This document shows positions 1 to 32,452 of a stretch of 32,452 bases of DNA, piece by piece. The notes beneath the pieces were generated by a model, which was not told the origin of the DNA, did no database searches, and worked only from the letters and a program-made list of their open reading frames with translations. How positions within the stretch are numbered: the first letter of the stretch is position 1; every line of letters begins with the position of its first letter. This DNA is from a virus. A program made the position numbers and the translations under genes. The stretch spans positions 1-32,452 of the IMG/VR virus record IMGVR_UViG_3300029266_000979; one strand, given 5' to 3'.

Positions 1-3000
1 AAATCTGGTAATGGCAACTGTTTCACAAACTTGCTGTATGAAGTTATCATATCCTGTTGCTGGTATGTTATTATTTCTGAAAGAAAAATTAGTCATTCGA
101 CTGTTAGGACTAGGAATAATCGCACCAGAAATACTCGATGGTACTTCAGATGATAATAATGTTCTATTTGTTTGTGAAGGTAGAACGTATGAACCTAAAA
201 CGCTAGTATTGTTAATACATGAATCTAAATTTAGATAATCAATAGAAGGACATTTATCTAAATCCAATTGAGATAATAGATTTTGTTGAAGATTAACATC
301 ACGAAGGAATGGCATATTACTAAAGTCTATCTGACTAAAGTTACATCTCTGTGCGTAGAAAGTTTCTAGTTGGGGATATGATCCGCCAATAGAAGACAGT
401 TGTGAATTATATCCTACCTTAAGATCTGTTAGATATATGCTGTCGGTAGCAAAAGTTAGAGACGTTAGATTATTATAAGCAAGATCAACACTTGTAACAT
501 ATATGTTGCTGCTTAAATCAAGACTAGTTAATACATTGTTGTTTAGGTTTAGCCTTTCTATGGCCGTACTGTTTGAGAGATTTAGACCTTCTAGAGTACT
601 TCCTGAAAAATCCAACGCATTCAATATAGGAAAACTCTGAGCCTCAAAGTTAGTTCTGAGTCCTTCATATATAAATCCTTGAATTGCTAGTTGTCTTAGA
701 TTAATCATACCTTCTAGGTTGACATATTTAATTTTCCTGTTAACTGGAACATTTCCAACTCCACCTGTCCAATATAAAGATGGATCATTTAGAATAAGTC
801 TGGTAATTGAATCTGCTGGTTGATTGGTTTCTAAAGTTATACCTTTGATACTTTTCAAAGTCTCGGGTGCTAATGGAATATTAACTGGCTCTTTCTTATC
901 AACTCTAAAATAACATTCCTGTTTATCTTGAATTAAAATATCATCTAAGAAAGATCCAGATCCATCTGTGTTGTTAGATACAATAAATGTTCGGAATGCT
1001 TCGTTGTATAAGTTATACTTCAAATCTCCAATTGGTCTGGAGTCTGAGTATTTTTCACCCTCTTCTCCACCGACATCAGGCGGAGTTGAATATAGAACAA
1101 AAGTATCCTTCGCAAAGTTTGTTTCATCGTAGTATAGAATAGCATCTACTGTAGGATCTCCACAAGTAGAACCTGCCCATACATCATTCTCATTTTGACC
1201 GTCTTGTCTGGCGAAAACTCTTAATGCGATCGTACTGGGTTCTTCGGCTACGACACACTTACAATTTGCTGATCCTAACTCATTGACTAATATTGGTTCT
1301 AGGAACGCTACTTTACCACAATCTCTTCCTGTACATGAAGTTCCAGGTCCGTGGAAAAATCCACCCGACCCCTGACACTCAAGATAAGTTTTACCATCTA
1401 AACAAGTATCAGGGCCAGTACAACAAGAACCAGTTTCTACTGGTGTTGTTTGTCCTTGATCTACGCAACTGTCACAGGAAGCCTCCCACATACCATGAAG
1501 AATTTCACAATCTGTTTTTGTGTAATTATCCATACATACAGTTTGTCTTCCTGTATGATATGTGTAATCAAAGTTGCTAGTTCCTTCCCAATAAACTGCA
1601 TTAGTTTCTGATTTAACTTTACAGGTTCCTAATGTTACATCAGTATTTGGTGCTGTTGAATTACAACTAGGATCTGTACATGATTTACCAGGTCTCCATA
1701 CTGAGGTAAGGCGAGCCGTCAAGTCTTGTTCAGTCCAATTTTTATTTTCTCCTGCCGCTATAACTTTAAGATAGTAATCTCTCTTCAGTTGTAATGCTTT
1801 AAAGCATTGATATTGTGTTTTCATATCACCACAATTAGTAGTTTCATATCCATTTACTGAGTCTATTATATGACAACTACCTGCTAAATACTTTTCACCA
1901 AGTCCACTATCATATATGTCAGCATAAAGTAAACCACTAGCCGGAGCGGTTCTTATGTCATCACAATATATTCCTGGCCACCATTTTCCTTTTAGGTTAA
2001 CACAATCGTTTTCTGTCTTTGATTCACATACCCATCCATCACCATTATTGTACTGACATCCACCCCACATAGTGGCCTTGTTTATATCTCCATCACTTGC
2101 TGAGATGATACCACCATCACATTGACCTTCCTCACTAACTAAAGTAACCCACACAGGTTCACTTGAGTATGTTGGTCCTACCGTTCCATTCCACTTCCCC
2201 TTATTAGGGCCACTCGTATCATAATATTTCTTTGGAGTAGGTCTAGAACATACAAGTGATGCGCCATCAAGACCACCACCACCATTATTTTGTTCTGATG
2301 TTGGTGGTCGTGCATCTGATGTAAACATTCCTGTTTCACAATTGTAGTTTCCATTGATAGAACAATCACTCAATGTTCCGCTTTGATCAGGAGCAATCCA
2401 TGTTCCGTTATTTCTAATACAATCTTGCGATGTTTGTTGACCAATACATATTCCCGCTCTACAACAAGCACCAATATTGGTAGGGTTATCTATGTTGTTA
2501 CATGGATTAGATGCACATTGTGATGATATTGATGTTCCCACACCATTATGAAATACACCACCAAGAGACTCACAATAGTCTGGATTACATGTATCAAAAC
2601 AACCATCATCAATACAACAGGCATATTTTTGATCTAGGATTGACGATAATGAATCTTTTGTAACATCGATACATAATTTTCCACCGAAGAATTCAGCATC
2701 AAAGTTTGACTGAGTAATACAATCCGCTACTAATAAGTTGTCCGTACAACTACTACACGTTTTACATGCTCCGTGTAAATCTGAATTTAGTGGCAGTATC
2801 GGTGGTTCAACAATATTAGGACAATTATCTCCAAGTTCTCCACAAACAGAACCTTTACCTCTGAAAATACTTAAGTTTCTTTTACAATCAATATATCGAA
2901 CATTATCTTCACATACAAATGTATTAGTTGTTTCATCTAAAGTACAGCAAGCACCGACATCTTCTGAATCGGGCTGTATTGCCTTTGATCTTGTTCTAAA

Positions 3001-3012
3001 TTCTATAGCCAT
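1..3012 (-). CDS. Giant cysteine-rich protein with C-terminal leucine-rich repeats (partial)
   Basis: This frame is open without a stop from the ATG at 3010-3012 to the left edge, 1004 codons, so the C-terminus is missing. The start follows an AAAGG SD (3019-3023) that overlaps the stop of the upstream gene. Residues 20-565 hold several GxCC cysteine repeats; a clear copy at 528-565 begins GSCC and ends in two spaced cysteines. Residues 566-760 are unrecognised and poor in cysteine. Residues 794 to about 945 form at least six leucine-rich repeats of 21-22 residues, with units such as NNVLTSLDLSSN and NLLSQLDLD, similar in style to LRRs common in Bacteroidetes proteins. Unlike the two upstream giants it has no collagen-like N-terminus. 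It is last in the fibre cluster, so I infer a virion surface or adhesion role; the exact function is unknown. Confidence 0.9.
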   Translation of the reverse strand, partial: MAIEFRTRSKAIQPDSEDVGACCTLDETTNTFVCEDNVRYIDCKRNLSIFRGKGSVCGELGDNCPNIVEPPILPLNSDLHGACKTCSSCTDNLLVADCITQSNFDAEFFGGKLCIDVTKDSLSSILDQKYACCIDDGCFDTCNPDYCESLGGVFHNGVGTSISSQCASNPCNNIDNPTNIGACCRAGICIGQQTSQDCIRNNGTWIAPDQSGTLSDCSINGNYNCETGMFTSDARPPTSEQNNGGGGLDGASLVCSRPTPKKYYDTSGPNKGKWNGTVGPTYSSEPVWVTLVSEEGQCDGGIISASDGDINKATMWGGCQYNNGDGWVCESKTENDCVNLKGKWWPGIYCDDIRTAPASGLLYADIYDSGLGEKYLAGSCHIIDSVNGYETTNCGDMKTQYQCFKALQLKRDYYLKVIAAGENKNWTEQDLTARLTSVWRPGKSCTDPSCNSTAPNTDVTLGTCKVKSETNAVYWEGTSNFDYTYHTGRQTVCMDNYTKTDCEILHGMWEASCDSCVDQGQTTPVETGSCCTGPDTCLDGKTYLECQGSGGFFHGPGTSCTGRDCGKVAFLEPILVNELGSANCKCVVAEEPSTIALRVFARQDGQNENDVWAGSTCGDPTVDAILYYDETNFAKDTFVLYSTPPDVGGEEGEKYSDSRPIGDLKYNLYNEAFRTFIVSNNTDGSGSFLDDILIQDKQECYFRVDKKEPVNIPLAPETLKSIKGITLETNQPADSITRLILNDPSLYWTGGVGNVPVNRKIKYVNLEGMINLRQLAIQGFIYEGLRTNFEAQSFPILNALDFSGSTLEGLNLSNSTAIERLNLNNNVLTSLDLSSNIYVTSVDLAYNNLTSLTFATDSIYLTDLKVGYNSQLSSIGGSYPQLETFYAQRCNFSQIDFSNMPFLRDVNLQQNLLSQLDLDKCPSIDYLNLDSCINNTSVLGSYVLPSQTNRTLLSSEVPSSISGAIIPSPNSRMTNFSFRNNNIPATGYDNFIQQVCETVAITRF
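180..633 (-). other. Leucine-rich repeat coding segment
   Basis: This segment encodes residues 794 to about 945 of the partial left-edge gene. Units begin at residues 794, 816, 837, 859, 880, 901 and 922, giving a 21-22-residue period. The pattern is hydrophobic-x-x-L-x-L near each unit start, followed by N/C-x-L-x-x-L-D-L/F. The seventh unit is irregular. A further LRR-like motif (TNFSFRNNNIP) appears near the left edge, so the array probably continues outside the window. Confidence 0.8.
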
Positions 3013-3021
3013 ATTTTACCT

Positions 3022-6000
3022 TTAAATGAATCTCATAGTATATACACCATCTCTTTGTGATACGTTAGGAACCACCTTATTATTTAGTCCCCTAAATCTA
3101 CTAGTAGATTGTGAACCTGATGTTAATGGATTTTGTGTATTGAACGGATTGCTCCATGTAGTATCAACACTGGGATCTTTAATATTCGGTCCCCAAATTT
3201 CACCTATTCTACTACTACATCCAGTAGAAGGATTATATGTCGTACCACTAGCAGCAGAACCATTTCCTCCAATTGCTGGAGTTGATGTTGGCGTTGCTAT
3301 AGGAGCGTTACCAGCACAACTAGTTCCTGTTGTATCGCCTACAAATCCAGCAGGTGTTTTTGATTTGTCATGAATAAATCTACAACTACTAAAGACGTAT
3401 TGTTCACAAGGACCAGGAGACGGGGCTGGGCAGGGGATCCCTGCGGGATAACAGTCACAACCATCACACGCACTTAATTCTGAAACAGCATCTAGCGATA
3501 TTTCCCCTGCTGGTGATGTGTTGCTGATGTTAGGATCACAAGGCCACCCCTCGGTCTGACATACGGATTCTATATCACACCAGTTACATATAGCCTCTGC
3601 CTTCCTTGCCACTGTAGGATCGCAATCCGGATTCGTATCGGTGCCATCTATTATATTACACCAGTCCCCGATTTTCCAGTTCGGATTATTTATGCTGCAC
3701 TCATCACTAATTGGATTCTCACAGGTGCCATTTATTACTCCTATTTGAAGATTTGTTAGTTCTATTTGATTTTGTAATGTACAGGGCTTATACTTACAAC
3801 CTCCGGGATTTTTACAACAATCTGACCATCTATATGGAATATGAATTCCTTCTGGTGTAACGTAACCATCTCTAGGATTAGATGATATCCATTTTTGATC
3901 TGTAGGATTAAAAACGTCCTGTGGATATCCTTGCGTAGGCACTGGTTTGTATGGTCCACTTGCACCATCCCAAGGTCTAGTATAGCCAGGAATATTACCA
4001 TCAAAATCACAATTAGAGCATGTAACCTTAGTGTCCTTCACAGAACAAGAACTACAATCTCCAGCAGCACCAGTCGCTGTATCTCCGGCAGGACAATCTA
4101 ATGTCCAACTCAGACAGCAACATGATCCAATGAACTTTGTCTTTGGACAATTAGACATAAAGCAGGGATCTGTACTGAATGTTCCCTTACATTTTTCTGT
4201 TAACTTAGATACTGAATCAAAGGATTCGTCATTTTGTGAGACTTCAAAACCACCTTCATAACAATTACCACCAAAGAAGCAACAAGATCCTGATGTCCAG
4301 TCACTGCGTGGATCTATGCCACCACCACCGCCTAGGCCGCTACTTGTACCAAAGCCAGCGAAGGCAAATTCAAATCCATCACCATCTCTATCCGGATCGC
4401 CTGGTGGATCTGGTGGATTCCCGTCACACGGTTCTGATGTTCCATCATCACAGCACGGGTTTCCCGTATTACAACCACATGCGGGGTTGGGATCACAACA
4501 GTCGCCATCTCCACAACATTCAGGACTGGATGAATCTTGGCAACATGGACTCGCAGAATCTTCACAGTTACAACAATTTTGACCTTCACAAACACAATCA
4601 CATGTGCCAGCAATCGAACAATTGACTTCAGAACATAATGAGTCTTGACCCATAAAGATTCCGGTGAGTGCTGAACATTGTTGTGGTGTAATATTATCAA
4701 TACACTCATCTGTACATAGACAACAGGCTCCTCTATATTCTTTCTGCGGACAACAGATAGCACAGTCTTCTACATCAGGTGTCCATTGAGAATTACTAGA
4801 ATCTATTGCCGCACATTGAATCTCAGTAAGACCTGTACCATGACAAATTCCACTAAATGTATCACAGCAAGTACCAAAAATAAAGGGAGAACAAGCATCA
4901 ATTTCACTACAGATATCACATGGCACCTGTGGTGGGATTACAGAATCTTCTGGAACAAAGTAACCATTAACAAGGTTACAAGACAATGCTGTCGCTGGAG
5001 TTAAACAAACAGGTCGTACTATTAAGGTTATATCTAGGTTGGTACACTCAGAACAATCGTCAACTACTCCGCCAGGACATTGGACATTATCAAACCCACT
5101 GGGACTGCCTGAGGAACTGTATGGTATACAATCCCCACCCACAGAGCAATCAGTACAACAAAATTTATCTGACAAAGAACAAGGATCCACATCGGGATAT
5201 CCGTCAGGACCGTAAACGTTGATCGAGCCGATATCGAGCGGATCGCAGTTGCTCACATCGGATTCCCGTAAGTTACAGGCAATGGACTGATATGCACATT
5301 CACCGTACCGTTCTTTACAAACCGCTGCTTCACAACAATCACTAACCGCATAACATACATGACCACCAGTCTGATCTCGGGTACAACAAGAACCGACGCA
5401 ACCGGGTAAACATGTAAGACAGTCGCCAGGTTCGGTGGCACCCTCTTGACAACAGTTGGCAGCCCCACCACCTTCACCACATTGAGTAAATGCAGAACCA
5501 AAACACCAATGTCCGCAGAAGCCACCCTCGCAGCCTGGAAAATCAATTGTTCCAAAGTCACCCAAGTTAGGACAATCAGCAGGTGGATTTGCACCTTGAC
5601 ATTCACAAAATGTTGGTGCATCCGAATTGCATGAATATTCGATAGTGCTTTCACCAACACCAGAACAACATGCTCCTGTTATTCCCGCCCCACAAACATC
5701 ATCTGTTCTATTCACACAAGCAACTTCTGACTCAAACAAACCACTGATACTAGCACAATATTCGTCACTTACAAAATCAACACAGTTTAAGTTAGTACAA
5801 CAAGATCCGAGAGTACTTGAGTTGAATACATCAATATCCCAACCATAACCAGTCATTGTAGCAAACCATGTCTTTCCGTTATCAACAGTTGCCAAATTTA
5901 ATATATCAATACCATTAGTAAACTTTGGATTTCCCGCAAAGAAAACATTGTCAGGGAATGCTATATTATCTGGTCCATCCTCAACAACCAATGTAATATT

Positions 6001-7593
6001 TTTCATTTCGGCATAATCAACACCATCATCTGATCCTAAAGAAAGACCAGGACGTTGTTCATATGACCAAGTAATACCTGCGATTTGGAAAGGCGCCTTG
6101 ACGTGGAAAAAGTTAGTGTTTGTAATGTCTAAGTTGATTCTACCTGTAATAGTTTCTGTAGAAGTAGTTCCTGGTCCTTCACAACCACCATTACAACATT
6201 CCGTAGAAGTATGATCACAACAAGATCCAGATTTACATCCTAGTCTAAAACCATATTCAACACTAGTATCTTCATCGATGCCCGAGTCCACATCACAACT
6301 AGGCATTATTACCAATCGAATTTTACCAAACCAAGGATCTAGTGTGTTCTCAGACTCGAACATGTCTTGGGTTATTCTCAAACAATATGAAGCAGCAGTA
6401 TAACCCTCTATCTTTAAAGAACCATTAGTACAGAAATCCTTATCCCTAAACTTTGCTCCTATGAACTCATCCGCTGATTTACAGCCACTATCATATATAA
6501 TTGCTTGCTCTGTTGGGCAAGGAATTGCGTCTCCATCATCTGACTGATTCCAAGTCATTGGGTGAATATTCGATTCGACTCCATCACCAAATGGATATCC
6601 TTCAGAATCATTTATATAAGGAGTATTGAAGGCAACAATCTCTCGCCGTTCTTCAACATTACCATATCCCTCATCCAAGAAAGATACATTCCCAGATAGC
6701 GGATCTTCAAAATTAATTTTACTAGCACCCCATAAAGGATACTTTAGTTTTTTTGTTGCCTCTGGATCATTGACTTTTGTTCTAAGGATAACAAAACGAT
6801 CTGGTTGGGTTTGGGGCGAAACACTAACACACATATTACCAAATGTTACACCACCACCATCAACGTAACGAACTAGAGAAGATACATCTAAAATGTATTC
6901 TCGTAAAACGTCACTTTGTTTAGTATGGAACACTCTACCACAAAAAGCAGAATCAAACTCATCGGTAACTTGATCAATTACGTTTCGGAACTTAACCGTA
7001 ATTGAATCGCCTGTACCTGTATTGTCGGCAGATGCTCCGAAGAAGGAACCACTGGCTCCTTGTGCTTTCCATCTAGGATCTAAGTGAAGAAACTGACCAG
7101 TTATTCCTTGATCTACATACCCACCCGTAGCACTACCTGTTCCACCAATATAGATGTGTGTGTCTGTAACGTAGAGTTGTAGATCACCACTAGCAGTTAA
7201 TCCTCTTAGTTCAAAGGTTGTTCCAGTTCCAGGTCCATAAGATTGACTAACAAAAATTCTACCAGAAGATCCAATATTTTCTCCTCCTGCGGTTAGTCCA
7301 ATATAAGAACCCATTGGCCAATTAGATTGGTTTGTTGGAATATCTTGTTCTGTTATTGGGAAAGCATTTGGACCAGTTATGGCAGCAATAATAATAGACG
7401 TTGTATCTGAGAAAATTAATTTTGCTTTACTTCCATTTCCATCAAATGGGTATTCATAACCAGAGAGGTACGCAGAATTAGATCCTGTGGAACCAGTTGG
7501 TCCTGTATTACCAACAACACCAACAACCCCAACAGCCTTTACGCCCTCGGGTCCAGTTGGTCCTGTTACAGATTGAAATGTACTATATGCCAT
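3022..7593 (-). CDS. Giant collagen-stalk, cysteine-rich structural protein (1523 aa)
   Basis: Residues 10-37 are collagen-like (GPTGPEG, later NTGPTGSTG). A middle region to about residue 590 contains the module also found in the two neighbouring stalk proteins: a GITGQFLHL motif near residue 165, then KNITLVVEDG near 535 and a DNGKTWFATMTGYG stretch. From residue 597 to about 1440 the protein is a long array of GxCC repeats; a clear copy spans 955-992. I count roughly 120 cysteines by hand, about 8 percent of residues. Residues 992 to about 1055 are the densest, followed by a DPDRDGDG motif that resembles a calcium-binding loop and a polyglycine stretch. The last 120 residues are Pro/Ser/Thr/Gly-rich with few cysteines. 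The start follows AGAGGA at 7598-7603. It is probably a virion surface fibre or adhesin; no enzyme motif was recognised. Confidence 0.88.
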   Translation of the reverse strand: MAYSTFQSVTGPTGPEGVKAVGVVGVVGNTGPTGSTGSNSAYLSGYEYPFDGNGSKAKLIFSDTTSIIIAAITGPNAFPITEQDIPTNQSNWPMGSYIGLTAGGENIGSSGRIFVSQSYGPGTGTTFELRGLTASGDLQLYVTDTHIYIGGTGSATGGYVDQGITGQFLHLDPRWKAQGASGSFFGASADNTGTGDSITVKFRNVIDQVTDEFDSAFCGRVFHTKQSDVLREYILDVSSLVRYVDGGGVTFGNMCVSVSPQTQPDRFVILRTKVNDPEATKKLKYPLWGASKINFEDPLSGNVSFLDEGYGNVEERREIVAFNTPYINDSEGYPFGDGVESNIHPMTWNQSDDGDAIPCPTEQAIIYDSGCKSADEFIGAKFRDKDFCTNGSLKIEGYTAASYCLRITQDMFESENTLDPWFGKIRLVIMPSCDVDSGIDEDTSVEYGFRLGCKSGSCCDHTSTECCNGGCEGPGTTSTETITGRINLDITNTNFFHVKAPFQIAGITWSYEQRPGLSLGSDDGVDYAEMKNITLVVEDGPDNIAFPDNVFFAGNPKFTNGIDILNLATVDNGKTWFATMTGYGWDIDVFNSSTLGSCCTNLNCVDFVSDEYCASISGLFESEVACVNRTDDVCGAGITGACCSGVGESTIEYSCNSDAPTFCECQGANPPADCPNLGDFGTIDFPGCEGGFCGHWCFGSAFTQCGEGGGAANCCQEGATEPGDCLTCLPGCVGSCCTRDQTGGHVCYAVSDCCEAAVCKERYGECAYQSIACNLRESDVSNCDPLDIGSINVYGPDGYPDVDPCSLSDKFCCTDCSVGGDCIPYSSSGSPSGFDNVQCPGGVVDDCSECTNLDITLIVRPVCLTPATALSCNLVNGYFVPEDSVIPPQVPCDICSEIDACSPFIFGTCCDTFSGICHGTGLTEIQCAAIDSSNSQWTPDVEDCAICCPQKEYRGACCLCTDECIDNITPQQCSALTGIFMGQDSLCSEVNCSIAGTCDCVCEGQNCCNCEDSASPCCQDSSSPECCGDGDCCDPNPACGCNTGNPCCDDGTSEPCDGNPPDPPGDPDRDGDGFEFAFAGFGTSSGLGGGGGIDPRSDWTSGSCCFFGGNCYEGGFEVSQNDESFDSVSKLTEKCKGTFSTDPCFMSNCPKTKFIGSCCCLSWTLDCPAGDTATGAAGDCSSCSVKDTKVTCSNCDFDGNIPGYTRPWDGASGPYKPVPTQGYPQDVFNPTDQKWISSNPRDGYVTPEGIHIPYRWSDCCKNPGGCKYKPCTLQNQIELTNLQIGVINGTCENPISDECSINNPNWKIGDWCNIIDGTDTNPDCDPTVARKAEAICNWCDIESVCQTEGWPCDPNISNTSPAGEISLDAVSELSACDGCDCYPAGIPCPAPSPGPCEQYVFSSCRFIHDKSKTPAGFVGDTTGTSCAGNAPIATPTSTPAIGGNGSAASGTTYNPSTGCSSRIGEIWGPNIKDPSVDTTWSNPFNTQNPLTSGSQSTSRFRGLNNKVVPNVSQRDGVYTMRFI

Positions 7594-7639
7594 ATATTCC
7601 TCTAGTTATGTATATCAATTATTTTAGCCTGACTTGTTG

Positions 7640-10600
7640 TCAACCAACCCCTGAACAATCATTACCTCCTATTGGATTACCCTGGCCAATAGTACAGTTC
7701 GGCGGGTCGCTTACTTTAAACGACGAGTTACCTATTGGTATGACTGTTTGTGAATGACAATTAGTCAAAGTAACAAAGAACTGATATGAACCTTCGAACT
7801 CTACGCCGGCTCTTGTTAGATCAATACCACCCGGGCTACCCCCGGGGTTCGTAATATTAATTCCAAGAGCAGCAGTTATATCATTACAACAGTATGACGT
7901 ATTCGGAGATTCAGGATCCGTGTAGAGTCCATATACAAACGGATTATTACACTCAGTTGATTGACTCTCATCGGAATCCATATCACATAAAATAACTTTA
8001 ATATCTGGATTACAAAATGTGGGAGACGCATCGGGTAGTGACCCAGATAAAGGTACAATATCATCTAGTATTATTCTTACACTCATACCCAGGCTTGGAC
8101 AATTCGCGTCCCGTCCTGACTCAACACAAGTTAAGGTTTCCACGGTTGCGTCTGGCATATTACAGTTACAACATGTTCCCTCACCTAGACATTCACTACA
8201 TGTATCACCAGTAAAATCTGTAGGAGACGCAAAAGGATCATGATGAAAACCTAGATCAAGGTTAGTAATACCACAAGAACCAGTGAGAGTAGTACGATTA
8301 CAGTTTCCAACCTCGACCATCGTACATTTAACTTCTTGAGGTTGACCAGTGGGTGTTGTATAATAACAACATTGATCCATAGGAGTTTCAACACCACATA
8401 GGTCACAAAAGGCTGTATCATTAGCATTTCCGCTAGACCAGGTAGGGGTAAATGTAGAATCTCCGTTGAGGGTGTTAAGACAATGCCACTCACCAGTAGG
8501 ATAAGCACAAGTAGGATCAGCAGTTGCACTTGATTTATAACAACAATTTCCCCAAGACTGAGTTTGACAATTAACTAATTGGCATGGTTTATCTGATTGA
8601 GTATTTTGTAGTGGTTCTGAACCTGAAGTATTTTTCCCCAAGAAGGCTGGAATACAGAAAGTTCCTTCTTCACCGAATGGGACATCTTCACAGAAAAATG
8701 TTCCGTCTGATATGTCTCCTTGACAACAACTAGGTCTTAATATTGGATCACATGGGTCTGAATCACAACTCAAATTCTCTGTCCAATTTGGATCTACATT
8801 AAGAATACCGCCGCCGGGGTTTATGATAACCGTATTAACGTCCCTATCCTCACACGTTCCGTCTGGGTTACATAATCTACCTCTAGGCCTAGTACAATCT
8901 GGATCATTATCAGTCCATCTACTGTAGAGAATAGTGTTGCCATCAGCATCTTGAGTGTTGTTCGGACATTGAGCGAATGTGGTCTGATCCAGTACTTCTA
9001 CATCCACGCCATTATTATTAATTATTCGATAACAACATCCAATAGGATCACAGAAGTTAGGATCTGATATTGGGGCTACTTGCCAAACACCACCACCACA
9101 GTTGTTTTCACATGTATATGAATAGGTAGGACTTCCACTACCAGTACTAGTACAGCAGTGTCCGTATTCCGCATCGACTGCACAAACACAAGCATCGCCC
9201 GCACATATATTGTCTGGTGTAGACCAAGATCCATTGATCGCATTACACTCAGCCAATGTCTTCGCACTACATGATGGCGGATCCTCATCAGAACAGCATT
9301 GACCCGTTGAACATGGACTTATTGAAGAACAACTAGAAACTACAGTTTCATTATTTAAACACTTAATTCTAGTGGTACACTCGTTAGTGGCGCAATTGTA
9401 ACATCCAACCTCAGGAGTACCAAAGTCTTCTTGTAGGTCATCTAAAGATCCACATACATTACATGGTTGACCGTCACGACACAAAATTCTGTTTTGACAG
9501 TTGGTAACAATCAATCCATACAACTTGTTATTGTTGTTGTTTACATTTCTGTTAAGCCTTATTATTTCTTCGACTCTATCTTTTCTATTGCCTGTTATAG
9601 GTGTCATATCATCAATACAACTATCACCATAACAAAGACCAATATTGCGATTAGTAGAACCAACTAAAGATGTATTACCATCATCAATACTATCAATACC
9701 ATAGATGAGTGGAGTATATCTGGCGTTCTCGCTGGTTCCGCCTATTGATGAAGCAAGATCTTCTTGTCCCGCTAAACATGGACCGCTGTCGGGACATATG
9801 ACTGGAACAAAAGTAAACGTATTCAGTGCGCCAGGGACAGTTCGTTTTGTTGGTACATTGTTAACCGTGTTTAGCAAGTTTGGATGTTCAACTCCTTCTC
9901 TAAAGTTAGCAAACAGAAGATCCTTATAGTCACCTTCAATATCAGCACTACAATCTACAACTCCATTACTTAGTGCTTCGATTCGAGTTTGACACTCTAT
10001 CGATGATAGTTTAAAGTTATTAACATCAGTTGTAGAAAAAGTACCAAAGTTTTGAATGAGTCCAGCGAGGCTTTCCCAATTAACTGTATTACCACAGAAA
10101 GGATTCAGACTGTTACATTCTCTATCATAGACAGCCTCAAAGTATGATTCATAAAGAAGAGCGGCATCCACACTCCAGTTGCCATCACGGCGACACCATC
10201 CAACATTTGCGTCAGTAGGATCGTTAGCCATAACATAAGCACAGAAAGAGTTGAGACAAGGTTCACATGAGAAAAGAGAAACAAAATTATCATCGCTAGT
10301 TGTTGTTGGCCAAGAAACACCTGTACCTGGCCAAACTTTAATTCTCTGGCTACAAGACGATCCATCACATGGGAAGTATTCATTCACAGGCCATTCTGTT
10401 TGTTCGCACGTTGATTGATCGTTAGCATTAAGTAGTGTTATGAAATCTGTGCTTAGACCCTTTCCACATAAACCTGTGGCGTTTGTAGAGAAGCAATCGT
10501 CAATCGTTCGATCGTAATCACTAACACTATCACATACACTCCCATCATCACAAGCATAATTTGTTCCGTATATTTTAGCCGTATTACAATATGCTTTTAA

Positions 10601-13435
10601 TGTTCCAGCAGCAATCACATTGGGTGACAATGTGTTAACATCATTGAGACACTCAGTTACCTTATTGTGTCCAAGACAATAACCTTGAGTTAGTTCGCCA
10701 TCTGTTGCTACATGATCAGGATCAATATTGTAATTGTCCTCGCTAATTATGTAATCGGTAGAATATGTGTTTTTATCAACTGGTAAGCCTGTTATTGTAT
10801 CAATATCTCCAGCGTAGTGATACATCTGTTCAGCAAGTCCACCAGCACATGTAGATTCATCTACTGCGTAAGAAAGAACCCCTGCTCTAGCACAGTTTAC
10901 TGTTTCAATGTTTGGTTGTTCTGGATTTTCACATGGTGATCCTATTACGCAGTCTGCTGATAGGTTATCACCGAAGTAAACACCACCAGCATCAAGACAA
11001 TCATACTCGTTGTTAATAGAACAAACTGTTGAATTATCAATACAACAGTACCCATATTCTAAAGGATTTGCACAAGCGATTGATGGAGGACCATTTTCGG
11101 AATTATGGTTGGTAAGGTTTAGTGAACAATTTGTAGAGAACACACCAGCATATACAGAATCCTCTACTAGGTCACCAATAATATGTGCAGTGCCTTCGTC
11201 TTCATTATCTCCTAACATTTCTCTATAAACAGCCAAAGATTTTTTACTTTGTGTGTTATCATCATAAGTATTAGAAATTGACCATCCATCTTCGTTTATA
11301 GTAAAGAAAAAGTTTCCTTGTTTTCTCGTTGATGTTAAGTATATACGATTCTGTGATGTATCGCCAATCAATTTATCATCAAACTGCTTGTTCATGGCAA
11401 CAATATATGCCATTTCAGATATACTTGGAACATATCTCCAGTTCTCTTCTCCTAGGCCAGCACCATTAAAGGATTTGGCCCAAGACATCGCTTGAGTATT
11501 TGGATCATGAATTAAACCTGCTTCATCATATCTATCGAAGTGTGTGTTGTGATATCCATCGGACATTCTATCACATCCAGTTGGTCCTGAAATATAGTCA
11601 GTAGGAATTCCCGTAGTTAACAGTTGAAGATTTCCTTCTGTTCCTGTTACACCAGCAATCCATAATCTCCATTTCTTAAATGTTGGTGAAGTTGTTTCGC
11701 AATTACAAGAGATGGCAGTATCACAGGTTGAGCAATCATTAAATCCTTGATTCCATGTACTAGTAGAAGAAGAACATTCTAATTGTGTTACAGGATAATC
11801 TGGAGAGCATCCTGAAGGTGTACAGCATATACCAAGAGGAATTGCTTGTCCCGCACAACAATCGACTGTAGCACAGGTGGTTTGTGCGCCCATATGAACA
11901 CCACCATCACCAGAACATTGTGTAGGAAGAAGGTTTTCCCTACAATCAGATTCAAAACAACAGGCCCCTCTGGTAGATTCTACACAAGGATCTATAGGTC
12001 CATTTGGACCTTCATACACACAAGGTGTGTTGCTTACAAAAATTCCACCAAGATCACTACAAATGTCTGAAGTTGCGGTTGCTGATTCCCCATTAATACA
12101 ACAACACCCAAGATCTCCACAAGGATCAGGACAACTGAATGTTCCACATCTTTGATTAAGAAAGAAGTTTCCTCCTACATCATTACATTTTCCTCTTGAA
12201 AAATTAAAGCAAGTATTATTTACACAACAAGCACCAAATTCGTCAGCACATGGTTCACTAAAACATGTAACTCTATCGAACAATTCACCTTCACAGTTAA
12301 CATCGAAAACATAATCTCTACAATCTCCGTTGTTACAACATGCTCCAATTTTTGATGCATCTGCGTAAGTTACACCATAATCTATACCAGCAACAAAACA
12401 ATGCCAGTCTGTTCCTTTGTTAAACGAAATACAATTTATAATATCCGTTCCAGATTCACTTAATTTTGGACTTTCATAAAACTTGAATGGGTTATTTGAT
12501 GTACTGAATGGATTTTGAGAATTTGATGCCAATCCACCATTCTTAATGATCATACTTAAGTTGACAGACTCACCGTATGTAACACCATCAGAACTATCAA
12601 GAGCAGTATAACCAGCGTTAGTGTTTGTGGAGGCAGAACTAATTCTAAATCCCTGAGTACCAACAATGTAGTGAGTATTGGCCTCATTCAAATCAAGAGT
12701 AATAAACTCATCAACATTAGGATCATGTCTCTTAACTACTTCCTTGAAGTCTCCCAAAACAACATGAAGTGAATTTGCTTCGGCACTCTCTCCATTTGAT
12801 TCTTTATAAAAAGTTCCTGTAGCACCACTGATGAATGTTGTTCCAGAATAGTATAAAAGTTCACCAGTCTGCCCTACGATCTGTGACTGTTGTCCTGACC
12901 CTACAGGTGCTGAGATTTTTAGACCAGCGGGGGTAGATAGTTCTTCAATTGTAATATCTGGATCTTCGGTGACTATTGATTTGAAGTAAGCAGTAGGTCC
13001 ACTAACTCCTCTTAGAATACTAGAACCTGTTCCTAGAATATTAATATCAACTCTAGGATTACAAGGGGAACCAAGATCAGGTAGACAAGGATCTCCCACT
13101 GGAATACAAGTTCCACAGCAACAATACGATCCTAGTGGACAATCAAACCCAGCAGAACAAGAATCACAAATAACACCATTGATTCCACCACTAGGAGAAC
13201 CAGTTGCTCCCTGTATAGGACCAATGACAAAATATTGCCCGTCTTTGTTTTTTAATAATCTTTGATTACAATTTGTGACGCCAGCAGAACCAGAAATACC
13301 AGCACCAGTTGATCCAGTGTTTCCTGTGGTGCCTGTAGATCCAGTGTTTCCTGTGGCACCAAAAGACCCATCAGGGGCCGTTGCTCCTCTTGGTCCAGTC
13401 GGTCCCATTAGTGTAGAGATGGAAGAATTGCCCAT
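7640..13435 (-). CDS. Giant collagen-stalk, cysteine-rich protein with Lcl_C/DUF1566-like domain (1931 aa)
   Basis: Residues 10-47 are collagen-like (GPTGPRG, then repeated NTGSTG). The region to about 360 carries the shared stalk module: VGQTGELLYY, then LSMIIKNGG, then DIINCISFNKGTDWHCF. GxCC repeats start at about residue 361 (IGACCNNGDC); a clear copy begins at 490 (GACCFESDC). About residues 582-746 interrupt the array with a cysteine-poor domain containing NWRYVPSISEM and RIYLTSTRKQG. This matches the W-R-x-P-S/T-x-x-E ... Y-x-S-S/T pattern of DUF1566, known as Lcl_C from the Legionella collagen-like adhesin. Cysteine-rich sequence resumes to the C-terminus, with an unrecognised segment around 1000-1290. 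The start has AGGA 7 bases upstream. It is probably a host-adhesion or virion decoration protein; the domain match is from pattern memory, not a search. Confidence 0.88.
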   Translation of the reverse strand: MGNSSISTLMGPTGPRGATAPDGSFGATGNTGSTGTTGNTGSTGAGISGSAGVTNCNQRLLKNKDGQYFVIGPIQGATGSPSGGINGVICDSCSAGFDCPLGSYCCCGTCIPVGDPCLPDLGSPCNPRVDINILGTGSSILRGVSGPTAYFKSIVTEDPDITIEELSTPAGLKISAPVGSGQQSQIVGQTGELLYYSGTTFISGATGTFYKESNGESAEANSLHVVLGDFKEVVKRHDPNVDEFITLDLNEANTHYIVGTQGFRISSASTNTNAGYTALDSSDGVTYGESVNLSMIIKNGGLASNSQNPFSTSNNPFKFYESPKLSESGTDIINCISFNKGTDWHCFVAGIDYGVTYADASKIGACCNNGDCRDYVFDVNCEGELFDRVTCFSEPCADEFGACCVNNTCFNFSRGKCNDVGGNFFLNQRCGTFSCPDPCGDLGCCCINGESATATSDICSDLGGIFVSNTPCVYEGPNGPIDPCVESTRGACCFESDCRENLLPTQCSGDGGVHMGAQTTCATVDCCAGQAIPLGICCTPSGCSPDYPVTQLECSSSTSTWNQGFNDCSTCDTAISCNCETTSPTFKKWRLWIAGVTGTEGNLQLLTTGIPTDYISGPTGCDRMSDGYHNTHFDRYDEAGLIHDPNTQAMSWAKSFNGAGLGEENWRYVPSISEMAYIVAMNKQFDDKLIGDTSQNRIYLTSTRKQGNFFFTINEDGWSISNTYDDNTQSKKSLAVYREMLGDNEDEGTAHIIGDLVEDSVYAGVFSTNCSLNLTNHNSENGPPSIACANPLEYGYCCIDNSTVCSINNEYDCLDAGGVYFGDNLSADCVIGSPCENPEQPNIETVNCARAGVLSYAVDESTCAGGLAEQMYHYAGDIDTITGLPVDKNTYSTDYIISEDNYNIDPDHVATDGELTQGYCLGHNKVTECLNDVNTLSPNVIAAGTLKAYCNTAKIYGTNYACDDGSVCDSVSDYDRTIDDCFSTNATGLCGKGLSTDFITLLNANDQSTCEQTEWPVNEYFPCDGSSCSQRIKVWPGTGVSWPTTTSDDNFVSLFSCEPCLNSFCAYVMANDPTDANVGWCRRDGNWSVDAALLYESYFEAVYDRECNSLNPFCGNTVNWESLAGLIQNFGTFSTTDVNNFKLSSIECQTRIEALSNGVVDCSADIEGDYKDLLFANFREGVEHPNLLNTVNNVPTKRTVPGALNTFTFVPVICPDSGPCLAGQEDLASSIGGTSENARYTPLIYGIDSIDDGNTSLVGSTNRNIGLCYGDSCIDDMTPITGNRKDRVEEIIRLNRNVNNNNNKLYGLIVTNCQNRILCRDGQPCNVCGSLDDLQEDFGTPEVGCYNCATNECTTRIKCLNNETVVSSCSSISPCSTGQCCSDEDPPSCSAKTLAECNAINGSWSTPDNICAGDACVCAVDAEYGHCCTSTGSGSPTYSYTCENNCGGGVWQVAPISDPNFCDPIGCCYRIINNNGVDVEVLDQTTFAQCPNNTQDADGNTILYSRWTDNDPDCTRPRGRLCNPDGTCEDRDVNTVIINPGGGILNVDPNWTENLSCDSDPCDPILRPSCCQGDISDGTFFCEDVPFGEEGTFCIPAFLGKNTSGSEPLQNTQSDKPCQLVNCQTQSWGNCCYKSSATADPTCAYPTGEWHCLNTLNGDSTFTPTWSSGNANDTAFCDLCGVETPMDQCCYYTTPTGQPQEVKCTMVEVGNCNRTTLTGSCGITNLDLGFHHDPFASPTDFTGDTCSECLGEGTCCNCNMPDATVETLTCVESGRDANCPSLGMSVRIILDDIVPLSGSLPDASPTFCNPDIKVILCDMDSDESQSTECNNPFVYGLYTDPESPNTSYCCNDITAALGINITNPGGSPGGIDLTRAGVEFEGSYQFFVTLTNCHSQTVIPIGNSSFKVSDPPNCTIGQGNPIGGNDCSGVG
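13311..13356 (-). repeat. Direct repeat in collagen-like coding region
   Basis: An identical 19-base sequence occurs at 13311-13329 and 13338-13356, a 27-base period (nine codons). It encodes copies of the NTGSTG collagen-like motif at the N-terminus of the 1931-residue protein. The in-frame identity suggests recent duplication or recombination in the stalk. Confidence 0.9.
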
Positions 13436-13456
13436 ATTAAAATCCTGATTTTCGAC

Positions 13457-14614
13457 TTAGTATGTAGTAAAGAATATATCTACATTTGGATTGGACTTCA
13501 AAGGACTTCCATACCAAACAATACCATTAGTATTTTTTTCTCCATACGAAACGAACTGATAAATGTCAGTAGCATCTGTCAATACAGGTCGTTCGTTATA
13601 AGGAAAAATCCAGTTAGATGGAAAGGTATCACCATCTAAAGTTGCCCCATCAGTCCTTGCTAGGAAATTTCCACCCTTAATTATAAGAGTAAAGGCAGAT
13701 GCTCTGTTTGTATTATCACCACCAAAGTAATCACTAAAATTATGATCCGTTGGTGTAACATCATTGAACTTAACAAAAGGTGCTTTAGCAGTGTTGGTGA
13801 CTAATTCTCCTGTCTGATCTTTGTAAAGTTCGTTTGCGTCTACTACCCAAACATTACCCCAAGGAGCAGTTGAACCATATGGATCATTTCTAATAGAAGA
13901 TGTGCCTAGATGAAGACCAGGATTTACATTGAACTCTATAGTTCTGGTTGATGATGTGATTGATTCACCAGTTACTTCTGTAATACCAAACCTATAACCA
14001 ACTTCATTATAACTTCTAGATAATGCTCGTATGGTTTGTCTTTCGGCGTTATATTCAAAACCAGTAGCACCTCGAACTAGTGGCGTAGCCTCGGCACTAT
14101 TTCCGCCAGAACCTCCCATATAGGCAATCTGTCCTGTTTGTCCGCTGACAGGAACAGGAATAAAACCACTACCACTATACTTAATATTAATCTCATCGTT
14201 GGTATGTGTTACTACAAAACCACCTGTACCTGAAATTGTTTTTATATTATTAGCAGTTCCACAATCCGCAGTGACCATTATTGGTTCGTATGGTCCTGTA
14301 GTTGAAGAATAAACTTCAAAAACAATTTGACCTTGTGGACCCAAAGATCGTGGATTCGTACAATCAATTGTTGTTGATATTCCAAGATCATGTAATTCTA
14401 CATCACCATTAGTATATAATGTTCTAGCAGAGTAACTTCCATCAATATCAAACTCACCAATTGTTATGTTTTCAATTGTAGCACCCGATGGACCACTTAC
14501 ACCAATAGGACCAGTTGATCCTACAGGACCAGTCAAACCATTTGGTCCTGTACCACCAGTAGGTCCAGTTGGTCCTATTCCGCCTAAGTTATATCCAATT
14601 ACACTATTTGACAT
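13457..14614 (-). CDS. Collagen-like short stalk protein (385 aa)
   Basis: Residues 12-45 are collagen-like G-x-x repeats (GPTGPTGGTGPNG). About residues 175-210 contain SGQTGQIAYMGG, matching motifs in the two downstream giant proteins. The C-terminal 90 residues carry AFTLIIKGGNF, then TDIYQFVSYGEK and GIVWYG, and end there. The same block in the 1523- and 1931-residue proteins is followed immediately by cysteine-rich arrays, so this gene looks like the unextended version of the same family. The start follows AGGGTG, and the gene begins 3 bases after its upstream neighbour stops, so translation is probably coupled. I infer a structural fibre or whisker-like protein; no enzyme motif is visible. 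Confidence 0.88.
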   Translation of the reverse strand: MSNSVIGYNLGGIGPTGPTGGTGPNGLTGPVGSTGPIGVSGPSGATIENITIGEFDIDGSYSARTLYTNGDVELHDLGISTTIDCTNPRSLGPQGQIVFEVYSSTTGPYEPIMVTADCGTANNIKTISGTGGFVVTHTNDEINIKYSGSGFIPVPVSGQTGQIAYMGGSGGNSAEATPLVRGATGFEYNAERQTIRALSRSYNEVGYRFGITEVTGESITSSTRTIEFNVNPGLHLGTSSIRNDPYGSTAPWGNVWVVDANELYKDQTGELVTNTAKAPFVKFNDVTPTDHNFSDYFGGDNTNRASAFTLIIKGGNFLARTDGATLDGDTFPSNWIFPYNERPVLTDATDIYQFVSYGEKNTNGIVWYGSPLKSNPNVDIFFTTY

Positions 14615-14617
14615 TTA

Positions 14618-15910
14618 TCACCCTGATACTTTGAGTGTTCCACCATCGGAATATATAGAGCCTGCTACGCCGGCGGAGGTTGGTAGATTAGTAAGCGAAA
14701 GTGTCTTAAGACTAAGTTGATTTAGGAATGAAGTATAACTAGAATCCCCAACACGAACAATCCAGTTTACGCTAACATATGGAGGTATGTTTTCTATGGA
14801 AGTTAAACTAGTAGAGGAAGGCTCTGATACTCCATAGTTTACGGAACCTGATTGGTTGGCAGTAAGATTCATGTCAATCTTTTCTGAACCACCTTTAACA
14901 TTTAAACCACTCTTAGTAGTAGAATCTCCTGTTGCTCCCATGATAAACTTATTTCTAAAGTCAGGAGTGAGAACCGAATCTAGAGTAATTGTAGCGGGAG
15001 TCAACCCAGTTGAGATAGCGCCATCTATAAATTGAAGTACTGCTGATGGAGGAAATCCACTTATAGTAAGATTCGTATCAGTGTATGATGCCTGTCCATT
15101 TTCACCACGAACATTGTTTATTAGATTCCCACTATTTATGATGACATGCTCAACAAGCAAACTATTAGATGTTTTCTTTATCACGTTTGCGACTAAGGTT
15201 CCTACCTCGACTCTCTGGCATTCCGGTGCTTCTGTACCTACGAAAGTTAAGAGTTCTCTAAAACCATATCGTTTATTGATTGCTGTACTAAAGTCTGGAT
15301 ACGTTGTTACACTAATAGGCGATCCATCACACATGGCCCAGCCGCTAGGAACCGTTGAACTCTGTCCAACAAAAGCATGAATAGATCCGACTGGGTTAAC
15401 TCCACTCATATAAACTGCGGTATCACCGCCAAGGTAATTACCAACATAGTTCTTGACAATACCTTTATCTTGTGTAACACCATTTGATGATGTAGAGGGA
15501 AGTCTAACTATGACTGTCTTTAGAACTGATCCTGCGTCGTTTGGAGGTGTGCTATCCATAATACCAGCGGTTACAGCACTAAGGAAGAAAACTTCTGCTC
15601 CAGTAGAACCACTTATTGTATTGTTGGTATCAAAGGTGTTCATTATGATATCACCAGCCATAACATAATTGAATATGCTAGTACTGATTGTACCATCAGA
15701 AACAACACCACAAACCTCTGCGTTCTGTGGGCTATTTGCTTGTGCTAGTGTATATCCATTTGATGCTACATCAAACCGAATAACATTTCCTGCCGTAAAC
15801 CCATGTGCAGCCTGAACTACATCAATGCTTAGTTTTGAACCAACTTGGGTTATTTCTCCAGCAATAGGAGTACCTGATATATTTGAACTTGAAGTATTGC
15901 AATCGGTCAT
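14618..15910 (-). CDS. Tail fibre protein with phage tail-collar domain (430 aa)
   Basis: About residues 172-220 fit the phage tail-collar domain: PVGSIHAFVG, then VPSGWAMCDGSPIS and YPDFSTAINKRYG. The matching C-terminal half is PDFRNKFIMGA and IPPYVSVNWIVRV, the usual end of collar domains in T4 gp12-type and other fibre proteins. Residues 30-150 form a module also present in the next fibre gene upstream: HGFTAGNVIRFD, then AEVCGVVSDG and a VFFLSA motif. About 45 residues follow the collar end. The ATG overlaps the upstream stop (ATGA), with AGGAG inside the upstream gene. It is probably a trimeric short fibre or fibre tip involved in host contact. Confidence 0.9.
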   Translation of the reverse strand: MTDCNTSSSNISGTPIAGEITQVGSKLSIDVVQAAHGFTAGNVIRFDVASNGYTLAQANSPQNAEVCGVVSDGTISTSIFNYVMAGDIIMNTFDTNNTISGSTGAEVFFLSAVTAGIMDSTPPNDAGSVLKTVIVRLPSTSSNGVTQDKGIVKNYVGNYLGGDTAVYMSGVNPVGSIHAFVGQSSTVPSGWAMCDGSPISVTTYPDFSTAINKRYGFRELLTFVGTEAPECQRVEVGTLVANVIKKTSNSLLVEHVIINSGNLINNVRGENGQASYTDTNLTISGFPPSAVLQFIDGAISTGLTPATITLDSVLTPDFRNKFIMGATGDSTTKSGLNVKGGSEKIDMNLTANQSGSVNYGVSEPSSTSLTSIENIPPYVSVNWIVRVGDSSYTSFLNQLSLKTLSLTNLPTSAGVAGSIYSDGGTLKVSG

Positions 15911-18627
15911 TCAATGACTCCTGTGTTGAACTCTGAGTTTAAGACGTAATGGAAAGATAGAATGTCACCAAACACCCATCCGAATAATGAGTTGAATCTA
16001 AATCCTAGTGTGGAGGAAGAGATTCCATTAACTGAAGCAGTGGCATCCCAAGATCTAGATACATCATTATAACCCTTCGTACCAGCACTAATGTTTAGAT
16101 TTTTTCCAGCACTCACATTGAATGCCATATTTATAGTTCCTCCGGGTGAGTACACAACCACTGTTGGAATCTTTCTCATCTCAATAGGAACTCTAACAAG
16201 AGTTGATGATGATCCACTTATCATATTAATAGTTGGGGTTGATGCGTCCGGTGTCGTTCTCGACGACATTGTTTCTTTGCCTATATAATCAGATGTCGTA
16301 TATGATGTCTGATAGAATCTCTTACATCTATCATGTTCTAATTTGATATCAACCTGTGATGGATCTGAAACTTTATATCCTGGCTCCATTTGAACTTTCG
16401 CTAGAGAAACTTCACCTGTGTATAAAACATCAGCACCACCAGTAGAACCGGTTATTCCTCTGAATCTATATGGCAATATAGATATTTCTGCCCAACTAAC
16501 ATCACTATCAATTAACCCTGATCCTGTTGGACCTATTTCTGGACTGAAGTTTAATGCGAATCGTGTCCAGTCATATACACCATCAAGATATATTAAAGGA
16601 AGAATTTGGTTACTGGAAGTTCCGCCTGTTGTTCCTTGCCAGTATTGAGTATACTCAACAGCCAACATTCCTGTGCTTCCAGTTGTTCCTCTGGCATAGA
16701 ACGATAACACAGCAGGTTGTCCAGCAAGAGTATTAGCATCCTCAATTACGTTATTCCAAGCGACATAATCACCAGCAGATTCACCCGAACTTACTGCAAC
16801 ATTTTGTCGAAGTCTAGCATAGTATTTTGGATTACCTGCTACATTAGTTTGACCTTCATTAAACTGTACACGTTCAATTTCGGCGCTTGACGCGGCAGAA
16901 GCACCTGACTTAAAGTATCTGTTTCTGTACCACCTATCAGCAAAGTAAGTATCTGCGGTTCCTGTGTGTATGGAACTAACACCAATACCTCTTTGCCATA
17001 TATCAAAGCCACCATTTACTAATGTGGTAATATTCCCAGTTGATCTCACAGAAGAAACATATCCACCACCACCTACAGAAGATCCACTCACACCACCCGC
17101 AACTATAGCAGAAGTAAACGCATTTGCATCTCGTGAGAGTGATGCGAGGGCGTCTAATGAAGGTATATCATAACCTTGTCCAGGTCTTCCATTAAAGTAG
17201 AAAATTTGACTAGAGGCACCAATACGAAGTGCCATAGGAGTTGCACTTATGTTAGTTGCGATCCTACTTAGTTGTCCATCACGAGAGTCTAAAAAGAACA
17301 ATGGATCGTCGCCCGACCCAAGAATATGAGTATTTACATCAAATGTATCTGTTGTTTCTGTTAATCCATATAGAAGAAGTTCAGTAGGGTTAACAACAAG
17401 ACCTAACACTCTTGATTTGTTTTGATCACCACTATTTGTCGTATTTAATTTAATATAAGTACCAGCGTCATTCATTCCAATCAGATCACCAACAGCAAAT
17501 CCATTTAAGGCCATTCTAATAGATCGACCAGATGCAGTAGCACCACCACCACCACCACCACCACTAGCAAAGGATGTTACTTCCTGTCCTCTGTAGTTTA
17601 CAAACAAACCTCTGTCCGCTGATAGTCCAACAAGAACAGGTTTTGAAACATGTCCAGGCGTGTTTGGTTCTGTGGTTGTAATATTACCCTTTGGTGTGGC
17701 AGCAGATAGGAAGTAAGGACATCCCACAGAAAGAGCAGTACCAGCAACAGTAGAGAAGTCTCCTTCTACTTCACCATTGAATGTAACTTCAAAGTCTGAG
17801 TTACCGTTAACTCTAGAGATCATACCTACTACTTCTGCATGAGTAGCACCACCAGATGCTATTGCTAAAGTAAATCCTGTTGGATCAACATCCGTTGCCC
17901 TAACTACTTTACCGAAACTAAAAGTATGAGAGATACCAGATACTCGTCTCTTGTTTACACCCTTTAGAATATCAACCCTTCCATCACTGGATCTAATACG
18001 GGCAATCTGACCCGCAAGAGTTGTTCCTACTGGAACTGTATCGTAGGTATGATCATTTCCTATTACAAGATCAGTCGCAGTTTGACTGAATGATAAAGTT
18101 TTTCCGTTTGCTTCACCTAAGAAAATTTTCTGAATCGAAGAATCGGCAAGAGTTCCACCACCAATAAGTTTAAGATCCTGATTAGTAAACCAAGATCCTC
18201 CTAAGTTCAACAAAAATGGAGCAGTTGTTCCTGTGTTAAAATCTGGACCAGTGTATGATCCAACCACGATACCCGCAGTAGCAGCACCAGCGACTGGAGT
18301 ATCATCTCCGTTTACATTTACCAAACCATTAGGAAAGGATACTTCACCCGCACTAGAAAAACTCACACTACCAGTTACTACCAAATTACCACCGATGGTT
18401 ATTCCTTTGGCGATAGTATCTGAAATTTGCATGTCATATGTGCCACCAGAACCACCTCCAAGATACCCCGCGACGACATCTAAACCGATACCCCCACTTA
18501 TACCATAGACATTAAGTAGATTCAACTTGGCTATAATCTGATCATTAGTCAGAGTTCGCCAGTCGTTAATTGTATCACCTAAAGATACCTCTGATATTTG
18601 ACTATTATTATTTGTTATATCCGACAT
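15907..18627 (-). CDS. Long tail fibre / receptor-binding protein with carbohydrate-binding-like domain (906 aa)
   Basis: The N-terminal 120 residues are a T4-like fibre attachment and shaft region. About residues 235-350 repeat the module seen in the collar protein (HTFSFGKVVRA, AEVVGMISRV, YFLSAA). A seven-glycine linker lies near residue 360. From about residue 536 there is a domain beginning NGGFDIWQRG followed by YFADRWYRNRYF, a signature of beta-sandwich, carbohydrate-binding-like domains in many phage receptor-binding proteins. It extends to about 745, including a WTRFALNF segment. The C-terminal part begins with HDRCKRFYQTSY, also typical of such fibres. The start has AGGA 7 bases upstream. 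Host receptor recognition is inferred from domain type and position. Confidence 0.88.
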   Translation of the reverse strand: MSDITNNNSQISEVSLGDTINDWRTLTNDQIIAKLNLLNVYGISGGIGLDVVAGYLGGGSGGTYDMQISDTIAKGITIGGNLVVTGSVSFSSAGEVSFPNGLVNVNGDDTPVAGAATAGIVVGSYTGPDFNTGTTAPFLLNLGGSWFTNQDLKLIGGGTLADSSIQKIFLGEANGKTLSFSQTATDLVIGNDHTYDTVPVGTTLAGQIARIRSSDGRVDILKGVNKRRVSGISHTFSFGKVVRATDVDPTGFTLAIASGGATHAEVVGMISRVNGNSDFEVTFNGEVEGDFSTVAGTALSVGCPYFLSAATPKGNITTTEPNTPGHVSKPVLVGLSADRGLFVNYRGQEVTSFASGGGGGGGATASGRSIRMALNGFAVGDLIGMNDAGTYIKLNTTNSGDQNKSRVLGLVVNPTELLLYGLTETTDTFDVNTHILGSGDDPLFFLDSRDGQLSRIATNISATPMALRIGASSQIFYFNGRPGQGYDIPSLDALASLSRDANAFTSAIVAGGVSGSSVGGGGYVSSVRSTGNITTLVNGGFDIWQRGIGVSSIHTGTADTYFADRWYRNRYFKSGASAASSAEIERVQFNEGQTNVAGNPKYYARLRQNVAVSSGESAGDYVAWNNVIEDANTLAGQPAVLSFYARGTTGSTGMLAVEYTQYWQGTTGGTSSNQILPLIYLDGVYDWTRFALNFSPEIGPTGSGLIDSDVSWAEISILPYRFRGITGSTGGADVLYTGEVSLAKVQMEPGYKVSDPSQVDIKLEHDRCKRFYQTSYTTSDYIGKETMSSRTTPDASTPTINMISGSSSTLVRVPIEMRKIPTVVVYSPGGTINMAFNVSAGKNLNISAGTKGYNDVSRSWDATASVNGISSSTLGFRFNSLFGWVFGDILSFHYVLNSEFNTGVIE
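17541..17564 (-). repeat. Trinucleotide repeat (CAC)8 encoding a glycine run
   Basis: Eight uninterrupted CAC triplets on the plus strand form part of a seven-glycine linker in the 906-residue fibre protein. The repeat separates the N-terminal module from the middle of the fibre. Unit changes by slippage would stay in frame and only alter linker length. Confidence 0.95.
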
Positions 18628-18651
18628 TTATTTTTCCTAATATTACTCGAC

Positions 18652-19440
18652 TTAAGGAGTTAACCTCGGGACAGTTATTGTTGAATCATAAGCAAAAACA
18701 TAAGTATTGGTTGCTTGTTTCTGTATAATAGAAACAAATCCTCTAAGAGAATTATTACCGACTTTATTAACTCGTACTAATTCAGGATTTCTTTTTTCAC
18801 TAATTGCTAGAGGTTGTGGAATATCGATTGTTCCTTGATTTACAATTTCATAAACAAGTCTACCCGCTCCTATCGCTTGACTGTTGGCATATTCTCTACC
18901 TGCCGGATCTCTGAAATCATACACGTTTCCAAACTGATCTGTTTCTGTTCCATCTCCAGTAACTACTTTAATCTCTATTTCAAAACCTACATAGTGTCCT
19001 ACTTGTACGAGTCCGGGAATGACAACTTCAAGATATTCATCACTGGTTAAATATGGAGGAAAAGTTACCCAAAATCCAGTTGGAATCCACGTCTCTACGT
19101 TCGGTGGTGTTGTAAAGTTTGTAAACAATTCAGCATTTTTATAGACTCTTAACGTAGGCTCACTACTGCCGCTAGAAATACTAGTTGTAATTGGACAAGC
19201 ATTCCCAATGTTTTCTGTTTCTAAATCTATTCTTGGTTGACCATGTTTAAACAAACATCTATTTGAAGTTGATGTTTGATATGCTAAGATTGTTTGTAGT
19301 TCTAATAGTTCTCTTGATTGTAGAGCATAGCCTGGAATGAAACCAATAGAAATGGGGTTCTTTGTAGGATCCCAATTATCTCCATACCCACTACCCGATC
19401 CAAAAAAAGATTTATTCCATGATTGATTTGTTAGACTCAT
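18652..19440 (-). CDS. Baseplate-to-fibre connector-like protein, DUF4815-like (262 aa)
   Basis: Residues 30-50 read SIGFIPGYALQSRELLELQ, matching the 'PG-x-x-LQ-x-x-EL-x-E/L-LQ' motif of DUF4815-like proteins found near the baseplate in marine T4-like phages. The remainder is beta-rich by appearance, with no catalytic motif. It lies directly after gp8, where T4 has gp9, gp10 and gp11, and directly before the fibre genes. A role linking baseplate wedge and fibres is therefore likely but inferred. The SD GGAG lies 7 bases before the ATG. The family call rests on one motif. Confidence 0.75.
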   Translation of the reverse strand: MSLTNQSWNKSFFGSGSGYGDNWDPTKNPISIGFIPGYALQSRELLELQTILAYQTSTSNRCLFKHGQPRIDLETENIGNACPITTSISSGSSEPTLRVYKNAELFTNFTTPPNVETWIPTGFWVTFPPYLTSDEYLEVVIPGLVQVGHYVGFEIEIKVVTGDGTETDQFGNVYDFRDPAGREYANSQAIGAGRLVYEIVNQGTIDIPQPLAISEKRNPELVRVNKVGNNSLRGFVSIIQKQATNTYVFAYDSTITVPRLTP

Positions 19441-19452
19441 TTTCTACTCCGT

Positions 19453-21018
19453 TCATAGTGGGACTATAAATTTCGCTCTGTACAATTGGTTGCTAATAAT
19501 ATTGAATATGTTCGGTATTATGTATAAGAGATTACCAGAACCGACCTGAACTAGTGATTGAAAAACCTGTTCAACCTCAAAAGTAGCAGCGGGAGAACCA
19601 GAACCAGTAACTATATCTCCGGCAACTGGTGAAGTTTTCTGACCTGTGATGAATAGATTACTTCTTATACTACTACCAGGTCCACTAAAATTATAAGGTC
19701 TAAGATCAACCACAGATGCCTCTGTGTCTGATTGACTAAACTCAACTTTACTATTTAGAGGTAAACGAGGATCACCAATTGCCTTAGCAGTTGTTAGTGA
19801 AAAACCCGACCCACTATTATCTTTGATTTGAACTTTCACTGCTTGTCTAATGTTTAATTTAGTGTCTGTACCTTTACCTAATTCATCACCAACAATACTG
19901 CCTTTATTTGGACCTGCGGCATATATTGGATTTGATATTAAACCAAAAGAACCCATTACTATGCCTTCAGGAAAAGAACCAATCGAACCATTAGACTGAC
20001 TTATACTACCAACAAACATAAGAGTTCTTGCTTGTAGTGCAATAGTAGGATCAGATCCTATATCTAGATCCGAACCACCAAAAGAAGTCTGTGGTGTTAT
20101 TAGAGATTCTAATTCTGTTTTACTTGTAATATCAGAATTACTATTTGGTGAAATGTTTAGTTTTACAGAACCACCGACATAATCATTACCACCATTACTA
20201 ATATTATATCCAGTTAACTTATATCCTTTACTAGAATCATAGGCAGTACCAATACTCACAGATGCCTTAGAACCTTGACCAATAATAGTTAATGTGGGTT
20301 CTGAATCGAAGTAAACATTTTTATTACCAATGTTTATATCTAAATCTTTAATTGATCCTTTGGTAGTATCAGCGGCAAGTTGAACTTGATATTGTTTGTA
20401 CTTTGCACTATTTATTCCTGTAGTCGGTTTTTCTAAAATTCGATTTGGAACAGGCATCCATTTCTCAGTCATAAAACCGAAGAGTTCATCCGTGATAGGA
20501 TAAAGAAACTGCCACGTATATCCATCTTCTGTGGTAAAGGGTCTTGTTCCGATACTACTTGGTTCTATTGTCGATGCAACTCTATCTCTATCTAATCCAC
20601 TCTGACAATTTTTTATACAAACATACACGTTATAATTCGATGTCATCACATATGGTTTAGATTTATATGTAATTTTTCCTTCAAAATCTACATCATAAGC
20701 ATAATTGTTTTTATATGGATTGAATGCATCATAAACTATTCCACTAACCCAAGGAATTCTAGGTGTAACAGCACATACATCCTTCGGTGTCACTCTTTCC
20801 AAAACAGTAATATTCTCATAAGTAAGTTCATCAGTAAATGATGATTCTGAAGATGAACCAGACGTACCTGATATACCTGTTTTTGCCGCAAAGAAAAATA
20901 TCTGATTATCATTAAGAAGATGATCTATAGCATTTTTTGCCACTAAGTTACGAAACTTAATAGAACTAGTATTCTCAATAGTTCTGTTACTTTTATTTAT
21001 GTTTGTTATTGCTGCCAT
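19453..21018 (-). CDS. gp8: Baseplate wedge protein gp8-like (521 aa)
   Basis: The protein has the gp8 hallmarks: an N-terminal part with VSGIVYDAFNPYK, YNVYVCIKNC, and near residue 163 the motif DGYTWQFLYPI followed by WMPVP. T4 gp8 has the same order (a proline-rich entry, a cysteine-containing YxVYxC strand, then DGYxWxYLF) and is about 334 residues. This one is about 190 residues longer, mainly in the C-terminal half. In T4, gp8 is part of the baseplate wedge with gp6, gp7, gp10, gp11, gp25 and gp53. Position after gp6 and the gp7-position gene agrees with T4 order. The SD AGAGGA is well placed. Confidence 0.85.
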   Translation of the reverse strand: MAAITNINKSNRTIENTSSIKFRNLVAKNAIDHLLNDNQIFFFAAKTGISGTSGSSSESSFTDELTYENITVLERVTPKDVCAVTPRIPWVSGIVYDAFNPYKNNYAYDVDFEGKITYKSKPYVMTSNYNVYVCIKNCQSGLDRDRVASTIEPSSIGTRPFTTEDGYTWQFLYPITDELFGFMTEKWMPVPNRILEKPTTGINSAKYKQYQVQLAADTTKGSIKDLDINIGNKNVYFDSEPTLTIIGQGSKASVSIGTAYDSSKGYKLTGYNISNGGNDYVGGSVKLNISPNSNSDITSKTELESLITPQTSFGGSDLDIGSDPTIALQARTLMFVGSISQSNGSIGSFPEGIVMGSFGLISNPIYAAGPNKGSIVGDELGKGTDTKLNIRQAVKVQIKDNSGSGFSLTTAKAIGDPRLPLNSKVEFSQSDTEASVVDLRPYNFSGPGSSIRSNLFITGQKTSPVAGDIVTGSGSPAATFEVEQVFQSLVQVGSGNLLYIIPNIFNIISNQLYRAKFIVPL

Positions 21019-21029
21019 TTATTTTCCTC

Positions 21030-22322
21030 TTATGCTAACGAACATGTACTAACATCCTCATTCGGATCGTTTGGTGAAGCGTTATAATTTTTAGATGAAT
21101 CTGGAGTAAGATATACCAAGTCACCAAGTCGAATATTACCAAAGGCTATTCCTATATCAATTCCATCAGACCAACTTGCAGGATGATGATTCACTGTCCA
21201 GAAAGTGTAGCCTCTGTCTTCTGCTGTATTGTATGTATCTGCTGTGTAAGTATAACCTGCTGCTTCTGCCGAAGCACCATAAGTATATCCAATAGGAAAA
21301 CCATTAGGATTATGTACAGAAGATACACAATTTGGGGTTCCGTTTAGTGGATTTGTTGTGTATGGATTGAAACCGCAAGGGAAAAGATCCTGCCCATTAC
21401 ACACATCAGGAAATGGTTCTCTGGCATCTAGAGTAGTGTCAAATCTATAACACAAATAATTTCCAATTAGAGGTCTTTCTGAGTAACCAGTATCAATTGG
21501 TCCTGGCGGAGCAGGTATATAAGAATCTGGACCGACATTATTAAAGAGTTTAAATCCTGCGGGGTGAGTTATATCTTTAATTGGTTTGGTTGTAAATTCA
21601 TAATCACCAGCATTAGCAATACTTTCTTCTGTACTGACTGATGTAATAGAATAGGAAAACTCTTGGTAATAATCATCCCTGAATCTAACACCACCACTTA
21701 AAGTCTTTCTGCTATCTGACCAATATCCACTATATGTGTTACCTAATGTATCAGTATCTTCTAATAAGTTTGGAACCCATATAGAGTCAGATAAAATACA
21801 CAGTTGTACTTTAGGATAATCAAAATCAATTGATGCTGCATCGATACCAAACAAAGAAGATAGTAAAAATCTACTAGACTCTTCGGTGCCTTTAGTTAGA
21901 TAAAATTGACGAACAAAACTAAGGAATCTACGAATATCAACTATTGAATTTCGATTAGGATTAATCCAATCATAAATAATGTTCCCATCATCTTCACTGA
22001 CAGAAGTATCTGGAAAAAGATGAGCAAACAATTCTTTGTGGTGAATTAAAAGATTACTAGGTACATTAGTTATGTCCATCAGATATGGTATCTGATTGAT
22101 GTTGTTGGTTATTCCTAACCACTCAAAATAGGTTTCAATAAACTTAACATACAATTCATGGTTCTCTAAAATATGAACTGGTAATCTATCACGAACATAG
22201 AAGGGAAATCTCGGAGTGATAATATCAGACGCATTTGAGTTTCTCAATGCCTGTTCATTAAACTGTTTCTTTGCTTTATTTTCTGCAAAGTTTTTAAATT
22301 CTAAGTTGGTACTACTGATCAT
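21030..22322 (-). CDS. Baseplate wedge-like protein with 'KGTE' module in gp7 position (430 aa)
   Basis: The first 130 residues include HILENHELYVKFIETYFEWL, and residues 128-150 carry FVRQFYLTKGTEESSRFLL followed by SLFG. This resembles the 'Y-x-x-KGTE-x-S-x-x-F-x-F' module seen at the N-terminus of large structural proteins in marine T4-like phages. The C-terminal part is rich in Tyr, Gly and Asn and ends without a recognisable domain. It sits between gp6 and gp8, where T4 has gp7, but is much shorter than T4 gp7 (about 1030 residues) and I see no clear similarity. The start codon overlaps the upstream gp6 stop by one base (TAATG). A wedge role is inferred from module and position. Confidence 0.78.
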   Translation of the reverse strand: MISSTNLEFKNFAENKAKKQFNEQALRNSNASDIITPRFPFYVRDRLPVHILENHELYVKFIETYFEWLGITNNINQIPYLMDITNVPSNLLIHHKELFAHLFPDTSVSEDDGNIIYDWINPNRNSIVDIRRFLSFVRQFYLTKGTEESSRFLLSSLFGIDAASIDFDYPKVQLCILSDSIWVPNLLEDTDTLGNTYSGYWSDSRKTLSGGVRFRDDYYQEFSYSITSVSTEESIANAGDYEFTTKPIKDITHPAGFKLFNNVGPDSYIPAPPGPIDTGYSERPLIGNYLCYRFDTTLDAREPFPDVCNGQDLFPCGFNPYTTNPLNGTPNCVSSVHNPNGFPIGYTYGASAEAAGYTYTADTYNTAEDRGYTFWTVNHHPASWSDGIDIGIAFGNIRLGDLVYLTPDSSKNYNASPNDPNEDVSTCSLA

Positions 22323-24034
22323 TATGCGTTAACCGATAGTTGATCGATAACTCCAATCTTAAAAGTTGCCTGCTTTTGTGATTGAACTGACTTAGTATTT
22401 GGCTCAGAACGAATAACAAAGTCAGAAGAGGGGTTGGCATTCCAATCTGTCAAGCCAACAATATATAAGTTACCAGACAAATAATCAACAGTTCCTATTC
22501 TGTAGTTAATATATTTTCTTGTTGCATTTTCAATAATATAAAATCTTAAAAATCCATCCCCATCGTCTTCAATATATCCTAAATTCGAGTCAGCGTCGTT
22601 GAATATATCAATATTAATTAACGAAAATTTACCATTGACTGTTGACTTGATTATTTTATTAGCAAAAGAAACATATAAGTTTCTATCAGTATTGTCTTGG
22701 TATTCATTTCCCAAGAAAGTAGCAGACATTTCTACTTTAAAATCAACTGATCTGATTGCTTTATTGTTATTTACAAGATCTGAGATTATTGTTGAATAAG
22801 GGAAAATTCCTCTAAATCCACAAGCAGGATCATAGTCTCGAATTTTACTTCCTACAATATTATTTAAACCATCACCGTTTATACTAACTAATCTATCAAA
22901 TATAATCTCGCCTTCAAGAATATCTAAGTCATAACATGTTGGTTGAACAAACTCAGGAAGAATTCCTACAACTGTTTTTTCTTGTAACTTGGCAGCAAAG
23001 GCAGAGAGTTGTTCTTGCGTAAATGTCGCTCCAGCATTATTCTTAGTACATGCTAAAAACAATCTACCATACTGGGGTGGGTTGTTATCTTCACCACCCC
23101 AAGCAGTCGCGTCAAATACTTCGGGGTTATCTATCTTGAATACAATCTCAGCGTCCTCGGCGGTAACTGCTCTATTTTGTGCCTGAAAATATGATGGAGC
23201 ATTCCTTCTAATACTTTCAATAGTTTCTCGCTCTTGTCCGCCATAAGCAGAATTTATTACCGAATTAACTTTAGTAACTTTTATAGAACTACTGACGGGT
23301 GCTATACTAAAGACAGTTTCTCCGTTCGCATTATTCACTCCGTTCGGTGTGAGATACTCTACAACAACATCAGAGTTGGCTGGAACTGATACTCCATATA
23401 CACCATCACCAAATGAAACTTCATATGCTCCAGAGTAAATAGCATCAACAAAGAACACTTGAGAGGATGCAGATAGAACCGAAATTCTATCTGCTTTACT
23501 AAACACTACACCACCGACTGTTACTTTAAGTGAAGATATATCAGCCTGTTCAGGAACAGTAACACTACCATTAAAGTAAGTTGTATTTTTTGTTGTGTTT
23601 GATGATGAGTTCTGATAAACCGTTATTGTTCCAGTATCTGATCCTAGATCAATGTCTTCCTTTACTATAAAAGAAAAGGAAGTATCTTGACCATTAAAAA
23701 GTGTACCAGCAGGAACCAACGATCCTGTATTCAGTGTTACATTTATATCTGCTCTGGCTGCAATTCTAGATCTTGGTGTATAACCGACAAGTCTAGCAAG
23801 AGAAACTAGAGAGTCTCTTTTCTGTGCCGAATCTATAAAACTTTCGTTTGCTAAAAAGTTTGTGTATGTTGAAAAGAATGCCGTATTATATGATAAGAGA
23901 TCAATTAAAGTTGACATTGCAGAGCCATTGAAATCAAAATCAGTAAACTCTGGCTTTGTTTTCATGAAATCAACGAGAGAATTTCTTACTTGATTGAAAT
24001 CTGTTTGACTTAGATTGATATATGAATCTGGCAT
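22322..24034 (-). CDS. gp6: Baseplate wedge protein gp6-like (570 aa)
   Basis: gp6 forms the inner baseplate ring that clamps around the hub. Residues 8-100 match the gp6/baseplate J family: FNQVRNSLVDFMKTKPEF, MSTLIDLLSYNTAFFSTY, NESFIDSAQKRDSLVSLAR and GYTPRSR. Near residue 268 the family motif GGQERETIESIRRNAP is followed by RAVTAEDAE. Length is somewhat below T4 gp6 (660 residues). The gene follows gp25 with a one-base TAATG overlap, as expected for coupled expression of wedge partners that bind each other. No damage is visible. Confidence 0.93.
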   Translation of the reverse strand: MPDSYINLSQTDFNQVRNSLVDFMKTKPEFTDFDFNGSAMSTLIDLLSYNTAFFSTYTNFLANESFIDSAQKRDSLVSLARLVGYTPRSRIAARADINVTLNTGSLVPAGTLFNGQDTSFSFIVKEDIDLGSDTGTITVYQNSSSNTTKNTTYFNGSVTVPEQADISSLKVTVGGVVFSKADRISVLSASSQVFFVDAIYSGAYEVSFGDGVYGVSVPANSDVVVEYLTPNGVNNANGETVFSIAPVSSSIKVTKVNSVINSAYGGQERETIESIRRNAPSYFQAQNRAVTAEDAEIVFKIDNPEVFDATAWGGEDNNPPQYGRLFLACTKNNAGATFTQEQLSAFAAKLQEKTVVGILPEFVQPTCYDLDILEGEIIFDRLVSINGDGLNNIVGSKIRDYDPACGFRGIFPYSTIISDLVNNNKAIRSVDFKVEMSATFLGNEYQDNTDRNLYVSFANKIIKSTVNGKFSLINIDIFNDADSNLGYIEDDGDGFLRFYIIENATRKYINYRIGTVDYLSGNLYIVGLTDWNANPSSDFVIRSEPNTKSVQSQKQATFKIGVIDQLSVNA

Positions 24035-24420
24035 TATCTTACTCTTTCTATTGTTATATCTATTACGTCGTTATCATCTAAAAAACTATATTCAACTTCT
24101 ACTTTTAAAGTTCCATCAATATCATTCCAATCGGTAGTAACTTTTCTCAAAGTAACCCTTGGTTCAGATATAGTAATGGCTTTCTTGATAGTAGAATTAA
24201 CTTCAGAAATCATGCCAGGTGATGCTTGATCAAAAAGTCTAGAAAGTAGATTACCCCCAAAGGAAGGACGAAATGGTCTTTCGTAGAAATTAGTTAATAC
24301 AACATTTCTAAGGGACTGCTTGATTGCATTATTATCAAACTTACGAGCAACATCCTTCGTTGATGATTTAGCGAAGTTAAAATCAAGATCAGAATATCTA
24401 AATTTATCTGTTATTGTCAT
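24034..24420 (-). CDS. gp25: Baseplate wedge protein gp25-like (128 aa)
   Basis: This is a member of the gp25/GPW family, universal in contractile tails, which joins the wedge and nucleates sheath assembly. Visible motifs are the N-terminal YSDLDFNF, the LTNFYERPFRPSFGG core near residue 50 (the family N-x-x-ERPF-x-P-x-x-G pattern), and SEPRV near residue 90. Length nearly equals T4 gp25 (132). No strong SD sits at the usual distance from the ATG (the nearest AAAGG is about 12 bases away), so it may depend on coupling to the hub gene 15 bases upstream. Confidence 0.95.
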   Translation of the reverse strand: MTITDKFRYSDLDFNFAKSSTKDVARKFDNNAIKQSLRNVVLTNFYERPFRPSFGGNLLSRLFDQASPGMISEVNSTIKKAITISEPRVTLRKVTTDWNDIDGTLKVEVEYSFLDDNDVIDITIERVR

Positions 24421-24435
24421 ATCTTATGTATGCCT

Positions 24436-27400
24436 TTATGATGGATCATAAGGTAAACTATCTCTATTTAATCTTACTTTCATTGCAGAAGTATTACTAC
24501 CATCAAATACTCTACGAATACCTGTAACTAGATATCTTCCTGATACTGGATTAACTCTAGAAACCTCTGAGGATATTCCTTCCGGATCCTCGCGGGATTT
24601 TGATCTAGGCATAGTAATAGCAACTAAATTTCCTATTGATAAATTCATATCGTTAGGTACTGTTATTTCAATTTCTTGTGCTTGAATGAGAGCAATCTGC
24701 GCCCTTCGATATATTGGTTGTTCCTTTGGTGTGGACCAATATCTATTCCAAGCATAAGAACAATACTTAGCATACTCAACAGACTTACTTGTGTCAGTTA
24801 CAACATTATCTGTACCAACACAAGTGCCATTACAATCTAAGAAGTTTTGCCAATCTTTATTATTATAAATTGGTCTAGAAGCATCATATAATTGAAGTTT
24901 TTCATTTGGGTAATACCCACCAAAATCAGTAAAGTTCGTGGCGCTCGCAATGGCTATCTCGTCAAAACCGGTGAAAGGTACATCATAAGAGTTTCTTCCA
25001 AACTGTCGCAGAAATTCAGAAAAGCCTTCCGTATTCTCCGACATAGATCTTGGTAATCCCTGAATAGCACCATAAGAATAAGGCAATCCTCTTCCCCAGA
25101 GAGCAGGCCATATTAACGAAATTGTTGAAATTGTATTTTCCTTGAACTCCCACGCATGAATAGGAAGGTTCTCGCCGTTGATTTCTGCTGTTGCTCTCTC
25201 CATAGTGTAGGAACTAACATAAGGAACATCGATTCTTTCTTCTGCAATATCTAAATGACCACATAATCTAGGTATTTCACAAGCACTCTTGTGCTTATAT
25301 GATGCATTTTCAATATACTCAACTGTTATGTTCCTTGTAGATTTTCTCGTGGAGCCGGGGCCGGACTGTACTGTAATCGAAGGCAAATCGAATTCAGAGA
25401 AGTCATATGTGATTGGAATATTATTTTCTTCTACTGTATAAAGTAAGCCACTAACTTCTATAAAGTGGGATGGTTCATTACTCGGGTCGAAGGCCGTACT
25501 GTAATTGCCCGGAAAGAAAGCATTAAAATAAGGAGTATAATTGATCGGATTATATGAATCGCTAAATGTAAGTTCACCAAAGTCTTTTATAAACATAGGT
25601 TTTTCAAAAAATTGATGTTGCTGATCTAGACCGTCACTAAAGAATGCTCGAAAGTTTCTAATATTTGGAAGACCTAATCTAGGATTTATCCAATATCCAT
25701 TCCAAAATATACTATTATACCAGTTAATTGGATCACCATATATACCACGAACTCGTGGGGAACAATATTCTTGACCTAAATGTTCAGTAATCAAAGCACA
25801 CTCTGACGGAATGTTATTCCATTTATCTCTAATTGTTAAACAATCAACAGGATCACCACTATATGGTAATAGTGGTTCTTGATTTTCGCATCGTGGATAT
25901 GATTGATTTATATATTCTTCACTAAGTCTAGGAACTATATCAACATCAATTAGTGGTACTTGATTATAAAATTCAGTACTCTGTTCGGTTGGCATACTCG
26001 GATGATCAACCTCACCAAAAAACCTATATCTATTATCTCGTTGTTTTTGTGTACATGGAGAAAAGCGACTTAAATTACGACTAAGAAAACTAGGGGCCCA
26101 TGTGGCGAATATTTCTGCGATGGTCGATGGCAAATTCCCTAGAAGAATTTGCTCATAATATAGTTCTGTATCTAACTGTGGGTATCTTGCAAATATATAA
26201 TCAATTTCTGCTCGCTCCTCTGGAGTTAGTTGTCCTTCCCACCACGTCACTTGCTCTTCTCTACTATTACAATATTCACAATATTGCTGATCAGGTCCTC
26301 TACCAAGAGTTCCTTCTCCTGTCTCTAGTTTATTGAGTCCTGCATTAATAACTAAGTTATGCTCGTAATAAATCCTCTGTAAACTAGCAAGATAATATTC
26401 CTTCAGTGACTTAATAATAGGCATTTTTATCTTGTCATGAACTATTCTAAACTTCTCACCAGATAGATCACTCTGTCTTGCAAATTTAGTCTTAAAGAAT
26501 TCGTGTGGATTTGTTTGGCTGAAAGCATGACGTGTATATGCAGAAGAATTTGAGTATCCATATTCATTACTGTTTAGATCGTAAGGAGAACTATCAAACC
26601 AACTAGATTTTCCAATTCCCTCTTGAAGATATACAGGTGGGATTTCAAGAAAACTAGGCTGAGTATACTTTGTGTATTGATTTTCATCAGAACGGATTAG
26701 TGGATATTGTTCTACACTTGACCATTTATCATAATCCTTTAGGTAATCATATTCTAAACTTTCCTCAATAACAGCCTGTGCTTCTATTACCGTATTACCT
26801 ATAGCATCGTCCAATCCATTTGGACCTATTACTTTTTGTAATCCACCCAACGATGCTGGTAATGTTGCATAGTATGAGGCAAAATCATTATCAGGATTCA
26901 ATTCATAGTAAATAACCTTAGAAGATAAAGCCTGCTTGTTCAGCAAATCCATAAAATCAACTTGTCTAATAATATTAAGATCAACTATTCTACTTATTTC
27001 TTCATCTGAATTACTACCTGAAATATCATAAGTATAAGTTTTGTCAACTTCATTTTCTCGATTTCTTAGATAACTATCAATAGATCTAAAGTGCCATCCT
27101 GTAAGATCATGCCAAGTAAAAAAGTTTGCTGCGTTTGGATTTTCTTGTGATACTGAGTTTTCTGCTAGTTCGTTTAGTAGTTCAAAAATTTTTCTTGGTC
27201 TGGCCTCTCCATTTTCATTATTGTTATGCATCCCAGATAAACTATTATTATAAGACCAATCCTTACTTCCAAGATAATCTGGAGTATTTCGATCATCAAG
27301 ATAAGAAGGAACATAATTAATCCAGTTTGATGTTGGTTCTATGTCTAATAAACCTTTTCCTGAAGTGTTGTTCATGTCTAGATCAAAACCAGCAGTATCA

Positions 27401-27900
27401 AAAATTTTATTGACCAAACCGTAGTCTTGATCCGTTAGATTACTATTACTCTTATTAGAATCTGTGGATATTGGACCAATATGTTTATAATTTAAATGTG
27501 TTTCAAATTTCAATGAATCAATCAAGAACTGATAGGTGGTAAAATTAAAAGCATATGTTGTTACCTGATTAGTTGGATCAATACTCTGTGTAACTTTATA
27601 TACCTTAAATCTCTGAGTAATACTATATGGTTTTTTTTCTCCATCAATATACTCATTACAATTAAAGGAAATGGTTATCCATTCTGTTCCTTGAACACCA
27701 TCTAATTTAGCATCCCATCCTGTAGTATTATCGATGACAACAGTACCCGACATAGAATTACGAAACATATCTTCAGAAAAATCCACACCAATCATATCTT
27801 GATTGACATCAATCGATACAGAAGTACCCCGTCCTACAACAGAGTTATCTGAACCAATAATTATACCTGATATTCCACCTTTAAATGCCGACTGTTCCAT
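24436..27900 (-). CDS. Very large baseplate hub protein, gp27-like (1154 aa)
   Basis: The N-terminal 370 residues look like a hub barrel: GVDFSEDMFRNSMSGTVVI, then ITQRFKVYKVTQ and FTTYQFLIDSLKFE, and about 285 the FFTWHDLTGWHFRSIDSYL segment. The C-terminal 75 residues resemble hub ends: MNLSIGNLVAITMPR near 1084 and SGRYLVTGIRRVFDG near 1119. Between them are roughly 650 residues I cannot assign, including a CEYC pair near 540. T4 gp27 has about 390 residues, so this is a hub core with a large insertion. The gene sits where T4 has gene 5 (after gene 53), but I see no lysozyme catalytic motif and no beta-helix repeat. The SD AGGAG is 6 bases from the ATG. Confidence 0.75.
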   Translation of the reverse strand: MEQSAFKGGISGIIIGSDNSVVGRGTSVSIDVNQDMIGVDFSEDMFRNSMSGTVVIDNTTGWDAKLDGVQGTEWITISFNCNEYIDGEKKPYSITQRFKVYKVTQSIDPTNQVTTYAFNFTTYQFLIDSLKFETHLNYKHIGPISTDSNKSNSNLTDQDYGLVNKIFDTAGFDLDMNNTSGKGLLDIEPTSNWINYVPSYLDDRNTPDYLGSKDWSYNNSLSGMHNNNENGEARPRKIFELLNELAENSVSQENPNAANFFTWHDLTGWHFRSIDSYLRNRENEVDKTYTYDISGSNSDEEISRIVDLNIIRQVDFMDLLNKQALSSKVIYYELNPDNDFASYYATLPASLGGLQKVIGPNGLDDAIGNTVIEAQAVIEESLEYDYLKDYDKWSSVEQYPLIRSDENQYTKYTQPSFLEIPPVYLQEGIGKSSWFDSSPYDLNSNEYGYSNSSAYTRHAFSQTNPHEFFKTKFARQSDLSGEKFRIVHDKIKMPIIKSLKEYYLASLQRIYYEHNLVINAGLNKLETGEGTLGRGPDQQYCEYCNSREEQVTWWEGQLTPEERAEIDYIFARYPQLDTELYYEQILLGNLPSTIAEIFATWAPSFLSRNLSRFSPCTQKQRDNRYRFFGEVDHPSMPTEQSTEFYNQVPLIDVDIVPRLSEEYINQSYPRCENQEPLLPYSGDPVDCLTIRDKWNNIPSECALITEHLGQEYCSPRVRGIYGDPINWYNSIFWNGYWINPRLGLPNIRNFRAFFSDGLDQQHQFFEKPMFIKDFGELTFSDSYNPINYTPYFNAFFPGNYSTAFDPSNEPSHFIEVSGLLYTVEENNIPITYDFSEFDLPSITVQSGPGSTRKSTRNITVEYIENASYKHKSACEIPRLCGHLDIAEERIDVPYVSSYTMERATAEINGENLPIHAWEFKENTISTISLIWPALWGRGLPYSYGAIQGLPRSMSENTEGFSEFLRQFGRNSYDVPFTGFDEIAIASATNFTDFGGYYPNEKLQLYDASRPIYNNKDWQNFLDCNGTCVGTDNVVTDTSKSVEYAKYCSYAWNRYWSTPKEQPIYRRAQIALIQAQEIEITVPNDMNLSIGNLVAITMPRSKSREDPEGISSEVSRVNPVSGRYLVTGIRRVFDGSNTSAMKVRLNRDSLPYDPS

Positions 27901-27912
27901 GAAGACTCCTGA

Positions 27913-28863
27913 TTACAGTAATGATAAATTATTTGAATTTGCGGATCTGATCACACCAGTTCTTCCACCAGAAGGTTTCGTATTTAATAATGAAACCATA
28001 GTTCTATGTGCTGATTCTTTGAGATTATCTGGGAAGACTTTAATTTCTCTAACCTTATCTGATCTATCTTGACTTTGATAAATCACACTACGAGCATATA
28101 CCTCAAATGATTCAGTTGATTCAACCCACTCATATATCAGTGTTGTTGTTAGGTTAGTCCTAGGACCACCTACTTCTGATGGATTTAATATTTTTTCTTC
28201 CGTAGTTCCAATTGAGGATCTCGAAGTGTAAGGACTTAAATCCCTGCCATCTTCTGTTTGAAAGTTTACGGCTGTTGTGATTGGATTTTCTAGTCTCTCA
28301 ACATTATTGATGTTTGTTATTTCACCCTCTGAATCAACCACTCCAAATGTTTGACCAACTGATAATCGTGTTCCAGTTGAAGCAGGAATGCTTAAATCAA
28401 AACCAAAAAATCCTCCTCTGACTCTTGTGATAGTAGATGAGTATTCATCTTCATCTGCTTCTCCACTAGAGTCCAGACGAATAACTGTATCTCCCACATT
28501 ATATGGATAAAGTTGATCATAAGATCCTGTCCCGCCTGGAAGGTAGTGAATTGTATCTTCGTTTACTGCGGGGAGAGTTTGATCATAACCGTCTCTAGGC
28601 CAATCTGAAAAAGGATCTGTCATGTTATTGAATAACATAATCAACCAATACCATTCAGAACTTCCATACAACTTAGTAGCAACTATGTCTGGTGTTTCTC
28701 CACCCTTTATTGTATATGTTTTATAGTTCTTTATTGCTCCAAATGTATCTAGAAATCTAACACGTCTCATCATATCAACAACCTCGACAATATCGGCACT
28801 GGCCCCATTGACACCATTTGGATAAAACGTATATGTGGTTTTTGGAAAACTAGAATTAAACAT
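27913..28863 (-). CDS. gp53: Baseplate wedge protein gp53-like (316 aa)
   Basis: The first 100 residues match gp53: FNSSFPKTTYTFYPNG, MRRVRFLDTFG, then YTIKGGETPDIVATKLYGS and EWYWLIMLFNNMTDPFSDW. The latter is the LysM-like fold typical of gp53. T4 gp53 has 196 residues; this protein has a C-terminal extension of about 120, including PRTNLTTTLIYEWVES. gp53 joins wedges together around the hub. The SD AAGG lies 8 bases before the ATG, and the gene follows the tube-cap gene by 10 bases. Confidence 0.92.
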   Translation of the reverse strand: MFNSSFPKTTYTFYPNGVNGASADIVEVVDMMRRVRFLDTFGAIKNYKTYTIKGGETPDIVATKLYGSSEWYWLIMLFNNMTDPFSDWPRDGYDQTLPAVNEDTIHYLPGGTGSYDQLYPYNVGDTVIRLDSSGEADEDEYSSTITRVRGGFFGFDLSIPASTGTRLSVGQTFGVVDSEGEITNINNVERLENPITTAVNFQTEDGRDLSPYTSRSSIGTTEEKILNPSEVGGPRTNLTTTLIYEWVESTESFEVYARSVIYQSQDRSDKVREIKVFPDNLKESAHRTMVSLLNTKPSGGRTGVIRSANSNNLSLL

Positions 28864-28873
28864 GTTGACTACC

Positions 28874-29623
28874 TTAGTTATTTATGTTATCTGATCTGGA
28901 GATTCTGATATCTTGGAATGTGAGAGTCAATTCTATTGCTTGAAAATGATTATCGGGAGTCAATGAAATCCTACCACTTGCTCCATAGTTTGTCGAAATA
29001 CTTGTTATGAACGCAGCGTCAATCCTAGGAAAAGCATTATCAGTGCCACCGTTGTGCATTTCTACCGAAAATTGATGCGGAAAGTTGAATACATTATTAC
29101 CACCAGCAAGAAATTCTTCAACCACTCCAGAATCGGCATTAGTATAAACCGAAGGATATGCTTTTTCTCTAAGTGATTTAATTATCTTTACTATAGCATC
29201 ACCTTCTTGCTGATTCTTCACAAACATATTGAAGGTGAATGTGTGTGTTCTTAGATCAGGACTTTTGAATAGAAGTTCTTCTTTTGGATTGAAGGCTGTT
29301 CCACTGCTAGCCGCAAAGTTATTCTTTATATCATCAGACACAAATCCCGACATAATGTTTGCCATACCGGCCACGGCGGTAGTTAAATCAGACAACGCTG
29401 CGGCCTTAAGAATACTTGATTGTTCATATGAAATATTATCAGATGATTGTATGGATTGTGGTATTATCAGTCTATATCTTGTCGAGTCTGGATTTGGTTC
29501 CGATTCAGTGACCATATTTACTGTAGCATACTCACTTCCAGTTATAAGTATATACGGAACGTCTTGCGATCGAATATCTAAAGGGTAATTAAATATATCA
29601 GGCATATCAGTTGATTCAGGCAT
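28874..29623 (-). CDS. Baseplate tail-tube cap/initiator, gp48/gp54-like (249 aa)
   Basis: The C-terminal 140 residues carry the tube-cap pattern: LFKSPDLRTHTFTFNMFVKN, then IIKSLREKAYPS, a FPHQFSVEMHNGG strand, ITSISTNYGASG and LTLTFQDIRI. In T4, gp48 and gp54 have this arrangement and form the platform on which gp19 tube polymerises. T4 gp48 is 364 residues, so this is a compact version. It is the first gene of the minus-strand operon. The start at 29623 is favoured over an internal ATG at 29605 because GGAG at 29632-29635 is 8 bases upstream. Whether it is the gp48 or gp54 equivalent cannot be decided from sequence alone. Confidence 0.83.
   Translation of the reverse strand: MPESTDMPDIFNYPLDIRSQDVPYILITGSEYATVNMVTESEPNPDSTRYRLIIPQSIQSSDNISYEQSSILKAAALSDLTTAVAGMANIMSGFVSDDIKNNFAASSGTAFNPKEELLFKSPDLRTHTFTFNMFVKNQQEGDAIVKIIKSLREKAYPSVYTNADSGVVEEFLAGGNNVFNFPHQFSVEMHNGGTDNAFPRIDAAFITSISTNYGASGRISLTPDNHFQAIELTLTFQDIRISRSDNINN
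29543..29550 (+). promoter_or_regulatory. Candidate T4-type late promoter for the plus-strand operon
   Basis: TATAAGTA differs by one base from the T4 late promoter consensus TATAAATA. It lies inside the divergent tube-cap gene, about 98 bases before the gp4-like ATG. Because the intergenic gap is only 25 bases, a promoter inside coding sequence is required. In AT-rich DNA one-mismatch hits are common, so this is weak. Confidence 0.28.
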
Positions 29624-29648
29624 ATACTAATCTCCGAAAGGTTTTACA
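29624..29648. promoter_or_regulatory. Divergent operon junction with two opposed ribosome binding sites
   Basis: Only 25 bases separate the two divergent start codons. GGAG on the minus strand (29632-29635) is 8 bases from the tube-cap ATG. AAAGG on the plus strand (29637-29641) is 7 bases from the gp4-like ATG. The gap is filled by translation signals, so promoters for both operons must lie within the opposite gene. Confidence 0.85.
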
Positions 29649-30086
29649 ATGGCATATAAAACAAAATATTCACCACAAAATCCCCAAAAGTATATAGGGA
29701 ACCCAAAGAACATAATTTGTAGATCTTTATGGGAAAGGAGAGTATGTAGGTTTCTTGACGAAAATATAAAGATCATTAGATGGGGTTCTGAAGAATTACA
29801 TATTCCATACTATTCTCCTGTGGATAGAAAGAATCACAAATATTATCCAGACTTCATTGTAGAAAAGGCTGACGAAAGTGGAGAAGTAAAAACACTTATA
29901 ATTGAAGTCAAACCAGATAAGCAAACTAAAAAACCAAAACAGCCTAAAACTAAGAGTAAAAACTATATTAGAGAATGTATGACGTATGAAGTTAATATCG
30001 CTAAATGGAAAGCAGCAAAAGATTACTGTTCGACCAAAGGTTGGGAATTTATTATAGTTACAGAAAAAGACATTTTCTCCAAATAA
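29649..30086 (+). CDS. gp4: Head completion protein gp4-like, nuclease fold (145 aa)
   Basis: T4 gp4 (also called gp50 or 65 in some maps) is needed to finish DNA-filled heads before tail joining. The protein matches it along its length: YSPQNPQKYIGNPKNII, RSLWERRVCRFLDEN, RWGSEELHIPYYSP, HKYYPDFIVEK, IIEVKPDKQTKKP, then KWKAAKDYCSTKGWEFII and TEKDIF. The Glu in LWE, the PDF aspartate and the E-x-K in IEVKP fit a TnsA-like PD-(D/E)xK nuclease core. Length is close to the T4 protein (about 150). It is the only non-tail gene recognised in the window and is first in the plus operon. Confidence 0.93.
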   Translation: MAYKTKYSPQNPQKYIGNPKNIICRSLWERRVCRFLDENIKIIRWGSEELHIPYYSPVDRKNHKYYPDFIVEKADESGEVKTLIIEVKPDKQTKKPKQPKTKSKNYIRECMTYEVNIAKWKAAKDYCSTKGWEFIIVTEKDIFSK

Positions 30087-30111
30087 GGCATATATACTAC
30101 GGAGAAAACTA

Positions 30112-30696
30112 ATGTCACAATTCGGAAATCCTCTAACAAATGCAATAAACAATGCCGTAAGTCAGGCTCAAAATATAGGATTCAAAAAAGTTCAGTCTAG
30201 GACAAAAACTCCTAGTCAAATTTTCGACAAGTATTCGTTTGATATAATAATAACTCCTCCAGCGGGGCTAACACCAAAAGCGAGTGCGGCTGGGGATTTT
30301 CATCCCCTAACATGTACAACACCAACAAAGAGAATAGCATCAGACGAAAAAACCCTATGGGGTCCTGTCTATAATGTTCCATATTCTAGGCTGTATAGTG
30401 GTGATTTTGAAATGAGTTATCTATACAATCAAGACTTTCATGATTTTATCATGAAATGGTCAGAAATAGTAATCAACAACAACACAGATAAAGCAAATTA
30501 TTATGATGATATCATAGGAAATATCGAGATAAGATATCATAGCAGAGATAATACTAAATCAACAACATATAAGTTGAATGATGTATTCCCTCTGTCTATA
30601 AATGGTCTTGAACTTGATATGTCCGGGACAAATTCATATCAGACAGGAACAGTATCATTCTCATTCAGAGATTTTGATCTAACTATAGGAAACTAA
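30112..30696 (+). CDS. Tail-tube-fold protein, gp19/gp54-like (194 aa)
   Basis: The order of strands fits the tail-tube family: KYSFDIIITPP near residue 40, TCTTPTKRIAS near 65, VPYSRLYSGDFEMSYLYN near 88, DFIMKWSEIVI, then a C-terminal block with VFPLSINGLELDMSG and VSFSFRDFDL. The C-terminal pattern (Y/F-P-x-S-I-x-x-L-E-L ... V-x-F-x-F/Y-R/D) is shared by gp19 tubes and gp54/gp48 initiators. It has no second gp19-like gene beside it in the window. Placement next to gp26-like and tape-measure genes favours a baseplate-tube initiator, but a tube role cannot be excluded. GGAG at 30101-30104 is 7 bases from the ATG. Confidence 0.78.
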   Translation: MSQFGNPLTNAINNAVSQAQNIGFKKVQSRTKTPSQIFDKYSFDIIITPPAGLTPKASAAGDFHPLTCTTPTKRIASDEKTLWGPVYNVPYSRLYSGDFEMSYLYNQDFHDFIMKWSEIVINNNTDKANYYDDIIGNIEIRYHSRDNTKSTTYKLNDVFPLSINGLELDMSGTNSYQTGTVSFSFRDFDLTIGN

Positions 30697-30698
30697 CA

Positions 30699-31421
30699 AT
30701 GAAAATAGGTGAAATGTTGAGATCGGAATTGCCAGAGTATGCTGTAACTATTCCATCTATAGAAAATAAATTATCCTTTAGACCATTCTTGGTAAAGGAA
30801 GAAAAAACTTTACTATTGGTTGCTGAAGAAGGAAATGAAATTGACGTATTAAGAACAATTAAGAACATTATAATGTCTTGTTATTCTGATCTAGATTTAA
30901 ATAAAATTTCTATGGGAGAAGCAGAATATCTTTTCGTTAAACTAAGAGAGAAATCTATAGGTGAAAGTTTAGAACTAATTTATACTCATGGTGTAATCAA
31001 AACTCCAATGAATCTCGATCTAAGGAAAATAAAAATTCCAAAGAGAACAGGCAATAATCAAAATACGTTTAATATAACAGAAAACATTTCCATTACGATG
31101 CGAGAACTGAATATGAACGATGTGATTAGGGAAGAAATTAAAGTATGGACTCCCGATCAGGATGATTATATTAAGATGATAGCCTCTATGATTGATACAA
31201 TTACAATCAAAGAACAATGTTTATCTGGAACTGATCTTTCAATTAAAGATAAAGTTGACTTTGTTGAATCTATGACAGAAAAACAATTTAAAGAATTGGT
31301 TAAATTTGCAGATGGTGCGCCAAAACTAAGTCATAAAATGAAGATAAAGATAGATACTGAAGAAAAAACATTAGAAATAAATGGACTAAATGATTTTTTC
31401 GGCTTAGTGTCTCCCACATGA
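30699..31421 (+). CDS. gp26: gp26-like baseplate hub assembly / tail chaperone protein (240 aa)
   Basis: The N-terminal half matches the T4 gp26 family (T4_baseplate): YAVTIPSIENKLSFRPFLV, KEEKTLLLVAEEGNE, and GEAEYLFVKLREKSIGESLE near residue 85. T4 gp26 is 208 residues and is needed for hub assembly. The second half is helical by appearance, with KVDFVESMTEKQFKELVKF. The stop overlaps the next ATG (ATGA). Codons 233-234 form the end of a T TTT TTC heptamer in the correct phase for -1 slippage into the next open frame. With the tape-measure gene immediately downstream, this looks like a G/GT-type chaperone locus. The SD AGGA is 8 bases from the ATG. Confidence 0.88.
   Translation: MKIGEMLRSELPEYAVTIPSIENKLSFRPFLVKEEKTLLLVAEEGNEIDVLRTIKNIIMSCYSDLDLNKISMGEAEYLFVKLREKSIGESLELIYTHGVIKTPMNLDLRKIKIPKRTGNNQNTFNITENISITMRELNMNDVIREEIKVWTPDQDDYIKMIASMIDTITIKEQCLSGTDLSIKDKVDFVESMTEKQFKELVKFADGAPKLSHKMKIKIDTEEKTLEINGLNDFFGLVSPT
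31394..31400 (+). other. Candidate -1 ribosomal frameshift heptamer
   Basis: The heptamer T TTT TTC is read as (GA)T TTT TTC in the gp26-like frame, which is the X XXY YYZ phase. The -1 frame has a TGA at 31391-31393, directly before the heptamer, and is then open through 31418 and on to the stop at 31574-31576. Slippage would give a 292-residue fusion: 234 residues of the gp26-like protein, six linker residues, then the 52-residue small protein. Only a weak four-pair stem (TCCC 31412-31415 with GGGA 31429-31432) is visible downstream. Confidence 0.5.
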
Positions 31422-31576
31422 ATCTAGAGGGATTTATGAAATTGGTGTTTCAGATGATGCATCATTATAGGTATTCATACTCAGAAATAATGAATTGGAT
31501 ACCGTGGGAAAGAAATGTCTATATCTATCAATTACAGGCTTGGTTGCAAGAAGAAGAAAGACTCAAGAAAAAATAA
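31418..31576 (+). CDS. Small basic-acidic tail assembly protein (52 aa) or frameshift extension
   Basis: Sequence features are FQMMHHYRYSYSEIMNWIPW near residues 11-30, then NVYIYQLQAWLQ and a charged EEERLKKK end. It resembles in style the short 'S-Y-x-E-I-M-x-x-P/W' helical proteins that follow tail chaperones in contractile-tailed phages, possibly equivalent in position to T4 gp51. There is no SD before the ATG at 31418. An internal in-frame ATG at 31436 has AGAGGG (31426-31431) 4 bases away and would give 46 residues. It could therefore be made by coupling, by internal initiation, or as the tail of a -1 frameshift fusion with the gp26-like gene. Function is inferred from position. Confidence 0.7.
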   Translation: MNLEGFMKLVFQMMHHYRYSYSEIMNWIPWERNVYIYQLQAWLQEEERLKKK

Positions 31577-31589
31577 TTAGAAAGTAGAC

Positions 31590-32452
31590 ATGGCAGACAC
31601 ACCACCTAAAAAAACTCAAAAAGAAATGAAGGTTCTCAGAGAACAGGAGAGAACCTATAAGTTGATGCAGAAGACCATGAAAGAAATGAGGTCTGATAAA
31701 CGAACGCCATCAGTAGCAGGCAAAAAATTAAACAAAAAGAATGTTGCTGATATGAAAGGGCCTGACTCCCGAAAGGATGTAGATGAGTTTGCTCCGGAAT
31801 TAGAAGGTGTACTAAAGGTAGCAAAAGAAAAAACAAAGGAAGGCGCTGGCAATCTTAAGGATAGCGTTATTTCTGCGATACCTGGCGGTCAAACAGCAAA
31901 GAAACTCGCTGGTTTTTTTACACAACGAAGGTTGATAAAAAAAGCAAGAGAAAAGGCGGCAGACTTCAGGAAAAAATATAATACACTGATACAACAATCA
32001 GCAATCAAACATCCCGTTGGATTTAGTAAATTTAATGATGCGGTTAAAAAATCATATAAGGGTGATGATAATATACATGAAGTTATGGTTGACACCCTCG
32101 TTAAGATGGGTGTGACAACAGCAGACGAGTTAGACACGTTATTCAAACAATTAGAAGGTAATGTATCAGACGATGCTGTAGCAACTGCAATTTCTTCTGA
32201 AGTTTCAAAAGCAGGTTTTGAAACTAAATCTGGAGGCTTATCGGGAATGTCCGCTTTAGGTGGTAGTGGTAGTGGTATTGCTGGTGCAGGAAGTTCCGGT
32301 GTAGGTGGTAGTGGTAGTGGTGGTGCGGAAAGTTCCGGTGTAGGTGGTCTACAAACATCAGCGGGATCAGAACTTGCTCTTAATAATATTTCATCATCAC
32401 TAACAACACAAACAGTATTATTGGAAGATATTAAGAAAGCAGTGTCCTCCCC
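31590..32452 (+). CDS. Probable tail tape-measure/hub protein, gp29-like N-terminus (partial)
   Basis: The frame is open from the ATG to the right edge, 287 complete codons. The N-terminal 60 residues are very basic and likely coiled (KKTQKEMKVLREQERTYKLM). A middle region includes QRRLIKKAREKAADFRKKYN. Residues 215-255 are a Gly/Ser linker with a tandem duplication. The last visible part, TQTVLLEDIKKAV, resembles the repeated 'LLEDI' segments of T4-like gp29 tape-measure proteins. Position directly after the chaperone-like genes is the standard tape-measure place. The SD is weak (GAAAG). The call is inferred from composition and context. Confidence 0.7.
   Translation, partial: MADTPPKKTQKEMKVLREQERTYKLMQKTMKEMRSDKRTPSVAGKKLNKKNVADMKGPDSRKDVDEFAPELEGVLKVAKEKTKEGAGNLKDSVISAIPGGQTAKKLAGFFTQRRLIKKAREKAADFRKKYNTLIQQSAIKHPVGFSKFNDAVKKSYKGDDNIHEVMVDTLVKMGVTTADELDTLFKQLEGNVSDDAVATAISSEVSKAGFETKSGGLSGMSALGGSGSGIAGAGSSGVGGSGSGGAESSGVGGLQTSAGSELALNNISSSLTTQTVLLEDIKKAVSS
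32257..32348 (+). repeat. Imperfect tandem duplication encoding a Gly/Ser linker
   Basis: Two copies of about 40-45 bases, each starting TAGGTGGTAGTGGTAGTGG, sit side by side. A 19-base stretch is identical at 32291-32309 and 32330-32348. The copies encode GGSGSG and SSGVGG in the probable tape-measure protein. Confidence 0.88.

Follow-up and report, generated by a model that had tools for sequence, protein, structure and literature searches.

Giant cysteine-rich proteins of an uncultured T4-like phage carry a six-cysteine unit common in planctomycete proteins and are candidate tail or neck fibres

Three adjacent genes next to the baseplate genes of an uncultured T4-like phage encode giant proteins, here designated A, B and C, that carry a six-cysteine unit of a kind also common in planctomycete proteins. 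Sequence and fold comparisons indicate that all three are very probably virion fibre proteins. With less assurance, we regard it as probable that they are large tail or neck fibres in which the six-cysteine units act as disulfide-bonded spacer modules holding host-binding tips. Cysteine-rich giant proteins have not been described for this position in the libraries searched, nor do they occur in the isolate genomes considered here, and their presence prompts one to ask how a virus assembling in a reducing cytoplasm could end up with the multi-disulfide fibres proposed here.

Gene order and the D180 marker

The window, i.e. the whole stretch of DNA analysed (an IMG/VR virus record of 32,452 bases), encodes on its minus strand, from about 29.6 to 13.5 kb, a block that sequence similarity assigns to the baseplate and tail region of a T4-like myovirus, with a T4-like gene order. 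In the direction of transcription it comprises the tail tube cap (gp48), gp53, a 1154-residue hub-type protein, gp25, gp6, two other wedge proteins, a 906-residue tail fibre, a 430-residue tail collar-domain protein and a 385-residue collagen-like protein, directly followed by A, B and C. The PHROG matches in the window are to gp6 (E = 3e-99), gp25, gp53 and the tail tube cap. The genes at the distal end of the block are as follows.

14618..15910, minus strand: 430-residue tail collar protein (short tail fibre, gp12-like); Pfam Collar E = 3e-8, above the cut-off
13457..14614, minus strand: 385-residue collagen-like fibre protein, 0.5% cysteine; adjoins A in L001, L003, L004 and L153
7640..13435, minus strand: giant protein A, 1931 residues, 141 cysteines; relatives in L001-L004, L007 and L129, more distant ones in alignment A3
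3022..7593, minus strand: giant protein B, 1523 residues, 121 cysteines
1..3012, minus strand: giant protein C, at least 1004 residues, 54 cysteines, open at the contig end

The preliminary description of this DNA had noted three consecutive cysteine-rich reading frames of 1931, 1523 and at least 1004 residues, with roughly 120 cysteines in the second, and the adjacency, coordinates and cysteine counts all agree with it. Complete relatives of C have 1100-1126 residues. Cysteine accounts for 7.3% of A, 7.9% of B and 5.4% of C, compared with 0-2.8% in the other 14 window proteins measured.

The slot of the giant proteins is fixed, with the short-tail-fibre gene at one end and gp13 at the other. 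The gene next to C in relatives encodes a 180-residue protein, D180, and behind it come gp13, gp14, gp15, gp16 and the large terminase, i.e. the gp13-gp17 order. D180 has an invariant C..C..CGGCGCGD..C pattern (for example in L005:13352-13894, plus strand). Since the initial loci had been picked via the repeat itself, D180 was used as an independent bait. A reading frame of over 250 residues with more than 3% cysteine is present among the four nearest upstream frames in 54 of the 57 loci whose upstream sequence extends to 2 kb or more, and a unit scoring above 12 bits in 40 of the same 57; gp13 lies downstream of D180 in all 79 loci with room for it. Nothing matching D180 was found among 50,697 phage records (tblastn), in Pfam, PHROGs or NCBIfam, or in 294 Planctomycetota genomes, and a search with the D180 consensus at E values up to 10 returned matches at chance level only. 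It occurs in at least 342 IMG/VR loci and can serve as a marker gene for a common, widespread and uncultured T4-like phage lineage.

Cultured relatives carry giant or fibre proteins in the same slot, with at most 0.6% cysteine. The cyanophage giant virion proteins S-PM2p088-091 and SynMITS9220M01_085 resemble A-C in being very long, in lying between baseplate genes and gp13 and in belonging to T4-like marine phages, and the slot proteins of S-PM2 are annotated as virion structural; however, the cyanophage relatives compared contain only 0.1-0.6% cysteine and no unit scoring above 0 bits, and S-PM2p086 has a single cysteine in 687 residues. A slot filled with giant structural proteins is therefore already known from cultured phages, while its cysteine-rich content is new. 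Searches with A, B, C and the repeat-rich relative L134 (tblastn) gave no match in the 50,697 phage records at the limits used. Cyanophage matches obtained with L163 were rejected, as they involve a different part of the protein, with an FG-GAP-like annotation in some records.

Cysteine-rich repeat proteins were also seen between the baseplate hub and gp25 (L136:1650-6863, L140:624-5837, L135:4776-5966 and G017:C1:86865-90956), as well as, or instead of, in the slot beside gp13. They have 396-1737 residues and 11-17% cysteine, and several start with a CCCCGD motif.

The six-cysteine unit and the layout of the giant proteins

The repeat is a domain of about 37 residues with the pattern GxCC-x4/5-C-x7/8-C-x13-C-x4-C. 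In aligned copies, G-x-C-C is followed by four more cysteines, with a glycine and then an aromatic residue preceding the fifth. To avoid circularity, a profile was made from 50 bacterial units only. It recovers the phage copies, matching A 490-526 with 24.2 bits, B 955-992 with 29.2 bits and C 528-565 with 24.2 bits, in agreement with the copies quoted in the preliminary description (A 490-525, B 955-992, C 528-565). The best score among 600 whole-protein shuffles was 8.6 bits, and 10.2 bits among 600 shuffles within blocks of 60 residues. The repeat is not a chance pattern, since scores of 24-29 bits were obtained from the bacterial-only profile against a maximum of 10.2 in all 1,200 shuffles. 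The recognised features of the three proteins are listed below by protein.

13271..13408, minus strand: A 10-55, short collagen-like Gly-X-Y run; Pfam Collagen 20.4 bits (cut-off 27.2), E = 4e-4
12377..12748, minus strand: A 230-353, phage-fibre-like beta domain (residues 106-229 of the AlphaFold2 model; matches in BFVD and to PDB tailspikes)
12248..12346, minus strand: A 364-396, six-cysteine unit 1
12131..12235, minus strand: A 401-435, six-cysteine unit 2; 16.0 bits with the bacterial profile, 24.1 with profile A2
12020..12109, minus strand: A 443-472, degenerate unit 3; 6.2 bits, conserved column block in alignment A3
11858..11968, minus strand: A 490-526, six-cysteine unit 4, the copy first described; AlphaFold2 pLDDT 94
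11312..11497, minus strand: A 647-708, Lcl_C (DUF1566)-like; 17.2 bits, cut-off 34.9
10931..11053, minus strand: A 795-835, six-cysteine unit
9188..9304, minus strand: A 1378-1416, six-cysteine unit
5707..5808, minus strand: B 596-629, six-cysteine unit directly behind the fibre domain, as in A
4618..4731, minus strand: B 955-992, six-cysteine unit, the copy first described; 29.2 bits with the bacterial-only profile
2836..2955, minus strand: C 20-59, six-cysteine unit
2362..2472, minus strand: C 181-217, six-cysteine unit
1318..1431, minus strand: C 528-565, six-cysteine unit, the copy first described; 24.2 bits with the bacterial-only profile
232..636, minus strand: C 793-927, LRR-like region; phrog_7816 E = 7e-9, internalin J E = 0.0014, Pfam LRR below the cut-off

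The earlier statement that the repeat dominates the proteins does not hold, as recognisable units cover just 10.5% of A, 5.5% of B and 20.7% of C. They contain 33 of the 141 cysteines of A, 15 of the 121 of B and 30 of the 54 of C; in A and B the majority of the cysteines fall instead in irregular cysteine-rich stretches. No other residue of the giant proteins is nearly as conserved as cysteine, which is invariant at 126 of 129, 95 of 115 and 48 of 54 positions in the three proteins, compared with 27-29% for all residues. When A 125-572 was aligned with 21 relatives, most of them at 24-31% identity, four consecutive cysteine units proved to be kept in nearly all of the 22 sequences.

A consists of a collagen-like N-terminus, a fibre-type beta domain, a four-unit cysteine array, an Lcl_C-like domain and a further cysteine-rich region. 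B shares with A the fibre domain and the first cysteine unit (A 247-381 versus B 486-613, 28% identity, E = 6e-11 in BLAST), and C has its cysteine units in the N-terminal half and an LRR-like C-terminal part. The fibre-like character of A 230-353 is suggested by its predicted structure, which had 106 matches at E <= 0.001 in a Foldseek search of BFVD, with those named fibre, tail fibre, collagen-like or major tropism determinant at E values of 1e-8 to 1e-5; PDB matches include several tailspikes, with Z scores of about 5-6, near background. The AlphaFold2 model of a 448-residue stretch of A has a mean pLDDT of only 65, and the assignment comes from folding A, being extended to B by the BLAST match.

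The collagen stalks, LRRs and Lcl_C-like domain mentioned in the preliminary description are all represented by matches, but in the window every one of these falls below the curated Pfam cut-off. The Pfam LRR model reaches 14.6 of the required 27 bits in the window and 24.8 of 27 in L005, and Lcl_C-like matches behind the array in six relatives score 20.6-29.1 bits (E = 5e-4 to 1e-6; cut-off 34.9). A collagen-like region and an Lcl_C/DUF1566 domain are found together in the Legionella adhesin Lcl, yet in A the fibre domain and the cysteine array stand between the two corresponding sub-threshold matches, and against the Adhesin_Lcl equivalog (NF046116) A scores 14.3 bits for a cut-off of 500. 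Lcl is trimeric and binds glycosaminoglycans, and its C-terminal domain is without disulfides (PMC11162425). As for T4 itself, A-C have no family match to fibritin (wac) or gp12 and differ from both in size and cysteine content.

Relatives of the unit in bacteria and a possible one in animals

Phage copies (171 distinct ones) and bacterial copies (680) have identical modal spacings, CC-x4/5-C-x7/8-C-x13-C-x4-C, and, together with the recovery of phage copies by the bacterial-only profile, this indicates that the phage and planctomycete repeats form one six-cysteine family. Units were located in contigs by DNA patterns. Among the matches listed for bacterial genome contigs, 109 of 117 stretches carry titles of Planctomycetota or its classes, the remainder being Zixibacteria, Myxococcales and others; in virus contigs the pattern found 26 stretches and a one-residue variant 22, most with several cysteine-rich reading frames. 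Searched as whole genomes, four planctomycetes gave 27, 34, 65 and 70 pattern matches. The link to secreted planctomycete proteins made in the preliminary description is borne out, as many planctomycete proteins whose N-termini look export-like contain the unit. Two metagenome-assembled genomes labelled Micrococcales and Alphaproteobacteria (L009 and L065) also have planctomycete-like repeat proteins, possibly on mis-binned contigs.

The repeat proteins of Planctomycetota (Phycisphaerae), Zixibacteria and Myxococcales metagenome-assembled genomes share the unit and its modal spacing with the phage proteins but differ in their surroundings. An export-like hydrophobic N-terminus is predicted for 94 of 111 bacterial proteins versus 4 of 64 phage reading frames, the four being copies of one collagen-like protein, whereas runs of at least six consecutive Gly-X-Y triplets occur in 25 of the 64 phage frames and in none of the 111 bacterial ones. 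The bacterial proteins sometimes have dockerin domains.

No model in Pfam, NCBIfam or PHROGs covers the unit in either phage or bacterial proteins, and the repeat has therefore not turned out to be a known family with a different role, an outcome that would have spoken against the initial reading. In the literature covered, which leaves out most subscription journals, we found no named family for the unit and no description of cysteine-rich phage fibres, and EGF, knottin and snake-toxin type families are absent among PDB sequence matches up to E = 10. Structure prediction of a single repeat, one of the checks proposed at the outset, gave a confident model of A 490-526 (AlphaFold2 with 77 sequences, mean pLDDT 94.2) comprising a pair of short strands, one helix of six residues and an end in extended conformation; at 37 residues it had no Foldseek match of any kind, a result uninformative about the fold.

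The best matches of a larger unit profile among PDB sequences are iRhom1 (E = 8e-4 for the whole chain, two stretches) and iRhom2. The alignment spans profile positions 3-38 and keeps all six cysteines in register, although beyond this register we saw no other part in common with these animal membrane pseudoproteases. The matching stretches (PDB 8snl chain B 571-606; 9xy4 chain A 102-127 and 201-236) belong to the iRhom homology domain, which has been described as lacking structural relatives. In the cryo-EM structure the iRhom ectodomain has eight disulfides, and in a model all 16 cysteines are paired (PMC11248996, PMC10148629), and the cysteines of iRhom2 form disulfides (PMC11248996). The likeness is weak and not proven, so it can be taken as suggestive only. 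Taken together, the comparisons point to an unclassified small domain that phages have in common with planctomycetes and possibly with iRhoms.

Candidate fibres, disulfides and the alternatives

The adhesion apparatus initially proposed is one that A-C may form jointly. That they are structural proteins is very probable in view of the gene order, the fibre domain of A and the annotation of the S-PM2 slot proteins; since no isolate phage genome searched carries the cysteine-rich cassette, their placement in the virion rests on gene order and fold. The arrangement we favour is the following. The short collagen-like starts of A and B could trimerise, and the beta domain in both appears to belong to the phage-fibre type. 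The array of four six-cysteine domains in A, behind which an Lcl_C-like domain often stands in relatives, and the units preceding the LRR-like repeats with which C seems to end, would be three-disulfide modules forming thin, protease-resistant spacer rods, and these rods would hold tip domains that contact the host surface. The phage repeat proteins very probably originate in the cytoplasm and stay there, given the rarity of export-like N-termini among them as opposed to their bacterial relatives. Because they are without signal peptides, the fibres would be made and assembled in the reduced state, their disulfides closing on release into oxidising surroundings.

The same cytoplasmic assembly, which is that of T4-like fibres generally, could be read differently, namely with the cysteines binding metal (zinc, copper or Fe-S) and the units being metal-stabilised beads of a fibre that needs no oxidation. 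The conserved cysteine motif of the neighbouring D180 has a metal-binding look, and a search of 44 contigs yielded no Evr1/Alr oxidase, although it was run without a positive control and so does not establish absence. However, three disulfides per unit are favoured over metal since the bacterial proteins that share the unit mostly start with an export-like stretch, the unit's closest solved relatives, the iRhoms, place their cysteines in disulfides, the number of cysteines is fixed and even, and histidine is almost lacking (0.5% of unit residues, compared with 16% cysteine). We accordingly hold metal-stabilised beads to be quite unlikely.

Somewhat less improbable, though still unlikely, is that A-C are neck whiskers or capsid decorations comparable to T4 wac, i.e. 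long cysteine-stabilised filaments of the head-tail joint with a role in holding fibres or binding particles. In T4, wac lies between gp12 and gp13, which we take to be the equivalent of the slot occupied here, and D180, next after C, adjoins the neck gene gp13 wherever the downstream sequence is available. The fibre domains with Lcl_C-like and LRR tips, however, suit receptor binding equally well, and the repeat proteins encoded between hub and gp25 in L135, L136, L140 and G017 argue for use at the tail tip. A role outside the particle, with the infected cell releasing or displaying A-C, for instance as a matrix or aggregation factor derived from planctomycete surface proteins, could account for their giant size and for a module common to exported planctomycete proteins, but we consider it very improbable: signal peptides are missing, the genes keep a fixed site among the late structural genes, with those of baseplate and neck as neighbours, and the fibre-like domain is combined with a collagen-like N-terminus that is typical of phage fibres and was encountered in none of the bacterial relatives.

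Returning to disulfide-stiffened fibres, a more far-reaching version, which we put forward tentatively and think doubtful, is that the lineage adopted a disulfide module from secreted proteins and keeps its fibres reduced, perhaps by means of D180, with lysis as a switch for rigidity and binding. If this were true, oxidation triggered by lysis would render the fibres rigid and binding-competent.

Some further genes of the relatives may be mentioned. The 123-kb record IMGVR_UViG_3300030419_004788, whose fibre proteins reach 13% cysteine, contains a tRNA-Cys(gca) gene (L180:13549-13622, minus strand), no other tRNA being found in the 120 kb read. The pattern is not a general one, since two other large relatives have several other tRNAs but none for cysteine. 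The same record encodes a 497-residue protein whose N-terminal part is a thioredoxin-like CGWC domain (L176:12758-14251, minus strand; 21.4 bits, below the cut-off), the only thioredoxin match obtained. In the genome of another relative, about 17 kb (G003:C1:7418-24344; L170 and L171) are occupied by what, on reading by eye, appear to be sugar-nucleotide, glycosyltransferase and other polysaccharide-type genes.

Follow-up and report, generated by a model that had tools for sequence, protein, structure and literature searches.

The gp26-like gene near the end of this viral DNA very probably encodes two tail assembly chaperones, a short one and, by −1 ribosomal frameshifting at a slippery heptamer close to the gene's 3' end, a long one. 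The window, by which we mean the whole stretch of DNA analysed, is a virus record of 32,452 bases. Its relevant features are as follows.

30112 to 30696, + strand: tail-tube-like protein, directly upstream of the chaperone gene (phrog_45, tail tube, E 3.8e-15; phrog_3629, E 6.9e-11).
30699 to 31421, + strand: gp26-like short tail assembly chaperone (TAC-N type), 240 amino acids, with the 0-frame stop TGA at 31419-31421.
31394 to 31400, + strand: slippery heptamer T TTT TTC, 0-frame codons TTT TTC and −1 codons TTT TTT (identified by conservation and codon constraint).
31394 to 31576, + strand: −1-frame extension, a gp51-like C-terminal domain (phrog_634, phrog_150, tblastn, and fusion lengths).
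31418 to 31576, + strand: 52-residue ORF with its own ATG (31418), which overlaps the 0-frame TGA (ORF listing).
31590 to 32450, + strand: candidate tape measure protein (by position), 287 codons, open at the contig end.

The 3' end of the gp26-like ORF reads ...AAT GAT TTT TTC GGC TTA GTG TCT CCC ACA TGA. Direct reading of the sequence shows that the heptamer (31394-31400) precedes the 0-frame stop and has the X XXY YYZ phase, and that the −1 frame opens exactly there, its last stop before the heptamer being the TGA at 31391-31393. It remains open over 31394-31573, is closed by the TAA at 31574-31576, and encloses the 52-residue ORF, whose ATG is preceded by GTGTCTCCCAC, with no Shine-Dalgarno motif. 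The heptamer and its phase, the last −1-frame stop before it, and the 52-residue ORF with no Shine-Dalgarno motif had been noted in a sequence-only reading of the same DNA, and all were confirmed. A start at ATG 31418 by reinitiation is possible, yet not needed. The predicted fusion comprises 30699-31400, followed by re-reading from 31400, and has 234 + 58 = 292 amino acids. The gene order is tube, chaperone, candidate tape measure, with the upstream tube gene placed by family match and the tape measure gene by position. Pfam and PHROG-type family searches gave no strong match for the ORF at 31590-32450, which is cut by the contig end, and we infer its role from position only; in the relatives HTVC008M and Cr30, the tape measure is annotated one gene further on.

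In the mechanism we propose, most ribosomes would stop at the TGA at 31419-31421 and release the 240-residue short chaperone. At 31394-31400, a minority would slip from TTT TTC to TTT TTT, continue beyond the 0-frame stop in the −1 frame, and complete a 292-residue fusion whose added C-terminal domain would be small and helical. If lambda gpG/gpGT is a guide, many copies of the short form would bind and coat the tape measure protein, and a few copies of the long form would recruit tail tube subunits via the extra domain.

Conservation of the site was assessed in 97 loci, comprising 80 IMG/VR loci picked solely on 0-frame protein similarity, 4 nearer IMG/VR loci, 12 phages, and the window. In this comparison with relatives, which the sequence-only reading had proposed, the heptamer, its phase, and the −1 frame were kept in 97/97 loci: an in-phase T TTT TTY lies at the 3' end of every gp26-like gene, at protein identities down to about 25-30%, as T TTT TTC in 79 and T TTT TTT in 18, and the −1 frame always runs into the same gp51-like domain. 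The hosts of phages with the site include cyanobacteria, Pelagibacter, Methylophilales, Sinorhizobium, Caulobacter, Stenotrophomonas, Aeromonas, and Vibrio. Six further phages beyond the 97 also carry the heptamer (P-SSM5, Vibrio phage Bakedbeans, Delftia phiW-14, a Nitratidesulfovibrio phage, Stenotrophomonas Bhz51, and Aeh1).

Relatives with the overlap and no heptamer had been named beforehand as evidence that would speak against frameshifting. The full heptamer was present in all 97 loci; a partial exception was found among distant relatives, in Pseudomonas phage Cygsa01 and the Ackermannviridae (L105, L108, L109, and L112), where ATT TTC or CTT TTT (NTT TTY) takes its place. The Ackermannviridae examined were Salmonella SH19, Erwinia phiEa2809, and a Vibrio phage. 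In these phages the −1 frame is still open and encodes a homologous stretch, and the SH19 product matches phrog_634 (E 0.003). Because the homologous −1 frame is kept, we read the exception as slip-site turnover, and NTT TTY may be a weaker slip site, like the GTTTTT of other families (PMC12846349).

Both parts of the predicted fusion have identifiable relatives. The short product matched PF12322 (E 3.3e-43, 148 bits against a cut-off of 24.5) and phrog_150, annotated as baseplate hub (E 8.7e-47), and profile alignment with T4 gp26 gave E 5.8e-17 over 204 columns. The −1-frame stretch matched phrog_634, the gp51 family, over residues 2-59 (E 2e-17), as well as the C-terminal end of phrog_150, the gp26 family (E 0.006). 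Because the phrog_634 match covers residues 2-59, its start lies at the slip site, ahead of the ATG that opens the 52-residue ORF. A tblastn search with the −1 stretch found matches in 475 phage records, with at least 80% of the stretch covered in 463, and among the matches listed the alignments start at residue 1, which is the slip site. Profile alignment of −1 products gave E 1.3e-5 with T4 gp51 and E 3.8e-8 with Aeromonas 31 gp51.

The correspondence with T4 extends to the domain boundaries. The phrog_150 match of T4 gp26 (208 amino acids) ends at column 235, as does that of the window's short protein; T4 gp51 (249 amino acids) matches phrog_150 to column 280 and also matches phrog_634. Since T4 gp51 matches the gp26 family through the extension and phrog_634, it is a paralogue of gp26 with the extension in frame. 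The domain that a −1 frameshift would join to the gp26-like protein, as claimed from the sequence at the outset, is therefore the one that is fused in frame in T4 gp51, which supports the claim.

AlphaFold models were calculated using alignment rows from the window and IMG/VR only. The model of the short protein had a pLDDT of 90.9, and the best structural matches of its N-terminal half were 3fgx (Z 6.5) and 2ob9, the HK97 tail assembly chaperone (Z 6.0 over 86 residues); in the same comparison 5ir0 gave Z 4.4, and unrelated rows gave 2.4 or less. The values for 3fgx and 2ob9 agree with assignment of the modelled protein as a chaperone, and are too low to stand alone. A structure search with the 60-residue C-terminal model returned nothing above noise, and PDB sequence searches found no credible relative.

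Immediately 3' of the heptamer, the −1 frame starts to show a coding signal, which continues across the 0-frame stop. Mean column entropy at −1-frame codon positions 2, 1, and 3 was 0.83, 1.34, and 1.59 bits, respectively, over +7 to +24 counted from the heptamer start; this region spans the 0-frame stop, which partly fixes one column per phase, and the pattern goes on past the stop. A comparison of Shine-Dalgarno matches at −1-frame starts was uninformative, since control gp26 starts, too, mostly lack a 4-base match. These observations bear on whether there are two separate genes, the 52-residue ORF being translated from ATG 31418 by termination-reinitiation at the ATGA to give a free gp51-like small protein. 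The ATGA overlap is present in the window, L105, L107, L108, and L111 have TAATG or TGATG overlaps, and gp51 is usually listed as a separate gene in public annotation. Nevertheless, the first 15 codons of the −1 frame contain no ATG, GTG, or TTG at 25 of 95 loci, and no ATG at 33 of the 95, and the frame is under coding constraint from the slip site onwards, before any start codon is reached. Reinitiation would also leave the invariant heptamer and the in-frame fusion of T4 gp51 unexplained, and we consider it very unlikely.

Ribosomal frameshifting at the heptamer is favored further by codon use at the site. The two Phe residues (F233 and F234) are invariant; the codon before the T run is always NNT (AGT, GAT, AAT, GCT, or TCT), and the residue it encodes varies. 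The first Phe codon is TTT in 97/97 loci, compared with 72% TTT in the same genes, and the second is TTC in 79/97, compared with 28% TTC. Under the genes' own codon use, log10 P was −9.4 for the preceding NNT and −7.3 for TTT at the first Phe, in a test of 51 clusters (one sequence per 70%-identity cluster) that were assumed to be independent, so that P is approximate. Outside this site, 3 of 21,728 codon positions in these genes have a T TTT TTY in phase. As a string, TTTTTTY is not unusual in the window (21 seen, 27 expected); it is the place, phase, and conservation of the heptamer, not the string alone, that are beyond chance.

A weak possible RNA stem was located 3' of the slip site.

31414 to 31445, + strand: weak possible RNA stem, −10.2 kcal/mol, z −0.78.

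The downstream RNA of the window folds no better than shuffled sequence (z −0.78, or +0.30 with 60 nt), in keeping with the initial description of the visible stimulatory structure as weak; a 3' stimulatory structure is not required in all known −1 frameshift cases. In 53 representatives, the 45-nt stretch 3' of the heptamer had a mean z of −1.43, compared with −0.18 for background windows (Mann-Whitney P 4e-7, with mononucleotide shuffles), and strong hairpins were found in L012 (z −2.6) and L106 (z −4.5). An 11-bp hairpin of the GTATGGCTCA...TGAGTCATAC type, starting ∼5 nt past the slip site, is found in a cyanophage group and is absent from the window; the loci with hairpins are L012, L106, L063, L082, and other cyanophage loci, where the structure occupies about +12 to +42 after the heptamer. 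RNAalifold identified no stem common to the whole family, and Rfam gave no match. Excess pairing was confined to one diagonal, +13 to +19 with +35 to +41, and is probably carried mainly by a cyanophage subset. GGAG-type strings lie upstream of the site in many relatives, where they code for a conserved Glu-Gly.

A change of frame during transcription, with the polymerase and not the ribosome slipping on the T run, is extremely unlikely: a run of 6 to 7 T could slip in principle, but this run is only that long and its seventh base is C in 79/97 loci, the strict X XXY YYZ phase and the selection on the base ahead of the two Phe codons agree with slippage of tandem tRNAs, and a hairpin follows the site in many relatives. 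We can practically dismiss the view that the poly-T is a functionless by-product of a conserved Phe-Phe in an AT-rich genome, with the overlap as ordinary gene packing, for although Phe-Phe is invariant and TTTTTTY common in the window, the preceding wobble base is T across five different codons, TTT followed by TTC runs counter to the codon preference of these genes, the site persists in phages whose surrounding codons are GC-rich (DLP_6, phiW-14, and Bhz51), and the −1 frame encodes a conserved gp51-like domain.

With ribosomal frameshifting as the preferred reading, we compared phages in which the two forms are encoded by one gene or by two. By homology, T4 gp26 and gp51 are the same two protein forms, gp26 being the short one and gp51 a gp26-type domain with the gp51 C-terminal domain; T4 has two genes and no slippery site, whereas the window has one gene with a slippery site. 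Short and long gene pairs are also found in Aeromonas phage 31, a Krischvirus, and an Acinetobacter phage, and the slippery signal is absent from the end of the short gene in 4/4 phages with separate genes 26 and 51 (these three and T4). RB43 has a long form together with a neighbour of the short type. A tree built from the shared domain places the single-gene proteins on one side of a branch with support of 100/99 and the gp51 long forms on one side of another, with support of 99/98; two Straboviridae groups, represented by Aeromonas Asswx_1 and the Vibrio schizoT-even phages, cluster with the single-gene side. Since the tree is unrooted, the direction from frameshift to duplication is one that we infer.

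A 2010 survey reported gp51 as missing from Aeh1 and, in cyanophages, as having only about 20% of its normal length (Sullivan et al. 2010, PMC3037559). We found an unannotated gp51 domain in Aeh1 (L113:2160-2369), in the −1 frame behind T TTT TTC, with the first start codon of that frame about 20 codons past the slip site. The conserved frameshift would explain both reports, the domain being reached by slipping and neither truncated nor lost. Taking these comparisons together, we think it likely that frameshifting is the ancestral and prevailing route to both chaperone forms in T4-like and Ackermannviridae-type phages, that the T-even lineage swapped it for duplication (gene 26 short, gene 51 long), that in another branch T TTT TTY gave way to NTT TTY at the slip site, and that the small cyanophage gp51 and the missing Aeh1 gp51 are annotation artefacts. 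In hundreds of marine phage records, the C-terminal part is either listed as a small protein in its own right or left out, and the long chaperone is missed.

A frameshifted tail chaperone pair is a known trick of long-tailed phages, and poly-T signals have already been described. The E/E' frameshift of phage P2 has the same position and logic as the site in the window, and the slippery sequence of lambda differs from the window's T TTT TTC. In lambda gpG/gpGT (PMC5009743), as proposed for the window, the gene is a neighbour of those for the tail tube and the tape measure (a candidate in the window), and slipping by −1 close to its 3' end appends a C-terminal domain; no sequence similarity was detected between the two. 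A chaperone frameshift at GTTTTT has been described in Vandenendeviridae and Andersonviridae (PMC12846349), which share with the window a conserved −1 frame and a T run at the 3' end of the short chaperone gene. Their T-run signal is shorter than that of the window and nearer the NTT TTY of Ackermannviridae, and the comparison is one of frame and signal. The G-T frameshift was described as widely conserved "except T4" in a 2016 review (PMC5009743); the conserved frameshift would explain this exception, the T4 branch having its two products in two genes.

The sequence-only reading knew of no description of frameshifting for T4-like gp26. A description in kind does exist, to judge from papers that cite Vladimirov, Gautam and Davidson 2022 (Virology 566:9): as represented in PMC10885494 and PMC12846349, that study covers T4-like tail assembly chaperones and poly-T signals. 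The PRFect paper (PMC10885494), in the passage citing it, refers to T4-like phages with a short gene and a fused long gene, and not frameshifting. The new parts of the present analysis are most likely the breadth of conservation and the slip-site turnover.

Other features of the window were noted in passing. Positions 1-29623 hold, on the − strand, a long tail and baseplate module (wedge, tail-fibre-like, and tube-cap families) in which the genes, among them two with 1,523 and 1,931 codons that have weak family matches or none, run on the reverse strand. Just before the tube and chaperone genes, 29649-30086 encodes a protein with a TnsA-like endonuclease fold that is classed under T4-type head closure (phrog_218, E 2e-54). 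A Gly/Ser-rich repeat stretch lies at 32240-32350 (GGSGSGIAGAGSSGVGGSGSG), within the candidate tape measure gene.
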